Shown piece by piece: positions 1-64,000 of a DNA stretch of 64,000 nucleotides. Source of the DNA: Synechococcus sp. MU1642. Lineage in GTDB: Bacteria; Cyanobacteriota; Cyanobacteriia; PCC-6307; Cyanobiaceae. The position numbers were made by a program, and so were the translations under genes. The notes below the pieces were generated by a model. It did not search any database and was not told where the DNA came from. It saw only the letters and a program-made list of their open reading frames with translations. The stretch covers positions 124,001 through 188,000 of the forward strand of contig NZ_VTKZ01000003.1 of the NCBI RefSeq assembly GCF_020514115.1, in the 5' to 3' direction. Position 1 is the stretch's first letter. Every line of letters starts with the position of its first letter.

Positions 1-593
1 GAGATCTTGAGGGAGATTTTGAAGAGAGGCCTATAGATATTCTTGTTCAAAAAAGAAAGAGTAGTAATTACCTGTTATTTGAATTAGTACCGGCTTTGCG
101 CGCCAAGGGTTTTCGTGTTGAAATTCAAAGCGATTGGGTGGAAGACATAGTTAATTTATTCAATAGTTCTAAGGTGTTTTTGTACGATTCTAGAGATCAT
201 TGGTCTTCAGCTGGAGTAAGCGAGGGGTTCGGCCTTCCTCCTTTAGAGGCAATGGCATGTGGCTGTATAGTTTTCAGTAGTTTAAATCACGCACTTTCAG
301 ACATTCTTACACCTGGGGAAATCGGACATCAAATTGGTTGCGCTTCAATATCTAATGATGTCGATAGAATTTCTGCTGCGCTCCTTAACCCAACTGAATG
401 GAAGCCATCCGTGCAGAAATTAGGTTTTGCATTGCAAGACTTCACCGAAGAATTACACGTAAAACGGTGGAAATATGTTATCAAAAATCTTGAGCAATTT
501 CTCCCCAATCTCAACCAATCTGATTTGATTAGAAGGCATTCTCGGTATCGCATTATTACCAGTAAATTGTTTAGCAAGTTTTTATATGTATAG
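1..593 (+). CDS. Glycosyltransferase, family 1/4 type, C-terminal part (5' end outside window)
   Basis: The reading frame is open from base 3 with no stop upstream, so the gene starts before the window; the TTG at 96 is only an internal codon. About 197 C-terminal residues are visible. The GT4 signature EGFGLPPLEAMACG (positions about 217-258) carries the E-x7-E pattern that binds the nucleotide-sugar donor in GT-B enzymes. The product probably transfers a sugar to a cell-surface glycan at the cytoplasmic face of the membrane; donor and acceptor cannot be read from the sequence. The gene is AT-rich, unlike the GC-rich genes after 5190, and is followed by other polysaccharide genes, which fits an exchanged surface-glycan cluster. 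Family certain, substrate unknown. Confidence 0.85.
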   Translation, partial: DLEGDFEERPIDILVQKRKSSNYLLFELVPALRAKGFRVEIQSDWVEDIVNLFNSSKVFLYDSRDHWSSAGVSEGFGLPPLEAMACGCIVFSSLNHALSDILTPGEIGHQIGCASISNDVDRISAALLNPTEWKPSVQKLGFALQDFTEELHVKRWKYVIKNLEQFLPNLNQSDLIRRHSRYRIITSKLFSKFLYV

Positions 594-925
594 GTAAGTT
601 TTTTGATTCTTGCTTTAGATAATTCTTGCTCGTCTTTTCAAGTATATTTCGACAGAATATTGCTTAAGCTCTTTCGAATCGGGTTTTTCTGTTAATACCT
701 ACTATTTATGCTTACCTCGGAAAAATTTTTACGATATTTAAGGCCACGCGTGTATTTCAGGTTGAATTGGTTTCGAACTAACTTAATAGATTATCTAGAG
801 GTGGTTTTTATCAGGCCTCTAGAGGTGAATATAGCTGAGCTAGTGGTCAATCAATTGAGTGGCTGTCTCCACTAGTCCGAAATTTGAGCTTAGGCATTTA
901 AGTTGGACTTTATTAGCTGCTTAAT
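594..925. other. AT-rich intergenic region with a 10-bp direct repeat
   Basis: This 332-bp stretch shows no convincing gene. It is very AT-rich. The decamer TCTAGAGGTG occurs at 794-803 and again at 818-827, 24 bp apart, and the second copy overlaps the perfect palindrome CCTCTAGAGG at 816-825. This lies about 100 bp upstream of the ABC transporter gene, so it may be an operator or just a chance repeat. No clear promoter hexamers can be assigned with confidence. Confidence 0.4.
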
Positions 926-2758
926 GTGCAAAATCTTTTTGCAAGCAAGACAGTAGTCGGATTGAGGCAACTTATTAATTACATTGATTCAAATGTCTTG
1001 TTTAGACTTTGGTTTTTGCTGCCGGTCTCGATATTATCTGGATTTCTTGATTTTGCTGCAGTTGCAGTGATTGGAAGGCTAACCGGCAGCCTTGTTGGGA
1101 GTGATCTTGCAAATATTCTTCCTGGCATTAAAGTTTTCGGAGCTAGTATATATGAACAGTCTTTGTGGTTAATAGCAATCTTTATAATAGTCAATTGGCT
1201 TCAGTCAGTTGTCCGTCTAACGCTGCGTTTAATGCAAGAAAATCTCGCTGGTGAGTTATGGCTTGATTTATCTGGACGTATCTATAATCAGATTTTAGCG
1301 CAGCCATACGAAAGTCATCTTTCTGGGAATGTCACATCTCTAGCTTCTGATTTACTTTCTAATCTAGAGGCGCTACTTAGAGATATACTTACTCCCTCAT
1401 TGAGAGCAGCAAGCTGTTTAATTAGCATTGTCATGTTAGTAACTGGAATATTGTATGTAGGTGGAGGTGCGTCTTTCGTTTTAATAGTATCGATGCTTTT
1501 GATGTATGTTGCATTATCATATTTAATAACCCCTACGCTGCGTGTTGCGTCAAAGCTTAAAATTATCGCCAGGGAAAGATATACAAAAAGCTTTTTTGAA
1601 TCTCTTGGTTCGATTGCTGATCTTAAGCTTGGCTTGAATGAGCAATATTTTATTAGTCAATACATAGATGCGACACAAACTTATAAAAAGTCAGTTGTTA
1701 ATGCGATTGTATTTCCGGAAATTCCAAGGTTGTTTATTGAACCTTTGGGTATTTCTGCTATATTTTTGGTGGGTGTGTTGCCACAAGTCCTTTCAGGACA
1801 GCAAGAGCGAATTATTGAAGTACTTCCATTTTTGTCAGTATTAGCTGTTGGTGCTTTAAGACTGGCAAAACCCCTTCAAGATCTTTTCGCTTCTGTTTCA
1901 ATACTGAGGGGTGGACTTCCAGAAATAAATAATATCATATCTCTCGTCGATAAAACAAATACATTTAGACAATTCGATATTCGAAAAGATACTGTCTGTG
2001 CTGAAAGTATCTTCCCCCTGCGATCAATTCGTCTTGTAGACGTTCATTACACGTACCCTGGGTCATCAAAACCTGTACTGAATGGGATCAATATTGACAT
2101 CCCTGTAGGCTCTAGAATTGCGTTTGTAGGTCCTTCTGGTAGCGGAAAAACTACTGCGGCCAATATTTTGCTTTCTTTGTTGCGTCCTCAGAAAGGCACT
2201 TTGTCTTTAGATGGAATCCCTCTTTTAGATAATGAAATTCCAGCATGGTATAAATGCTGTGCGAAAGTTCCTCAATCGATTCAGTTGTTGTCAGCTTCAG
2301 TAGTGGCTAACGTCGCGTTTGGAGAGATGGTACAACAAATTGATGAAGATAAAGTCTGGGAAGCGCTTAGAGCTGCTCAATTAGACGAAATTGTGTCTGA
2401 AATGCCATATGGAATATATTCACCTATTGGTGATAATGGTATTGGGCTCTCTGGAGGTCAGCGTCAAAGATTAGCTTTAGCGAGATCCTTTTACAGACAG
2501 GCCAAAGTATTGGTTTTGGATGAAGCCACAAGCGCATTGGATAATCAAACAGAGTCTGAAGTTATTCAATCTCTTGAAATAATAGGTCGACGATGTACTA
2601 CATTAGTCATCGCTCATAGATTATCTACAATAATTAAATGTGATCGTATATATGAATTCTCTGATGGCAAGATCATCGCAAGCGGTAACTTTGATCAATT
2701 GCGTGAACTATCTCCTACCTTCCGCAATATGATCGAATTGCAATCTTTTAATGCATAG
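926..2758 (+). CDS. ABC exporter, fused membrane and ATPase domains (MsbA/PglK type)
   Basis: A 610-residue half-transporter with an N-terminal six-helix membrane domain (about residues 20-335) and a C-terminal ATPase domain. Walker A GPSGSGKTT lies near residue 402, the signature LSGGQRQR near 508, Walker B VLVLDEATSALD near 528, and an H-loop histidine in VIAHRLS. Length and order are those of lipid or lipid-linked oligosaccharide flippases of the MsbA/PglK group. Between glycosyltransferase and polymerase-like genes, export of an undecaprenyl-linked glycan is the likely job (inference). The start is a GTG; no ATG is well placed. The 3' end overlaps the next gene by 8 nt, so the two are probably translationally coupled. 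Composition is AT-rich like its neighbours. Confidence 0.88.
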   Translation: MQNLFASKTVVGLRQLINYIDSNVLFRLWFLLPVSILSGFLDFAAVAVIGRLTGSLVGSDLANILPGIKVFGASIYEQSLWLIAIFIIVNWLQSVVRLTLRLMQENLAGELWLDLSGRIYNQILAQPYESHLSGNVTSLASDLLSNLEALLRDILTPSLRAASCLISIVMLVTGILYVGGGASFVLIVSMLLMYVALSYLITPTLRVASKLKIIARERYTKSFFESLGSIADLKLGLNEQYFISQYIDATQTYKKSVVNAIVFPEIPRLFIEPLGISAIFLVGVLPQVLSGQQERIIEVLPFLSVLAVGALRLAKPLQDLFASVSILRGGLPEINNIISLVDKTNTFRQFDIRKDTVCAESIFPLRSIRLVDVHYTYPGSSKPVLNGINIDIPVGSRIAFVGPSGSGKTTAANILLSLLRPQKGTLSLDGIPLLDNEIPAWYKCCAKVPQSIQLLSASVVANVAFGEMVQQIDEDKVWEALRAAQLDEIVSEMPYGIYSPIGDNGIGLSGGQRQRLALARSFYRQAKVLVLDEATSALDNQTESEVIQSLEIIGRRCTTLVIAHRLSTIIKCDRIYEFSDGKIIASGNFDQLRELSPTFRNMIELQSFNA

Positions 2759-4070
2759 TCTTTCCCATCTTTCTTGTTATATGAAATTGTCGAGAAAAAA
2801 TATGGCTAATGCTATTTCCATTCTTTCCAAGTATTTGCCGCCTTTGTATTTGGCTGCGATTTTGTTTGGCCAGGTATTTTTGTCTTCGATTGCCAATATC
2901 TTGAATGTTGAAAATAGAGCTGTAATGCTTATATTGAGATTTTTGATTATGGTATTGAGCTATGGATATATTCTCTCTCATTTTCGACGCCGGAAGGCTT
3001 ATTATCTTCGGAGCCCGTGGATTGTTTGTCTCGTAACTTTTTGGATTATCTATTCATTTAGGCTTTTCTTTGATCAATATGTTTCTGGAGTTGCACTTGC
3101 CTTGCCTGCCTGGGAACTTTTTGCTTGGAGCTTAGGTAGCTCTCTGCCAATTGCTATTTGCTCCTTTTTATTTGCGGCAAAGAATCGACTTTTGTCTATA
3201 TTGTTTGGCCAAGCAAAGCATGGTGTATTCTTACTTGGGTTCTCAATTGTCTGCTTTCTAGTTAATCCTGGGACCATTCAAGGAGCCTTTTACTTAGAGC
3301 ACTTGAACGCTATTACATGTGCAAATGCAGGCTGCGCTTTATTTTTACTTTGCCTTGGAAATATTTTATTACCTAAATCTTCTTGCGATAATCTTCCTCC
3401 ACCTCTATTTATCGAATGGGCTGGGATGGCAGTTGGATTATTTATAGTCGTATATAGTGCGACTAGGGGCGTACTTATTTCAACTTTTTTGATAACGGTT
3501 GCGTCTATTTTCTTTTTTCGCCAAAGCCTTCAAATTTTAGAATCATTTCAAAGAAAAAACTTTGTATTGTTGGTTCCTGTGTTTTTTGGTGTCATATTTG
3601 TGGCAACTCATTCGCCTCTTCTCTTAGAGAAGCTGTTCACGTCAAGAGCTCCTGAAAGTATTCTGACTCGATTGGAATTTTGGAGAGTTTCGGCTGAGCA
3701 ATTTACAATCAATCCATTGCTGGGTACTGGATTTGGCTTACAAGAGTTGCTTGGGAGTCTTGAAATTGAAAAGGGAATTTACTACCCTCACAATTACTTG
3801 CTTGAATCTCTAGCTGTTGGCGGCATAGTCATGACCCTTCCTTTGATATATTGTACACTTTTTCCGTTAGTTAATTTTCATAAAAGAGCTAAATCTGACG
3901 CTTCTGTTTTTCCGTTATGGCTTTTAGGAGTGCAAGCTTTAGTCTATTCCATGCATAACGGTCACTTGGGTGATTTTCCTTTTTTCTGGATGATTTTTGG
4001 TTGTATGGCGGGAACGAAGTATCGACTTAATAATAGTGTTAACTCTGAATTATCCAACGCAAATGATTAG
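2751..4070 (+). CDS. O-antigen ligase/polymerase-like membrane protein (Wzy/WaaL family)
   Basis: A 439-residue protein made almost entirely of hydrophobic segments, about 10-12 membrane helices. The segment TRGVLIST and the later NPLLGTGFG followed by YYPHNYLLESLAVGG match the conserved periplasmic-loop region of the O-antigen ligase (Wzy_C/WaaL) family, where polymerases and ligases carry functional Arg, His and Asn residues. It would polymerise or ligate glycan units on the periplasmic face. Start ATG 2751 lies inside the end of the ABC exporter gene, which supports joint expression. Its 3' end overlaps the convergent GT2 gene by 32 nt. Ligase and polymerase activities cannot be told apart by sequence. 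Confidence 0.8.
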   Translation: MHSLSHLSCYMKLSRKNMANAISILSKYLPPLYLAAILFGQVFLSSIANILNVENRAVMLILRFLIMVLSYGYILSHFRRRKAYYLRSPWIVCLVTFWIIYSFRLFFDQYVSGVALALPAWELFAWSLGSSLPIAICSFLFAAKNRLLSILFGQAKHGVFLLGFSIVCFLVNPGTIQGAFYLEHLNAITCANAGCALFLLCLGNILLPKSSCDNLPPPLFIEWAGMAVGLFIVVYSATRGVLISTFLITVASIFFFRQSLQILESFQRKNFVLLVPVFFGVIFVATHSPLLLEKLFTSRAPESILTRLEFWRVSAEQFTINPLLGTGFGLQELLGSLEIEKGIYYPHNYLLESLAVGGIVMTLPLIYCTLFPLVNFHKRAKSDASVFPLWLLGVQALVYSMHNGHLGDFPFFWMIFGCMAGTKYRLNNSVNSELSNAND

Positions 4071-5049
4071 GCAGTCTGTACGTTAAATTTATAATTCCTG
4101 ATCTGCCGAGCATAGTCGATATGCAAAGTAACAGGTTATAGGGCTTCGGGCTTTTAAAGTATCTAGCGATAGGCTGAAGAAGATTGATTAAATATATTTT
4201 TGTTCCCAATTGATTTTTTAAAATAACTTCAAATCTTCCCATTCCATATTTCAGGCTTTTAATTGGTGAGCCCTGCAGTGAGTGATGAGCAATTGCCAAA
4301 TCTTTTAATTTGATAATTCTGGCTTCTTGCTTGAGGAGCCTAATCAAAAAATCTGTTTCTTCATTGGACGCCCATGGCGTATTAGCGCCTGGTCCAATAT
4401 TTTCATCAAACACATATGAAAGTGTTTTAAGTATAGATTTTCTAGTGAATATGTTTGAGGTCTCAGCCTTGGCCTTGAAAAGGTCTAATATAGAGTTCAC
4501 TAGTGAATAGTGTATTTTTCCTTTTTTTAGGCCGTTGTGAATTTCTGATGGCTCAATTTTTGATGCTAATATGACGTCAACTTCAGGGTGGCTCTGGAAT
4601 AACTTTATTAATTCTTCTATCAAGATAGAGGGGTACAGGCAGTCATCATCTGGAAAGGCAATTAGTGAGGATTTAGCCTCGCTGGCCCCATAATTTCTTG
4701 ATTTTGAAGCACCCTTGAAATTAACTCTTCTGTGCTTGATGGAAAGCTTCGCTTGCCATTCATTAATTAAGTCTTTTAAAATTTCTTTTTCGTTTTGGTC
4801 TACAATTATTATCTCGGCAGGCTTTATGCTTTGTGCATCAACTGATTCCAGAAAGTCGTTGACTTCATTTACTCTTCCGTATGTGCAGAGAACCAGGGAA
4901 AGGTCGGCGATCAATGTTTGATTTGCTTGGCTCATCTTTCCGAAGTCTCTCCTTTGAATGATAATCGATTCCAGTCTGATGCAGGACTTGAGTGGATAGT
5001 CAATTTTAGGCTTTGGGGTCTTCGTGACAATGCTTCTTGGTTGTTGCAT
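4039..5049 (-). CDS. Glycosyltransferase family 2
   Basis: A GT-A fold transferase of up to 336 residues. The nucleotide-binding start LSLVLCTYGR begins near residue 49 and the metal-binding FPDDDCLYP lies near 140, as in family 2 enzymes. The first 38 residues precede the fold and look dispensable: an in-frame ATG at 4935 (protein beginning MSQANQ) with AAGGAG about 13 nt upstream is an alternative start giving 298 residues. The gene runs opposite to the upstream glycan genes and overlaps the O-antigen ligase-like gene at the 3' end. It is AT-rich and closes the low-GC block; the next gene is ordinary housekeeping DNA. Substrate unknown. Confidence 0.85.
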   Translation of the reverse strand: MQQPRSIVTKTPKPKIDYPLKSCIRLESIIIQRRDFGKMSQANQTLIADLSLVLCTYGRVNEVNDFLESVDAQSIKPAEIIIVDQNEKEILKDLINEWQAKLSIKHRRVNFKGASKSRNYGASEAKSSLIAFPDDDCLYPSILIEELIKLFQSHPEVDVILASKIEPSEIHNGLKKGKIHYSLVNSILDLFKAKAETSNIFTRKSILKTLSYVFDENIGPGANTPWASNEETDFLIRLLKQEARIIKLKDLAIAHHSLQGSPIKSLKYGMGRFEVILKNQLGTKIYLINLLQPIARYFKSPKPYNLLLCISTMLGRSGIINLTYRLPNHLRWIIQS

Positions 5050-5191
5050 TTTGATGATGCCCTTAAATGAGAAATGGATGCTGTTTTTACGCTTTTATTT
5101 GCTTCATTGCCTTGATTATTGAAAGTGTGTTGCGCTGATGGTTTTGGCCCTCAGCTCATGTTCTATCGAGTGCTTCCTTTAAGATAAAATC

Positions 5192-7576
5192 ATGAGTTTT
5201 TTAGCTGGCCTAAATGACGCCCAGCGCAGGGCGGTGGATCACCACGAAGGTCCTCTGTTGGTGATTGCCGGCGCCGGTAGCGGCAAGACCCGTGCCCTCA
5301 CCCATCGCATTGCCCACCTGATTGGGGAGCACGGTGCAGATCCGGCGCAGATTCTGGCCGTCACCTTCACCAACAAGGCTGCTCGGGAGATGAAGGAGCG
5401 GCTTGAGCTGCTCTTGGCCCAGAAGCTGGCGCAGAGTCAGTACGGCCAACCATGGAGCACCCTGCCGCCGGTGGAGCAGCGTCAGTTGCGTTCGCGCATC
5501 TACCGCGAAATAACCAAAGAACTCTGGATCGGCACCTTCCATGCGTTGTTTGCGCGGATGCTCCGCTACGACATCGACAAATTTCTGGACTCCGAAGGAC
5601 TCACCTGGACCAAGCAGTTTTCGATCTACGACGAAGCTGATGCCAAGAGCCTGGTCAAGGAGATCGTCACCCAGGAACTGCAGCTGGATCCCAAGCGCTT
5701 TGACCCCAAGAAGACCCGTTGGGCGATCAGCAACGCCAAAAACCAGGGTTGGCTGCCCGACCAGCTCGAGGCCAACGCCGAAGGGCAGCGGGGCAAGCTC
5801 ACCGCCGATGTCTACCGGCGTTACCGCATGGCACTGGCGGCAAACAATGCCCTCGACTTTGACGATTTGCTGCTCCTCCCGGTGCAGCTCTTGCAGCAAA
5901 ACGAGCAGGTCCGTAGCTACTGGCACCGTCGTTTCCGTCACGTTCTGGTGGATGAGTATCAGGACACCAACCGCACCCAGTACGACCTGATCAAGCTGCT
6001 GGTGACTGATGGCAAGGAACCGCAGGATTACGACGACTGGGCCGGGCGTTCGGTGTTTGTGGTGGGTGACGCCGACCAGAGCATTTACAGCTTCCGGGCT
6101 GCAGATTTCACGATCCTGATGGGTTTTCAGGACGATTTCGGTGACCAGGCTCCGGATGAGGCCACTCGCACGATGGTGAAGCTGGAGGAGAATTACCGCT
6201 CCACCGCCACGATCCTGGAGGCGGCCAATGCGCTGATTTCCAATAACAGCGAACGGATCGACAAAGTGTTGCGCCCCACGCGTGGTGAGGGGGAATTGAT
6301 CTCTCTCACTCGCTGTGATGACGAAATTGCTGAGGCGGAGGCAGTGGTGCACCGGTTGCGCACGATGGAAGCGGCCAATCCCGAGCTCAGCTGGGGTGAC
6401 ATGGCCGTGCTCTATCGCACCAATGCACAGTCCCGTGCGATCGAGGAATCGCTGGTGCGTTGGGGCATCCCTTACATAGTTGTGGGAGGACTGCGCTTCT
6501 ACGACCGGCGTGAGATCAAAGATCTTCTGGCCTATCTGCGGCTGCTGATCAACCCGGCGGACACCGTCAGTCTGCTGCGGGTGATCAATGTGCCTAAGCG
6601 CGGCATCGGCAAGACCACGATCCAGCGGCTCACCGATGCGGCCAATCAACTGGGCATTCCGCTGTGGGATGTGGCGAGTGACCCTGAAGCGGTGCGTTCC
6701 CTGGGCGGTCGTTCCGCCAAGGGGCTGCTGCAGTTCTGTGATCTGGTTAACGATCTCCAGTCGCGCAGCCGTGAGGTGTCTCCCTCGGAACTGATTCAGC
6801 AGGTAATGGAGAAAAGCGGTTATGTCAGCGAGTTGATCGCTGATGGCACCGATGAGGCCGAGGAACGACGTCGCAACCTGCAGGAATTAGTGAACGCCGC
6901 TCTTCAATACCAGGAGGAGAACGAGGAGGGTGATCTTGAGGGATTCCTGGCCAGTGCAGCACTGGCCAGTGATGCCGACAGTAAGGACACCGCCGCAGAC
7001 CGCGTCACCTTGATGACGCTGCACAGCAGCAAGGGACTCGAGTTCCCTGTGGTCTGCCTGGTGGGTCTGGAGCAGGGTCTTTTCCCTAGTTATCGCTCCC
7101 TCGATGACCCGGCATCTCTGGAGGAGGAGCGACGTCTCTGTTACGTGGGCATAACCCGGGCGAAAGAGCGTTTGTTCCTCTCCCACGCCAGTGAGCGACG
7201 TCTCTGGGGTGGGATGCGCGAGGCTGCGGTTCCTTCCGTGTTTCTTTCGGAGTTGCCGGAGGCCCTGGTGCAGGGGGACATTCCCCAGAGCGGTGGAGCG
7301 GCGCTACGGCGCGAGCGCCGCCTCGAGAGGCTCACCCGTATAGATCGGGATAAACCGTCATCGGCCCCTGCGAATGCAGTGCGGCGACGTCAGGCAGGAC
7401 CAGCTCCCGGTCGGAGCTGGCAGGTGGGTGATCAGGTGATGCATGCCAGCTTTGGTGTTGGAGAGATCACCCATACCTTCGGAAGCGGTGAGAAGGTTTC
7501 AATCGCGGTCAAGTTCGCAGGTATGGGCCCCAAGATCCTGGATCCGCGCCTTGCCCCAATCGAGCCTGTTGGTTGA
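5192..7576 (+). CDS. pcrA: ATP-dependent DNA helicase PcrA/UvrD
   Basis: A 794-residue superfamily 1A helicase that unwinds DNA 3'-5' in repair and in clearing replication blocks. The Q-motif region LNDAQRRAV is followed by Walker A AGAGSGKTRA (residues 26-35), motif Ia VTFTNKAAREM, motif II VLVDEYQDTNRTQ (near 250), motif III GDADQSIYSFR, motif IV ENYRST, motif V TLMTLHSSKGLEFP and motif VI CYVGITRAKERLF. The C-terminal tail after residue 745 (VMHASFGVGEI) is the RNA-polymerase-interacting module typical of PcrA. The ATG start lies just after an A/T-rich stretch (TAAGATAAAATC). This is the first GC-rich gene after the glycan block. Confidence 0.96.
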   Translation: MSFLAGLNDAQRRAVDHHEGPLLVIAGAGSGKTRALTHRIAHLIGEHGADPAQILAVTFTNKAAREMKERLELLLAQKLAQSQYGQPWSTLPPVEQRQLRSRIYREITKELWIGTFHALFARMLRYDIDKFLDSEGLTWTKQFSIYDEADAKSLVKEIVTQELQLDPKRFDPKKTRWAISNAKNQGWLPDQLEANAEGQRGKLTADVYRRYRMALAANNALDFDDLLLLPVQLLQQNEQVRSYWHRRFRHVLVDEYQDTNRTQYDLIKLLVTDGKEPQDYDDWAGRSVFVVGDADQSIYSFRAADFTILMGFQDDFGDQAPDEATRTMVKLEENYRSTATILEAANALISNNSERIDKVLRPTRGEGELISLTRCDDEIAEAEAVVHRLRTMEAANPELSWGDMAVLYRTNAQSRAIEESLVRWGIPYIVVGGLRFYDRREIKDLLAYLRLLINPADTVSLLRVINVPKRGIGKTTIQRLTDAANQLGIPLWDVASDPEAVRSLGGRSAKGLLQFCDLVNDLQSRSREVSPSELIQQVMEKSGYVSELIADGTDEAEERRRNLQELVNAALQYQEENEEGDLEGFLASAALASDADSKDTAADRVTLMTLHSSKGLEFPVVCLVGLEQGLFPSYRSLDDPASLEEERRLCYVGITRAKERLFLSHASERRLWGGMREAAVPSVFLSELPEALVQGDIPQSGGAALRRERRLERLTRIDRDKPSSAPANAVRRRQAGPAPGRSWQVGDQVMHASFGVGEITHTFGSGEKVSIAVKFAGMGPKILDPRLAPIEPVG

Positions 7577-7622
7577 GGCGGTTGATCTCAGGGGGCAATC
7601 CGATTCACATGCGTGATGATTG

Positions 7623-8855
7623 ATGTGCCTACCGAAGCGCCACGCATTGGATCTCCCAGGTGTGCCGCCATCATTAGTGTTTGAGCTCCGTTGTGCGGCT
7701 CAAGATGTAGGGGTGACACGGTTGGCTCTCGTGGGTGGCATGGTCAGAGATCTGCTGCTGCATCAGCTGCATGGTGTTCCATGGGCTGGTGTTCCAGATC
7801 TGGATTGGGTTGTCGAGGGAAATGCCCTGGCCCTCACGGAAGTGTTGTTGCAGCGCTGTGGTTCGCAAAGGATCACGGATGTTCAGCATTACGGGGATTA
7901 CGGGACAGTCGCACTCCGCTTTGATGGAATCCTTGTCGATTTGGCGTCAGCCCGGCGGGAGATTTACCCGGTTCCTGCTCAGAATCCCAAAGTGGAACCC
8001 GGCACGTTGGAGCAGGATCTTCTCCGGCGGGATTTCACCATCAATGCCATGGCCATTGATCTCATGGCTGAGCAGTTGGTTGATTCCTTTTCAGGGCAAC
8101 GCGGGTTGACTGAAAAGCAATTGACACTGCTGCACGATCACAGCATTCGGGATGACCCCACGCGCGTGATCAGGGCAGCGCGCTACGCCGCTCGACTGGG
8201 GTTCATGTTGGATGAAAAAACGGAGGATCAAATCACCCAAACCATTCAGGCTTGGCCCTGGGCTTGGTCCACCAGCACTCCCGCAGCAGCGGCCCCACCG
8301 GCGCTCTCGACCCGTCTGAGGATGGAGCTTGACCGCTTGTTCCAGCATGAACCTTGGGCACAGGCCATTGCTTGTCTGCAGCAATGGCGGGCTTTGTCGC
8401 TGATTGATCCGAGCCTCCAGGACGATCCGCTATTGATGCGCCGTTTGCACTGGGCTCAGCGGCTGGAGCTTCCCCTCCTGCTGGCTTTGGTGTCCGGTGC
8501 CAGGCATCCGTTGCGCGTTGCGCAGCGACTTCAGCTTCCTGGTCAGCAGCAGCAGTGGTTAAGCCAAATGGTGGATTTGAATCAATGGCTTCTGGCGGAT
8601 GGCCCAAGGGTGTCGGCGCTCCCGTCGGTCTGGTCAGAGGCCCTGGAGGCGCGTGGTGCGAAGGCTGAAAGCGTGGCTCTGCTGATCTGCCTGATGCCTG
8701 TTCAATGGAAACCCCTGTTGCGCTGGTGGGGGCGCTGGCGGAAGATCAAATCGCCGAAGACCGCCCGTCAGCTCCTGGACTCCGGCTGGTGTCCTGGCCC
8801 TGCGTTGGGACAGGAGTTGAACAGGCTCCGCCGTAAGGCTCAGGACAAGTCGTGA
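7623..8855 (+). CDS. CCA-adding enzyme / tRNA nucleotidyltransferase (class II)
   Basis: The 410-residue protein carries the class II nucleotidyltransferase head: VGGMVRDLLL (near residue 37), the metal-binding DLDWVVEG (near 61), the RRDFTINAMA segment and DPTRVIRAARYAARLGF, which covers the ATP/CTP-selecting helix region. The rest is helical and less conserved. It adds or repairs the CCA end of tRNAs; the tRNA in this window at 48205 lacks an encoded CCA, so the activity is needed. ATG 7623 is preferred; the TTG at 7620 is immediately upstream. Whether it adds the whole CCA or only part of it cannot be decided from sequence. Confidence 0.9.
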   Translation: MCLPKRHALDLPGVPPSLVFELRCAAQDVGVTRLALVGGMVRDLLLHQLHGVPWAGVPDLDWVVEGNALALTEVLLQRCGSQRITDVQHYGDYGTVALRFDGILVDLASARREIYPVPAQNPKVEPGTLEQDLLRRDFTINAMAIDLMAEQLVDSFSGQRGLTEKQLTLLHDHSIRDDPTRVIRAARYAARLGFMLDEKTEDQITQTIQAWPWAWSTSTPAAAAPPALSTRLRMELDRLFQHEPWAQAIACLQQWRALSLIDPSLQDDPLLMRRLHWAQRLELPLLLALVSGARHPLRVAQRLQLPGQQQQWLSQMVDLNQWLLADGPRVSALPSVWSEALEARGAKAESVALLICLMPVQWKPLLRWWGRWRKIKSPKTARQLLDSGWCPGPALGQELNRLRRKAQDKS

Positions 8856-9315
8856 TGAACAACAAGAGGTTATTTATCCCCGCTTTGGTTTGCAGGGCCG
8901 CACTCGTTTTGCTTTGGCGGCTCTGATGGCGGCATTGCCTGGCCGGGATCATTTATGCCGCTGACTATTTGATCAGCTCCAGGGCAGCCAGCTCGTTCGG
9001 CCCCTTGGATTACGCCCTGTTGGAGGAGACCCTGGCCCAGGGACTTGGGCTTTTGCCGTTGCCCAAGTTGGGATTGATTCTTCTCCTTTTGGTGCTGGTG
9101 TTAGCGGTGGTTCTTGTTCTGGCGGTTCAGTTCGGTCCTCTGAACCTCAATCGCTTTGGCCGCTGCTGTGCCGTTGCGGTGCGGGGCCTGTTGTTGGCCA
9201 GTTGGTGGGGGGCGGGTTTTCCCGAACTGGATCCTGCTCTGGGGGGTGTGCGTGAACAGGATTAGTTCCGTCTGATCAGCCAGCGCAACAGTGGCCTCGT
9301 GGAGCGTTATAGCCC
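8856..9315. other. Gap without a convincing gene; possible decayed coding DNA
   Basis: About 460 bp between the CCA enzyme and a doubtful small ORF. One frame (8969-9265) is open for 98 codons and encodes a very hydrophobic Leu/Val-rich stretch after LDYALLEETLAQGLG. Another frame (about 8880-8955) reads as a plausible protein segment (QGRTRFALAALMAALPGRD) but hits a stop. The pieces do not join without frame changes. This looks more like degraded coding sequence than a regulatory region, but I cannot name the parent gene. Confidence 0.3.
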
Positions 9316-9597
9316 GTGTTCACGTCTGCTAATTCTGAGGAAGAGGTCATGGGTCGGATTCCCGAAGACCCTGTCCCTTGGGGGAATCGCCAAGCGTTGG
9401 AGCGACGTTTGGCCATGCCACCCTTGCCGCAGGAGCTGTGGCTGGCCAGCAGCGGGCCGTTGCCGAAATTGATCCGCAAGATGCAGCCGATGCAGGAACA
9501 GGTTGAACGCGAGGGGTACGCCTGTCGGGACCGCTCCAGTGATCTCAGCTATGCCCGCCTGCTGCAATGCCAATCTGCTGCCAGGGTCCTTCGCTGA
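9316..9597 (+). CDS. Small hypothetical protein, doubtful
   Basis: An ORF of 93 codons from GTG 9316, or 82 codons from ATG 9349 (protein beginning MGRIPEDPVPWGNR). The composition is protein-like, soluble and Pro/Arg/Gln-rich, with no recognised domain, signal peptide or membrane helix. It overlaps the 3' end of the convergent selD fusion gene by 53 nt, and its last residues are antisense to that gene's C-terminus, which weakens the case for the final part. No neighbour suggests a function. It may be a lineage-specific small protein or a remnant. Confidence 0.35.
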   Translation: MFTSANSEEEVMGRIPEDPVPWGNRQALERRLAMPPLPQELWLASSGPLPKLIRKMQPMQEQVEREGYACRDRSSDLSYARLLQCQSAARVLR

Positions 9598-11578
9598 GAA
9601 GAGATGCGGCTGTGCTTTCTGGGCAGGCCAAAAGGAGTGGACCACAGGTCTGCGGATCTACGAGCAGTTCCAGTAGGCCCTGGGATGGGGTTTGGTTGAG
9701 CTGCACCGTGGAGTCCAGCCAGTGCCAGCTGCGTCGATTGGCAGGGGCGAGGCTGCTGGCCAAGCCACTTTCCAGCAGCTCGAGAGCCTGGGGATAGGCA
9801 GGTATGGAGTCGGCAAATAGCTTGACCTGCAGGGGTGCGCTGCTCTGAAGCATTTCCCCTAGATGGCCCAACAGTCCGAAGCCTGTGATGTCCGTGCAGG
9901 CATGGATCTCGTCCCAGTGCGGCCGAAGCTGGTCCAGCAGCCGGTGTTGGCTGCAGGTCATCACCGCAAGGACGCTGTCGATTGCGGCTGGCGGCACCGC
10001 TCCCGCCATGGCAGCGGCAAACAGCACGCCGGTGCCCAGGGGGCGGCTCAAAAGCAGCGCATCCCCCTGTTGAATTCCCCCTTTCCGCCAGGATGTTCCA
10101 TGGCTGCGTCCGTTGACACAAAGTGTTAGTTGGAGCCCCAGTTCCGCCGGTTTGGGCGGATCGCTGCGGGCCTCTAGCGTGTGGCCACCGATCAGAGCTG
10201 CCCCCTGCTCCTGCAGGACCGAGCGCACCCCGGCCAAGGTCTGGGCCAACAGCTCCTGCTGATCCCCACTCTCCAGAGCTGGGAGCGTCACGATGGCTTG
10301 GGCGCTGTCCACAGTGGCCCCGCAGGCCCACAGGTCGGAGCTGGCGTGCAAGGCAGTCAAGCGACCGTTCATCCAGGGATCGCTCAGCAAAGCTGGGAAT
10401 CCATCCACGCTCTGTAGCAACGGCGGTTCTCCGGGAATCTGAGCAGCATCCTCCGGAGATCCACTGATTCCAACCTGTTGGAGCGCTGCTTCGAGAGGCT
10501 GGGCGGGGAGCTTGGCGGCGCAGCCACGGCAGGCCATCGGGGTGTTCGGGGCCATGGCTCCGGCGTCCCGAAATGCTTCGATAAAGCGTTGGTCGATCCG
10601 TCGCTTCCACCGCCAGAGCAGTGCTGATGGACCGAACTGCCAAGCACCCCAACGGGCCCAAGCCCGTCCATGCTGGTCTCCGATGAGCTGCAGGGCCAGA
10701 CGCTGTGGATGCCAGGGGCGTAGGGCACGTTTGCGGCAACGGGCTTCGAGGTTTTGGGCCAGTGGTTGGGCAGCGCGAACGGCCCACACTCCTGATGCAG
10801 GCCGCGGCGCGTTGGAGATCACGGCGCAGTCGCCAGCTGCAAACACGTTGTCGTGTCCTTCCACCTGCAGGAATCGATTGGTGCGCACCCGGCCATCGGG
10901 GTCCACCGGCATCCCACTTGTTTCGATCCAACTGGGCGCCCGACTGCCGGTGCAGCGCAGGCTGGTGCAGCTGTTGCTGTCTCCGTAGGCTTCCACGAGT
11001 TCCACCCGTGCTGTGGCAAGCATCTGGCGCTCCAGAGCTCCCAGTCGCTGAGGGTGGCTCTGCAGTTGCAGTGGGCGTTGGGGCCAGCGGCGACGCAGGG
11101 CAAGCACCACTTCGAGGCCGGCAGACCCTGCCCCCACCACGCGAAAGGGAGTTTCGCTGCTGGGCTCTTGCTCTGCCAGAAAGGCCAGGGCCGGCTCTAG
11201 TGGTTTGATTGCCACTCCTTCAGCGTCGCTGCCGCGGCTGACCGCTCCTACGTCCAAGCTCAGCAGGGCGTAAGGCAGGTCAGGGCGGTCGCTCAACTGC
11301 AGCAACTGCCGTCGCAGATCAACCCCGCAGATCTCTGCCTCCACGAAAGCCACTCCGGCTCGATCGCAGAGGTGACGCAGGTCGATCTCAACGTTTTTCT
11401 GTTGTTCAAGGCCGGCGATCATGGCCGGCACCATTCCGGAGTAGAGCGATGACCCAAGGCGATTGACGAGCACGATGCGTCGATCAGGCCGGTGCTGGGG
11501 CCGCATGGCCCAGCGTTTGAGCAGAAGTGCGTGGCTGTGCCCCCCGCCGGCAAGCACCAGTGCCCTGGCTGATGTCAT
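9545..11578 (-). CDS. selD: FAD-dependent NADH-dehydrogenase-like domain fused to selenophosphate synthetase
   Basis: A 677-residue two-domain fusion. Residues 1 to about 335 are a pyridine-nucleotide disulfide-oxidoreductase fold: LVLAGGGHSHALLLKRW at the N-terminus binds FAD, GAGSAGLEVVLALRRR is the second dinucleotide site and VFAAGDCA is the C-terminal FAD motif. From about residue 349 the protein is SelD, which makes selenophosphate from selenide and ATP: CRGCAAK holds the catalytic cysteine and lysine (Cys, not selenocysteine), followed by QSVDGF and a GGHTLEARSDP segment. The fusion is known in cyanobacteria; the partner domain's substrate is not established. Its start ATG overlaps the galE stop by 4 nt, so the two are co-translated. 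Its 3' end overlaps a doubtful ORF. Confidence 0.92.
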   Translation of the reverse strand: MTSARALVLAGGGHSHALLLKRWAMRPQHRPDRRIVLVNRLGSSLYSGMVPAMIAGLEQQKNVEIDLRHLCDRAGVAFVEAEICGVDLRRQLLQLSDRPDLPYALLSLDVGAVSRGSDAEGVAIKPLEPALAFLAEQEPSSETPFRVVGAGSAGLEVVLALRRRWPQRPLQLQSHPQRLGALERQMLATARVELVEAYGDSNSCTSLRCTGSRAPSWIETSGMPVDPDGRVRTNRFLQVEGHDNVFAAGDCAVISNAPRPASGVWAVRAAQPLAQNLEARCRKRALRPWHPQRLALQLIGDQHGRAWARWGAWQFGPSALLWRWKRRIDQRFIEAFRDAGAMAPNTPMACRGCAAKLPAQPLEAALQQVGISGSPEDAAQIPGEPPLLQSVDGFPALLSDPWMNGRLTALHASSDLWACGATVDSAQAIVTLPALESGDQQELLAQTLAGVRSVLQEQGAALIGGHTLEARSDPPKPAELGLQLTLCVNGRSHGTSWRKGGIQQGDALLLSRPLGTGVLFAAAMAGAVPPAAIDSVLAVMTCSQHRLLDQLRPHWDEIHACTDITGFGLLGHLGEMLQSSAPLQVKLFADSIPAYPQALELLESGLASSLAPANRRSWHWLDSTVQLNQTPSQGLLELLVDPQTCGPLLLACPESTAASLLSEGPWQQIGIAAGGHS

Positions 11579-12636
11579 GCGGATTCCCTGTAGCCCATAG
11601 GGTTGGCCTGCTGCCAGGTCCAGCCATCACGGCAGATGTCACTCAGCGTGCGCTTTGTACGCCAGGAGAGGGTGTTGGCAGCGCGTGTGGGGTCAGCGAT
11701 GGTGATCGCGGCGTCGCCAGGCCGTCGATCGACAAGGGCATAGGGGATGTTTTGGCCGCTGGCGGCGGCGTAGGCGTTGACCACGTCGAGGACACTTTTT
11801 CCAGCGCCGCTGCCGAGGTTGCAAATGAGGTGCTGTGGCCCCTCCTTCAGTAGGCTGTCGAGGGCTGCTTTGTGGCCGTCGGCAAGATCCATTACATGGA
11901 TGTAGTCGCGCACCCCGGTGCCGTCATGGGTCGGCCAGTCGCTGCCAAACACCTGGAGCTGATCGCGACGTCCGACGGCGACCTGGGATACGAAGGGGAA
12001 GAGGTTGTTGGGGAAGCCGAGGGGGTCTTCCCCGATCTGGCCGCTGGGGTGGGCGCCTACGGGGTTGAAGTAGCGAAGGCAAGCGATCCGCCAGGTGTTG
12101 GGAGCACTGGCGTTGAGATCAGCGAGCATTTGTTCAACAGCGGCTTTGGAAAATCCGTAAGGGTTGATTGGTTGAATCGGCGCTGATTCAGGAATGGGGA
12201 CGTCTTTAGGGAAGCCGTAGACCGTGGCGCTGCTGCTGAACACGAGGGTGCAGCAGGCATGGGCCTCCATGGCGGCGAGGAGGGTACGGGATCCGGAGAC
12301 GTTGACATCCCAATAAAGCAGGGGTTTCTGGAAGGACTCGCCAACGGCTTTTAGTCCGGCGAAATGAATGACGGCATCGAAAGGACGATCGTTGGCAGCA
12401 GCATCTGAAAAGAGCTGGTCAAGGGTGTGGGGATTGCGGATGTCCCCGTGCTCGATCTGCAGCCGTGTGCTGTTCAGGGACACGCTGGAGATGGCGGCCA
12501 CCCTGGTGAGGGCTTCTGGAGAGCTGTTGGAGAAGTTGTCGAGGACGAGCAGGTCGTAGCCAGCTTCCAGCAGCACAAGGCAGGTATGACTCCCAATGAA
12601 GCCGGCACCGCCGGTGATGAGGACGCGCCGGCCCAT
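11575..12636 (-). CDS. galE: UDP-glucose 4-epimerase
   Basis: A 353-residue extended short-chain dehydrogenase/reductase that interconverts UDP-glucose and UDP-galactose using bound NAD. The NAD motif GGAGFIGSH sits at residues 8-16, the Ser region FSSSATVYG is present, and the catalytic Tyr-x3-Lys is in NPYGFSKAA. The start was set at ATG 12636 because the Rossmann fold begins there and AAAAGGG precedes it by about 10 nt; the frame continues upstream without homology. The stop overlaps the selD fusion start (ATGA), giving a galE-selD operon with no obvious functional link. It supplies galactose donors for the glycan genes elsewhere in the window. Confidence 0.94.
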   Translation of the reverse strand: MGRRVLITGGAGFIGSHTCLVLLEAGYDLLVLDNFSNSSPEALTRVAAISSVSLNSTRLQIEHGDIRNPHTLDQLFSDAAANDRPFDAVIHFAGLKAVGESFQKPLLYWDVNVSGSRTLLAAMEAHACCTLVFSSSATVYGFPKDVPIPESAPIQPINPYGFSKAAVEQMLADLNASAPNTWRIACLRYFNPVGAHPSGQIGEDPLGFPNNLFPFVSQVAVGRRDQLQVFGSDWPTHDGTGVRDYIHVMDLADGHKAALDSLLKEGPQHLICNLGSGAGKSVLDVVNAYAAASGQNIPYALVDRRPGDAAITIADPTRAANTLSWRTKRTLSDICRDGWTWQQANPMGYRESA

Positions 12637-12754
12637 GTCGTCAACCCTTTTGATCTGATGATTCTGAATCAGCTTGCATGCAAAAGGCTGACGCCTTAAG
12701 CGATTCAACCTAGTTTTCGCCCATTGCACCGGGCTTGTGAACAGCGGAACAGTG

Positions 12755-13087
12755 GTTCCGGTGTTTCAGCTCTCTGCTTGCCACGCCTATCTCACTTACC
12801 CCTTTGTGATGAGCTGGAGCTTGCTCGAAGCTATGGGCTGTGGTGGTCTCTGACACGGCTCCAGTGCGGGAAGTCGTTCGTCACGGCCAGAACGGTTTGT
12901 TGCTGGATTTCTTCTCGCCAACCGATTTGCCGCGTCGGTGGTGGAGCTGCTCAACGATCTTCAGCGTGCTGCTGGCTTTGGACCGGCTGCACGTGAGAGC
13001 GTCGAACGCACCTATGAACTGAATGACTGCTTCACCCGACAGCTGGCCTTGATGGATCTGGTGGCGAGCCGCAGCATCGTGGCCTGA
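12755..13087 (+). pseudogene. Decayed group 1 glycosyltransferase, C-terminal remnant with two frameshifts
   Basis: Three consecutive frame segments read as one GT4 C-terminus. Bases 12755-12840 give VPVFQLSACHAYLTYPF, then SWSLLEAMGCGG, and hit a stop. A frame change leads into VVSDTAPVREVVRHGQNGLL through DFFSPTDL (about 12840-12929). A second change near 12930 gives ASVVELLNDLQRAAG to the stop at 13085. The E-x7-E donor-site region and the following helices are recognisable, but the N-terminal domain is absent and no single frame covers the rest. It lies between galE and hisS, next to nucleotide-sugar genes, and suggests an older glycan locus here. Sequencing error could explain one frame change but not the missing N-terminus. 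Confidence 0.75.
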
Positions 13088-13128
13088 GGTCACCCGGCAG
13101 ACTGGGCCGCTGTACCTGCATCCCGCAC

Positions 13129-14421
13129 GTGAGTCAGCTCCAGAGCCTGAGGGGCATGGTGGATTTGCTGCCGGAGGCGCTTCAGCGTTGGCAGGCGGTG
13201 GAAGCCATGGCGCGGGAGCATTTCCAGCGGTCCGGGTTCGGCGAAATTCGAACGCCGCTCTTAGAGACGACGGATCTGTTTGGCCGTGGCATCGGTGAGG
13301 GCACCGATGTGGTGGGCAAGGAGATGTACAGCTTTCAGGACCGGGGCGATCGCTCCTGCACCTTGCGGCCTGAAGGCACTGCATCCGTGGTGCGTGCTGC
13401 CCTCCAGCACGGCTTGCTGAGTCAGGGTGCCCAGAAGCTTTGGTATGCCGGTCCGATGTTTCGCTACGAGCGCCCTCAGGCAGGGCGGCAGCGGCAGTTT
13501 CATCAGATCGGGGTTGAGTGGCTTGGGGCGGAGCGGGCTCGCAGCGATGTTGAGGTGATTGCGCTGGCCTGGGATCTTCTGGCCAGCCTTGGTGTGGGGG
13601 GCTTGCAGCTGGAACTGAACAGTCTTGGAACAGCGGAGGATCGTCACGACTACCGCAACGCTCTAGTTGCTTGGCTTGAGCAGCGGTCTGAGGCTCTCGA
13701 TCCAGATTCCCAGGCGCGCCTGAGCACCAATCCGTTACGGATTTTGGATTCCAAAAACAAGGACACCCAGGCACTTTTGGAGGATGCTCCAACCCTGGCG
13801 GATGCCCTTGCTGATGCCAGCCGTGAGCGTTTTGAGGAGGTGCAGCGAGGTTTGACTACCCTGGGGATTCCTTTCCGGCTTAATCCGCGATTGGTGCGGG
13901 GTTTGGACTACTACAGCCATACAGCTTTTGAGATCACCAGCGATCAACTCGGAGCCCAGGCCACCGTTTGTGGTGGTGGTCGTTATGACGGTTTGATCAG
14001 CCAGCTGGGAGGCCCTCAGACCCCCGCCATTGGTTGGGCCTTGGGCATGGAGCGGTTGTTGCTGGTGTTGGAGGCCGCGGCGCAGGCAGATCCCAATGGA
14101 CCGGCGGCACGCCTTGCTGTCATACCTATCCCTGATGCCTATCTGGTGAACCGTGGAGAACGGGCCGAAACCGTTGGGCTGTCTCTGGCCCGTTCGTTGC
14201 GGCAGCAAGGCCTGACGGTTGAGCTGGATGGTTCAGGCTCCGCCTTCGGCAAACAGTTCAAGCGGGCGGATCGCAGCTGTGCTCGCTGGGCTCTGGTGCT
14301 GGGGGATGAGGAGGTAGAGCGGGGTGAGGTGCGGTTGAAGCCATTGCAGCAGCAGGGAGAGGAGGTCACTGTTGCGCTGAGTGGAATCGCCGCAATCGTG
14401 GAGACACTGCGCACCTATTGA
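13129..14421 (+). CDS. hisS: Histidyl-tRNA synthetase
   Basis: A 430-residue class II aminoacyl-tRNA synthetase charging tRNA-His. Motif 2 is in [19 protein letters not shown], the histidine-specific motifs are [14 protein letters not shown] and GGGRYDGL, and motif 3 is ALGMERLL. The C-terminal anticodon-binding domain covers about residues 330-430. Length is standard. The start is GTG 13129; the protein begins [15 protein letters not shown], matching the usual N-terminus leading to a GxxDLLP segment. The stop at 14421 is followed after 2 nt by the next start, so hisS probably heads the nucleotide-sugar operon downstream. Confidence 0.97.
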
Positions 14422-14423
14422 AC

Positions 14424-15374
14424 ATGCAGATCAATCTGGTTACTGGAGGTGCTGGGTTTCTTGGCTCCCATCTGATCGACCGGCTGATGGAGTCCGGAGA
14501 GGAAGTGATTTGCCTCGACAACTATTTCACCGGGCGCAAGGCCAACATCGCCCATTGGATCGGTCATCCCCGTTTTGAGCTGATCCGTCACGACGTCACG
14601 GAGCCGATCAAGTTGGAGGTGGATCGGATCTGGCACTTGGCCTGCCCGGCCTCTCCGGTGAACTACCAGTTCAATCCCGTCAAGACCGCTAAAACCAGTT
14701 TTCTCGGTACTTACAACATGCTGGGGCTGGCCCGGCGGGTGGGAGCGCGGTTGTTGCTTGCAAGCACCAGTGAGGTCTATGGCGATCCGGAGGTGCATCC
14801 CCAGCCGGAGAGCTACCGCGGCTGTGTGAACCCGATCGGCATCCGTAGTTGCTACGACGAGGGCAAGCGCATCGCCGAGACCCTCTGCTTTGACTACCAG
14901 CGTATGAGTGGTGTGGAAGTGCGGGTGATGCGGATTTTCAACACTTATGGACCGCGAATGCTGCCTGAAGATGGCCGCGTGGTGAGCAACTTCATCGTTC
15001 AAGCTTTGCGGGCTCAACCCTTGACGCTCTACGGGGATGGGTCCCAGACCCGATCGTTCTGCTATGTGAGCGACTTGATCGAGGGAATGATTCGCCTGAT
15101 GAATGGAACCCATACGGGACCAATGAACATTGGCAATCCGGATGAATTCACCATCCGTCAGCTTGCTGAGCTGGTGCGCGCTCGGATCAACCCGGCTTTG
15201 CCGTTGATCGAGAAACCGTTGCCTGAGGATGATCCGATGCAGCGCAAGCCGAAGATCGATTTGGCTCGCGAGCAGTTGGAGTGGCAGCCGACTGTGTCAC
15301 TGGAGCAGGGCTTAGACCCGACGATCGATTCGTTCCGTAGGGTCCTTGCACTACGAGATCAGCCTGAGGCGTGA
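14424..15374 (+). CDS. UDP-glucuronate decarboxylase (UDP-xylose synthase)
   Basis: A 316-residue extended SDR enzyme. The N-terminal [11 protein letters not shown] binds [17 protein letters not shown] and the Tyr-x3-Lys in SCYDEGKR are diagnostic of UDP-xylose synthases, as are the IRHDVTEPI and [10 protein letters not shown] segments. It converts UDP-glucuronate to UDP-xylose in the cytoplasm. ATG 14424 is preferred to the TTG 6 nt upstream, which overlaps the hisS stop. The stop overlaps the UDP-glucose dehydrogenase start by 4 nt; that enzyme makes its substrate, so the pair forms a complete route from UDP-glucose to UDP-xylose. Confidence 0.92.
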
Positions 15375-16774
15375 CGATTCAACGCATTTGCTGCATTGGT
15401 GCTGGCTACGTGGGCGGCCCAACCATGGCGGTGATTGCGGATCGTTGTCCTCAGGTGCAGGTCACGGTGGTGGATCTCAACCAGGCTCGGATTGATGCCT
15501 GGAACGATCCAGACTTGAGCCGACTGCCGGTGTATGAGCCTGGCCTGGATGACGTGGTGGGCCGCGCCCGTTGGCGCAATCTCAGCTTTTCCACGGCCGT
15601 GGAAGCCGCGATTGCGGATGCCGACATGGTGTTCATCTCGGTGAACACACCCACAAAGACGAAAGGACTGGGGGCGGGCCAGGCCAGTGACCTGCGCTGG
15701 GTGGAGGCCTGCGCACGCACCGTGGCCCAGGCGGCCAAAGGCCACACGATCGTGGTGGAGAAGAGCACCCTGCCGGTGCGCACGGCGGCTGCGATCAAAA
15801 CCATCCTGGAAGCGGCATGTGACGGAGAGGATCAACGCACGTTCTCAGTGCTGTCCAATCCCGAGTTCTTGGCAGAGGGAACGGCCATTCGCGATCTGGA
15901 AGCCCCAGACCGTGTGTTGATCGGTGGTGACGATTCGACCTCCATTGATGCCCTTGCAGCGATCTACGCCCATTGGGTTCCGCAGCAGCAGATCCTGCGC
16001 ACCAACCTTTGGAGCAGCGAGCTCTCCAAACTCACCGCCAATGCCTTCCTGGCTCAGCGGATCAGCTCGATCAACTCGATTGCTGCTTTTTGCGAGGCCA
16101 GCGGCGCAGACGTGCGTGAGGTGGCCCGGGCGATTGGCACCGACAGACGGATTGGCCCGAAATTCCTCAATGCCGGGCCAGGTTTCGGTGGCAGCTGTTT
16201 CCAGAAGGACATCCTCAATCTGGTGTATCTCTGCCGGCATTTCGGCTTGCCCGAGGTGGCGGATTACTGGGAGAGCGTGGTGGCGTTGAACACCTGGCAA
16301 CAGCACCGCATTGCTCGATTGGTTGTGCAGAAGCTGTTCGGCACGGTGACAGGGAAGCGGTTGGCGATTCTTGGCTTTGCTTTCAAGGCTGACACCAACG
16401 ACACTCGTGAGGCCCCGGCGATTTGCATCTGCCGCGATCTTCTCGAGGAGGGCGCACAACTCGTCATCCACGATCCCAAGGTGGCGGCCGATCAGATAGC
16501 TCGGGATCTGAATCAGGAGCCGGCCTCTGAGGTGGATCGGCTGAGTGGAACCGGCAGTTGGGCTGAGGCCGGAAGCGTTGAGGATGCCGTGATGGGTGCT
16601 GATGCCGTGCTGGTGCTCACGGAATGGCAGCACTACCGCGATCTCAATTGGCAGGCTCTGGCCGTTCGGATGCGTAAGCCGGCCTGGGTCTTTGATGCCA
16701 GGGCTGTCGCCGATCCTGTCCAGATCAAAGCCGCTGGCCTCAGCCTATGGCGCGTTGGCGATGGAGAGGGTTGA
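15371..16774 (+). CDS. ugd: UDP-glucose 6-dehydrogenase
   Basis: A 467-residue enzyme oxidising UDP-glucose to UDP-glucuronate with two NAD. The N-terminal NAD motif is [11 protein letters not shown], the catalytic cysteine lies in [10 protein letters not shown] (near residue 276), and [19 protein letters not shown] and [14 protein letters not shown] are family hallmarks. The insert [18 protein letters not shown] and the length resemble the animal/plant-like UGD subgroup more than the shorter bacterial type. The GTG start overlaps the upstream stop (GTGA), and the TGA stop shares one base with the next ATG, so the three sugar genes are translationally coupled. Confidence 0.95.
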
Positions 16775-17796
16775 TGGCACGCACCGTCCTGGTCACCGGA
16801 GCTGCTGGTTTCATCGGAGCTGCCTTGAGTCAGCGTTTGCTTCAGCAGGGAGACAGGGTTGTCGGTCTCGACAACCTGAACGACTATTACGATCCAACCT
16901 TGAAGCAAGCGAGGCTGCGTCAGATCGAGGCGATCGGCTCAGGAGATGCTTGGCGTTTCGCAGAAATGGCTCTGGAGGACGGCGAGGCCCTGATGGCGTT
17001 GTTCGCTGCTGAGAAGCCGGAGGTGGTTGTGAACCTCGCCGCTCAGGCCGGGGTTCGTTACTCCTTGGAGAACCCAGCGGCCTACATCCAAAGCAACCTG
17101 GTGGGCTTTGGCCATCTGCTGCAAGGTTGCCGCCACCACGGCACCCAAAACCTCGTCTATGCCTCGAGCAGTTCGGTGTATGGCGGAAACCGCAATCTGC
17201 CTTTTCATGAGCAGCAGCCGGTGAACCATCCGGTGAGCCTCTACGCCGCTAGCAAGAAGGCCAATGAGCTAATGGCGCACACTTACAGCCATCTATATGG
17301 CTTGCCGGCGACCGGCCTGAGGTTTTTCACGGTGTATGGCCCCTGGGGCCGCCCCGACATGGCCCCGATGCTCTTTGCACACGCCATTTTGTCGGGTGAA
17401 CCGATCAAAGTGTTTAACCACGGCAAAATGCAGCGGGATTTCACCTACATCGATGACATCGTAGAAGGGGTGCTGCGTTGCTGTGACAAGCCAGCAACTG
17501 CAAATCCGGAGTTTGATCCACTTCAGCCTGACCCTGCGACTGCGGCAGCACGGCATCGGGTTTTCAACATTGGCAACAGCCAGCCAATTGAGCTTTTGCG
17601 CTTCATCGAAGTGATGGAACAGGCCCTTGGCCGAGAGGCAATCAAGGATTTTCAGTCGATGCAGCCTGGTGATATGGTCGCGACCGCTGCGGACACAACT
17701 GCTTTGGAGCAATGGGTGGGTTTCAAGCCATCCACCTCCATTGAGACAGGGGTGGATGCGTTTGCTCGCTGGTACCGCGACTACTTCTACGTTTGA
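16774..17796 (+). CDS. UDP-glucuronate 4-epimerase
   Basis: A 340-residue extended SDR enzyme. TGAAGFIGAALSQRLL binds NAD; the segment GLDNLNDYYDPTLKQARL is typical of the CapI/LpsL/GAE group that epimerises UDP-glucuronate to UDP-galacturonate, and SSSSVYGGN plus YAASKKANE give the Ser and Tyr-x3-Lys catalytic residues. ATG 16774 shares its first base with the ugd stop and is preferred to the in-frame ATG at 16747, which would extend the protein into the ugd frame. It is the last gene of the operon, and the strong hairpin at 17844 follows. The operon yields UDP-GlcA, UDP-Xyl and UDP-GalA for acidic glycans. Confidence 0.9.
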   Translation: MARTVLVTGAAGFIGAALSQRLLQQGDRVVGLDNLNDYYDPTLKQARLRQIEAIGSGDAWRFAEMALEDGEALMALFAAEKPEVVVNLAAQAGVRYSLENPAAYIQSNLVGFGHLLQGCRHHGTQNLVYASSSSVYGGNRNLPFHEQQPVNHPVSLYAASKKANELMAHTYSHLYGLPATGLRFFTVYGPWGRPDMAPMLFAHAILSGEPIKVFNHGKMQRDFTYIDDIVEGVLRCCDKPATANPEFDPLQPDPATAAARHRVFNIGNSQPIELLRFIEVMEQALGREAIKDFQSMQPGDMVATAADTTALEQWVGFKPSTSIETGVDAFARWYRDYFYV

Positions 17797-17843
17797 ACGA
17801 GGACGTCTGCACTCCACTTAGAGACAGATGGTATCGGCCACAG

Positions 17844-17871
17844 AAAAACCGGTCATGAAGACCGGTTTTTT
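17844..17871 (+). terminator. Bidirectional intrinsic terminator between sugar operon and psbJ
   Basis: A perfect stem AAAAACCGGTC / GACCGGTTTTT with a 5-nt loop ATGAA. Read rightward it ends in a run of six T and can stop the UDP-sugar operon 47 bp after its last stop codon. Read leftward the flanking A-run becomes a T-run, so it can also end the psbEFLJ transcript that converges from the right. Confidence 0.85.
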
Positions 17872-17891
17872 GCTTCTTCTTTAAGAATCAA

Positions 17892-18092
17892 TCAGGCGGA
17901 ACCAACGCCAGTGTATGACCCGTAGAAGAACAAGCCCACAACGAACAGAACAGCCATCCCTCCTGCAGTGGCGACCAGCCAAAGAGGAAGAACGCCTTCA
18001 GTCCAGCGGCTTTTCCAGGGCACAGCCGGTGTGCCATCAGGATTGCGATCGGGAATGCGACCGTCGGGATATGGAGATTTTTTTCCGCTCAT
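17892..18092 (-). CDS. psbJ: Photosystem II protein J
   Basis: A 66-residue protein with a soluble N-terminus ([20 protein letters not shown]) and one membrane helix ([21 protein letters not shown]), ending [11 protein letters not shown]. This is PsbJ, a single-span subunit near cytochrome b559 that influences plastoquinone exchange and assembly. Marine picocyanobacterial PsbJ has the longer N-terminus seen here. ATG 18092 was chosen because homology begins there; the frame continues upstream into psbL without meaning. It is the last gene of psbEFLJ, 10 bp after psbL. Confidence 0.95.
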
Positions 18093-18102
18093 CGAATAAT
18101 CC

Positions 18103-18222
18103 TCAGTTAAAGAAGTAGCTGGACATGAGAACGCCGGTAACGAAGACGAATAGCAGGCCCAAGTACAGGCTGGTGCGGTTGAGCTCAACCGGAAGGTTGT
18201 TGGGATTGGGATTGCGTTCCAT
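18103..18222 (-). CDS. psbL: Photosystem II protein L
   Basis: Exactly 39 residues, [20 protein letters not shown] followed by one membrane helix and ending SSYFFN. This is PsbL, a highly conserved subunit at the PSII monomer interface needed for QA function and dimer stability. ATG 18222 gives the universal N-terminus, and the frame upstream is not conserved. It lies 8 bp after psbF and 10 bp before psbJ in the standard psbE-F-L-J order. Confidence 0.97.
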
Positions 18223-18230
18223 GGGTCGGA

Positions 18231-18371
18231 TCAGCGGCGGATGAACTGCATCGCGCCGAGGGCGCCAAGGAAAAACACCGTCGGGATGCCGAGGGTGTGC
18301 AAAGCCAGCCAACGCACCGTGAAGATCGGATAGTTGCGTGGCGTCGTGGCGACGGGAGGAGCTTGTGTCAT
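18231..18371 (-). CDS. psbF: Cytochrome b559 subunit beta
   Basis: A 46-residue single-span protein, [20 protein letters not shown] then [20 protein letters not shown] and MQFIRR. The histidine in WLALH (residue 25) is the axial haem ligand, paired with that of PsbE. It is part of the PSII core. The gene sits 3 bp after the psbE stop and 8 bp before psbL, so the four genes form one message. Start and stop were read directly on the minus strand. Confidence 0.97.
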
Positions 18372-18374
18372 GAC

Positions 18375-18623
18375 TTATTTCAGACGGATGTCGAGATCAG
18401 ACTTGCCTTCATAGCGCTGGCTCACCACGGGAGCCTTGCTCTCAGATGCTTGAAAATAAGCATCGGGGCGAGGGGTACCGAAAGCGTCGTAGGCGAGGCC
18501 GGTGGACACGAACAGGAAGCCTGCCAAAAAGATGGAAGGCAGTGTCACGGCGTGTATAACCCAGTAACGGATGCTCGTGATGATTTCGAAGAACGGGCGT
18601 TCTCCTGTTGAGCCGGCGGCCAT
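18375..18623 (-). CDS. psbE: Cytochrome b559 subunit alpha
   Basis: Eighty-two residues, the standard PsbE length. The helix segment contains [17 protein letters not shown], where His23 is the haem ligand, and the lumenal tail has [10 protein letters not shown] and [11 protein letters not shown]. PsbE and PsbF together bind the haem of cytochrome b559, needed for PSII assembly and photoprotective electron flow. First gene of psbEFLJ, about 70 bp downstream of ycf48, in the conserved rubA-ycf48-psbEFLJ cluster. Confidence 0.97.
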
Positions 18624-18694
18624 AGCTTTGGGCGTGTCAGAACATAGATCTTAGGAGGTGGCTCTGGCGAGCTGAGGCTGAGGCGGTACCTCAG

Positions 18695-19696
18695 TTACAC
18701 AGCGTTGCCGACCCAACGGAGCAGGTTGCCCCGCTCACCCAGCACAAAAGCATGCTCTCCGTCGAAGACCATACGGGTGAAATTGCTGGGTTGACGGTCG
18801 CCGACAGGGTCGTTTTCCCAGCTGTCGCCGCCGTCTTTGCTCACCAGAAGGGTGCCGTTGCCGCCGCCGGCCCAAATGGCTCCGTCGTCGTCCCACGCCA
18901 GATCCATGTAGCCGTAGCCATTGGTGATCGGAATGATCGCCTTGCTCCAGCTGTCGAAGTCCCCAGGCTCATCATTCAGCCGAATCTGCGCGCCGCGGGC
19001 CACCATCCAGAGATTGCCATCGGGCTGGAAGCCGATGCTCTGCAGCCGCTGGCTGCTCACCCGCTGGTGCACCTGCCAAACGGAATCACCCGGTTGCCAC
19101 GTGGCATAGAAGTTGCCCAGGCCACTTACGCTCACGTAGCTGCCATCGTTGCTACGTCGCAAGTCGCGGACGGCACCTGCGGCATCGGTCACCTTGGCTT
19201 CCCAGCTGCTGCCGTCGTTGTGGGTCTCGTAGACCGCCCCTACGTTTGTGGCAAGTTCTGCCGAATGGCTGCTCAGGGCAGTGATCAGGTAGGGCTCACC
19301 GGGCAATTTGGTGTCGAGAAATAGGCGAGTCCAGTTCTGGCCGCCATCGTCGCTGTGCATCAGTAGCCCTGGCTGTCCTGCGATCCAGCCTTCATCGCCA
19401 TTGAAGTCGATGCTGATCAGACGAAAGTTCTCTTCGTCGGGCAGGTCGAGACTGCGCTCGCTCCAGTGGGCGCCACCGTCATTGGTTTCCCGAATCATCC
19501 GGTTGCTGCCCACCAGATAGCCGTGGCGGCTGTCGGTGAAGGCAACATCCAGTGGGTTGGCCTGGGTGTCCAGATCCATGGCCTGCCAGGGGCTGGTGGT
19601 GGCCGTGGGGACGTGGGTCGTAACGCAGCCGCTGAGGCTGACCCCCAACACAAAAACCAGTATGAGCTGGGTCGCAGAGTTCAACAGACGTTTCAT
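18695..19696 (-). CDS. ycf48: Photosystem II assembly lipoprotein Ycf48 (HCF136)
   Basis: A 333-residue protein with an N-terminal signal and lipobox (LGVSLSGC, Cys at residue 24), so it should be a lumen-facing thylakoid lipoprotein. The rest is a seven-bladed propeller of BNR-like repeats, with recurrent patterns such as SDDGGQNW, NDGGAHW and SKDGGDSWEN. Ycf48 binds precursor D1 and helps build the PSII reaction centre. It lies 9 bp after rubA and upstream of psbE; all act in early PSII assembly, which fits the conserved gene order. Confidence 0.95.
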   Translation of the reverse strand: MKRLLNSATQLILVFVLGVSLSGCVTTHVPTATTSPWQAMDLDTQANPLDVAFTDSRHGYLVGSNRMIRETNDGGAHWSERSLDLPDEENFRLISIDFNGDEGWIAGQPGLLMHSDDGGQNWTRLFLDTKLPGEPYLITALSSHSAELATNVGAVYETHNDGSSWEAKVTDAAGAVRDLRRSNDGSYVSVSGLGNFYATWQPGDSVWQVHQRVSSQRLQSIGFQPDGNLWMVARGAQIRLNDEPGDFDSWSKAIIPITNGYGYMDLAWDDDGAIWAGGGNGTLLVSKDGGDSWENDPVGDRQPSNFTRMVFDGEHAFVLGERGNLLRWVGNAV

Positions 19697-19705
19697 TGGT
19701 TGGCC

Positions 19706-20104
19706 TCAGCGCAGGGAATAAAGGGATAGGAAGAAGGCGAAGCCGAGGGCAAGGCCGCCAAAGATCAGAACATTCTTCTGTCCTGGGGTCATTCGATTGA
19801 CACCAAGGCCGAAATTCAGATTTTCGTCGAAGCCGCTTGCTTTGGCGCGCGGGCCGATGTCACGGAAAGCGGCCACTCTGCTCCTGCAGACCGGACAACG
19901 AAACGACATCGGATCGAGATCTTCGAAAGCAGTGCCGGCTTCGATACCAACCTTTTTGACGCCTTCCTCAGGGTCGTAGACGTAGCCACAGCTGCGACAT
20001 TCGAAACGGTGGGTCCGTGTGTCGCTCTCCGGGGCGGTTTCAAGCGCTGGCTCCACCGCTTCGGTCGATTCGACCGGCTGGACGGACAGTTGTTCGTCGC
20101 TCAC
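19706..20104 (-). CDS. rubA: Membrane-anchored rubredoxin
   Basis: A 132-residue protein. An acidic N-terminal extension (residues 1-30) precedes a rubredoxin domain with the iron-binding pairs [13 protein letters not shown] and CPVCRS, and a C-terminal helix [19 protein letters not shown] anchors it in the thylakoid membrane. RubA is known to be required for photosystem assembly in cyanobacteria and chloroplasts. It is the first gene of rubA-ycf48-psbEFLJ and is transcribed away from ndhC; only 83 bp separate the two start codons, so both promoters must share that stretch. Confidence 0.94.
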
Positions 20105-20187
20105 CGCTGTGTTGCTGGGCGAGACGACTCTATCGGCGACAACTCCCGGCAGTGAATGCCAGACTGGCTCGGTCTTCGGGGACCTTC

Positions 20188-20550
20188 ATGTTTGCCCTGC
20201 CCGGCTACGACGCCTTCCTGGGGTTTCTGCTAATTGCAGCAGCAGTGCCCGTGTTGGCTCTGGTTACCAACAAGTTGGTAGCACCGAAAAGCCGTGCCGG
20301 TGAGCGCCAGCTCACCTACGAATCCGGCATGGAACCCATCGGTGGTGCCTGGATCCAATTCAATATTCGGTATTACATGTTTGCGCTGGTTTTCGTCATT
20401 TTTGATGTCGAGACCGTGTTTCTTTATCCCTGGGCCGTTGCATTCAATCGTCTCGGCTTGTTGGCTTTCATTGAAGCCCTGATTTTTATCGCCATCCTCC
20501 TAGTGGCCTTGGCCTACGCCTGGCGTAAAGGCGCCCTTGAGTGGAGCTAG
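20188..20550 (+). CDS. ndhC: NDH-1 subunit 3
   Basis: A 120-residue subunit with three membrane helices. The loop after helix 1 contains [20 protein letters not shown], followed by [20 protein letters not shown], the most conserved part of NuoA/NdhC, where the loop cysteine of complex I is replaced by Ser in cyanobacteria. It belongs to the NDH-1 complex for cyclic electron flow, respiration and CO2 uptake. ATG 20188 was chosen because the family's N-terminus begins there; the frame stays open upstream. It starts ndhC-K-J. Confidence 0.96.
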
Positions 20551-20552
20551 TC

Positions 20553-21293
20553 ATGTCTGAAAACACATCCCCCTCCATTTCTGCTGTTCGCGATCTGCGC
20601 GAAGCCAGCTGCGGGCCGGTTGGTGCACCGACGATCACTAACGACCTCAGCGAGAACGTCATCCTTACCAGCCTGGATGACCTGCATAACTGGGCTCGTC
20701 TGAGCAGTCTCTGGCCCCTCCTTTATGGGACGGCCTGCTGCTTTATCGAGTTCGCAGCTTTGCTCGGCTCCCGCTTCGACTTCGACCGTTTTGGTCTTGT
20801 TCCTCGCAGTTCCCCGCGTCAGGCCGACCTTCTGATCGTGGCCGGCACGGTGACCATGAAAATGGCCCCAGCCCTGGTGCGGCTTTATGAGCAGATGCCA
20901 GAGCCGAAGTACGTGATCGCTATGGGTGCCTGCACCATCACCGGTGGCATGTTCAGTGCTGACTCCACCACCGCTGTGCGCGGCGTCGACAAGCTGATTC
21001 CGGTCGATCTTTATTTGCCTGGCTGTCCGCCTCGCCCTGAAGCCATTTTTGACGCCGTGATCAAGCTGCGTAAGAAAGTTGGGGATGAGTCGCTGGCGGA
21101 GCGGCGCAAGCATCAGCAGACCCATCGCTATGTGACGGTCTCCCATCAGATGAAGCGTGTTGAACCCGTCGTGACCGGCGCCTACCTCCGGGCTGAATCC
21201 CAAAAAGCTGCCCTGGCTGCAGCGCCGGCTGGTCAGACTTTGGCGACTGATGCCGCCGTGCTCACCCCTGCTGCTGAACCTGTCGAGTCATGA
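20553..21293 (+). CDS. ndhK: NDH-1 subunit K
   Basis: A 246-residue NuoB-type subunit that carries iron-sulfur cluster N2. Cluster ligands are visible as the double Cys in YGTACCFIE, the Cys in MGACTITGG and the Cys in LPGCPPRPE. The C-terminal 45 residues are Ala-rich and variable, as in other picocyanobacteria. ATG 20553 follows the ndhC stop by 2 nt and is preferred over the GTG-type start 12 nt upstream within ndhC. The stop overlaps ndhJ by 4 nt. Confidence 0.96.
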
Positions 21294-21856
21294 GCGAAAC
21301 CCCTTCCAAAAAATCTTCTGCTTCCGATGAAGCGGGTGCTGTTGTTGCTCCCGAGCCTGGTCCGGTGAGCCAATGGCTGAACAAGCAAGGCTTTGATCAC
21401 AACAGCCTCGAGCCTGATCATCTCGGCGTTGAACAGATCGGCGTTGAAGCTGCCGTTCTTCCCATGATCACTGCGGCACTCAAGAGCAACGGTTTCGACT
21501 ATCTGCAGTGCCAAGGGGGCTACGACGAAGGCCCCGGTGAGCAACTGGTTTGCTTCTATCACCTGTTGGCGATGGCTGAACAGTTGGAAGCCATGGCGGC
21601 CGATCCTTCAGCCAAGTTGCGGGAAGTGAGGGTCAAAGTATTTCTTAGCCGTGAGGGAACCCCCTCACTGCCGTCGATCTATGGCTTGTTCCGTGGCGCG
21701 GATTGGCAGGAGCGTGAAACCTTCGACATGTATGGCATCCAATTCGAGGGGCACCCGCATCCCAAGCGTTTGCTTATGCCTGAAGACTGGAAAGGTTGGC
21801 CGCTGCGTAAGGACTACGTGCAGCCTGATTTCTACGAAATGCAGGACGCCTACTGA
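21290..21856 (+). CDS. ndhJ: NDH-1 subunit J
   Basis: A 188-residue NuoC-type (30 kDa) subunit. The signature segment [20 protein letters not shown], then [16 protein letters not shown], is the strongly conserved part of the family and closes the peripheral arm near NdhK. The N-terminal 45 residues are charged and variable. The ATG overlaps the ndhK stop, so the three ndh genes are one translationally coupled unit. The hairpin at 21855 overlaps its stop. Confidence 0.95.
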
Positions 21857-21876
21857 ACGCCGTTCACGAGGCGTTC
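21855..21876. terminator. Hairpin shared by the convergent ndhJ and yvcK-like ends
   Basis: Stem GAACGCC / GGCGTTC with an 8-nt loop. It spans the ndhJ stop codon and the stop of the convergent YvcK-like gene. No T-run follows, so it may act as a weak or RNA-processing barrier between two converging transcripts rather than a classical terminator. Confidence 0.4.
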
Positions 21877-23258
21877 TGGGAGCGGTGGCTGCGGTAAAAC
21901 CGCATCACCGCAAGCGCAAGGCCGCGCGAATCGTGGCGCAGTGTTGCCGTCGGCCGAACCCCCTGCAGTGGTGCCTGGGTGACGTCATAGCCGTCCGAGC
22001 GGAGCCCTTCCGCATCGCAACGCACCGGATCGGCTCCGCGGCTTTGGTAGTAGCGCACCAGATTTGAATCGGGCAGGTCGTCCTGGGCCAGGACGGCATT
22101 AAAAAGTCTGGGTTCAATACCAATGCTGGCAAGCTGTGCTTCGATCGCTCGGATGTGACCTCGCACATCAAGGCCATCGGTCTCGCCGGGCTGCGTCATC
22201 AGGTTGCAGATGTAGAGCCTGGGGGCCTTGCTGCGTTTGATGGCACTCACCAGTTCTGGTACCAGCAGATTGGGGAGCAGGGATGTGTAAAGGCTGCCGG
22301 GACCGAGCACGACCAGGTCGGCATTGGCGATCGCTTCGAGTGCCCGGGGCAGGGCAGGCGGTCGTTCAGGACTGCAGCCCAGACGAACAATGGGGCTGGT
22401 GGCGTGACCGATGTTGCTTTCCCCTTCGATCCGTTGGCCGTTTTCAAGTTCGGCCCAGAGCTGCACATCCACGTTGGTGGCCGGCACCACCTGACCTTGC
22501 ACGGCCAGCACACGACTTGATGCGGTAATGGCTGTTTCCAGATTGCCCGTGATCGCTGAGAGGGCTGACAGAAACAAATTGCCGAAGCTGTGCCCCTCCA
22601 GACCGCTCCCGGCCGCAAAGCGGTATTGGAACAGGCGGGTGAGCAGTGGCTCTTCAGTGGACAGAGCGGCCAGACAATTGCGAATGTCGCCCGGGGGGAG
22701 CACCCCCAGTTCCCGCCGGAGAACACCGCTGCTGCCGCCGTCGTCAGCGACGGTGACGATGGCGGTGATGTGGCTGCTGTAACGCTTGAGGCCGCTCAGC
22801 AGGGTCGATAAGCCTGTTCCACCGCCGATGGCCACGATGTTGGGCCCCCGGTTCAAGCGGCTTTTGGCCCGCAGAGCATCCACCAGAACGGTGTCTTTGT
22901 CGGGGGCGAGAGCCTGTTGAATCGAGCCGAAGCTGCGGCTTTGCCCCCAAAGCAAAAGGCCACTGCCGATGAGCACCACCAGGGGGCCGGTGATCTCTCG
23001 GGGCAACACGGTGGTGAGGGTGCTCAGCAGCCAGCTGAGGGTTTCCAGAATCCAGTAGATCGGTTTCAGGTCGGCCCAGACGGCCGCCCCAAGCAGGGCC
23101 ATCAACAGGCCCAGGCCGGAAGTCAGTAGCCAGCGTTTGACAACCAGGCCAGGTTGCAACCAGCGCACGGCCCTTTGGGATCGGGTCATCAGATCCCGTC
23201 GCCGTTGATCGCGCATCTTCCGGGCTTGGCGTCTGCTTGTTGGGGGCTTTCGCGCCAA
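21864..23258 (-). CDS. YvcK/CofD-like, UDP-sugar-binding regulator
   Basis: A protein of about 464 residues: a basic N-terminus, two hydrophobic segments (residues about 42-62 and 85-103) that would anchor it in the membrane, then the YvcK domain with AIGGGTGLSTLL (near residue 143), VTVADDGGSSGVLR, LPPGDIRNCL and GNLFLSALS. In other bacteria YvcK binds UDP-GlcNAc and is needed for cell shape and growth on gluconeogenic substrates; this is inferred here. The longest frame starts with TTG 23258 and would overlap the divergent ATPase gene's possible start; ATG 23216 is an alternative. It converges on ndhJ. Confidence 0.85.
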   Translation of the reverse strand: MARKPPTSRRQARKMRDQRRRDLMTRSQRAVRWLQPGLVVKRWLLTSGLGLLMALLGAAVWADLKPIYWILETLSWLLSTLTTVLPREITGPLVVLIGSGLLLWGQSRSFGSIQQALAPDKDTVLVDALRAKSRLNRGPNIVAIGGGTGLSTLLSGLKRYSSHITAIVTVADDGGSSGVLRRELGVLPPGDIRNCLAALSTEEPLLTRLFQYRFAAGSGLEGHSFGNLFLSALSAITGNLETAITASSRVLAVQGQVVPATNVDVQLWAELENGQRIEGESNIGHATSPIVRLGCSPERPPALPRALEAIANADLVVLGPGSLYTSLLPNLLVPELVSAIKRSKAPRLYICNLMTQPGETDGLDVRGHIRAIEAQLASIGIEPRLFNAVLAQDDLPDSNLVRYYQSRGADPVRCDAEGLRSDGYDVTQAPLQGVRPTATLRHDSRGLALAVMRFYRSHRSQNAS

Positions 23259-23269
23259 AGAACGGCTTG

Positions 23270-24127
23270 ATGAGCAAGTTCACCGAACTGTACGGAGCTT
23301 GCGGAAAGGCGGCAGGATGTTTGTGTTCTTCCGCCCAGACCGTGCCGCAGCTTCAACCCGTCGTGGAGATGCGGGACCTCACGATGCAGTGGGGACCTCG
23401 GCCTGTCCTGGATCGGGTCAACCTGACTCTGCGTGCCGGGGAGCGCTTGGCCGTGGTGGGTCCATCAGGGGCTGGCAAGTCAACCGTGTTGCGCCTGCTG
23501 GCTGGTTTGCAGTTGCCCACCTGCGGTGAGCTGCGCTTGTTCAACAAACCGCAGATCTACCTGCGGCTGGACCAGACCGATCCGCCGGACGTGCGGCTGG
23601 TGTTTCAAAACCCCGCTCTCTTGGCATCGTTAACCGTTGAGGAGAACGTCGGCTTCCTGTTGCGGGAACGCGCGCAGCTGTCGCGGCAAGAAATTCGCGA
23701 CCGTGTGCATGGCTGCCTCGAGGCGGTCGGTCTCTACGACGTGGCCCACCTCTATGCCGGGGAATTGAGTGGTGGCATGCAGAAGCGGGTGAGCTTCGCC
23801 CGTGCCCTGATTGATGATCCTCAGCGGAGGGATCAGTCGATGCCCTTGCTGTTGTACGACGAGCCCACATCAGGGCTCGACCCCGTGGCTTGCACACGGA
23901 TCGAAGACTTGATTGTGAAAACTACCACTGTGGCGCAGGGATGTTCGGTGGTTGTGAGTCACGTGCGCAGCACGATTGAACGCTCTGCGGAACGGGTGGT
24001 GATGCTCTACGACGGCAAGTTCCAGTGGGAAGGCTCGGTGGATGCGTTCCGCACCACAGACAACCCCTATGTCGTCCAGTTCAGGACGGGTAGCCTGCGC
24101 GGACCGATGCAACCGGCGGAGCACTGA
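23270..24127 (+). CDS. ABC transporter ATPase, Mla/TGD type (lipid transport)
   Basis: An ATPase subunit like MlaF. Walker A VGPSGAGKSTVLRLLAG, Q-loop VFQNPALL, signature LSGGMQKRVSFARAL and Walker B LLLYDEPTSGLDP are all present; the signature LSGGMQKR is characteristic of the MlaF/TGD3 group. It energises lipid movement between membranes with a permease (not in this window) and an MCE protein, which is the next gene, 5 bp downstream. The start is uncertain: homology begins only near VVEMRDLTMQWG, so GTG 23342 (261 residues) is as plausible as ATG 23270, and the frame is open even further up. The upstream gene is divergent. Confidence 0.88.
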   Translation: MSKFTELYGACGKAAGCLCSSAQTVPQLQPVVEMRDLTMQWGPRPVLDRVNLTLRAGERLAVVGPSGAGKSTVLRLLAGLQLPTCGELRLFNKPQIYLRLDQTDPPDVRLVFQNPALLASLTVEENVGFLLRERAQLSRQEIRDRVHGCLEAVGLYDVAHLYAGELSGGMQKRVSFARALIDDPQRRDQSMPLLLYDEPTSGLDPVACTRIEDLIVKTTTVAQGCSVVVSHVRSTIERSAERVVMLYDGKFQWEGSVDAFRTTDNPYVVQFRTGSLRGPMQPAEH

Positions 24128-24132
24128 CCACC

Positions 24133-24993
24133 ATGCGACGCAGCGTTCGTGATGCCATCGTCGGATTCACGGTGATTGGCGGCATCATCGGATTTGCTTC
24201 AACGGCCCTTTGGCTTCGGGGGATTCGTTTGGGGTCCAGCCACTGGTACTTGACTGCCCGTTTCAACGATGCGGCGGGCCTGGCAGAGCGTTCTCCTGTC
24301 ACCTATCGGGGCATCCTGGTTGGTTCGGTGCGCACGATTGAGGTCACGCCTGAGGCTGTGGTGGCAGAGCTTGAGATCGACAAAGGTGATCTGCGCCTGC
24401 CTCTCCCCGTGACGGCCACGGTTGGGGCGGGCTCGCTGCTGGGGGGTGACGCCCAGGTGGCACTGGTCAGCGGTGCTACTCCCCTTCCCAATAACGCACC
24501 TCTCCCCCGCGGGGCCGATTGCCAGCCAACGCGTCAGCTCTGCAACGGTGGAACTGTTGTGGGACGAGAGACCCCGAGCCTCTCCACCGTGACAGCAACC
24601 ATGCAGGAGCTGCTGGCACAGGTTCAGTACGAACGGGTGATCCCCAATGTGGCTGTCTCACTCGAGCAGATTGAGGCCACCACGAAGGAATTCCAGGCGC
24701 TGATGCTTCAGTTGCAGGACGAACTCTCCAAGGCCGCTCCCGTGATTCGCAATCTGGAGGCGGCTACGGCTCACGTGAACAACATCGTCTCCTCCCTCGA
24801 CAATCCCCAGACGGTGAGTGAGCTCAAGCAGACGGCCGCCAATGCTGCCGAGTTCACCGCCAAGATCGATGCTGTGGGTGGCGATGTGGCGAAACTCACA
24901 GGTGATCCCGAGTTTATGAAGGGCGTGCGCAATCTCACCATCGGGTTGGGTGAATTGTTTGGCGAAATCTATCCGGCGCAAACCGCTCAATAA
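24133..24993 (+). CDS. MCE-domain lipid-transport protein (MlaD/TGD2 type)
   Basis: A 286-residue protein with one N-terminal membrane helix (VGFTVIGGIIGFASTALWL) and an MCE domain: the stretch LTARFNDAAGLAERSPVTYR then GILVGSVRTIEV is the family signature. The remainder is predicted helical and probably forms a periplasmic channel or linker. With the adjacent MlaF-type ATPase it should form part of a lipid-trafficking system between inner and outer or thylakoid membranes. The ATG follows the ATPase stop by 5 nt. Family assignment is firm; cargo lipid and partner permease are unknown. Confidence 0.88.
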   Translation: MRRSVRDAIVGFTVIGGIIGFASTALWLRGIRLGSSHWYLTARFNDAAGLAERSPVTYRGILVGSVRTIEVTPEAVVAELEIDKGDLRLPLPVTATVGAGSLLGGDAQVALVSGATPLPNNAPLPRGADCQPTRQLCNGGTVVGRETPSLSTVTATMQELLAQVQYERVIPNVAVSLEQIEATTKEFQALMLQLQDELSKAAPVIRNLEAATAHVNNIVSSLDNPQTVSELKQTAANAAEFTAKIDAVGGDVAKLTGDPEFMKGVRNLTIGLGELFGEIYPAQTAQ

Positions 24994-25002
24994 GTACGAT
25001 GC

Positions 25003-25031
25003 CGGGTCGATATTGATGTGATTTCGACCCG
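25003..25031. terminator. Hairpin between convergent MCE gene and chlD
   Basis: Inverted repeat CGGGTCGA / TCGACCCG with a 13-nt loop, in the 50-bp gap between the ends of two converging genes. There is no clear T-run, so its role as a terminator is only inferred from position. Confidence 0.35.
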
Positions 25032-25043
25032 ATATCGTGCTGA

Positions 25044-27152
25044 TCAGATGTTGCTGATGGCGTCCATCGCAACCGCTGCAATCGCCTGATCGCTGGCCTT
25101 GGGCAGCTGAACGTATTTGCCGCCTGCAGCTTCGGCGAGGTCTTTGCCCATGCCGCTACCGATGAACTTGCGCTCGGTGTCGATCACCAGCAGCTTGATG
25201 CCGAGCATCCGGTAGCGGGCGGCAACGTCCAGCACTTCTTGCTTGAGGTCGGGTTTCTCCTCTCCCTCCAGCTCGGGTTGGCCCAGGGAGGTGCTGAGCG
25301 GCACGTTCCCGCGTCCGTCGGTGATGGCCACCACCACCACCTGGCCGAGATCGCCAGTGGCCAGAGCATTGGCGCCAACGCGAGCGGCCTGGGTGAGGCC
25401 ATGGGCCAGAGGTGAACCGCCGCCGCAGGGCATTGATTCCAGGCGTCGACGTGCTGCCGTGATCGAGCGGGTGGGGGGGAGCAGCACTTCGGCTTGATCG
25501 CCCCGGAAAGGGATCAGTGCCACCTCGTCGCGGTTTTCATAGGCCTCGGTGAGCAGTCGGATCACGGCACCTTTGGCACTTTGCATCCGGTTCAGGGCCA
25601 TCGATCCACTGGCATCCACCAGGAACACCACCAAGGCACCGGCCTTGCGTTGCAGCAACTTGGCCCGCAAATCGCCTTCTTCCACGATCACAGAACGGCC
25701 TGGTTCTCGTTCGCGGCGGATCTTTTGGTACGGCGCCGCTGCCCGCAGGGTGGCGTCCACGGCGATCCGGCGGACCGGCCCGCGGGGCATCATCGGTTTC
25801 ACGTAGCGACCACGACTGTCGCTGAGCACCACCGAACGGCTGCCGCTATTGCCACTTTTGGCTTTGGCAGCATTGAACAGCAGCAGATCGGGGTCAACCT
25901 CGATCGCTTCGGGATCGAGCATGAACTCCTCTGGCACCGCCGGTGGGGCCTGGTCTTCTTCGCCGTCACCCTCGTCATCATCGGCGTTGTCGTCCTCGCT
26001 GTTGTCTTCCGGAGGGTCGTTCTCCTCCTCGTCGGATCCCTCCGGTGGTGGGGGTGGGTTGTCCTGTTGCTGGTCGCCTTGGTCCTGGGGCGGCGGCGGC
26101 GGCTCCTGGTCCTGCGGTGGCGGTGGTTCCATCTGCTGGTCCGGTGGCGGCATCTGGGAGGCTCGGGGTGCAATCACCAAAGCCACGGCCACTTGCAAGT
26201 CTTCGGCTTCCACTTGATCCCTGCCGCTGAGTGCGGCATGGGCCTTGGCCACCCTCACCGCGTAAAGCTCGGAACGATGGCCCTCCACACCACCGCGGAT
26301 GGCTTCGGTGACGAGGTATCCGATCTGTTCGCCGCTGATCTGCACATCTGGCAGCCACTGGCGAGCCAGCAGAAGTTGGGTGGCCAGGGCATCGGTTTCC
26401 TCGCCCCACTTCTCCGCAAAGCTGCGGCTGCATTGGCCATGGCTGATTACCGCATTGGTGATTTCCACCCGCTGCTCAGTGCTCACAAGCTGATTGGCCG
26501 AGAGTGCGATGGCAAAGCGATCCAGCAGGTGATCTCGGATGTTGCCCTCCTCTGGGTTGTAGGTGGCGATCAGCAGCGGCCGGCAGGGGTGGCTCAGGCT
26601 CAGACCTTCTCGCTCCACGCGGTTTTCGCCGCTGCCCACGGCCGCCAGCATCAAGTTGACGATGCCGTCATCCAGAAGGTTGAGTTCGTCGACGTAGAGA
26701 ACACCACGGTGGGCATCCGCCAGCAGGCCGGGCTGAAATACGGCACTGCCACTGGACAGGGAGGCGGCGACATCCACGGCGCCCACCAGGCGGTCTTCAG
26801 TGATGCCGAGGGGGATCTGAACGAAGGGGGCAGGGATCACCGTTGATGGGGCTTCGCCACTGATCCGCTCACGGGTGGCGTCGTCCCATTCCTCCGGGTT
26901 CTGGGGATCGAGGTTGCGCCCCACACCCCCATCGCCATCGAGGATGTCGATGGGAGGCAGCAGGGCATGCAGGCCCCGAGCCAAAACTGATTTGCCGGTG
27001 CCGCGTCCCCCCGCGATCACCACCCCGCCCAACCCAGGGTCCACGGCTGCCAGCAGAAGGGCCAACTTCAACGTGCCATGGCCCGTGATCGCTGCCAGCG
27101 GAAAGGCACGGGTGGCCTGATCGTCCTTCACCGCTACTCCGCTTGCCACCAT
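25044..27152 (-). CDS. chlD: Magnesium chelatase subunit D
   Basis: A 702-residue subunit of the enzyme that inserts magnesium into protoporphyrin IX, the first committed step of chlorophyll synthesis. The N-terminal AAA+ domain has a Walker-A-like [13 protein letters not shown] (near residue 48). A linker at about 330-420 is a proline-rich run followed by an Asp/Glu-rich run, typical of ChlD. The C-terminal VWA domain holds the MIDAS motif DASGSMA near residue 513 and ends near SNI. The start ATG 27152 is 38 bp from the divergent folK start. No other chlorophyll gene adjoins it. Confidence 0.96.
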
Positions 27153-27190
27153 GGACGCGTTCAGCCCGTTCGTGCGCGCCAGTCTCGCTG

Positions 27191-27673
27191 ATGCCCCCCA
27201 TCGATGACCCTTTTGTTGCGGTGGCGCTGGGGGCGAACCAGCCCAGTGCGGCGGGCTCGCCGCAGGAGACGTTGCTAGCGGTGCAGCCTTTGTTGGAGGA
27301 GCTGTTCGCGCGTTGGTCCGCTCAACAGCTCCGCTTCTGCTGGTCGCAGCTCGTGGAGACCACGCCCGTCGGTCCGGTAGATCAGCCTGATTACCTCAAT
27401 GCCGTGGTGCTGGTGGAGGGGCTGAAGGCCCCGCCGAGCGAGGCCGCCGCCTTGCAGCTGCTGGATGTGCTTCAGGGGTTGGAACAGCAATTCGGCCGCG
27501 ACCGATCGCGGGAACAGCGCTGGGGGCCCCGCAGCCTCGATCTGGATCTGCTGTTCTGGGGGGAGCTAAGGCTGGATCACCCGAGGCTGGTGCTGCCGCA
27601 CCCCCGCTTGCATCTCAGGACGTTTGTGCTGGCGCCGTTGTTGGAAGCGATGCAGGGTTCGGCTCCACCGTGA
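27191..27673 (+). CDS. folK: 2-amino-4-hydroxy-6-hydroxymethyldihydropteridine pyrophosphokinase
   Basis: A 160-residue HPPK of folate synthesis. The N-terminal [16 protein letters not shown] corresponds to the substrate-binding start, YLNAVV is the conserved N-x-V segment, and [15 protein letters not shown] followed by HPRL is the catalytic signature that binds Mg-ATP. ATG 27191 was chosen because the family begins there; the frame is open for another 16 codons upstream, overlapping the chlD promoter region. The 3' end overlaps the convergent ABC exporter gene by 59 nt. Confidence 0.93.
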
Positions 27674-29345
27674 TCACCTGATCGGCCTGGGCCAGGAGCT
27701 CCGGGTCGTGACTGCTAATCAGCATCAGCCGGTGCTGGGCGCGTTCGCGTATCACCGAACGAATCTGCTCAGCGGCCTTGGCATCCAGGAAAGCCGTCGG
27801 TTCATCGAGCACCTCGAGTGGCTTGTTGCGCAGCCAGGCCCGCAGCAGCCCCAGCCGATGAATCTCTCCGCCGGAGAAGGGATCCTGCGCCAGGGCGAGC
27901 GGTGCATCCAGCCCGCTCTGGCGCAGAAGCAGGTGGGCCAGTCCCAGCCGTTGCAGCCAGGTTTCGATGTCGTCTCGATGGAGATTCGCCCCCAGCAGCA
28001 GGTTGTCGCGCAGGCTCGCTTCAAAGAGCACCGCGTTCTGGGGGGCATAGGCGATCAGCTGATGCATCTGCCGCGCCCCGGCCAGTCCGCTTAGTTGCCA
28101 GGTGTCGTCAGCGCAGTTCAGCTGCCAGTGACTGTCTTCCTCGTTGAGCAGTCCACAGACGCGATCGATCAGGGTGGTTTTGCCGCTGCCGGAGGGGCCG
28201 GTGATCGCCACCAACCCACTGGCGCTCAGGTCAAGCGACCTCAGGCCGGTGGAGGCGTTAGCGCTGCTGCTCCAGTGCAGTTGGCTCCAGCGCGCAGTTG
28301 AGAGGCTGATCAAGCTTGCATCAGCAATCGTGCGGTCGCTGGCTTCGCCCTGGCGTCGGACCAGCTGGTCGCGCCGCCGGCACAGCGCCTCATAGCCCGG
28401 CAGGTTGCCCAGGCAAAGGCGGCGGGCCTGCACCACCATGCTCAGGGAAGCACTGGCGCGGTAAGCCAACACCAGGGTGGTGGTGAGCGTTTCGGCGGTC
28501 AGGGCCTCCCCTTGAAGCAGCATCCACAGACCGGCGACGGCCACCACCAGGGTGTCGCGCCAGGCGTTGTAGCTGGCCCGGCGGCGCACCCGTTCCCGCA
28601 GCAACCAGCGTCCTTCCGCCGTTTCCCTGGCGAATCGCTGAAGCAGCCAACCCTCCGCCGTTGCGGCGCGCAGGGCCTTGAGACCATGCAGCCCATCCCC
28701 GACGGTGCGCTGTAGAGCTGCATTCAGTCGACTCTGGATGCGGCCCAGACCCCAGCTGCCGGAGCGCTGCAGCAGGGCAGCTGCCGTGGTGGCCAGCAAG
28801 GCCAGCAACAGCGGCCAGGCCGTGGCCCTGCCGACCAGCACCACGCTGGCGAGGTAGATGCCCATGGCCAGCAGCGACTGCCCCATCCGCACTGCCTGGT
28901 CCAAGCTCAGTGCCGTGCGGTTGATGTCGGCCATCAGCAGGGCGAGCAGTTCGCCGCGCCCCAGCCGGTCCAGCTGAGCCGAGGAGGCCTCGAACACCTG
29001 GTGCAGCAGCTGCTGCCGCAGCCGATCGGTGAAGCCCGAGCGCAACCGCTCCCGCTGAATGGCCACCCGGGCCTGGATCAGACCGCGGAGCAGGATCAGA
29101 CCCACAAGGATCCCCAGACTCCCGGCCACGGGCAGGCCCTGAATCAGCCCTCGTGAGCGGCTGCCCAGCAGCAGCGTCACCGCCAGACCGAGGCCGGCGA
29201 TGTCGAGCAGGCTGCTGAGGCTGCTCAGCCCGCTCAGCCAGGCCAGGTGTCGCCATCCTGCTTCCCGGGCCAGGGCTTTGAGCAGCTGGATCTGCCGCAA
29301 GCGGGCCAGCGGTAGTGGACCTGGTCGGTTCAAGGCAGGCGGCAC
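27615..29345 (-). CDS. ABC exporter, fused membrane and ATPase domains
   Basis: A 576-residue half-transporter. The N-terminal half has about six membrane helices; the ATPase domain starts near residue 350 with Walker A ITGPSGSGKTTLIDR, Q-loop YAPQNAVLF, a variant signature FSGGEIHRLGLLRAW, Walker B LEVLDEPTAFLDA and H-loop ISSHDPEL. The signature FSGGE in place of LSGGQ still has the key Ser-Gly-Gly. Substrate is unknown; related genes in cyanobacteria are annotated as multidrug or lipid exporters without proof. Its end overlaps folK by 59 nt, and its start is 50 bp from the divergent Nudix gene. Confidence 0.85.
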   Translation of the reverse strand: MPPALNRPGPLPLARLRQIQLLKALAREAGWRHLAWLSGLSSLSSLLDIAGLGLAVTLLLGSRSRGLIQGLPVAGSLGILVGLILLRGLIQARVAIQRERLRSGFTDRLRQQLLHQVFEASSAQLDRLGRGELLALLMADINRTALSLDQAVRMGQSLLAMGIYLASVVLVGRATAWPLLLALLATTAAALLQRSGSWGLGRIQSRLNAALQRTVGDGLHGLKALRAATAEGWLLQRFARETAEGRWLLRERVRRRASYNAWRDTLVVAVAGLWMLLQGEALTAETLTTTLVLAYRASASLSMVVQARRLCLGNLPGYEALCRRRDQLVRRQGEASDRTIADASLISLSTARWSQLHWSSSANASTGLRSLDLSASGLVAITGPSGSGKTTLIDRVCGLLNEEDSHWQLNCADDTWQLSGLAGARQMHQLIAYAPQNAVLFEASLRDNLLLGANLHRDDIETWLQRLGLAHLLLRQSGLDAPLALAQDPFSGGEIHRLGLLRAWLRNKPLEVLDEPTAFLDAKAAEQIRSVIRERAQHRLMLISSHDPELLAQADQVITVEPNPASLPTTAPAQTS

Positions 29346-29395
29346 GGGGGGCTGGGCTCACCCGCCATGCTGGGCCACAGCAATGCCCGTGACCC

Positions 29396-29956
29396 ATGGC
29401 ACCCCTGCCGTCACCGGAACCGTTCGAGCTGCTGGACACCGTCGAGGTGGTGGATGCTCGCAAGCTCCGTTTCGAGCGCAACCGGATCAAATTGCCGATG
29501 GGGGTGGAGGCCACCTTCGGGATGATCCGCCACCCCGGCGCCTCCCTGGCGGTGCCGATCACCGAAGATGGCCAGGTGGTGCTGCTGCGGCAGTATCGCT
29601 TCGCGGTGCAGGCCCGTCTGCTGGAGTTTCCTGCGGGCACCCTGGAGGAGGGGGAAGATCCTCTGGAATCGATGCAGCGCGAGCTGGGGGAAGAGGCCGG
29701 TTACAGCGCAGCGAAGTGGGATGTGTTGGGGCCGATGCTTCCATGCCCGGGCTATTCCGATGAGGTGATCCACTGCTTCCTGGCTCGGCAGCTCACCCCA
29801 CTGGAGAACCCGCCAGCCGGCGATGACGATGAAGACCTTGAGGTGGTGCTGATGAGCCCAGCGCAGCTGGATGCAGCACTGGCATCGGGCGATGAATGGC
29901 TGGATGGCAAAAGCGTCACCGCCTGGTTCCGTGCCAAACAGCTTCTCGACCTCTGA
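29396..29956 (+). CDS. Nudix hydrolase (ADP-ribose pyrophosphatase-like)
   Basis: A 186-residue Nudix enzyme. The box GTLEEGEDPLESMQRELGEE followed by AGY is complete (G-x5-E-x7-REUxEExGU), so it should be catalytically competent and hydrolyse a nucleoside diphosphate linked to another group. The upstream LLRQYRFAVQARLLEFPAG matches ADP-ribose/ADP-sugar pyrophosphatases. Its stop shares a base with the photolyase start, so the two are co-translated; a shared role in cleaning up nucleotide or light damage is only a guess. Confidence 0.88.
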   Translation: MAPLPSPEPFELLDTVEVVDARKLRFERNRIKLPMGVEATFGMIRHPGASLAVPITEDGQVVLLRQYRFAVQARLLEFPAGTLEEGEDPLESMQRELGEEAGYSAAKWDVLGPMLPCPGYSDEVIHCFLARQLTPLENPPAGDDDEDLEVVLMSPAQLDAALASGDEWLDGKSVTAWFRAKQLLDL

Positions 29957-31389
29957 TGACCAGCTCTCGCGTTCTGTTCTGGCACCGCCGCGATCTGCGC
30001 TTGGCGGACAACCTCGGATTGGTGGCTGCTGCGCAGATCAGTCCTGCGGTGACGGGCGTTTATGTGCTCGACCCCCAGGTGATCAACCCGCCGAAGCATT
30101 TGCCGCCGATGGCGCCGTCCCGCCTGTGGTTTCTGATCGAGAGCCTGGTGGAATTGCAGCAGCGCTGGCGTGAGGCCGGCAGTCGCCTGGTGGTGCTGGA
30201 GGGCGACCCGGTGGCGGTGTTGCCGCAGCTGGCGCAGCAGATCGGTGCTGAGGCTGTGGTGTGGAACCGCGATGTGGAGCCCTATGCCCGTGAGCGGGAC
30301 CGCCAGGTGGCCAAAACCCTGCAGGCTGAGGGCTGCAAGGTGGTGGTGGATTGGGATCAGCTGCTCATCGCTCCGGAACTGCTCAAGACCGGCGCTGGCG
30401 ATCCCTACCGCGTGTATGGCCCGTTCCTGCGCAACTGGCGCGGCCAGGTGCTGGATCAGAAGCCAGCCACCGTTGCTGCGCCCTCTGGCTTGCTGGATCT
30501 GCCGCCGGATCTGGTGTCGTCTGGTGATCCCCTGCCCGCCCTGCGGGACAGCCATGGGTTCCAAGGCACCGAGAGCTGCCCCTGTCGACCCGGAGAAGCC
30601 GCGGCCCTGGCACAACTCACCAGCTTCTGTGATGGTCCGCTGCTTGGCTACGAACCCGACCGCAATTTCCCTGGCACCGCCGGCACCTCGTATCTGAGTG
30701 CTGCCTTGAGCGTCGGTACGCTCAGCCCTCGCCAGGCCTGGTGTGCCGCCCAGGACTCTCGCGACCAAGCCCGCAGTGAGGAGCAGCTCCATGCCATCTC
30801 TGTATGGGAGCAGGAGCTGGGCTGGCGCGAGTTCTACCAGCAGGCGCTGTTTCATTTCCCTGAGTTGGCCGACGGCCCCTATCGCGAGCAGTGGCGGCGT
30901 TTTCCCTGGGAGAACAACGAGGACTGGTTCGACTTCTGGAAGGACGGTCAGACCGGCATTCCGATCATCGATGCAGCGATGCGGCAGCTCAATCAGACCG
31001 GCTGGATGCACAACCGCTGCCGCATGATCGTCGCCTCCTATCTGGTTAAAGACCTGATCTGCGACTGGCGCTGGGGCGAGCGCGCCTTCATGGAACTGGA
31101 GGTGGATGGCGACCTTGCTGCCAACAACGGGGGTTGGCAGTGGAGTGCCAGCAGCGGCATGGACCCCAAGCCTCTTCGCATCTTCAACCCCGCCACCCAA
31201 GCCTCCAAATTCGATTCAGCTGGCGACTACATCCGCCGGTGGGTGCCGGAGTTGCGTCATGTGAACACCAAGGATCTGCTCAGCGGTGAGATCGGTGCGC
31301 TGGAACGGCGCGACTATCCCGAACCGCTGGTTAATCACAAGAAGCAGCAGGCACGTTTTAAGGCGCTTTACGCCACCATTCGGTCTTGA
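29956..31389 (+). CDS. phr: Deoxyribodipyrimidine photolyase (CPD class I)
   Basis: A 477-residue photolyase that repairs UV-induced pyrimidine dimers using blue light and FADH-. The N-terminal antenna-binding alpha/beta domain starts VLFWHRRDLRLADN. The FAD domain contains ELGWREFYQ, TGWMHNRCRM, and DGDLAANNGGWQWSAS, which carries the Asp and Asn contacting the flavin and the Trp pair facing the dimer. ATG 29956 overlaps the Nudix stop; the frame continues upstream without homology. The 3' end overlaps the convergent aminotransferase gene by 22 nt. A second photolyase-like system lies at 33771-35131. Confidence 0.95.
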   Translation: MTSSRVLFWHRRDLRLADNLGLVAAAQISPAVTGVYVLDPQVINPPKHLPPMAPSRLWFLIESLVELQQRWREAGSRLVVLEGDPVAVLPQLAQQIGAEAVVWNRDVEPYARERDRQVAKTLQAEGCKVVVDWDQLLIAPELLKTGAGDPYRVYGPFLRNWRGQVLDQKPATVAAPSGLLDLPPDLVSSGDPLPALRDSHGFQGTESCPCRPGEAAALAQLTSFCDGPLLGYEPDRNFPGTAGTSYLSAALSVGTLSPRQAWCAAQDSRDQARSEEQLHAISVWEQELGWREFYQQALFHFPELADGPYREQWRRFPWENNEDWFDFWKDGQTGIPIIDAAMRQLNQTGWMHNRCRMIVASYLVKDLICDWRWGERAFMELEVDGDLAANNGGWQWSASSGMDPKPLRIFNPATQASKFDSAGDYIRRWVPELRHVNTKDLLSGEIGALERRDYPEPLVNHKKQQARFKALYATIRS

Positions 31390-32609
31390 TCGCCTTCGTC
31401 GCCACGACGAAATTGGGCAGGCACATCAGATGTCAGCAAATGGCGCACCGTGTTGATCACAGCCTGTTGCTGCTCTTCACTTAACTCAGGGAAGATTGGC
31501 AGGCTCAGCACCTGGCCGCAGAGCTGTTCCGTCACCGGTAATGAACCCTGTTTCAAGCCCAGATGGGCATAGGCCGGCTGGCGGTGAATCGGAATCGGGT
31601 AGTAAATGATCGTGTTCACCCCACGCTCCTGCAGAGTCTGCTTGAACCAGTCGCGGCAGCAGCTTTCCGGGATCCCGTGGCGTGCACTGGTGCTGGAGGG
31701 AATGCAGCTTGCGTTGCAGAGCGGCTGGTTATTGGGGCAATTGCCGATGCGAACCACAAATTGGTTCCAGCTGTGGCCGTCCTCGGCCGTCGGCAAGGTG
31801 ATGCCATCGAGATCCCCGAGGGCATCCAGATAACGCTTAGCGATGGCGCCTCGTTTGCTGATCCATGCCTCCAGCTTTGGTAACTTCACGTTCAGCACAG
31901 CCGCCTGGATCGCATCCAGGCGGCTGTTGTAGCCAAGGCTGGTGTGGAGGTAGCGCTCGGGCATGCCGTGAACGGCCAGCTCACGCATGATCTGGGCCAG
32001 TTGGGCATTGCTGGTGGTGACGGCACCACCGTCTCCTGCGGCGCCGAGGTTCTTGGTGGGGAAGAAGCTGAAGCAGCCCGCATCACCGAAGCTTCCCACC
32101 GCCTGCTTTTGCCAACGGGCTCCTGTCGCCTGCGCGCAGTCTTCGATCACCTTGAGCTGATGATGCTCGGCAATGGCCATCACTCGGGTCATGTTGACCG
32201 CACGCCCGAACAGGTGCACCGGCATCAGAGCCTTGGTGGCGGGGGTGATCGCGGCTTCGATCTGATCGAAATCGATCAGGTAGGTGCTGGGGTCGACATC
32301 CACGAACACTGGCGTGGCGCCGACGGCGCTGATGGCCTCAGCAGTGGCGAAAAAACTAAAGGAGGCAGTGATCACCTCATCCCCTGCCCCGATTCCCAGG
32401 CCGCGCAGGGCAAGGATCAACGCATCGGTGCCGCTGTTGCAGCCCACGGCGTGCTCGCAGCCAACGCTCGTGGCGAAGGCCTTCTCAAAGCGTTTGATTT
32501 GCGGTCCACCGATGTACTGGCCACTGCGCACCACCTCGAGCACCGCCTCCTCGAGGTCTACACCGAGATCATCGATCTGCTGGCTGAGGCTGAAGGGAGG
32601 TACCTGCAT
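31368..32609 (-). CDS. DegT/DnrJ/EryC1 PLP-dependent aminotransferase with a Cys-rich insert
   Basis: A 413-residue aminotransferase of the nucleotide-sugar type. GCNSGTDALILALRGLGI binds PLP phosphate, IEDCAQATGA carries the ring-stacking Asp, and the Schiff-base lysine is in SFFPTKNLGAAGDGG. Such enzymes aminate keto-sugars for surface glycans. Between VVRIGNC (near 285) and KQTLQERG there is an extra stretch of about 30 residues with five cysteines, which typical family members lack. It lies 19 bp after the thioredoxin-like gene on the same strand, so the pair is probably one operon. Substrate unknown. Confidence 0.88.
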   Translation of the reverse strand: MQVPPFSLSQQIDDLGVDLEEAVLEVVRSGQYIGGPQIKRFEKAFATSVGCEHAVGCNSGTDALILALRGLGIGAGDEVITASFSFFATAEAISAVGATPVFVDVDPSTYLIDFDQIEAAITPATKALMPVHLFGRAVNMTRVMAIAEHHQLKVIEDCAQATGARWQKQAVGSFGDAGCFSFFPTKNLGAAGDGGAVTTSNAQLAQIMRELAVHGMPERYLHTSLGYNSRLDAIQAAVLNVKLPKLEAWISKRGAIAKRYLDALGDLDGITLPTAEDGHSWNQFVVRIGNCPNNQPLCNASCIPSSTSARHGIPESCCRDWFKQTLQERGVNTIIYYPIPIHRQPAYAHLGLKQGSLPVTEQLCGQVLSLPIFPELSEEQQQAVINTVRHLLTSDVPAQFRRGDEGDQDRMVA

Positions 32610-32628
32610 AAAGCAAATCTTAAGTGGC

Positions 32629-33213
32629 TCAGTCGAACCACTCCGGTTCGTGTCCAGGGTTCCACTTCACATTGCAGCCCACCGAGGCGGTCTGCTCTTG
32701 GTTCACCTGTGATCCCGTCAGCACGGCATCGAGGGCGGCCCGCAGGTCGCGGCCGTTGAGGGGTTGATTGTTGCCGGGACGGCTGCCGTCCAACTGGCCG
32801 CGGTAGCGCAGGCTCTGCAGGCCTTCACCATCGGCTGAGAACAGGTAGAACTCCGGCGTGCAAGCGGCCTTGAGGGCTCGGGCCAAGGTTTGTTGCTCAT
32901 CCAGCAGGTAGGGGAAGCCCCAGTTCTGGCGCCTGGCCTGCTCTGCCAGTTGCTTCGGTCCGTCCTGGGGGTGAGTGATCAGGCTGTTGCTGCTCACGCC
33001 CACCAGCTGAACCGCGTCGCTGAAATCGTTGTCCAGCCGCTTGAGTTCGGGTTCCACGTGCTTCACAAACGGGCAATGGGCGCAAAGCACCATCAGCAGC
33101 ACGGGTCGGTGGTCCAGAGAACTGCTGTTCAGCTGCCCGCCCGTGACCTGGGGCAAATCAAAACTGGGCAGGCCCGTGCCGAGCGCCAGCATCGTTGATG
33201 GTGTGAGGGCCAT
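32629..33213 (-). CDS. Thioredoxin-fold protein with a CxxC motif (redoxin/AhpC-TSA type)
   Basis: A 194-residue soluble protein without a signal peptide. The fold starts near FDLPQVTGGQLNSS; VLCAHCPFVKHVEPEL carries a Cys-Ala-His-Cys pair at the active-site position, and the cis-proline region is in AACTPEFYLF. This is the cytosolic thioredoxin-family/peroxiredoxin-like group common in cyanobacteria; its reduction partner is not known. ATG 33213 was chosen because the family starts there; a much longer frame upstream runs antisense to the neighbouring lipoprotein gene. It precedes the DegT aminotransferase by 19 bp. Confidence 0.88.
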   Translation of the reverse strand: MALTPSTMLALGTGLPSFDLPQVTGGQLNSSSLDHRPVLLMVLCAHCPFVKHVEPELKRLDNDFSDAVQLVGVSSNSLITHPQDGPKQLAEQARRQNWGFPYLLDEQQTLARALKAACTPEFYLFSADGEGLQSLRYRGQLDGSRPGNNQPLNGRDLRAALDAVLTGSQVNQEQTASVGCNVKWNPGHEPEWFD

Positions 33214-33270
33214 AGGGCTCAGGCAGATGCGGCGAATCTGCTTCAGGATGGCCACCTCCGCTGGTGATGG

Positions 33271-33789
33271 ATGCGGCGCCTGCGTCTGCTTTGGGGAGTT
33301 GGCCTGCTGCTCGGGGCTTGCGCTGCGCCGAAGGAGCCGCCCAGCTGGCGGTTGTTCCCCCTGCAGCGCTACTCGCCCCATGACGGGGTAGCCGTGGTCA
33401 ACCAGCCCGATGGCTACGGGTTGCACATCTACCTGGAGACAGACACCAGCTTCCCGGGGGTGTGTCGTCCTCGCTGGTTGCCGGATCCAGCACGCCTGTT
33501 CAACGGCAATGGATCCACACCGTTCAGTTCCGGTCTGGCGGCCCGTCAGGAGTTTTTCGATGCCGTGGCCCGGCGTGATGTGCGTAGCCTGTTGAAAAAG
33601 GAGCTCAAAGCTCTGTGCCAGGACCGCGCTCCGAACGACCGCTGGCAATGGACTGAGCCGCCCCGGAACGACAATCAGGTGGTGCCTCTGCAGCTTCCCT
33701 CCCTCGAAGAGAAAGACCTGCTCACCAATCCGGTGGACGAATTGAAGCGGGCCCTACAGCTGCTAGGAGATCAACGGGCTGCCGAGTAG
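33271..33789 (+). CDS. Putative lipoprotein of unknown function
   Basis: A 172-residue protein beginning with a short basic segment, a hydrophobic stretch and the lipobox LLGAC (Cys17), so it is probably lipid-anchored outside the cytoplasmic membrane. The mature part has no domain I recognise; it is soluble, with conserved-looking aromatic segments YGLHIYLETDTSF and VCRPRWLPDPA. Its start is 57 bp from the divergent thioredoxin-like gene and its end overlaps the convergent photolyase N-domain gene by 19 nt. Confidence 0.75.
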   Translation: MRRLRLLWGVGLLLGACAAPKEPPSWRLFPLQRYSPHDGVAVVNQPDGYGLHIYLETDTSFPGVCRPRWLPDPARLFNGNGSTPFSSGLAARQEFFDAVARRDVRSLLKKELKALCQDRAPNDRWQWTEPPRNDNQVVPLQLPSLEEKDLLTNPVDELKRALQLLGDQRAAE

Positions 33790-34211
33790 CCCTCCCACAC
33801 CACTGCTTCGGCTTCGCGCCAATAGCGGCTGAACCGCCCCAGCCGAGGTGGCCGTGGCAGCTCCACGAACGGTTCGGGATCCAGCAGCTCAAGCGGCAGT
33901 TCCGCGTCGATGGCCTCGCCGATCTGCTCCAGGCGTGGATCCACTGCGCTGCTGCTCACCACACCATCGGCCTGATGGCGACGGGCAAAGGCCAGCACCT
34001 CAGCGGCCACATCCCCCTTTCGCAGGGTGAGGGGAAGGTCGAGGGCGTTTTCGTAGAGGAAGCCGAGTCGTTTGCGGCTGATTCGTGCGTCTTGGATCCA
34101 GCAGGTGTCGAACACGAACACTGCTGGTGCCTCCGGCCAGGCCTGCAGCGCTGGGTTGTTGGCACCAAGGGCCTCCTCGTGAATCCAGAGGATGGGGCGT
34201 TGGAATGTCAT
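33771..34211 (-). CDS. Stand-alone photolyase N-terminal (antenna) domain-like protein
   Basis: A 146-residue protein that resembles only the alpha/beta antenna domain of photolyases: ILWIHEEALGANNPALQA parallels the usual start, AVFVFDTCWI is the following strand, RLGFLYENALDL parallels the helix that in photolyases reads R-x-F-L-x-E-S-L, and GVVSSSAVDPR matches the later strand. There is no FAD domain. It lies 14 bp downstream of a gene that encodes only the photolyase FAD domain, so the pair looks like one photolyase split in two with the order reversed. The role as an antenna or partner subunit is inference. Confidence 0.7.
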   Translation of the reverse strand: MTFQRPILWIHEEALGANNPALQAWPEAPAVFVFDTCWIQDARISRKRLGFLYENALDLPLTLRKGDVAAEVLAFARRHQADGVVSSSAVDPRLEQIGEAIDAELPLELLDPEPFVELPRPPRLGRFSRYWREAEAVVWEGYSAAR

Positions 34212-34225
34212 GAGGAATCTGCTGC

Positions 34226-35131
34226 TTATCGCTTGGGACGGGCCAGGGCGGCACTGGCGCCTCCGCTGCTCCGGCGTTGGCGTTGCTGATTTCGGTTATT
34301 ACCGGTCTCCCGAATGGCTGGCATTGGAGCGAACAGCCGGTTCTCCAGTTGGTCATAGCTGCCTTCCAATGGGCAGCTGTTCGCACTGGGGCAGCTGTCG
34401 CAGAAGTGACCGTCGCTGTAGCGCTCCAGGTTGCCGCGGTTGAAGAAGTAGGGCTTGTGGCTGAAGGTGCTGGCAACCCACTGCCAGCTCAGATGGTTGC
34501 TGGCCGGATCGCCATCCAGCAGGTGCTCAAGAAACCAGTCGGCTCCAGCCTTCCAGTGGACCCGTCGCCAATGCACAAGCCAGGCTGCCATCCACATGCG
34601 GGCGTGGTTGTGCAGCCAGCCGGTGCTCACCAGTTGATCGCGGAAGCCATCCATGCAGGCCAGCCCCGTGGTCCCTGCGCGAACATCGGCCGGCAGCTCT
34701 CGGGAGTAGGCACCAGCGTCATGCCCCGTTTTGAACGGTTCCTGATCGTGATGGATGCCATCCCCCAGATCGAGCCACATCCGTTGCCAGAAGTCGCGCC
34801 AACCGAGTTCGTTGATTAGTTTTCCGCCTTCATCTCGGTTGCGAATCCGGGCAAAGACGGCATCGCGCACCTCCGGGAGGCTCAGCACGCCGTGGCGGAT
34901 GTAGGGCGACAGCCCGGTGACAGCACCATTGAGGTGATTACGGCTTTTGGCGTAGCTCCTTGCGTCAATGCGCCGCAGCTTGTTTTCGGCTGCCTCACGC
35001 CCACCGCGGATCGGGCTGAGCTCCCCTTCCGCTTCAGGGAACTCTTGCGCCAACAGGGTGTTTAAGGCATCGCGGGACGCGAATTGCCGCGGCAGGTCGC
35101 CGTTGATCGGGGGTGACGCAGCGCTGGGCAC
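34226..35131 (-). CDS. Photolyase/cryptochrome FAD-binding domain protein without antenna domain
   Basis: A 301-residue protein corresponding to the helical FAD-binding half of photolyases. Matching segments are SPYIRHGVLSLPEV, ELGWRDFWQRMWLD, TGWLHNHARMWMAAWLVH and DGDPASNHLSWQWVASTFS, the last holding the flavin-contacting Asp and Asn and the Trp pair. After it comes the cysteine group CDSCPSANSC (C-x2-C-x5-C) near residue 246, with another Cys in LACMDGF; these could bind metal or an iron-sulfur cluster, which I infer only. GTG 35131 is the apparent start. The next gene downstream supplies the missing N-terminal domain. Repair versus signalling function is undetermined. Confidence 0.85.
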   Translation of the reverse strand: MPSAASPPINGDLPRQFASRDALNTLLAQEFPEAEGELSPIRGGREAAENKLRRIDARSYAKSRNHLNGAVTGLSPYIRHGVLSLPEVRDAVFARIRNRDEGGKLINELGWRDFWQRMWLDLGDGIHHDQEPFKTGHDAGAYSRELPADVRAGTTGLACMDGFRDQLVSTGWLHNHARMWMAAWLVHWRRVHWKAGADWFLEHLLDGDPASNHLSWQWVASTFSHKPYFFNRGNLERYSDGHFCDSCPSANSCPLEGSYDQLENRLFAPMPAIRETGNNRNQQRQRRSSGGASAALARPKR

Positions 35132-35213
35132 CGGCCTTTGTCGGTAAACGAGCGGTGATCTTGGCGGGGGATGGGGGAGAATCGCGCGAATTCATCCGTT
35201 CCGGTCTGTCCCG

Positions 35214-35996
35214 ATGCTGCTTGATCTCACCGGCAAGAAGATTCTCGTCACCGGCATCGCCAACAACCGTTCGATCGCTTGGGGCATTGCTCAGCAGCTG
35301 AAGGCTGCCGGTGCTGAACTCGGCATCACATACCTGCCTGACGACAAAGGCCGTTTTGAGGCCAAGGTGCGCGAACTCACCACTCCCCTGGAGCCCAGCC
35401 TCTTCCTGCCTTTGAATGTGCAGGATGCCGACCAAATGGCTGAGGTCTTTGGCGAGATTAAGGAGAAGTGGGGCGTTCTCGATGGTCTGGTGCACTGCCT
35501 GGCCTTTGCCGGCAAGGAAGAGCTGATCGGTGACTACAGCGCCACCACCGCTGAAGGTTTTGCACGATCCCTCGATATCAGTGCCTATTCGCTGGCCCCT
35601 CTCTGTGCCCATGCCAAGCCGCTGTTCAGCGAAAAAGCTGGTGTGATCACGCTTTCGTACCTCGGCGCTGAGCGGGCCATCCCCAATTACAACGTGATGG
35701 GTGTCGCCAAAGCGGCTCTGGAGGCCTCCGTTCGCTATCTCGCGGCAGAGCTTGGTCCCGAGAAGCAGGTACGCGTCAATGCCATCAGCGCCGGCCCGAT
35801 CCGCACCCTGGCCAGCTCCGCCATTGGCGGCATCCTCGAGATGATCCACAACGTGGAGGAGAAAGCCCCCCTGCGTCGCACCGTCACCCAGATGGAAGTG
35901 GGCGGCACCGCTGCCTTCCTGCTCAGCGATCTGGCCAGTGGCATCTCCGGTCAGACCATTTACGTGGATGCGGGCTACTGCGTCACCGGAATGTGA
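35214..35996 (+). CDS. fabI: Enoyl-[acyl-carrier-protein] reductase (NADH)
   Basis: A 260-residue SDR enzyme that does the last reduction in fatty-acid elongation. [15 protein letters not shown] is the FabI-type cofactor site, and the catalytic Tyr-x6-Lys lies in [11 protein letters not shown], followed by [14 protein letters not shown]. Length is standard. The start is ATG 35214, about 80 bp from the divergent photolyase-like gene. The product is the triclosan-target type of reductase. hisB follows 29 bp downstream, with no pathway link. Confidence 0.96.
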
Positions 35997-36025
35997 GGCA
36001 CGATGAGGGCACTGAAGGTCGGGTG

Positions 36026-36634
36026 ATGGCACGTCAGGGAACGATCCATCGGGTCACCGGTGAAACCGATGTGAAGGTGCGTCTGGATCTGGACGGTTCC
36101 GGCCAGTGTCACGCCAGTACCGGCGTGCCGTTTCTCGACCACATGCTTCATCAGATCAGCAGCCATGGCCTCATCGATTTGGAGATCAATGCGGTTGGAG
36201 ACACCCACATCGACGATCACCACACCAATGAGGACGTCGGCATTGCTGTGGGGCAGGCCCTGGCCCAGGCCCTGGGGGATCGGCGCGGAATCCACCGCTT
36301 CGGTCACTTCGTGGCACCGCTGGATGAGGCCTTGGTTCAGGTGGCCCTGGATTGTTCCGGTCGCCCCCACCTCAGCTACAGCCTTGCGATCTCCAGTCAG
36401 AAGATCGGCACCTACGACACCGAGCTCGTGAAGGAGTTCTTCGTGGCGGTGGTCAACAACAGCGGATTGACTCTCCATATCCGTCAGCTGGATGGGGCCA
36501 ACTCCCACCACATCGTGGAAGCCTGCTTCAAAGCTTTTGCCCGGGCCCTCCGCATGGCCACCGAGGTGGATCCACGCCGGGCCGGCGCCATACCCAGCAG
36601 CAAAGGAGTGCTTGAGCAGGCTGGCGCCAGCTGA
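36026..36634 (+). CDS. hisB: Imidazoleglycerol-phosphate dehydratase
   Basis: A 202-residue enzyme of histidine synthesis (step 6). The two metal-binding regions [16 protein letters not shown] and [16 protein letters not shown], and the second pair [15 protein letters not shown], are complete. It is the monofunctional form, without a phosphatase domain. ATG 36026 was selected because conserved sequence begins there; the frame is open for 11 more codons. It follows fabI closely on the same strand, but no other his genes adjoin. Confidence 0.96.
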
Positions 36635-36673
36635 GGTTGGCCGCGCGCTTCACAGTCCGTTACGAGAGGATGG

Positions 36674-38164
36674 GTGAACGTTGATCGTCTACCCGTGACC
36701 GTCGCCTCCGCCCGCAGATACGACCGCAGCGACTGGGCCAGCTCCTTTGTGAATGTGGAGGAGGAACTCACCGACGTGGCGCTGACGCCGGTGCGTGGAG
36801 CGGTACCGGCCGAACTTCAGGGCACCTTCTATCGCAATGGTCCTGGACGGCTTGAGCGGGATGGGCATCGGGTACATCACCCCTTCGATGGCGACGGCAT
36901 GATCGCGGCGATGCGGTTTGAGAACGGTCGTGTCTCCCTAAGCAACCGTTATGTGCGCACCGAGGGTTGGCTGGCGGAGGAGAAGGCCGGCAAAATTCTC
37001 TACAGGGGGGTGTTCGGCAGCCAGAAGCCGGGTGGTCGGCTGGCCAACGCCTTTGATCTGCGTCTGAAGAACATCGCCAATACCAACGTGGTGCGTCTGG
37101 GGGATCAGCTGCTTGCCCTCTGGGAGGCGGCTGAACCCCATGCGCTTGATCCACGCAGCCTGGAGACCCGCGGCCTCTCACGCCTCGACGGTGTGTTGAA
37201 AAAGGGCGAGGCCTTCAGTGCTCACCCCCGCTTCGACCCCGGCCACAACGGCCGGCCCCGCATGGTCACCTTCGGGGTCAAGACCGGGCCCCGCAGCACC
37301 ATCCGATTGATGGAGTTCGCCACCGATGGCCCGCAGGCAGGCACCCTGCTGCACGACCGTTCTGACAGCTTCCCCGGCTTTGCCTTCCTCCACGACTTCG
37401 CCATCACTCCCAACTGGGCGGTGTTCCTCCAGAACGCCATCGCCTTCAATCCCCTTCCCTTTGTGACCGGCGAAAAGGGTGCAGCTCAGTGCCTGGCCTC
37501 TCAACCCGGTGGCAAGGGGCGTTTTTGGTTGATTCCCCGCGATTCCGGCCGCTTCGCTGGTCAGAAGCCACGCATCCTGGAAGCCCCCGATGGTTTTGTC
37601 TTCCATCACCTCAACGCGTTCGAGGATGGCGATCACGTTGTGGTGGAGAGCATCGTCTACGACGACTTTCCGTCCATCGGACCCGACGAGGATTTCGCTG
37701 AGGTGGATTTCGACACGGTGCCGGAGGGCATCCTGCACCGTTGCCGTCTTGATCTCAGCCGTGAATCGGTGCAGACCGAGCGGATCAGCCAGCGCACCTG
37801 CGAGTTCGCCATGGTCAACCCCGAGCGTCAGGGCCTCAGCGCCCGCTTCGCCTGGATGGCGGTGGCGGAGCGGGAGACGGGCAACGATCCGTTGCAGGCA
37901 ATTCAAAAGCTTGATCTTGACTCCGGTACAACCCACACCTGGAGTGCGGCACCCCGTGGCTTTGTGAGTGAGCCGTTGATGGTGTGTCGTCCCGGTGCTG
38001 AAGCCGAGGACGACGGCTGGGTGCTGGACCTGGTGTGGAATGGGGCCCGGGCTGCATCCGACCTGGTGATTCTCAGCGCCCGTGATTTGTCTGAGGTGGC
38101 GGTGCTGGAGCTGCCGTTGGCCGTTCCCCATGGCCTGCATGGGAGCTTTGCACCTATCAGCTGA
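36674..38164 (+). CDS. Carotenoid oxygenase (RPE65/CCD family)
   Basis: A 496-residue seven-bladed-propeller iron oxygenase that cleaves carotenoids or apocarotenoids. The four iron-binding histidines are visible in HNGRP (near 190), FLHDFAITP (near 238), FHHLNAFEDGD (near 310) and HGLHGSF (near 486); FYRNGPGRLE near the N-terminus is a family hallmark. In cyanobacteria such enzymes include apocarotenoid-15,15'-oxygenase, making retinal; the exact substrate cannot be read here. The start is GTG 36674, with another GTG at 36695. Its stop abuts the convergent BCCT transporter stop with no gap. Confidence 0.92.
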   Translation: MNVDRLPVTVASARRYDRSDWASSFVNVEEELTDVALTPVRGAVPAELQGTFYRNGPGRLERDGHRVHHPFDGDGMIAAMRFENGRVSLSNRYVRTEGWLAEEKAGKILYRGVFGSQKPGGRLANAFDLRLKNIANTNVVRLGDQLLALWEAAEPHALDPRSLETRGLSRLDGVLKKGEAFSAHPRFDPGHNGRPRMVTFGVKTGPRSTIRLMEFATDGPQAGTLLHDRSDSFPGFAFLHDFAITPNWAVFLQNAIAFNPLPFVTGEKGAAQCLASQPGGKGRFWLIPRDSGRFAGQKPRILEAPDGFVFHHLNAFEDGDHVVVESIVYDDFPSIGPDEDFAEVDFDTVPEGILHRCRLDLSRESVQTERISQRTCEFAMVNPERQGLSARFAWMAVAERETGNDPLQAIQKLDLDSGTTHTWSAAPRGFVSEPLMVCRPGAEAEDDGWVLDLVWNGARAASDLVILSARDLSEVAVLELPLAVPHGLHGSFAPIS

Positions 38165-39712
38165 TCAGGTGAGTCCTTCGCGCTTGGCTTCCTTCCAGGC
38201 CAGCCTTGGCGCGCTCCAGAGGGTTGCCAGCACCAGCGGGGTGACCGGCACCGCGGTGATCACGATGAAGGCTTGAAGTGCATCGATGGAGGTGCTGTCC
38301 CCCAGGCCCGTGCCGATGCGCAGCAGCACCAAGGTGAGACTGCCGATCATCAAGGCCCAGAACAGGCGAAGCAAAGCAGGGGGCTCGTTGCGGCCGCTCA
38401 CCACCATGGCCGCGGCGTAACTCATCGAGTCGGCGCTTGTGCACATAAACAGCACCACCAGCACCAGGCCGATCGGAATCAGCAGGCCGGCCAGGGGCAG
38501 CTGGCTGAGGATGGTCAGCAGTGCAGCGGCGGCTCCGTTTTGGGCGAGGGCTTCGCTGATGCCGCCTCCGGCCAATTCCAAATGCAATCCTGTGCCCCCC
38601 AGCAGGGTGAACCAAAGGTTGGTCACGATTGGACAAAGGATGGCTACTGCCAGCACAAGTTCACGGATGCTGCGACCTCGGCTGACGCCGGCGGTGAACA
38701 GCCCCATCAAGGGCGCATAGCCAAGGAACCAGCCCCAGTAGAACACCGTCCAGCCATTCACCCAGTTCGCCGGCACGGCATTGGGTGTCAGGGCCATCTG
38801 CGGCATATGGATCAGGTAAGTGATGAAGCCGCTGAAGAAGTGCTGAATCAGCCAGATGCCCGGGCCCAATAGCAGCAGGCCCGCCGCCATGGCCAGGGTG
38901 AGCCAAACATTGAGCTCCGAAAGCCACTTGATGCCTTTTTGGATGCCACTGACCGTGGATGTCGCAAAGACTGCCGTCAGCAGCACCACTACCAAGGATT
39001 GCAAGCCGGCACTGTCGGTGAGCCAGGGCAGTTGCCCTGCGGCATTGCTGAGCTGCAGCGAGAGGAAGCCCAAGGGTCCAACAGTGCCCGCGATTGCGGC
39101 CACCACAGACAATCCATCCGCCAGGTGACCGATCGGACCATCCACCCAGCTGCGCGGCACGATGTTCACCAGCAGGGTGCGGGGACGTAGGGGTTCACCG
39201 CGTCGCTCCAGGATCGAGAAGGTGATTGTGGTGGTGGTGGCTACTAGGGCCCAGGCGAGGAAGCCCCAGTGCAGAAAACTCACCGCCAGGGCGGGATTCA
39301 CAGCTGCTGCCGTGCTGCCCTCGACCCCTTCAAACACTGGTGATGGGGTCTGGAAGTGATACAGCGGTTCGGCTGCTGACCAGAACACCCCCCCCCCCGC
39401 TAGCAGGGTGCAGATCAGCACTGCGCACCAATCAAAGAATTTGAAGCTCGGTTTGGCCTCCAAACCTCCAAGTCGGAGGTTGCCGACTGGACTGATGGCC
39501 AGGATCAGCGCGATCAGAAACAGCAGCACCACCATCCACTGCCAGACCCCGCCGAGGGCACCACTGATCACGGCTTTGCCGGTTTCAGTGAAATGCTTGG
39601 CCAGCGCCAGGTCGATCGCCGAGACCAACAGAAAAATCAGCAGGGGGATGGCGCCAACCCAGAGAGGGGGCTGTCGCCACCAGGAACGCTGGTTTGCGGG
39701 GTTGTCAGACAT
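38165..39712 (-). CDS. BCCT-family transporter (betaine/carnitine/choline type)
   Basis: A 515-residue carrier with about 12 membrane helices. The segment WTVFYWGWFLGYAPLMGLFT, followed by RGRSIREL, is the BCCT signature, and FWSAAEPLYHF is the substrate-site region of helix 2. The family imports quaternary or methylated ammonium compounds with Na+ or H+. It is the last gene of a four-gene leftward operon, 18 bp after the sarcosine-oxidase-like gene, so it probably imports that pathway's substrate. Bases 39388-39398 form a run of 11 C (11 G in the coding strand) that encodes Ala-Gly-Gly-Gly-Val; slippage there would break the frame near residue 105. Confidence 0.92.
   Translation of the reverse strand: MSDNPANQRSWWRQPPLWVGAIPLLIFLLVSAIDLALAKHFTETGKAVISGALGGVWQWMVVLLFLIALILAISPVGNLRLGGLEAKPSFKFFDWCAVLICTLLAGGGVFWSAAEPLYHFQTPSPVFEGVEGSTAAAVNPALAVSFLHWGFLAWALVATTTTITFSILERRGEPLRPRTLLVNIVPRSWVDGPIGHLADGLSVVAAIAGTVGPLGFLSLQLSNAAGQLPWLTDSAGLQSLVVVLLTAVFATSTVSGIQKGIKWLSELNVWLTLAMAAGLLLLGPGIWLIQHFFSGFITYLIHMPQMALTPNAVPANWVNGWTVFYWGWFLGYAPLMGLFTAGVSRGRSIRELVLAVAILCPIVTNLWFTLLGGTGLHLELAGGGISEALAQNGAAAALLTILSQLPLAGLLIPIGLVLVVLFMCTSADSMSYAAAMVVSGRNEPPALLRLFWALMIGSLTLVLLRIGTGLGDSTSIDALQAFIVITAVPVTPLVLATLWSAPRLAWKEAKREGLT
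39388..39398 (-). repeat. 11-base homopolymer inside the BCCT transporter gene
   Basis: Eleven consecutive C on the plus strand, G on the coding strand, within codons for Ala-Gly-Gly-Gly-Val. Such a run is a candidate slippage site or a place where sequencing may be wrong. The frame is intact as given. Confidence 0.9.
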
Positions 39713-39730
39713 CGGATGAGGGGTGAAAGA

Positions 39731-40921
39731 TCAGGCTCGGACGGCGTCGCGTTGGTGGCTCCAGCAGGAGAGATCCACTGCAGGTTGTTCGCCACTAGCG
39801 AGGCGTGCCAGAGAATCACCGATCAGGGGAGCGAACTTGAAGGCCTGGCCGGATCCCCCTGCAAACAGACTCAGCTTCGGGGTGAGCCGATCGAGCACGA
39901 AGTTCACATCGCTGGTCATGGAGTACGGGCTAATCACGGTCTCCACGCGCTCCTGAACTCCCTCCAATTCGTTGAATAGGAAGTTGTCGAGCAGCTCCAC
40001 CAGTCGGGCGGGTGGCTCGGTGGCCATGGCGTTGGGTGCGGCGACTCGCAGTTCTCGTGGAGCCCAGTCGATACCGGCCTTGATCCGGGGTCGGCCATCC
40101 GCCGTTTGGCTCAACACGGGGAAGCCGTAGTACAGGCCACCATCGTCGCCTTTTTCTCGCTGGAAGCAGAACCACTGGGGGTAGCGATCAGCGAGTGCTG
40201 GATTGACGGTGTAGTGGGCCCAAAGCATCGGCCACACCTCCAGTTTCGGTGCCAAGCCAAGGGGGGCGAGCAACAGTTGGCTCCAGATCCCGCAGGCCAC
40301 CACCAGTTGGTTTGCGGCGATGTGCTCGCCGCTCTGCAGGGTGACGCCTCCACCATCGGAATCGAGTCCGGCCACGGGGCAGTGCTCGATCAGCTGATGG
40401 CCGGCGTTACGGGCGGTATTGATCCAGTGGGTGACAACTTTGTCGCTGCGCACTGCACCGGCGGTGGGTTCGAACAGGCCAGTGAAACCCGCCTTCGGTT
40501 TCAGAGGGAAACGGGCAGCGATCTGTTCAGCATTGAGGGCCTCATAGGGGATTCCCTGATCGTCCATAACGCGGCGGGCTCCGGGAATCGATCCCTCGAT
40601 CGTTTCCTCATCCCAGCTTTCGCCGTAGAAGAGCAGGCCGTGGGTCTCTCTCAGCTGCTCGCCGGCGTGAGTTTCCTCTTCCCGCCAGAGGCGATTGGCC
40701 TCCTGGGCCAGACGGCAGAGCACCGGGTCGGAGTACATCTCCCGGAACATCCGGGTTTCGCCGTAGCTGCTGGCCTTGGCGTGGGCCAGGGTCTGGGCCT
40801 CTAGCAGCACCACATCGCGTACGCCGCGGCGGGCCAGGGATGCAGCGCAGCTCAGGCCCGCCATGCCGCCACCGACGATAATGACTGCTGCGCGGCTGGG
40901 CAGTGAGGAGGGCGTGCTCAT
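39731..40921 (-). CDS. FAD-dependent amine oxidase, monomeric sarcosine oxidase/SolA type
   Basis: A 396-residue flavoprotein. VIIVGGGMAGLSCAASLARR binds FAD; SSYGETRMFREMYSDP corresponds to the RxxR region near the flavin in monomeric sarcosine oxidases, and FAGGSGQAFKFAPLIGDSLA is the C-terminal family signature. These enzymes demethylate or oxidise N-methyl amino acids to give H2O2 and formaldehyde. At the position where covalent-FAD members have Cys (in the pattern C-M-Y-T-M-T-P-D) this protein reads SPYSMTSD, so Ser (near residue 331) replaces Cys and flavin is probably not covalently bound there. The ATG overlaps the upstream dehydrogenase stop by 4 nt. The substrate is unknown. Confidence 0.88.
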   Translation of the reverse strand: MSTPSSLPSRAAVIIVGGGMAGLSCAASLARRGVRDVVLLEAQTLAHAKASSYGETRMFREMYSDPVLCRLAQEANRLWREEETHAGEQLRETHGLLFYGESWDEETIEGSIPGARRVMDDQGIPYEALNAEQIAARFPLKPKAGFTGLFEPTAGAVRSDKVVTHWINTARNAGHQLIEHCPVAGLDSDGGGVTLQSGEHIAANQLVVACGIWSQLLLAPLGLAPKLEVWPMLWAHYTVNPALADRYPQWFCFQREKGDDGGLYYGFPVLSQTADGRPRIKAGIDWAPRELRVAAPNAMATEPPARLVELLDNFLFNELEGVQERVETVISPYSMTSDVNFVLDRLTPKLSLFAGGSGQAFKFAPLIGDSLARLASGEQPAVDLSCWSHQRDAVRA

Positions 40922-41973
40922 TCGCTCTCTCCAAAGCTGAGGCCGATGGGGTCGGTGGAGGGTGTCGCTGCCACCTCCTCAAGGGCGGCACCCACCGACA
41001 GACCCTGTTCGCGCTGATTGAGATAGTCACTGGCCCGCCGACGTACCTCATCGCGTACGAATGCATAGACGTCCGTGGCCCCTGCGCCCTTCCATGCATC
41101 GGGGGAGAACCGCTCGATCGAATCGGCGATCACGGCACCAGCATTCACCAGAGGGTCAGGCAGCACCCGCACACCGCGGCGACGCAGATCATCTGCTAAC
41201 TGCGGTTGCTGGAAGGGGGCATTGGCTGCAGGAACCACGGCGGGGGCCTTCAAGGCCGTCGCCATTTCGGCATTGATCAACCCGGAGATGGAACAGGGCA
41301 GCAGCAGGTCAAGATCTAACTCCCACCATGCGCAGCTGTCCGTCAGCGGCGTCGCGCCGGGAAAACTGGCTCTTTCGCGATCCAGATCCACCGTGAACAC
41401 GGTCCAACCGTGCTCGACGAGATGCCGGGCAACGGTGCCACCAACGGCACCGCAGCCATGCACGAGGGCCCGGCCGGGACGGGCGTCGTTGAGGCCCTTG
41501 TCCAGAACGGCCTCCACAGCACCAAGGGTGCCGTGGGCGGTGGCGGCACTGGCATCCACTGGGCTGCCGACTGCTGCCAGCACATGGGGGGTGAGCGCTG
41601 TCAGACGCTCCATGTCCTCCAGGTTGGTGTTGAGATCGCAGCCGGTGATCATGGCGCCATCAAGCGACTCGAGCAGCTCGGCGGTGACGCTGATTAACTC
41701 ATCCTTGACGGCATCGGGTTCAGCGGCCCGGGCAACGATCTTGCCTCCAGCGAAACCGGTGCCGTAAAGATCGTGCTTGTGGGTCATCAACCCGGCCAGC
41801 CGCTGTCCATCAGCGATGCAGGCCTCGTCGCTCGGGTAATTAAGCAAGCGCAGCCCACCGTTGGCGGGGCGCTTGGCGTCGGTGTCTTCCGCTACGACAA
41901 ACACCGAGAGGTGGTCGGAGACGTGTTCCGCCAATACCGACACGGTCGGCGCAGTTTTCTTGCCGCTGCTCAT
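40918..41973 (-). CDS. Leucine-dehydrogenase-like amino-acid dehydrogenase (Glu/Leu/Phe/Val family)
   Basis: A 351-residue enzyme. GGLRLLNYPSDEA, then LAGLMTHKHDLYGTGFAGGK, hold the two active-site lysines of the family (MTHK and GGK). CDLNTNLEDM carries the catalytic Asp region, and HGCGAVGGTVARHLVE is the NAD fold. Further on, PCSISGLINAEM and PDPLVNAGAVI align with leucine dehydrogenase. It should catalyse oxidative deamination or reductive amination of an amino acid. The start, ATG 41973, shares one base with the stop of the upstream methyltransferase gene; a longer frame (to 42024) lies inside that gene and is rejected. Middle of the four-gene operon; substrate not known. Confidence 0.87.
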   Translation of the reverse strand: MSSGKKTAPTVSVLAEHVSDHLSVFVVAEDTDAKRPANGGLRLLNYPSDEACIADGQRLAGLMTHKHDLYGTGFAGGKIVARAAEPDAVKDELISVTAELLESLDGAMITGCDLNTNLEDMERLTALTPHVLAAVGSPVDASAATAHGTLGAVEAVLDKGLNDARPGRALVHGCGAVGGTVARHLVEHGWTVFTVDLDRERASFPGATPLTDSCAWWELDLDLLLPCSISGLINAEMATALKAPAVVPAANAPFQQPQLADDLRRRGVRVLPDPLVNAGAVIADSIERFSPDAWKGAGATDVYAFVRDEVRRRASDYLNQREQGLSVGAALEEVAATPSTDPIGLSFGESE

Positions 41974-43010
41974 CAGGCCACTTTCTCCATCATCTGGTGG
42001 TGTTCGACGTAGTCGAGACTCCATTCGCTGGGGGTTTCGGCGATGCGCTGTTGCAGACGCTCGTACACCGTGTCTGCAGCAGCGTCCCCGGCAGCACTTG
42101 CGAAGCTGTGGCGACTCCAGCTGCGGATCGTCGCCATTAAGCCCACAGCGAAAGCGGTCGTGTCACCGTTGTCATTCCAGCGGCGTCTGTACGGGCACTT
42201 CACATAGACCGTGCGCTCGTCCACGAGGCGCAGTCCGTTGCGGTAAGCGGCGCTGCCCTCGTCCTTCAGCGGAGCCATGAACTCCTCGGGGGACTTGTAG
42301 AAATTCAGAACGGTGCCTTTCTTGTATTGCTCTGCGCTGATCAGACCTTCCTCGGCCATGCCGCGCCAGATCTGGTGCAATTGGTCGTGCACATTGCGGG
42401 TTTCGCCGCCGTTATGACCGAGATAGCGCCCTTCGTTATCGCGTGAGAGGTTCACGGTCAGCAGTCGCCCGCCCACCTTCAGCTCGCGGCTGCGCAGTTC
42501 GAGGATGTGGTTCCAGTCCTTCATCGCCTGGGCGGTGAAACGCTGCATTGCGTCGGCATCTCCGGAGGCCAGCACATGGGTATGGCTATCGAGTGGTCCA
42601 GGGGAGGTGCTCAGCCAGTGCATGGCCGTGGCGGAGAAGCCGAAGCTCACGCTGTCCGGTGCCACGGAGGGCTCGTAGAAGCTGCGGGCACTCACCAGCA
42701 CTGTTGGCTTCGGATCCCGGGGAATCTGCAGGGCCAGGTTCTCTGCCAGAGCGAGGTTGTCGTTGCTTGGTAAGTCGTTACCGATCAGCGTCAGATGAGC
42801 ATTCGCCTGGTTGGCATGCAGGCGATCCAGCACCTGATTCCAGAGCCCTACAGCAGTTCCACCATCGGCAGCTCCGTAATCGATCAGGACATGGCTGTCT
42901 GCGACAGCCAGTTGATTCACACAAGTCAAGGCCCAGTCCGAGGCGGCTTCGATGCAGAGAAGAGCGCCCTCGGTCTGCGCGCTGTAACCCGTGGTCATGG
43001 CGATGGCCAT
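41973..43010 (-). CDS. SABATH-like S-adenosylmethionine carboxyl methyltransferase
   Basis: A 345-residue methyltransferase. VLIDYGAADGGTAVGLWNQV (near residue 41) is the SAM site with the DYGxAxG pattern of the salicylate/jasmonate methyltransferase (SABATH) family, and SFGFSATAMHWLSTSPGP near residue 128 corresponds to the plant SxxSLxWLSxxP segment; EEFMAPLKDEG is the later family stretch. Plant members methylate a free carboxylate; bacterial members are poorly studied. It is the first gene of the operon with an amino-acid dehydrogenase, a sarcosine-oxidase-like enzyme and a BCCT transporter. Start ATG 43010, with an alternative ATG at 42998. It lies 69 bp after rdgB, which may share the transcript. 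Confidence 0.82.
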   Translation of the reverse strand: MAIAMTTGYSAQTEGALLCIEAASDWALTCVNQLAVADSHVLIDYGAADGGTAVGLWNQVLDRLHANQANAHLTLIGNDLPSNDNLALAENLALQIPRDPKPTVLVSARSFYEPSVAPDSVSFGFSATAMHWLSTSPGPLDSHTHVLASGDADAMQRFTAQAMKDWNHILELRSRELKVGGRLLTVNLSRDNEGRYLGHNGGETRNVHDQLHQIWRGMAEEGLISAEQYKKGTVLNFYKSPEEFMAPLKDEGSAAYRNGLRLVDERTVYVKCPYRRRWNDNGDTTAFAVGLMATIRSWSRHSFASAAGDAAADTVYERLQQRIAETPSEWSLDYVEHHQMMEKVA

Positions 43011-43079
43011 AGACCTCGTCAGCGGCAGGTCTCACCGTACAGACCATGTTCCAGGAGCCTTTGTATCCGTGGTTCTTCT

Positions 43080-43661
43080 TCAGGATGCACTCAGCAACTG
43101 GCGCAGCTTGGGTTCCAGGAGACTGAAGGCCTTGCCGCGGTGGCCGTGCTGCTTTTTCTCCGCCAAAGGCATCTCGGCGAAGGTCCGGCCGGTTCCAGCG
43201 ACTTCGAAGATCGGGTCGTAGCCAAAACCCTGATCTCCCCGGGGTGCGGCCGTGATCAAGCCGTCGCAACGGCCTTCCACCTCCAGCAGGATGGCGCCGT
43301 CTGGAGCTGCGACACAGAGCGCGGCGCAGAAATAGGCCTGGCGTTGGTCTGAGCCGTTCAGGGCTTTCAGCAGCCGGGCAATCCGTTCTGGATCCGTGGG
43401 GGCGTAGCGGGCGGAATGAACCCCCGGAGCTCCATTGAGAGCATCCACGCTGAGGCCTGAATCATCGGCCAGAGACCATTCCCCTGTTGCGGCTGCAATC
43501 GCTTGAGCCTTGAGCCGGGCATTGGCGGCAAAGGTGGTGCCTGTCTCATCGACCTCCAAACCTTCAGGCTGGGGTCGCACGCTTACGGGCAGGGCCTGCA
43601 GCAAGCCCTGAAATTCTCGGATCTTCCCTGCGTTGCCGCTGGCGATCACAAGTGTCTTCAT
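43080..43661 (-). CDS. rdgB: Non-canonical purine NTP pyrophosphatase (RdgB/HAM1)
   Basis: A 193-residue Ham1-family enzyme that hydrolyses dITP, XTP and similar nucleotides to monophosphates and pyrophosphate. IASGNAGKIREFQ is the nucleotide-binding start, SLADDSGLSVDALNGAPGVH then SARYAP carries the catalytic Asp pair, and GFGYDPIF the base-binding region. The start ATG overlaps the phosphohexomutase stop by 4 nt, so the genes are coupled. Length is normal. Confidence 0.95.
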   Translation of the reverse strand: MKTLVIASGNAGKIREFQGLLQALPVSVRPQPEGLEVDETGTTFAANARLKAQAIAAATGEWSLADDSGLSVDALNGAPGVHSARYAPTDPERIARLLKALNGSDQRQAYFCAALCVAAPDGAILLEVEGRCDGLITAAPRGDQGFGYDPIFEVAGTGRTFAEMPLAEKKQHGHRGKAFSLLEPKLRQLLSAS

Positions 43662-45121
43662 GCGGCCTCCGCGAACTGTCTGGCCCAGGCGAGCACCTTG
43701 TTCACCCGATCGGCATCAGGCCCTTCGCAGTAGAGCCGCAGTAGCGGTTCTGTGCCGGAAAAGCGCAGCATTAACCAGTGGTTTGGTCCCATCCTCAGTT
43801 TGATCCCATCGGTGCTGATCACCTCCAGAACCTCGGCTCCGGCGACGATCGAGGGCGTGTTCTGGTCCAGCAGCGTCTCGAGCCGTCGGCGCGCCTCCAT
43901 GTCGGCTAAGCGCAGGTCGAGTCGGTCGTAGTGACTGCTGCCTCCGTGCCGTTGCTGGAGTGCGTCAAGACGCGCGCCCAGGGGTTGCTCTCCTTCCACC
44001 AGGGCTTCCAGCACAAGCATCGCTGCGAACAGGGCGTCCCGCTCGGGCAGGTGCATGCCGAAGCCGACCCCACCGGATTCCTCGCCGCCGATCAGCACAT
44101 CCCCGGCCAGCATCTCTGTCGCGATGTATTTGAAGCCCACCGCGAGCTCCAGAACCTTGCGCCCCTGGGCCTCTGCCACCAGTCGCATCAGATCGGAGCC
44201 ACTCACGGTTTTGACCACGGCGCCCGGCAGCTGGCGGGCCCGGGCTAGGTGATCGATCAACAGGGGCATCAGCAGCTGGGTGCTGCAGAACCGGCCGGTT
44301 TCATCCACGGCGGCGATGCGGTCACCATCCCCGTCGAACACCAGTCCCACAGCAGGAGTTCCGGCGGCGGTTGAGGCTTTCACCGCTGTGATCAATTCCC
44401 CGAGGTAGGGCGCCAGGGGTTCCGGCGGATGACCGCCAAACAAGGGATCGCGTTCGCTGCGGATTTCCTCCACAACGCCGGCGGCTTCAGGGCCGAGCAG
44501 CTGTGTCACACACCCGGCTGCTGATCCGTGCATCGGATCGACGATCACCTTCAGGTTGATGGCCTTGAGGCCATGCACCAGGGCGCTCAGATCCAGCTTG
44601 CGGCGCAGCCCTTCGAGATGCTCGCCGCGCCCATCAAACCGGGGGACTTCTGCCTTTATCGGTGCCGTGATGCCGCCGGCGGCCAGGCGTCGTTCGACGG
44701 CGGCCGTGAAGTCTCCTTCGACCGATCCACCAAAGGGTCCTTTGATCTTTAGCCCCAGCCATTCCGGCGGGTTGTGACTGGCGGTGATCACCAAGGCCCC
44801 CAGGGCTTTGCGCTCCACCACGGCCCAGCTGCAGGCCGGCGTGGGTACAGCGGTGTCGGTGAGCAGGGGTTCGAGTTCACAACCCCGCACCGCTGCCGCG
44901 ATAGCTTCCGCCAGTTCTGGAGCCAGAAAGCGCCGGTCGTAACCGACCACCACCGTTCGGCTGTTGAGACCCTCGGGGGCGCGATGGGCGAGCTCCTGAG
45001 CCGCGGCAGCGGCAACGGGCAACAACCGCTCAACTGTGATGTCGACGCCGGTGATCCCGCGCCAGCCATCGGTGCCGAACTTGATCGGAGCTGGACTCAG
45101 AGGAAGGGGAGCCGATGCCAT
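43658..45121 (-). CDS. Phosphoglucomutase/phosphomannomutase family protein
   Basis: A 487-residue alpha-D-phosphohexomutase. FGTDGWRGI is the N-terminal substrate motif, VITASHNPPEWLGLK carries the phosphorylated serine, VFDGDGDRIAAVD the metal-binding loop, GEESGGVGFG the sugar-specificity loop, and RFSGTEPLLRLY the C-terminal phosphate loop. It interconverts hexose 1- and 6-phosphates; whether glucose or mannose is preferred cannot be told. Both feed nucleotide sugars such as those made at 11575-17796. It is upstream of and overlaps rdgB, and its start is 53 bp from the divergent nuclease gene. Confidence 0.93.
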   Translation of the reverse strand: MASAPLPLSPAPIKFGTDGWRGITGVDITVERLLPVAAAAAQELAHRAPEGLNSRTVVVGYDRRFLAPELAEAIAAAVRGCELEPLLTDTAVPTPACSWAVVERKALGALVITASHNPPEWLGLKIKGPFGGSVEGDFTAAVERRLAAGGITAPIKAEVPRFDGRGEHLEGLRRKLDLSALVHGLKAINLKVIVDPMHGSAAGCVTQLLGPEAAGVVEEIRSERDPLFGGHPPEPLAPYLGELITAVKASTAAGTPAVGLVFDGDGDRIAAVDETGRFCSTQLLMPLLIDHLARARQLPGAVVKTVSGSDLMRLVAEAQGRKVLELAVGFKYIATEMLAGDVLIGGEESGGVGFGMHLPERDALFAAMLVLEALVEGEQPLGARLDALQQRHGGSSHYDRLDLRLADMEARRRLETLLDQNTPSIVAGAEVLEVISTDGIKLRMGPNHWLMLRFSGTEPLLRLYCEGPDADRVNKVLAWARQFAEAA

Positions 45122-45174
45122 GGCGCAGCCTGCACTTCAGTGGATCTAGCAGCTGGCAGCCGTAGGGTCGGCGG

Positions 45175-46650
45175 ATGGGTGACACCCCGCCTGCCGACAA
45201 CGCCCTCACCGACCGGTTGCTGCGCAGTTGGCTGCGTTGCCGTCGCAAGGCCTGGCTTGACCGCCACGGGAATCCAGCCGAGCGGCGCTGGACGGCCCAT
45301 CGCAATCTGCTGCTGGACGATCAGCAGCGCTGTTTTGTGGCTTTGCTGCCCCGCAAGCCTGGCCATGGCATCGACGCCTGTGCTGCCGGTGCTGAGGCCG
45401 TGGTGGGTCTGCGTCTGAAGGGGCTTGGCCCATCCTGTGAGCGGTTGGAGGCGCATCCTCCACTGCTGCGGCGGGTCAAAGGCCAGAGCCGCTGGGGTGA
45501 CTTCGCCTATCAACCCGTGCTCGCCCGTCAGGGCCGCCGCACCACTCGGGAACATCAATTGCCTCTGGCGCTGATGGCTCTGCTGCTTGAGCAGGAGCAG
45601 CAGGGTGACGTTCCGTCGATGCTGGTGCTCGGCGGTGGCGGCCGGCGCTTGGAACAGGAACGGCTGAATCTCTCCAGTGGCCTGCGCCGACAGTTGTCGG
45701 AAGCGCTGCGGAAACTGTGTGTTGATCTCGAGCGGCCAGACCCGCCTCCTCTGGCCGCCGACCGGCGTAAGTGCTCACTTTGCAGCTGGCGGGTGGCTTG
45801 CAATGTCGTGGCGGCGGAGGAAGGGCATCTGAGCGAGGTCAGCGGCATCGGTGCAAAGCGGCGCGAGATGTTGCTGGAGCTTGGTATTCGCGGCCTGTCC
45901 GATCTGGCCGCGGCTGATCCGTTGCAGCTCGGCGAGCGGCTGCAACGCTTTGGGGATCAGCATGGTGAGGTGGCCGCATCCCTGGTGGCCCAGGCCCGGG
46001 CGCAGCGCGATGGACGGGTTGACCGTTTGGACGCCGCACCTGTGCTTCCGGAACTGCAGGACTGCCCGGGTGTGCTGCTTTACGACATCGAATCCGATCC
46101 CGACGCCCGTCACGATTTCCTTCACGGTTTTCTGGTGTTGCCCAGAAGCGAAAGCGGGCACTGGGATCTGAAGACAGTGGCGTACCACCCGATCCTGGCT
46201 TTGGCGGAGCACGGTGAAGCCAGATGCTGGCTTCGTTTGCAACGGTTGCTGAATCGCTATCGGGGTTGGCCGATCCTTCATTACGGGGAGACAGAAAGCC
46301 TGGCCTTGAGGCGTATGGCCGAGCGGCAGGGTGCGGCTGAGGCCGAGGTGCTGCAGCTTCGTCAGCGGTTGGTGGATGTGCATGCCCGGGTGCGGCATCA
46401 CTGGCGCCTGCCCCTTGCCAGTTATGGACTCAAGGCCGTGGCCGGTTGGCGAGGGTTTCACTGGAGTCAGGCCGGTGTGGACGGGGCCCGCGCCTTGCTG
46501 TGGTGGCGGCAGTGGCAGGGCGAGGGACCTGGTCGACGCGGCAACAGGTTCGGCCTGCGCTGGATCTTCGATTACAACCGCGACGACTGCCTGGCTACCT
46601 GGGCCGTTGCCGCTTGGTTGCTTGAACAGGATCAGGCGTTGGGATCCTGA
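45175..46650 (+). CDS. TM0106-family RecB-like nuclease with RNase H-fold domain
   Basis: A 491-residue protein with three parts: an N-terminal RecB-type region (residues about 10-200) ending in KCSLCSWRVACN, where cysteines resemble the iron-sulfur staple of Cas4/AddB nucleases; a helix-hairpin-helix-like stretch VSGIGAKRREMLLELGI (near 225); and a C-terminal YprB/RNase H-like exonuclease domain starting LLYDIESDPDARHDF (near 302) and ending IFDYNRDDCLATWAVA, where acidic residues should bind metal. The family is widespread but lacks a firm function; RNA or DNA processing is plausible. It stands alone, not next to cas genes, and overlaps ygfZ by 19 nt at its 3' end. Confidence 0.85.
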   Translation: MGDTPPADNALTDRLLRSWLRCRRKAWLDRHGNPAERRWTAHRNLLLDDQQRCFVALLPRKPGHGIDACAAGAEAVVGLRLKGLGPSCERLEAHPPLLRRVKGQSRWGDFAYQPVLARQGRRTTREHQLPLALMALLLEQEQQGDVPSMLVLGGGGRRLEQERLNLSSGLRRQLSEALRKLCVDLERPDPPPLAADRRKCSLCSWRVACNVVAAEEGHLSEVSGIGAKRREMLLELGIRGLSDLAAADPLQLGERLQRFGDQHGEVAASLVAQARAQRDGRVDRLDAAPVLPELQDCPGVLLYDIESDPDARHDFLHGFLVLPRSESGHWDLKTVAYHPILALAEHGEARCWLRLQRLLNRYRGWPILHYGETESLALRRMAERQGAAEAEVLQLRQRLVDVHARVRHHWRLPLASYGLKAVAGWRGFHWSQAGVDGARALLWWRQWQGEGPGRRGNRFGLRWIFDYNRDDCLATWAVAAWLLEQDQALGS

Positions 46651-47426
46651 AACGCCTCAGGTTTGCGGATCTGGAGTTGTTCTCCGTTGGGTCCCTCCAG
46701 TGTTGGACTGGCCAGGCACTGGCGTCGCACCAGGGCCAGCCCAACCCAAGTGCCGTCGCATTCGAGAGCACTGGTAATCACACCGGCTCGCTTGGCATCC
46801 AGCGTGAGCTTGGCGGTGGCTGCTAGTGGACTGGGGCAGCTCCAATAGCGCAGCTGTTGCTTCACCCCTGCCTGACCGACGAGTTTGGCCATGGTCTCCT
46901 GCCCTAAGTAGCAGCCTTTCTCTGTGCTGATCTGAGCAAAGAGTCCCAGTTCCAGGGGGTTGGTCTCGCCATTGAGTTCACCGGGCCCTGGGGGAAATCC
47001 GCTTTGGAGCCGCCACTGCTCAAAAACCTCTGCGGTAGCTGGCTCTCCAGATGCCCAGGGTTTTGGCAGTGCCGCATCCGGATCGCACCACACGGCTGCA
47101 ACGTCCTGCTCCAGCCACTGCAGTCGGCGCAACTGGGCCACGGGTTGGAGGCGAACCCGATCGGCTGGAAAGATCACCTGATCAAATCCATCGTGAACGG
47201 CAGAGGCCTCTCCAGCCAGAACGATCACATCGGCCCCCTCTGCATCGAAACGAAGTTCCAGCACGGCCCGCAAGCGTCCCGTTGCCGTCAGCCAGCAGGT
47301 CTGAAGCAGATCGCCGGATTCGAGTGCGTTGAGGTCAGCACTCGTCTGCCCTTGAAGAAACTGGCGTGCTCCGCTGCCGTTCAACCGCAGCCAGGGGACC
47401 TGGGCGTCCCAAAACAACTTGCTCAT
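46632..47426 (-). CDS. ygfZ: YgfZ/GcvT-domain iron-sulfur maintenance protein
   Basis: A 264-residue folate-binding-fold protein of the YgfZ (COG0354) group. The diagnostic motif [13 protein letters not shown] (near residue 168), with its conserved cysteine, is complete, and [19 protein letters not shown] opens the GcvT-like fold. YgfZ helps keep certain iron-sulfur enzymes active, probably with tetrahydrofolate. Its start overlaps the pyrE stop by 4 nt (ATGA), so the genes are co-translated. Its end overlaps the convergent nuclease gene. Confidence 0.9.
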
Positions 47427-47995
47427 GCCGGCGTGAAGGCGGCGATCTCAGACAGCTTGTAAAGGCTGATCAACTCAAGACTGTCAGCCGTCATGGCTGC
47501 GTCACCCCCTTCCTCCCGGTCGACGATGGTGACGACTCGGTTCACTTGGTAACCGGCATCGCGCAGCTGCCGGACTGCCTTGAGGGAGGAACCTCCTGTG
47601 GTGACAACGTCTTCCAGCACGGTGATCAGGGTCCCGGGGGCTGGTAGCGGACCCTCCAGCCAGGCTCCGGTGCCGTGGCCTTTGGCTTCTTTGCGCACGA
47701 TCAGCGCATCAAGCTCCCGACCTCGATCGGCTGCGGCCATGGCTACACCGCTGACCAGTGGGTCTGCTCCGAGGGTGAGACCAGCCACGGCCACCGCATC
47801 GGCTTCCACCTGGGTGAGCATCGCCCGGCTGATCAGGGCCAGGCCGGAGCCGCTCAGGCTTACGGGTTTGCAGTTCACGTAGTGCTCGCTCTTGCGGCCT
47901 GAGGCAAGGGTGAATTCTCCACGTCGGTAGGCCAGGGTGGCCAGACGGTTCAGCAGTTGCTCCCGCTCAGTCGGAACACTCGACGATTCAGACAT
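47423..47995 (-). CDS. pyrE: Orotate phosphoribosyltransferase
   Basis: A 190-residue type I phosphoribosyltransferase making orotidine monophosphate from orotate and [23 protein letters not shown] is the orotate-binding region, [13 protein letters not shown] the flexible catalytic loop, and [16 protein letters not shown] the PRPP motif. ATG 47995 is preferred; a GTG 12 nt upstream (48007) is in frame. The stop overlaps ygfZ. Pyrimidine synthesis enzyme with no other pyr gene nearby. Confidence 0.95.
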
Positions 47996-48027
47996 GGGAC
48001 TGGCCACGCTTCGCAGATGTTCTTAGT

Positions 48028-48192
48028 TTGCGCGTAGAGCTGTTTCATCCTGTGCTGCTGCGGTCGTTGCCGATGCGAACCCAGGACATTTCGAGCGGGT
48101 TCAAGGGCAGCCTGGCGGCCACCGAAGCCATCGAAGCCGTTCCGGACGCGCCCACGGCGGATCACTTCCCCGACGTGACTCCCCTGTGGTAA
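48028..48192 (+). CDS. Possible small protein or coding remnant before tRNA-Met
   Basis: An ORF of 54 codons from TTG 48028, or 39 from ATG 48073 (MRTQDISSGFKGSLAATEAI). Third codon positions are mostly G or C, as in real genes of this genome, and the sequence reads as a plausible soluble, acidic protein ending VTPLW. I do not recognise it. It sits between the divergent pyrE start and the tRNA gene, so it could be a genuine short gene or the tail of a lost one. No ribosome-binding site is obvious. Confidence 0.35.
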   Translation: MRVELFHPVLLRSLPMRTQDISSGFKGSLAATEAIEAVPDAPTADHFPDVTPLW

Positions 48193-48204
48193 CACTCTGT
48201 TTGA

Positions 48205-48277
48205 GGGGGTCTAGCAATCTGGTGAATGCAGCGAACTCATAATTCGCCTAAGGCGAGTTCGATCCTCGCGACCCCCA
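48205..48277 (+). tRNA. trnM: tRNA-Met (CAT anticodon)
   Basis: A 73-nt cloverleaf: acceptor stem GGGGGTC / GACCCCC, a 3-bp D stem GCA/TGC with the GG of the D loop, anticodon stem GCGAA / TTCGC around loop CTCATAA with anticodon CAT at 48238-48240, variable CTAAG, and T arm GCGAG TTCGATC CTCGC. The discriminator is A and the CCA is not encoded. The 1-72 pair is G-C, unlike initiator tRNA, so elongator Met is likely; the lysidine-modified Ile-CAT type cannot be fully excluded. Confidence 0.93.
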
Positions 48278-48290
48278 TTCCCCCCTGTTG

Positions 48291-49574
48291 ATGCGGCTTT
48301 TTCTGCTGGCTGTTCTGTTGGTTCTGCCGGCCTTCTTCGCGGCTGCAGAGGTGGCCCTGCTTCGGCTACGCCCCAGCCGCGTTGAAGTGCTGGTGGAGGA
48401 AAAGCAGGCCGGGGCCCGTTCCATTCAGCGTCTCCAGCGACGCCTGCGGCGCGCTTTGCTGGTGTCTCAACTGGGTGCGACACTCGCTCTGGTGGCTCTT
48501 GGCTGGGCTGGCCGCGGTTTAGGGGCGCGGCTCTGGTCGGATGGGTCTCTGGGTGTGGCTTGGCGCGACACAGCCTTGTTCCTCGGCATCGTGCTGCTGG
48601 CCACGTTGGTGGCTGGTTTGTTGCCCAAGGCCTGGGTGCTGAACCGTCCCGAATCCTCGGCGCTTCGACTGGTGCCGCTGCTGGAGGTGGTGATGCGCTG
48701 TCTGGCTCCGCTGCTTAACCTGCTCGAGGCGCTGGCCGGGCTGCTGATGCGCCTGCTCGGCCTTGCTCCCCAATGGGATGTGCTGGTGCCAGCCCTTTCA
48801 GCTGGAGAGCTGGAAACCCTGGTGGAATCCGGTCGGGTGACGGGATTGTTCCCCGACGAGAAAAACATCCTTGAAGGTGTCTTTGCCCTGCGGGACACCC
48901 AGGTGCGGGAGGTTATGGTGCCGCGCTCCGGGATGGTCACCCTGCCGTCCACGGTCCGTTTCGCGGAAATGATGGAGGCCGTCCATCACACCCGTCACGC
49001 CCGCTTCCCGGTGATCGGCCAGTCGCTGGATGACGTGCGCGGCGTGCTGGATCTCCGTCAGATGGCTGAACCGATCGCACGGGGGGAGCTCCAGGCCGAT
49101 TCGCTGCTCGAGCCTTACCTCCTGCCTGCGGTGCCCGTTCTGGAGACATGCACGTTGGCGGAGCTGCTGCCGATGATCCGCAGCGGTCAGCCGCTTCTGC
49201 TGGTGGTGGATGAGCACGGCGGCACCGAGGGTCTGGTGACCGCAGCGGATCTCACTGGAGAAATCGTTGGTGATGAGGATCCCGGTGAGACCGACGAACC
49301 GGATCTGCTCGAAGAGAAGGACTGCCCCGGTGCCTGGCTGGTGGCCGGAGATCTGGAGATCTTCGAGCTCAACCGACAGCTCGATCTCGATCTGCCCGAG
49401 GCCGATGACCATCACACCCTGGCGGGCTTCCTACTGGAGCGGCTCCAGCACATTCCATCCGCAGGGGAAGGGCTGCATTTCAACGGCCTTCAGTTTGAGA
49501 TCACAGCCATGGCAGGGCCGCGGATCGAGCGGGTCCGGCTTGTTCTCCCCAGCTCAGAGGATGAAACCGCCTGA
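48291..49574 (+). CDS. CNNM/CorC (HlyC-type) transporter-associated membrane protein
   Basis: A 427-residue protein: a DUF21 (CNNM) membrane domain with three or four helices in residues 1-150, opening with PAFFAAAEVALLRLRPSRVE; a pair of CBS domains (about 190-320), with VREVMVPRSGMVTLPS at the start and VDEHGGTEGLVTAADL in the second; and a C-terminal CorC/HlyC domain (LDLDLPEADDHHTLAGFLLE). The family is linked to magnesium and cobalt homeostasis. ATG 48291 is preferred to TTG 48288. The gene starts only 13 bp after the tRNA, so tRNA processing may release its message. It ends 37 bp before an oxidoreductase gene. Confidence 0.9.
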   Translation: MRLFLLAVLLVLPAFFAAAEVALLRLRPSRVEVLVEEKQAGARSIQRLQRRLRRALLVSQLGATLALVALGWAGRGLGARLWSDGSLGVAWRDTALFLGIVLLATLVAGLLPKAWVLNRPESSALRLVPLLEVVMRCLAPLLNLLEALAGLLMRLLGLAPQWDVLVPALSAGELETLVESGRVTGLFPDEKNILEGVFALRDTQVREVMVPRSGMVTLPSTVRFAEMMEAVHHTRHARFPVIGQSLDDVRGVLDLRQMAEPIARGELQADSLLEPYLLPAVPVLETCTLAELLPMIRSGQPLLLVVDEHGGTEGLVTAADLTGEIVGDEDPGETDEPDLLEEKDCPGAWLVAGDLEIFELNRQLDLDLPEADDHHTLAGFLLERLQHIPSAGEGLHFNGLQFEITAMAGPRIERVRLVLPSSEDETA

Positions 49575-49611
49575 AGGCCGATAGTCTTGCCCCAACCGAC
49601 CGCCTGTGCTG

Positions 49612-50619
49612 ATGTCCCCCGACCCCATGGCTCCAGTCAAGGTCGGGGTGATCGGCATCGGCAACATGGGTTGGCACCACGCTCGGGTGCTCAGTCTTCT
49701 GCGGGATGCCGATCTGGTGGGGGTCGCGGATCCGGATGCTGAGCGCGGAAAGCTGGCTACCGAGCAATTCGGTTGCCGCTGGTTCGCCGACTACAACACC
49801 ATGCTCTCGGAGGTGGAAGCCGTATGCATCGCGGTTCCCACGCTGTTGCACCACCCTGTCGGTCTGGCCTGTCTGCGTGCGGGTGTGCACGTCTTAATCG
49901 AAAAGCCGATTGCGGCAAGTCAGGACGAAGCCACCGCGCTGATCGAGGCCGCTTCAGCGGCCGGGTGTCTGCTGCAGGTGGGCCACATCGAGCGGTTTAA
50001 CCCTGCCTTCCGTGAGCTCACCAAAGTGGTGGCCAACGAAGAGGTGGTGGTTCTCGAGGCGCGTCGCCACAGCCCCCACTCCGATCGGGCCAATGACGTC
50101 TCCGTGGTGCTGGATCTGATGATCCACGACATTGACCTCGTGCTGGAGCTGGCCAAGGCCCCCGTGGTGCGGCTTGCCGCTGCCGGTGGTCGCAGTGCCG
50201 ATGGCCCGATCGATTACGTCAACGCCACGTTGGGCTTCGAGAACGGTGTAGTAGCCAGCCTCACGGCCAGCAAGATGAGCCACCGCAAAATCCGCAGCCT
50301 CAGTGCCCACTGCCGTTCGAGCCTGGTGGAGACGGACTTCCTTAACCACACCCTGCACATCCATCGCCGGGCTCATGAGTGGTATTCCGCCGATCACGGT
50401 GAGCTGCTGTATCGAAATGACGGCTTCATCGAGGAGGTGAGCACGACCTCGATTGAACCGCTCTATGCCGAGCTCGAGCACTTCCTTCAGTGCGTGCATG
50501 GCCGGGAAACCCCTGCAGTGGATGGCCTTCAGGCCTCGCGTGCCCTCAAGCTGGCAGACCTGATCGAGCAGGCTGTTGAACATCCGGATACGGGAGCACC
50601 CCTGAGCGCACCTATCTGA
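49612..50619 (+). CDS. Gfo/Idh/MocA-family NAD(P)-dependent oxidoreductase
   Basis: A 335-residue enzyme. VGVIGIGNMGWHHARVLS binds the dinucleotide, HVLIEKPIAASQDEA contains the family's EKP motif with the active-site lysine, and the motif DLMIHDIDLVLEL holds the catalytic His of the C-terminal domain. Members oxidise or reduce sugars or sugar nucleotides, such as UDP-GlcNAc(A) 3-dehydrogenases; the substrate is unassigned. ATG 49612 is preferred over GTG 49606, and ATG 49627 is also possible. Adjacent genes give no clear clue. Confidence 0.85.
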   Translation: MSPDPMAPVKVGVIGIGNMGWHHARVLSLLRDADLVGVADPDAERGKLATEQFGCRWFADYNTMLSEVEAVCIAVPTLLHHPVGLACLRAGVHVLIEKPIAASQDEATALIEAASAAGCLLQVGHIERFNPAFRELTKVVANEEVVVLEARRHSPHSDRANDVSVVLDLMIHDIDLVLELAKAPVVRLAAAGGRSADGPIDYVNATLGFENGVVASLTASKMSHRKIRSLSAHCRSSLVETDFLNHTLHIHRRAHEWYSADHGELLYRNDGFIEEVSTTSIEPLYAELEHFLQCVHGRETPAVDGLQASRALKLADLIEQAVEHPDTGAPLSAPI

Positions 50620-50634
50620 GTGCAATTGCTCGGA

Positions 50635-53600
50635 TCAGACCAGCCCTTGCTGTTCGGCCAGTTCTCGTAACGCCGTGACCTGCCAGCGGCGGCAGTCACC
50701 GGGTGAGGATCGATAGAACTGCCCCCAGGCCTGGGCCTTGTGTTGCGGGTAGTTCTCCGGTCGGAGGGAGGGATGGCTCTGTTGCCAGCCCACCCTGACG
50801 GCATGACCGATCACCACGTCGAGGGCCAGGTCATCCTCGAAGCGCACCTCCGGATTGGCTTCGACGAAGGCCATCAGCGAGAGCAGGCATTCGCTGCAGA
50901 GTTGGCGGTATTCCGGCGCCTTGATCCGACTGAGCAAATGGTCGACCTGGGCGGCGAAATTGCGCTCCCCCGGTGTTTTCTCGAGAATGAGGCGGCTGTT
51001 GAGGCGATTGCGCCGTTCCAGCTTGTCGCCGATCACCAGGCCGCGGCAGTGCTGCAGCAACGACCAGATCCCGGCATAGAAATCACGGGGGACTTTCTGG
51101 AAGGACCCCAGGCGGATGCGGTGCTGAAGCCAGTCCCCACCCCCTGGTGTTTCCTTCAACGGGTCAGGCACGGACCACTGCACCCGGCCGCTCACGTGCA
51201 GCTGTTCGCCGCGTTGCAAGGCTGCTCTGGCATGGTCCACATCGGCGAGTACGGCGCGCAAACGCTTGCGAATCGCATGGGGTGCTTCGCTGCAGAGGGC
51301 CTCAAAGGCTTCGTCCTGACTGAGCATGTTCTCCACGGCCAGCTCTGATGTCAGCAGCAGCAACAGCTGCCCCAGCTGCAGGGTGAGGCTGCCCTTCAGC
51401 AGAGCTGGCTCCCGCCGCGCCACGCTGTCGAGGGCGAGCAGGAGTTCCTGTTCGAGCATGCGTTCACGGCCGTCGATCCCGCTGGTGGTTTCAATCCGTT
51501 CGGCGATGGCGGCACTGTCCATCGGTTGACGCAGCCGGGAGTCGCCGGTGTAGTTGCGCCCCACGACCACCTGTTTCTGACGGACGAGAAGGTCGGTGAG
51601 GGCATCTTCCAACTGGGGATGCACCATCCCCATGGTGCCAGCACAGCGCCGCACCACATTCCAGTCTTCACAACGCAAGCCCCGTTTATAGACCTCCTCA
51701 AGCAGGGTGCGTAGGGCCACCGGATGGCCCTCTGGGCTGCGTTGAATCCCCTGGGGGCCCAGGCGTCGTTGCAGCAACTCGAGGACTTCGGCCTGTTCAT
51801 ACAGCAGCCCACTGCTCCAAAGGCGCTGGCTCAGTTGTTCGATTGGAGTGTCATCCAGCTCCTGTTCCTCTGCGGCGGTCAGATCCCGTAGATCAGTGGC
51901 GTCGCGCAGAAGCGGCTGGGGTGGCTCGGACCGTTGCACCGGCTTCTGTTGGAGCGGCGGCAGCTGCACCTCCTGCGCCTGATCCACCAGCTCACTGAGG
52001 CAGCCCAAGCGGACGGGGATGCTTTCAATGACGCCGCTGCCGAGTTGCCGGGCCAGTTTGAGGATGACGTCGCGATGCTGCTGGAGGGCCGCGTCGCGAA
52101 TGGGGATCACCAGCAGGGGACGCCCCATGCCGCGCCAGTGCCGTTGCAGCAGATGCAGCTCGTCCACAACGGTCTCCAGCAGCTCCTCCGGGTCATCGGC
52201 CAGATAGCTGCTGACGTCTTCCAGCACCGACGGTGTGAACACACTGATGGCGCCGTCCTGGCGATAGACCCGAGCTGTGTCCTCGGTTTCCACCCGGTGC
52301 CCGGGGCGCCCAGTGAGCTCAAGCCGTGGATTGGTGCCAGCGGCTTTCAACCGTTGCTTCAGCTCGTCGGACGACTGCACGGAAATCACTGAGGTTGGAT
52401 CGATCGGCACCTCTGCAGCCAGCAGCTCCTGGCGCACGGCATCCGTCTGAGCAGCCATCGCCACGAGAACGGTTTCGGCGCCAAGTGGCTGCGGCTCCCT
52501 GCGGCCACATGGGTCAATGTCCTCGGGACGGATCAGATCGTCGATCAGCATTTCCCCGAGCCACACCAGGCTCTGGGTCCAGATCAGCGGCAGGTTGGTG
52601 TTGGCAACCCGCTCTTGGCTGCCTGGATTCATCCGTTCCTGATCGACCGCACTGGCCGGGACCTGATAAAGCTCGGGATAGAGACATTCGCCGTCCTGTT
52701 CAACGGCCAGTGTTTTGAGCTGGCTGTGCAGGCGCCGGGCCTCGTCCCAGCGCCTTTCGCAGCATGCAGTGACCAGTTCGAAGGCCAGAAACAACGGCCA
52801 TTCCGACTCGATCCCTTCAAAAGCAGCGAGCTCCTCCGGTTCGTAATGCAGGCGGTTGACGTCTTCCACCGCCGTCTGGTGACCATCCCGGAGGAAGCGT
52901 TTGTAGCCGTAGGCCCCACCGAGTTCCCGTCGAATCCGCCGACCGGTGCGCTCCACCAGGGCGGCATCCTCCACGGCCCAGGCGGGATAACCAATCACTG
53001 AGAGGCACGCACTGTCGGCTTCCTTGCTGGCGGATTCCCGTGGCAGGAGCCCTTGCAGGGCGCGACGGAGGCGCACGATGGCTCCCTGGGGAATCAGCAG
53101 GATGCAGCTGCCGTCGCCATGGGGGCCGTAGAGGTCGAGCCCGTCGAGTGCCTCCAGGGCGGCTTTGGCCATGCCGATTGAGCTGGCATTGCGCTCCGGC
53201 AGGCCATGGTTGCCTTTGTCGCCCCGTTCCCAGATCCCGTAGTCGGGAGTGCGGTAGGCCCTGGCGATGTAGTGCACCAGGTTTTGGAGGAAATCCACTT
53301 CGTCACGGCTTTGCACCACCGCGCAGCCGCCCTTGGTTAACTGCGCCAGCTGCAGCAGGAACAGTGAGGTGGCATCGAGTTGGAGATGCCCCCAGGCATC
53401 GTCAGCCACCACCGGTTCGCCAGTGCAGCTGTCGTACTTGGCGTGAAGGGCGTCGAGGGGGTTGAGACTCTCCTTGAAACGCTCCACCTTCGCGGCCTGC
53501 CGCATCATCGAGCGAATCAGACCGCGCATGAGGGCTACCACCCGCTGCTGCAATTCCCAGGAGCGCAGGCTGTTCTGCCCCTGCTGACGGCGGTGGGCCA

Positions 53601-53844
53601 GGGCCAGTCCCCAAACACATTGCACCGAATAGACGCAGTCCCGCACCCAGGCATCGCCATAGTTGCCATGGATGGTGTGTGCGGTGCTGGCGGGGAGCAG
53701 GCCGCTGATCGGGTCCTGCCGATCGAGAACCACCCGTTGGATGGATTGATCCAGACGCTGAAGGGTTGTGGCGTGGTTCTGCAGAAGGGTTCCCGTCGTC
53801 GTCACAACCATGCCCTCATGCATCACCGCCCCTAAATTCTCCAT
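50635..53844 (-). CDS. Large GH15-like / phosphorylase b kinase regulatory subunit-like protein
   Basis: At 1069 residues this is the largest gene in the window. The N-terminal half resembles the (alpha/alpha)6 glucoamylase-like domain (GH15) of phosphorylase kinase alpha/beta subunits: QDPISGLLPASTAH, GDAWVRDCVYSVQCVWGLAL and AWGHLQLDATSLFLLQL are characteristic. The second half is helical and weakly conserved. No signal peptide is seen, so it is cytoplasmic. In cyanobacteria its function is unknown; a role in glycogen or glucoside metabolism is inferred. Its start is only 15 bp from that of the divergent WecG-type gene; ATGs at codons 8 and 12 are alternatives. Confidence 0.82.
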   Translation of the reverse strand: MENLGAVMHEGMVVTTTGTLLQNHATTLQRLDQSIQRVVLDRQDPISGLLPASTAHTIHGNYGDAWVRDCVYSVQCVWGLALAHRRQQGQNSLRSWELQQRVVALMRGLIRSMMRQAAKVERFKESLNPLDALHAKYDSCTGEPVVADDAWGHLQLDATSLFLLQLAQLTKGGCAVVQSRDEVDFLQNLVHYIARAYRTPDYGIWERGDKGNHGLPERNASSIGMAKAALEALDGLDLYGPHGDGSCILLIPQGAIVRLRRALQGLLPRESASKEADSACLSVIGYPAWAVEDAALVERTGRRIRRELGGAYGYKRFLRDGHQTAVEDVNRLHYEPEELAAFEGIESEWPLFLAFELVTACCERRWDEARRLHSQLKTLAVEQDGECLYPELYQVPASAVDQERMNPGSQERVANTNLPLIWTQSLVWLGEMLIDDLIRPEDIDPCGRREPQPLGAETVLVAMAAQTDAVRQELLAAEVPIDPTSVISVQSSDELKQRLKAAGTNPRLELTGRPGHRVETEDTARVYRQDGAISVFTPSVLEDVSSYLADDPEELLETVVDELHLLQRHWRGMGRPLLVIPIRDAALQQHRDVILKLARQLGSGVIESIPVRLGCLSELVDQAQEVQLPPLQQKPVQRSEPPQPLLRDATDLRDLTAAEEQELDDTPIEQLSQRLWSSGLLYEQAEVLELLQRRLGPQGIQRSPEGHPVALRTLLEEVYKRGLRCEDWNVVRRCAGTMGMVHPQLEDALTDLLVRQKQVVVGRNYTGDSRLRQPMDSAAIAERIETTSGIDGRERMLEQELLLALDSVARREPALLKGSLTLQLGQLLLLLTSELAVENMLSQDEAFEALCSEAPHAIRKRLRAVLADVDHARAALQRGEQLHVSGRVQWSVPDPLKETPGGGDWLQHRIRLGSFQKVPRDFYAGIWSLLQHCRGLVIGDKLERRNRLNSRLILEKTPGERNFAAQVDHLLSRIKAPEYRQLCSECLLSLMAFVEANPEVRFEDDLALDVVIGHAVRVGWQQSHPSLRPENYPQHKAQAWGQFYRSSPGDCRRWQVTALRELAEQQGLV

Positions 53845-53859
53845 CGCAGCCCCACGGCC

Positions 53860-54594
53860 ATGGACTCTGTCAGCACCGCTCCCGATGACCGTCGCCGCTG
53901 CCAGGTGCTCGGCGTACCGGTGGATGCCTGCCGTGATGTCTGCGCTGCAGCCTTAGGTCTGCATGCCCGGGGTGGCGGACGCATCGTCACCCTGAACGCT
54001 GAGATGACGATGTCGGCTCGGGCCGATGCCGCTCTGGGGCAGGCGATCGGAACGGCTGAGCTGGTGATCCCCGATGGAGCGGGAGTGGTTTGGGCCCTGG
54101 GCCGTCAGAAGATCCGGGTCGTCAAAACGGCGGGAATTGAGCTGGCCTGGACCTTGCTTGAGTACGCCGCAGTCCATCGATGGCGTGTGGCGTTGGTGGG
54201 CGCATCACCTGAGGTGATGGCAACGCTGAGTGCCGTGTTGCCGCAACGCATCCGTGGACTCACCCTGGCGCTTGCGGTGGATGGTTATCAAGCTCCTGAG
54301 GCTTGGCCGGGCATTGAGGATCAGCTCAAGGCTTTGAAGCCGGATCTCGTTTTGGTGGCACTGGGGGTTCCGCGGCAGGAAACCTGGTCGGAACGCGTGG
54401 CGTCCGGGCAGCCTGGGCTCTGGATGGGTGTTGGAGGCAGTTTTGACGTTTGGGCCGGCGTCAAAAAACGTGCCCCCGGATGGATGTGCCGGATGCAAGT
54501 TGAGTGGCTGTTTCGGCTCATTCAGGAGCCGTCACGCTGGCGACGCATGCTGTCGTTACCAGCGTTTGCTCTGAAGGTGATCCGGTTGGGCTAG
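53860..54594 (+). CDS. WecG/TagA/CpsF-family glycosyltransferase
   Basis: A 244-residue GT26 enzyme. RRCQVLGVPVDACRD opens the family, VTLNAEMTMSARADAALG and LVIPDGAGVVWALGR contain the conserved Asn and Asp residues, and the segment ALGVPRQETWSERV, then GVGGSFDVWAGVKKRAP, is the C-terminal signature. It transfers a sugar such as ManNAcA or ManNAc to a lipid-linked precursor on the cytoplasmic membrane. It is not beside other glycan genes; its upstream neighbour is divergent and psbK converges 4 bp after its stop. Confidence 0.9.
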   Translation: MDSVSTAPDDRRRCQVLGVPVDACRDVCAAALGLHARGGGRIVTLNAEMTMSARADAALGQAIGTAELVIPDGAGVVWALGRQKIRVVKTAGIELAWTLLEYAAVHRWRVALVGASPEVMATLSAVLPQRIRGLTLALAVDGYQAPEAWPGIEDQLKALKPDLVLVALGVPRQETWSERVASGQPGLWMGVGGSFDVWAGVKKRAPGWMCRMQVEWLFRLIQEPSRWRRMLSLPAFALKVIRLG

Positions 54595-54598
54595 AGGT

Positions 54599-54742
54599 TC
54601 AGCGGAAGCCCACTGAGGCCTGCCAAACGAAGGCCAGCAGCAGGAAGAAGACCGGGATCAACGGAAGAATGTCGATCAGCGGAGAGAAGGCCTGATAGGC
54701 CTCGGGCAGCTGTGCCAGCAGGTCGAGGGTGAAGGCGGCCAT
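54599..54742 (-). CDS. psbK: Photosystem II protein K
   Basis: A 47-residue precursor, [20 protein letters not shown] followed by [18 protein letters not shown] and ending WQASVGFR. The conserved mature part starts around the LPEAY-x-FSP-x-IDI-x-P segment, typical of PsbK, a single-span subunit at the PSII periphery near CP43. An upstream in-frame ATG at 54751 would add three residues (MQG); I prefer 54742 from homology memory. It lies 31 bp downstream of tgt on the same strand, probably as one transcript. Confidence 0.93.
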
Positions 54743-54773
54743 CCCTTGCATCAAAAAGGCGTTGGGCTGGACG

Positions 54774-55892
54774 CTACCACGTGTGATGGGCTGGTGAGTC
54801 TGGCTCCCAGGGAGCGAAATCCTCTGAAAAACAGCCGTCGCGAATGGCTTGTGCCATGGCCGAGGTGAAACGCACCAGATGGGTGATGTTGTGAATGCTC
54901 AACAAGGTGAGGCCCAGAAGCTCTTCGCTGCGAATCAGGTGATGCAGGTAGGCCCGGGTGTGACCGGTGCAGGCCACACAGGAGCAGCTCGGATCCAGGG
55001 GGGTGTGGTCGTGGCGGAAGCGGGCATTGCGCATGTTCCAGCGTTCGCCGCCCACTAGGGCGGTGCCGTGACGGCCGAGTCGGGTGGGCAAGACGCAGTC
55101 GAACAGGTCAATGCCGTTAGCTACGGCGATTGCCATCTCGCGCAAGGTGCCGATGCCCATCAGGTACCGCGGTTTTTGCGTGGGGAGCAGGGGTGTGACA
55201 TCCCGCACGATGCGATGCATCTCTTCCACGGGCTCACCGACGCTGACGCCACCGACGGCGATGCCCGGCAGATCAAAGGAGGCGACGGCAATGGCACTCT
55301 CCCGTCGCAGATGCGGGAAACAACCGCCCTGAACAATGCCGAACAGCGCCTGATCCTCACGGGTATGGGCGGTGACGCAGCGCTCGAGCCAGGCATGGGT
55401 GCGGCGACAGGCATCGATGACGTCGTTTTCCGTCGCCGGATAGGGCGGGCATTGGTCGAAGGCCATGGCCACATCCGCCCCAAGGGCCATCTGGATTTGG
55501 GTGGCATGTTCCGGGGTCATGTCGATAGTGCGTCCATCGCGGGGGTTTCGGAACACCACGCCACGGTCATCGATCTTGTTCAGGTCCCCCAGGCTGAACA
55601 CCTGAAAGCCGCCGGAGTCGGTGAGCATCGGGCCGTCCCAGCCCATGAACCGGTGCAGGCCTCCGGCCGCTGCCAAGATCTCCTCGCCCGGCTGCAAATG
55701 CAGGTGGTAGGTGTTCGAGAGCACCATCTGGGCTCCCGTGCGCCCCAGTTGCTCGGTGCTGATGCCCTTGACGGTGGCCAGGGTCCCCACCGGCATGAAG
55801 CGTGGTGTGTGCACCGGCCCATGCGGTGTCTCAAAGGTGCCGCACCGTGCTGATGTGTTGGCGCATTGCGCGTTGATCTCGAAGCCGAACAC
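54774..55892 (-). CDS. tgt: Queuine/preQ1 tRNA-ribosyltransferase
   Basis: A 372-residue TIM-barrel enzyme that exchanges guanine-34 of certain tRNAs for a queuosine precursor. [13 protein letters not shown] is the preQ1-binding region with its catalytic Asp, [12 protein letters not shown] is another conserved stretch, and the zinc site is [17 protein letters not shown] (C-x-C-x2-C and a later His). Length is standard. It precedes psbK on the same strand and is divergent from cobS. Confidence 0.96.
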
Positions 55893-56008
55893 GACTGATC
55901 CGCCTCTGCAATGACCCTACGGTGAGGGCCGATTGCATCCATTGAGCCATTCCCAGGATCGTTCCGCCCTGGCTTTCTGATCTGGCGGGAGCCTGGATCT
56001 TCTACACA

Positions 56009-56692
56009 GTGCTGCCCGCATGGCCCTGGCCTCAGCCCTCTTTTCAGCGCATTGCCCGCTTCGCCCCCTGGATGGGGCTGCTAATTGGTGCGCTGCAGGG
56101 GCTGCTCTGGATCGGTTTGTCCAGGCTTGGTTGGCCTTTGGCTGCCTGTGCCCCCTGCGTGGTGGCTTTTGGTATCCAACTCAGTGGCGGGTTGCATTAC
56201 GACGGCTTAATCGACACGGCAGATGGCCTCGGGGCTCCAGCGGAGCGGCGGCTTGAGGCGATGGAGGACAGCCGGGTGGGCGCCAGTGGCGTGCTGGCTC
56301 TTGTGATGGTGCTGCTGTTGCAGGTTGGGGCCTTAATCCAGCTGGGGGGGCAGGCCCCCCTCGGGCTCTGCCTGGCTGGGTTCTGGGCCCGGGTGGCACC
56401 GCTCTGGGCCATGGCACGTTTCGACTACCTCCGCGCTGATGGAACCGCTGCGTTTCATCGCGATCACGGCAGGCCGCTCTGGGACGCCTTGCCCGCGTTT
56501 TTGGTGGTGGTTGTGTTAATCGGTTGGGTGGGGCCCATGCCCCTTGTCCTGGGTGGTGTTGTGGCGATCCTGGTCGCCCAGAGCCTCGGACGACGCCTTG
56601 GGGGGTACACCGGTGACAGTTATGGAGCGGTGCTTGTGCTCACCGAGATGATCACGTTGTTGGGTTTGGCCTTGCTTCTGCCGGCCAGTTGA
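56009..56692 (+). CDS. cobS: Adenosylcobinamide-GDP ribazoletransferase (cobalamin synthase)
   Basis: A membrane enzyme of about 227 residues that joins adenosylcobinamide-GDP to alpha-ribazole, the last assembly step of cobalamin or pseudocobalamin. GGLHYDGLIDTADGLGA is the Asp-rich metal site and EAMEDSRVGASGVLAL follows it, both diagnostic. GTG 56009 is the first standard start, but the frame is open from 55946 and the preceding codons read PPWLSDLAGAWIFYT, which looks like the true CobS N-terminus; no ATG, GTG or TTG occurs there. The 3' end overlaps the convergent histidine kinase gene by 41 nt. Confidence 0.9.
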   Translation: MLPAWPWPQPSFQRIARFAPWMGLLIGALQGLLWIGLSRLGWPLAACAPCVVAFGIQLSGGLHYDGLIDTADGLGAPAERRLEAMEDSRVGASGVLALVMVLLLQVGALIQLGGQAPLGLCLAGFWARVAPLWAMARFDYLRADGTAAFHRDHGRPLWDALPAFLVVVVLIGWVGPMPLVLGGVVAILVAQSLGRRLGGYTGDSYGAVLVLTEMITLLGLALLLPAS

Positions 56693-57773
56693 GGACGAAC
56701 GCGTTGCCCTGAGTGGGCAGATCAGGAGCGATCGTTGAAGGCTCCACGCAGAGCGTGAGGTTGCGGCCCTGCTGCTCAGCCAGGGAGCGTGCAAGTGCGA
56801 GCCCAAGGCCGGTGCCCGCTCGGTCCTGTCCGGTGGACCCCCGCGCTCCCCGTTCGAAAATCAGGTCGCGCTCCTTCAGGGGGATCGGCGGCCCGTCGTC
56901 CCAGACGCAGAGCCCTTCGGGCAATAGGCACAGGCCCACGATGCATCCCGCTGGGCTATAGCGGAAGGCATTTTCAAGGAGGTTGGCGACGATCTCTGCG
57001 ATCGTTCCGTCCTGGGATGGTTGATGAATCCACTGGGGCCACAGGTCCGGACCCCGCCAGGGGCGGCCCTGCAGGCTTGCCGTCGCTTCCGCCCGTTCCA
57101 GCAGAGGCTTCAGCATGGTTTGCATGGTTGCCTCACCTTCGGCAGGGCCGGGGGGCAACAAGGTGGGGCCAAGGGGCTCTTGTTGCGGGAGACGTTGCTG
57201 CCCGAGGCCATCGAGCACGTCGATGTACTGGCCGAGTTGGCGTTGCTCCGAGAGCATTCCCTCCACAAGTGCGCGGTGGGAGCTGTCTGCTTCAAGCCGC
57301 CGCAGCAGCAGTTGGGCATAGGTACGCAGGGCTGCCAGTGGATTGCGCAACTGATGCACGAGGGTGCGCAGTTGATCGTTTTGTTGGCTGAGTTCCTGGC
57401 GCAGTTGCAGGCATTCCAGGTCTCGCCCTAGGGCGTGGCTGATGGCGGCAGCACTGCGTCGCATCCGTTGGTCCAGGGTCAGCGTCCAACTCCGTCGCGG
57501 ATCCAGATCGGCGCGCAGTGCTCCCAGGATCAGGCCGGCATCCTGGAGGGGGTACCAGCGCCGACTCTCATGCGGCAGGCGCAGGTTCGGGTCTGCGTCG
57601 GCAGGGGGAAGAGATCGATTATTGGCAGACCATTGCCGGATCAGCAGCAAAGGTGGACCTTGCTGATTGGGAGGCGCACTGACGTACAGCCCCAGATGCT
57701 GAATGCCTTCTTCGGCGGTCAGATCAGCCAGCTGTTGATCGGTGAAATCGAAGAATCGATCGGTGAGCTGCAT
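56652..57773 (-). CDS. Sensor histidine kinase
   Basis: A 373-residue kinase without obvious membrane segments. Residues 1 to about 120 form a sensor region, perhaps GAF-like. The dimerisation helix has the phosphorylated His in LVHQLRNPLAALRTYAQLL (near residue 140). The ATPase domain has the N box IVANLLENAFRYSP, the G1 segment VWDDGPPI and the G2 segment GTGLGLALARSLAEQQG. No response-regulator gene is adjacent, so it is an orphan. It starts about 50 bp before the DUF3155 promoter on the other strand and overlaps cobS at its end. Signal unknown. Confidence 0.88.
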   Translation of the reverse strand: MQLTDRFFDFTDQQLADLTAEEGIQHLGLYVSAPPNQQGPPLLLIRQWSANNRSLPPADADPNLRLPHESRRWYPLQDAGLILGALRADLDPRRSWTLTLDQRMRRSAAAISHALGRDLECLQLRQELSQQNDQLRTLVHQLRNPLAALRTYAQLLLRRLEADSSHRALVEGMLSEQRQLGQYIDVLDGLGQQRLPQQEPLGPTLLPPGPAEGEATMQTMLKPLLERAEATASLQGRPWRGPDLWPQWIHQPSQDGTIAEIVANLLENAFRYSPAGCIVGLCLLPEGLCVWDDGPPIPLKERDLIFERGARGSTGQDRAGTGLGLALARSLAEQQGRNLTLCVEPSTIAPDLPTQGNAFVLNWPAEARPNPTT

Positions 57774-58113
57774 CAGTTCCAGACGATCAATTCAGGTGCT
57801 TGGGCAAGCCTGCGCCAGGGGGACTTGAAAAATCTGGGAAAAGTCTTAAGATCCTCATATCGACCGAGACGTTGTTCACCATGAACAGACGTCCGCCAGC
57901 TCTCACAAAGGTTGCATTTGCTTGGCAACCAAAGCTACAGCAGAGGTTGCAGTGTCCTCCGTTGGTTCCCGCTTGGGTGTTGGTGTCCTGCCGGTGATTG
58001 TGGTGTGTCTGCAATTGCCTTGACGCTTCCCTTGCGTCTGGCGTTTTCGCGCCGACGGCACCTGTTTGTTCTGACGATCCACCCCGTTCTTCCTTTCGTA
58101 CCGGAGCCCTTTC
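57774..58113 (+). promoter_or_regulatory. Long leader of the DUF3155 gene with alternative hairpins
   Basis: This 340-bp gap carries the promoter at 57825 and a predicted 5' leader of roughly 250 nt. Near its 5' end TGTTCA (57873-57878) and TGAACA (57882-57887) form a tight hairpin. GCAACC (57925-57930) can pair with GGTTGC at 57910-57915 or with a second GGTTGC at 57945-57950, giving two mutually exclusive stems. This suggests a regulated leader or a small RNA, but no known riboswitch class is recognisable. Part of the region must also hold the promoter of the divergent kinase gene. Confidence 0.4.
57825..57852 (+). promoter_or_regulatory. Sigma-70-type promoter for the DUF3155 gene
   Basis: A -35 box TTGAAA (57825-57830), 16-bp spacer and -10 box TAAGAT (57847-57852), both close to consensus. 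Transcription would start near 57859, about 255 nt before the ATG at 58114. Confidence 0.55.
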
Positions 58114-58482
58114 ATGTCCAAGAAGCGCAAGCGCATTAGCCGTCGTCGTCTGGCAGGTCAGCGGGTCCTGGCCCATGTGCCAACCCATCACCTTGAGACC
58201 GGTGAGTACAAGCCTGTTACGGCCGCTCGCCGCTACATCGCAGAAGCGGCCATGGTCCCTCCGGCGCTGCTGAACGTGCGCCGCAACGAGCACACCACCG
58301 ACCGTTTCTTTTGGGGTGAGAAGGGTCTGTTCAGCGCCCAATACGCCGAAGAGAATCACTTCCTCTTCCCTTCATTGCGCACGATTGTTGATTCCATCGG
58401 TGAAGACAAGCTCTTTGAAGGCCTCGAGCTTGGTGCTGATGATTGGGAGGAAATGGAGGAGTACGAATACGCCTTCGTTTGA
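58114..58482 (+). CDS. DUF3155 protein
   Basis: A 122-residue protein with a very basic N-terminus (MSKKRKRISRRRLAGQRVLA) and an acidic C-terminus (DDWEEMEEYEYAFV). The middle reads KPVTAARRYIAEA and TTDRFFWGEKGLF. It matches the cyanobacterial DUF3155 family, which has no known function; the basic head suggests nucleic-acid contact (inference). It is expressed from its own promoter with a long leader. Its stop codon abuts the convergent esterase gene. Confidence 0.88.
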   Translation: MSKKRKRISRRRLAGQRVLAHVPTHHLETGEYKPVTAARRYIAEAAMVPPALLNVRRNEHTTDRFFWGEKGLFSAQYAEENHFLFPSLRTIVDSIGEDKLFEGLELGADDWEEMEEYEYAFV

Positions 58483-59055
58483 TCAGGCGTTCTTCAGAAC
58501 ACGTTCGATAAACAACAGGATCGGCTGCACCGTTTCATCCGGGATGGTGTGGCCGTTTTTGAATGGAAGCGTCTGACAGCGATCGGGCTGCAACTGCGAA
58601 GCGATCGCTGGCATGGCCTTGAACGGCACCACAGGATCGTCTGAACCATGCATCAGCAATACAGGGGGGTGTCGCAGGGGTGGAGCCCAGTTCGGGTGCG
58701 GATAGCCGCTGCAGCTGATCAGCCCTGCGATGGGCAGGACGCAGCCGCTCTCCAAGGCCATTGCCCCCCCCTGGGAAAAGCCGAACACCACCGTCCGTTC
58801 GAGTCCAAGGCCTGAACTGTTCAGGCTCTGAAGTTGAGCCTTGAGGTTCTCAACGGCCGCGGGTACGGCGTCCCACTGGGCCGGGAACAGGCCATACCAC
58901 TGGCGTCCTCCAGGTTGGTCGGGATGGAGTTCAGGGGCCTCAAGGCACACCACATCAAGGGTTTTTGAGCACTCGCGCGCCAGGCGCTCGCCCAGGGGCT
59001 TGAGATCCTCTCCATTGGCTCCCCAGCCGTGGAGCAGTACAAGCCGGCCATCCAT
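58483..59055 (-). CDS. Phospholipase/carboxylesterase-type alpha/beta hydrolase
   Basis: A 190-residue hydrolase. LVLLHGWGANGEDL holds the oxyanion region, GFSQGGAMAL the nucleophile serine, HGSDDPVVPF the Asp, and FKNGHTIPDE the His, so the triad is complete. It is like the small carboxylesterase/YpfH group; natural substrate unknown. The gene ends exactly where DUF3155 ends and starts 56 bp before divergent purH. Confidence 0.88.
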   Translation of the reverse strand: MDGRLVLLHGWGANGEDLKPLGERLARECSKTLDVVCLEAPELHPDQPGGRQWYGLFPAQWDAVPAAVENLKAQLQSLNSSGLGLERTVVFGFSQGGAMALESGCVLPIAGLISCSGYPHPNWAPPLRHPPVLLMHGSDDPVVPFKAMPAIASQLQPDRCQTLPFKNGHTIPDETVQPILLFIERVLKNA

Positions 59056-59111
59056 AGGGCATCAACATCACTGCTGCGTAGGTTGGCTCACGACCCAGTC
59101 ACGACCCTTCG

Positions 59112-60674
59112 ATGGCTCCTGTCGCTCTGTTGAGTGTTTCCGATAAGTCCGGGCTGGTGCCCCTGGCGGAGGCCCTACATCGGACCCATGGCTATCAGCT
59201 GCTCTCCAGTGGGGGCACGGCCAAGGTGCTCGAGCAGGCCGGTCTTCCAGTGACCCGTGTGTCGGAGCACACCGGGGCTCCAGAAATTCTTGGCGGTCGT
59301 GTGAAAACGCTCCATCCAAGGGTGCATGGCGGAATTTTGGCCAAGCGGGGTGAAGCGTCCCACCAAGCCGATCTTGAGCAGCAGAACATTGCCCCCATCG
59401 ATGTGGTGGTGGTCAACCTTTATCCCTTCCGCGAAACGATTGCTCGGCCTGACGTCACCTGGGATCAGGCGATCGAGAACATCGACATCGGTGGCCCCGC
59501 CATGGTGCGGGCGGCCGCCAAAAACCATGCCGATGTGGCTGTGCTTACCAGCCCTGACCAATACGACCGTTTGTTAACCGCCATGGCGGAGTCGGGCGGG
59601 AGCGTGCCTTCGGAGCTGCGGCGTCAACTGGCTCTTGAAGCGTTCCAGCACACCGCGTCTTACGACACCGCGATCAGCCGCTGGATGGCCGAGCAAAACG
59701 CCGCGGACGACAGCCCCTGGTTGGAGGCGGTGCCATTGAGGCAGACCCTGCGGTACGGCGAAAATCCCCACCAAAAAGCGCGCTGGTTCAGCCATCCCAA
59801 ACAGGGTTGGGGTGGTGCCATTCAGCTGCAGGGCAAGGAGCTGAGCACCAATAACCTGTTGGATCTCGAGGCGGCCCTCGCCACGGTTCGGGAGTTCGGC
59901 TATGGAGTCGACGGCTCTGCACCGGCTTTGCAACCTGCGGCCGTGGTCGTCAAGCACACCAATCCCTGTGGTGTGGCGATCGGAGCTTCGATCCCTGCAG
60001 CACTGACGCGGGCCCTGGATGCCGATCGGGTGAGTGCCTTTGGCGGCATCATCGCCATGAATGGTGTGGTGGAAGCAACGGCGGCCCGTGAGCTCACCAG
60101 CCTGTTCCTGGAATGTGTCGTTGCACCGGGCTTCACGCCCGAGGCGCGGGAGGTGCTGGCGGCCAAAGCCAATCTGCGCCTGTTGGAGCTGGCTCCGCAG
60201 GCCATTGATGCGGCAGGCCCCGATCACGTTCGGAGCATCCTTGGCGGTCTCTTGGTTCAGGATCTTGATGATCAGGTAATCACGCCGGCCGACTGGACCG
60301 TGGCCAGCCAGCGGCCGCCAACACTGCAGGAAAAGCTGGACCTCGAATTTGCGTGGCGTCTGGTGCGTCATGTTCGTTCCAACGCCATCGTTGTGGCCAG
60401 GGATGGGCAGAGCCTTGGCGTGGGTGCCGGGCAGATGAATCGCGTGGGCTCCGCGCGTATTGCCCTGGAGGCGGCAGGTGAGAAAGCCCAGGGAGCTGTT
60501 CTGGCCAGTGATGGCTTTTTCCCGTTTGACGACACGGTGCGTCTGGCTGCCAGCCACGGCATCACCGCCGTGATTCATCCCGGAGGGAGCATGCGCGATG
60601 GCGATTCGATCAAGGCCTGCGATGAGCATGGCCTGGCGATGCAGCTCACGGGGCGCCGCCATTTTCTGCACTGA
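59112..60674 (+). CDS. purH: Bifunctional AICAR transformylase / IMP cyclohydrolase
   Basis: A 520-residue enzyme for the last two steps of IMP synthesis. The N-terminal cyclohydrolase domain (residues 1-200) starts [17 protein letters not shown] and contains SSGGTAKVL and [16 protein letters not shown]; the transformylase domain contains [11 protein letters not shown] and [11 protein letters not shown], the family's K-H-x-N-P-C-G site, and ends with [11 protein letters not shown] and [12 protein letters not shown]. Length and order are standard. It is followed by a GC-rich hairpin and a DUF4079 gene on the same strand. Confidence 0.97.
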
Positions 60675-60681
60675 CGCTGGT

Positions 60682-60698
60682 GGGGGCCGCCGGCCCCC
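60682..60698 (+). terminator. GC-rich hairpin after purH
   Basis: Stem GGGGGCC / GGCCCCC with a 3-nt loop GCC, 7 bp after the purH stop. There is no T-run, so it may be an attenuating or stabilising structure rather than a full terminator before the next gene on the same strand. Confidence 0.4.
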
Positions 60699-60728
60699 TA
60701 GCCTCGCGACACTGAAGAGTCCCCTTCA

Positions 60729-61187
60729 ATGCTCGCCACCCTCCCCTTCAGCCTCAATTTCGCTCACCCCCTAGCGGAGTGGGGCCTGCTCGCCGTTGGT
60801 GGTTGGGCTCTGTACCTGGGGATCAAGGTCAAGAAAACCCGCACCGGCACCGCAGAACAGCGCAAAGAGCTGGTGCCGAAGAAGTTCGCCCAGCGCCATT
60901 ACCTCTGGGGCAGCATCCTGCTGGCTGTTATGACCCTCGGCACGCTGGGTGGAATGGCGGTCACCTATCTGAACAATGGCAAGTTGTTCGTCGGTCCTCA
61001 CCTTTTGGTGGGTCTGGCGATGACAGGAATGATCGCTGTTGCCGCGTCGCTCTCACCCCTGATGCAGCGGGGCAATGTGATCGCGCGTAAGGCTCATGTG
61101 GGCCTGAACATGGGCATGCTCACGCTGTTCCTCTGGCAGGCCTTCAGTGGCATGGAGATCGTCAACAAGATCTGGACCAATCGCTGA
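60729..61187 (+). CDS. DUF4079 membrane protein
   Basis: A 152-residue protein with four membrane helices (about residues 15-32, 60-80, 88-108 and 122-142) and a basic cytoplasmic loop with GTAEQRKELVPKKFAQRHY. Histidines at PHLLVG and KAHVGLN and the overall shape recall small cytochrome-b-like or DUF4079 proteins of cyanobacteria and chloroplasts; haem binding is speculation. Function unknown. It follows purH and converges on the DUF1997 gene with 7 bp between stops. Confidence 0.85.
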   Translation: MLATLPFSLNFAHPLAEWGLLAVGGWALYLGIKVKKTRTGTAEQRKELVPKKFAQRHYLWGSILLAVMTLGTLGGMAVTYLNNGKLFVGPHLLVGLAMTGMIAVAASLSPLMQRGNVIARKAHVGLNMGMLTLFLWQAFSGMEIVNKIWTNR

Positions 61188-61194
61188 AGACGCT

Positions 61195-61803
61195 TCAGAA
61201 GGCTGCCCGCTGACGGGGTGGGCAGCTCAGGCCATGAGCGGCATGGAAATCTTCCTGGACCTTCCAGGTCAGCCGTCGCGAAATCTGGCGGACTATCTGC
61301 TTGAGCAGATGATCACCACTGCTCTGGACCAACTGATCCGGGAGCATGGTGATCACCTTGGGCAGACGGATCCAAACCTTGAGATCCAGGTCCCATTGCA
61401 CGGAGGTGTTCTCCGATTCGGGGATGAGATGCATTCCCGCACGGAAGTCGACGTCGTAGTGATGGCGCAGGGCTAGTGACTGTGGCACTGTCCGCATGGT
61501 TTCGATCCGGTAAATCCCTTCCTGCTGCGGCAGCAGTCGTAAAGCGATCGTGGGTTCCACTTCGAAGCCAAAGTTGCCGAACCGCCCCAGGGTCAAGCTG
61601 TAGGACTGCCGATCGATGGCCTCGACCTGCATCGGGCTGGCGCAACGTTCAAACCAGCTCTGATGGTTATCCAGGTAGCGCGCTACCACCTCTTGGTGCG
61701 CCAGCATCTGCATCGAATCCTCGAAGTGGCTGCTGTAGCAGCGCACCTGCGGGTCTGCACCGTGAAGCTGATTGTCGGTTTCAGTGGGCGACAAGACCGT
61801 CAC
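61195..61803 (-). CDS. DUF1997 protein
   Basis: A 202-residue soluble protein typical of DUF1997, a family restricted largely to cyanobacteria and plants. Recognisable stretches are MQMLAHQEVVARYLDNHQSW, FGNFGFEVEPTIALRLLPQ and PKVITMLPDQLVQSSGDHLL. No catalytic motif or membrane segment is seen; related folds bind hydrophobic ligands, which is only a hint. The gene lies between ispH, upstream on the same strand, and the convergent DUF4079 gene. Function unknown. Confidence 0.85.
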   Translation of the reverse strand: MTVLSPTETDNQLHGADPQVRCYSSHFEDSMQMLAHQEVVARYLDNHQSWFERCASPMQVEAIDRQSYSLTLGRFGNFGFEVEPTIALRLLPQQEGIYRIETMRTVPQSLALRHHYDVDFRAGMHLIPESENTSVQWDLDLKVWIRLPKVITMLPDQLVQSSGDHLLKQIVRQISRRLTWKVQEDFHAAHGLSCPPRQRAAF

Positions 61804-61864
61804 GGATGGGGAGCTGCCGGCGAAGGGCGGATTAAAGATGAACCAATGTAAAGCTCTCCGCGGT

Positions 61865-63064
61865 TCAGTTTTCGCTCAATTGCATCAGTTTTTCGATCAC
61901 CTCTTCCACCGCCCGATCCGGCGTTGAGGCACCGGAGGTGATTCCCACCCGAACTGGTCCCTCAGGCAGGAAATCGCCTTCACGACAGAGTTCCGCCGCC
62001 AGTGGTTTGTGCTCGATCGAATTGCTGCCCACGTCAATGCGCTCGGGCGTGTCGATGTGGAAGGAGCGAATGCCGCGGCTGACAGCAATTTCCTGCAGGT
62101 GGGTGGTGTTGGACGAGTTGAAACCACCGATCACCACCATTAAGTCCAGCGGTTCATCCACCAGGGAGAACATGGCGTCCTGACGCTCCTGGGTGGCGTC
62201 GCAAATGGTGTTGAAGGCCAGGAAGTGGTCGTTGAGCTGAGTTGGACCGTATTTGCTCAACATCGTGCGTTCGAACAAGCGTCCGATTTCTTCCGTTTCG
62301 CTCTTCAGCATCGTGGTCTGGTTGGCCACGCCCAGACGTTCGAGGTCCCGATCGGGATCGAACCCTGGGGAGCACGCTTTGGCAAAGCGTTTGATGAACT
62401 CATCACGGTCACCTTTGCCGAGGATGTAATCCGCGACGTACTGGGCTTCCTCCAGATCGAGCACCACCAGATATGTACCGGCAAATGAGCTGGTGGCCAG
62501 TGTTTCCTCGTGTTTCACCTTGCCGTGAATGATCGAGCTGAAGGTGTGCTTTTTGTGTTTCTCCACGGTGTTCCACACCTTGGAGACCCAGGGACAGGTC
62601 GTATCAACGATGTGGCAGCCCCGTTCATTCAGCAGCTGCATTTCCTGAACGGTGGCACCAAAGGCCGGCAGGATCACCACATCACCGCAGGTGACACCTG
62701 AGAAGTCCTTCACCCCCTGTTCGACAGGGATGAACTGCACATCCATCTCCCTGAGGTGATCGTTCACTGAGGGGTTGTGGATGATCTCGTTCGTGATCCA
62801 GAGGCGCTCGCTTGGGTAGTGCTTGCGGGTTTCGTATGCCATCGCCACGGCCCGTTCAACACCCCAGCAGAACCCGAAGGCTTCCGCCAGGCGCACGTCG
62901 AGCCTGCCGTGTTCCAGTCGGTAGCCGTTGTCCCTGATCGTGCCGATCAGTCCGCTCTGGTAAGCCTGCTCAAGGCTTTCCGCCACTTCCTCGGCGCGCC
63001 CGAAGCCTCGCCGGTTGTAGCGCTCGGAATGGTGGAGGGAGCGCTTGAAGGCGTGGGTGTCCAT
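61865..63064 (-). CDS. ispH: 4-hydroxy-3-methylbut-2-enyl diphosphate reductase
   Basis: A 399-residue enzyme of the plastid-type isoprenoid (MEP) pathway that makes IPP and DMAPP for carotenoids, phytol and quinones. The three cluster cysteines are in [28 protein letters not shown] and [14 protein letters not shown], and [11 protein letters not shown] is the substrate loop. The long form with the N-terminal [20 protein letters not shown] segment is the cyanobacterial/plant type. The start ATG 63064 is about 110 bp downstream of amt; the terminator at 63119 lies between. Confidence 0.96.
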
Positions 63065-63118
63065 GGAGGGCGCTGGAGTGGGGCAACTCTATGTGGCCTG
63101 AGGCGCTTCTTCAGGCAG

Positions 63119-63147
63119 TAAAAAAGCCCGGCCAACTGGCCGGGCTT
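63119..63147 (-). terminator. Intrinsic terminator of the ammonium transporter gene
   Basis: Stem AAGCCCGGCC / GGCCGGGCTT with a 4-nt loop. On the minus strand it is followed by a T-run, 27 bp after the amt stop codon, so it should terminate amt before ispH. Confidence 0.88.
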
Positions 63148-63174
63148 GAGATCAGCAACTGAGCCGAAGAGGAA

Positions 63175-64000
63175 TCAGTTGTTGGTGGTGGAGAAACCGG
63201 CGTAGGCCTCCATGCCGTGTTCGCCAATGTCCAGACCTTCGGACTCTTCCTGTTCGGTGACGCGGATGCCACCGAAGAGGGAGCCGATGATCTGCCAGGC
63301 GATGAAGCAGGTGACCACGGTCCAGATGGCGTAGGCAGCTGCACCCAGGGCTTGGATGCCGAGCTGGTCGATACCTCCGCCGACCAGAAGGCCGAGACCG
63401 GAGCCGTCGCCCTGGACGTCGTAGCCCCAAAGACCGATCACGATCGTGCCCCACACGCCGCACACACCGTGTACGGAGAAGGCTCCGACGGGGTCGTCAA
63501 TGCCTGCGGCATCGAGAGCTGCAACGGAGAAGACGACGATGATGCCGCCGACCACGCCAGCAACCCAGGAACCCGTCAGGGTGAGGTTGCCGCAACCGGC
63601 AGTCACGCTCACCAGGCCGGCCAGGATGCCGTTGATGATCATGGTGAGGTCAGGCTTCTTGGATGTGATCGTGGAGATCACCGTGGCGCCGATGGCACCA
63701 CCGGCTGCGCCGAGGGTGGTGGTGACGGCCACGTAGGGAACCCACTGGTCCATGGCCAGCTGGGAGCCTGGGTTGAAGCCGTACCAGCCGATCCAGAGGA
63801 TCAGAGCGCCAAGGGTGGCAATGGACATGTTGTGGCCAGGAATGGCCTGAACCTTGCCATCGACGTACTTGCCGATGCGGGGTCCGAGCAACATGGCGCC
63901 GACGAGGCCGGCCCAAGCGCCGACGGAGTGCACGATCGAGGAACCAGCAAAGTCGATGAATTCGACACTGCCAACACTGTTGAGCCAGCCACCATTCCAT
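63175..64000 (-). CDS. amt: Ammonium transporter, C-terminal part (5' end outside window)
   Basis: About 274 C-terminal residues of an Amt-family ammonium channel; the frame stays open to the right edge of the window (the residues there read NGGWLNSVGSVEFIDFAG), so the N-terminus is missing. GSSIVHSVGAWAGLVGAMLL and HGVCGVWGTIVIGLWG contain conserved pore histidine and glycine regions; DDPVGAFSVHG is a strong Amt signature. The C-terminal tail after TEQEESEGLDIGEHGMEAYA is the regulatory end that contacts PII-type proteins in this family. It imports ammonium, the preferred nitrogen source of such cells. The terminator at 63119 follows. Confidence 0.96.
   Translation of the reverse strand, partial: WNGGWLNSVGSVEFIDFAGSSIVHSVGAWAGLVGAMLLGPRIGKYVDGKVQAIPGHNMSIATLGALILWIGWYGFNPGSQLAMDQWVPYVAVTTTLGAAGGAIGATVISTITSKKPDLTMIINGILAGLVSVTAGCGNLTLTGSWVAGVVGGIIVVFSVAALDAAGIDDPVGAFSVHGVCGVWGTIVIGLWGYDVQGDGSGLGLLVGGGIDQLGIQALGAAAYAIWTVVTCFIAWQIIGSLFGGIRVTEQEESEGLDIGEHGMEAYAGFSTTNN

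Follow-up and report, generated by a model that had tools for sequence, protein, structure and literature searches.

Photolyases are textbook single-chain enzymes. In the 64,000-nucleotide stretch of the Synechococcus sp. MU1642 genome analysed here (the window), two neighbouring genes on the same strand divide the two domains of such an enzyme between them, and the gene for the catalytic half comes first (Table 1). Are their products two subunits of one photolyase, are they joined into one chain during translation, or does each have a role of its own? The original prediction for this locus had proposed a split photolyase with reversed domain order, whose halves might form a heterodimer.

As an object, the pair is already known. 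Haney et al. 2022 reported it from all marine Synechococcus under the names phr4/phr5, and a fused form, phr6, from two Cyanobium strains (PMC9426592). They already pointed out the reversed order, the Fe-S cysteines and the possibility of a heterodimer, and did not decide between two subunits and a product of +1 frameshifting (PMC9426592). In Synechococcus WH7803 the transcripts of phr4 and phr5 go up together after UV, an RS9916 phr4 insertion mutant is UV-C sensitive, and the cloned genes give E. coli a UV-C protection that is not light-dependent (PMC9426592). The genes in the window are the same, in the same order and in the same organism group. New in the present analysis are the exclusion of a frameshift, the co-occurrence of the two genes even where they are unlinked, the fused and split forms in Deinococcus, and the predicted antenna fold of Phr5.

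Table 1. Features of the phr4/phr5 locus, in positions of the window.
Feature	Position	Strand	Details
phr3 (full-length class I photolyase, by sequence of the 8-HDF type)	29896..31389	(+)	NCBIfam
phr5 (detached photolyase alpha/beta antenna domain, predicted)	33771..34211	(-)	146 aa, ATG start
phr4-phr5 intergenic junction	34212..34225	(-)	14 nt
phr4 (FAD-domain-only photolyase subunit, SPL type)	34226..35131	(-)	301 aa, GTG start
phr4 end: last 10 codons and stop	34226..34258	(-)	Ala-Ser-Ala-Ala-Leu-Ala-Arg-Pro-Lys-Arg

The larger gene encodes a photolyase/cryptochrome catalytic domain and nothing else. Its product matched Pfam FAD_binding_7 (PF03441) over the cut-off (E 3.3e-22) and aligned with solved photolyases solely in their C-terminal FAD part (residues 204-402 in the case of 1tez). 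Coordinates, domain match and alignment thus bear out the FAD-only gene that had been predicted, as well as the 14 bp between its stop and the start of the small gene on the same strand. The open reading frame begins at the FAD half, as in the SPLs, which are said to be FAD-only photolyases without the alpha/beta domain and from which the family has been proposed to descend (Xu et al. 2021, as relayed in PMC9649867 and PMC9178010). In these accounts the SPLs, among them SePhrC of S. elongatus, resemble Phr4 both in the FAD-domain-only chain and in the Fe-S cysteines. The four cysteines of Phr4 (C159, C244, C247 and C253) are each shared by at least 120 of the 122 homologues, and they would be expected to bind an Fe-S cluster. 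A Phr4 orthologue is also present in a genome of the S. elongatus group (G045) whose class I photolyase is close to PDB 1owl.

The smaller gene gave a weaker signal. The match of Phr5 to PF00875 (DNA_photolyase) lay below the Pfam cut-off (E 0.003), and 10 of 12 diverse homologues matched the same family at E <= 0.1. By hhalign, Phr5 was linked to the N-domain of the class I photolyase of its own genome (92%). Since a PDB sequence search with Phr5 returned zero matches, structure comparison was needed. The best PDB matches of the AlphaFold2 model of Phr5 (pLDDT 81.6) were photolyase N-domains, with a Foldseek E of 1.8e-5 to 2j07 and a VIA-align Z of 12.2 to 3zxs (RsCryB) and 4dja (AfPhrB). The model thus predicts the Rossmann-like alpha/beta fold of a PF00875-type antenna domain, and the antenna-like domain first proposed for the small gene passed the fold comparison on which it had been made to depend. 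The protein ends in a near-invariant RFSRYW motif.

Both genes are under purifying selection, with a dN/dS of 0.06-0.11 for Phr4 and 0.07-0.17 for Phr5. A pseudogene or an assembly split was ruled out by the low dN/dS and by conservation, and a phage origin of the pair was ruled out, as phages gave no Phr5 match. No sigma-70 promoter-like site was found.

The pair is conserved across cyanobacteria, and its existence is not due to chance. Both proteins were searched in one even set of 292 cyanobacterial genomes. There were 59 genomes with Phr4 and 58 with Phr5; 58 had both, and in none of the 292 did Phr5 occur without Phr4. In the sole genome with an apparent Phr4 only (G082), the protein is NewPHL-like, fused and without Fe-S cysteines. 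The Fisher p value is 6e-61 by genome and 2e-24 by genus, both figures ignoring shared ancestry. Presence and absence of the two genes also vary jointly inside families f1, f28, f29 and f35.

Co-occurrence does not depend on linkage. In 18 of the 58 pair-bearing genomes phr4 and phr5 lie far apart or on different contigs; in one single-contig genome (G104) the distance is 2.4 Mb. On the Phr4 tree there are at least three independent separations of the pair, and about seven by parsimony. Outside this sample, 26 named genomes were chosen by a Phr5 with no Phr4 within 4 kb, and every one of them had exactly one Phr4 elsewhere, in some cases just a few kb past the flank. This is strong evidence for an obligate pairing throughout the sampled cyanobacteria. 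The original prediction stood or fell with a conserved pairing, and the survey found it kept far beyond adjacency.

Fused forms join the same two domains. A genome of the same family (L039) has one 582-aa open reading frame with the FAD domain followed by the antenna domain, and Deinococcus plasmids encode fused proteins of 456 and 472 aa, so that fusion arose at least twice. Deinococcus sp. QL22 has a split pair with a 4-nt ATGA overlap. The range of the pair thus goes beyond the marine set of Haney et al., across cyanobacteria and to Deinococcus, its spread outside cyanobacteria resting on plasmid records only. The best 80 of 376 relatives from a contig scan were all cyanobacteria, mostly Nostocales. 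Reversed order occurs in these fused forms and in photolyases of the NewPHL type as well. For MU1642 it is correct as a gene order; as a domain order in the strict sense it is not, there being two separate proteins.

How the two products come about was decided at the junction. Haney et al. raised the possibility of a programmed ribosomal frameshift, by which phr4 and phr5 would yield a single protein of reversed order, and the fused phr6 of Cyanobium and the precise spacing that they noted would fit this (PMC9426592), as would an unusual conservation of synonymous sites at the end of phr4. Over its last 10 codons, 1.8% of comparisons among 12 close relatives show a synonymous difference, vs 22% gene-wide; this is the stretch of phr4 with the least synonymous variation, and the suppression weakens in more distant relatives. 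In our set, however, neither spacing nor frame is constant. Within the genus, the distance from phr4 stop to phr5 start ranges from -4 to +22 nt, the relative frames 0, +1 and +2 are all found among relatives, and no single slip serves all junctions; other lineages overlap the genes as ATGA or TGATG. Moreover, in-frame stops often stand a few codons upstream of the phr5 ATG, and this ATG itself is conserved. Upstream of it, most close relatives have a Shine-Dalgarno-like AGGAG (AGCAG in MU1642). A conserved programmed frameshift, which would need a fixed relative frame, is excluded by the variable frame and spacing, by the in-frame stops and by the unlinked genes, and we regard a joined product as highly improbable. 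On the question posed in 2022, there is strong evidence in favour of two subunits. The conserved end of phr4 is possibly an RNA or regulatory element.

Two separate products could still act apart, Phr4 being an autonomous, antenna-less photolyase and Phr5 a relic or the partner of some other protein. Such an enzyme would agree with the account of SPLs as a class without N-terminal domain (Xu et al. 2021, cited in PMC9649867), but it is improbable given that Phr5 co-occurs perfectly with Phr4, has been fused to it in two lineages and is itself held by purifying selection. That phr4 and phr5 encode two subunits of one photolyase, translated independently, is very likely.

Whether the small subunit harvests light is a further matter. 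In the alignment, R48 of Phr5 stands opposite Arg51 of S. elongatus PhrA (SePhrA), which binds 8-HDF, and all 79 of 79 Phr5 sequences have arginine at this position. The residues at the ceiling and floor positions of the pocket are apolar. The acidic residues aligned with D101 and E103 of SePhrA, which we take to have a role in 8-HDF binding, are mostly not retained. The roles of Arg51 and of the ceiling and floor residues are those described for SePhrA (PMC9178010). CofH (FO synthase) was found in 44 of 45 non-marine pair hosts vs 63 of 234 genomes without the pair. From these sequence data 8-HDF is a plausible antenna of Phr5 outside the marine group. A strong CofH match was found in 0 of 13 marine-type genomes, MU1642 included, and in the MU1642 genome neither CofG nor CofH, by which a host would make FO/8-HDF, had a match over the cut-off. 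The Phr5 of marine strains may therefore carry no deazaflavin; in MU1642 it may bind another chromophore, a scavenged one, or none. A different role for the same second subunit would be that of a chromophore-less structural cap, comparable to the C-terminal domain of NewPHLs, that closes off or stabilises the Phr4 FAD site; light harvesting would then never have been, or would no longer be, its function. In profile comparison, some NewPHL-like proteins did have a C-terminal domain linked to Phr5 (90%), and both the scarcity of the acidic residues and the persistence of Phr5 in marine strains without CofH would suit a cap. The invariant arginine, the apolar pocket positions and the frequency of CofH in non-marine hosts do not, and we consider a cap possible but rather doubtful.

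In the two-subunit enzyme that we favour, Phr4 would be the catalytic, DNA-binding subunit of SPL type, carrying FAD and, by its cysteines, an Fe-S cluster. Phr5 would be the alpha/beta domain that other photolyases have N-terminally, made as a separate protein, which in many genomes would start at its own ATG just past, or overlapping, the phr4 stop and in others would come from a distant locus. Docked on Phr4, it would restore the full photolyase fold and, in those cases where it binds a chromophore, pass light energy to the FAD. As to the lesion that such an enzyme would repair, Haney et al. predict (6-4) repair for the pair (PMC9426592) rather than the CPD repair associated with the SPL class. 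A pseudo-fusion, in which Phr4-Phr5 of a Nostocales genome was read through the intergenic stops, was modelled with paired and unpaired rows; the best model had a pTM of 0.84 and a mean pLDDT of 79.5 (66 to 79.5 over five models) and is consistent with a defined docking of Phr5 on Phr4. Foldseek with the pseudo-fusion cannot test this docking because the domain order is permuted. Of the readings first offered for the pair, the heterodimer is thus best supported, by predicted fold and conserved pairing.

The complete photolyase gene first noticed within 3 kb of the pair is phr3, which lies on the opposite strand, 2.4 kb from phr5. It matched the NCBIfam model for 8-HDF-type class I photolyases below the strict cut-off of that model and is a separate full-length enzyme outside the pair. 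MU1642 thus has an 8-HDF-type class I phr3 in a genome in which CofG and CofH had no match over the cut-off. As none of the 13 sampled marine-type genomes has CofH, the same doubt extends to the antenna of marine Phr3.

Known photolyases share parts of this design. The class I 8-HDF photolyase SePhrA (1owl) and the prokaryotic (6-4) photolyase PhrB (4dja) have the same two folds, and PhrB, like Phr4, has four cysteines for an Fe-S cluster; unlike the pair, both are single chains with the antenna domain N-terminal. NewPHL, credited to Emmerich et al. 2020, reportedly has the FAD domain first and the C-terminal domain second. It resembles the pair in this order and in that some of its C-terminal domains are related to Phr5. 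It differs in being a single chain with a different C-terminal domain and in that the examples examined have no Fe-S cysteines, whereas the pair consists of two open reading frames with these cysteines present. No link to Phr5 was obtained by hhalign for the C-terminal domains of alphaproteobacterial NewPHL. Single-chain NewPHL-like proteins with a C-terminal domain related to Phr5 are encoded at L187 and L190 (Persicobacter plasmids) and at L092 (G082). At L187 another open reading frame of the photolyase family, of full length, comes immediately after this gene.

The SPLs differ from the pair on one point. They are described without an alpha/beta domain, whereas for Phr4 this domain was found in a separate gene or fused behind it in every genome tested; an antenna-domain gene was present in 58 of 58 Phr4-bearing cyanobacterial genomes. 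In the open-licence literature, no paper was found that joins the SPL and phr4/phr5 strands. The SPL class is probably not antenna-less, and its antenna domain would be supplied in trans. We further lean towards the view that the whole class is an obligate two-subunit enzyme with its antenna in trans, across cyanobacteria and in some Deinococcus, and that in marine strains, which would lack 8-HDF synthesis, Phr5 persists with another chromophore or in a non-antenna role. If true, this would be an obligate heterodimeric photolyase, whose catalytic core and antenna can be mixed and tested separately, and one ground for regarding SPLs as the antenna-less ancestor would fall away. Because marine strains keep Phr5 without 8-HDF synthesis, roles of the antenna domain besides light harvesting would become directly testable.

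Some loci depart from the common pattern. In the most divergent cyanobacterial pair (G274, locus L058, 2465-3722), Phr4 is without all four Fe-S cysteines, either lost or never had, and Phr5 still adjoins it. An incomplete metagenome-assembled genome (G025, locus L013) has a frame break in phr4, which overlaps phr5 by about 100 nt; either the frame really changes there or the assembly may be in error. Besides a complete copy elsewhere in its genome, G326 has at L063 a further Phr4-Phr5 copy, which is partial, contains a run of N and has a short Phr5. In the window itself, the first 4-6 kb (within positions 1-6000) have a GC content of 0.38-0.47 vs about 0.62 in the rest, which suggests a foreign or special region.
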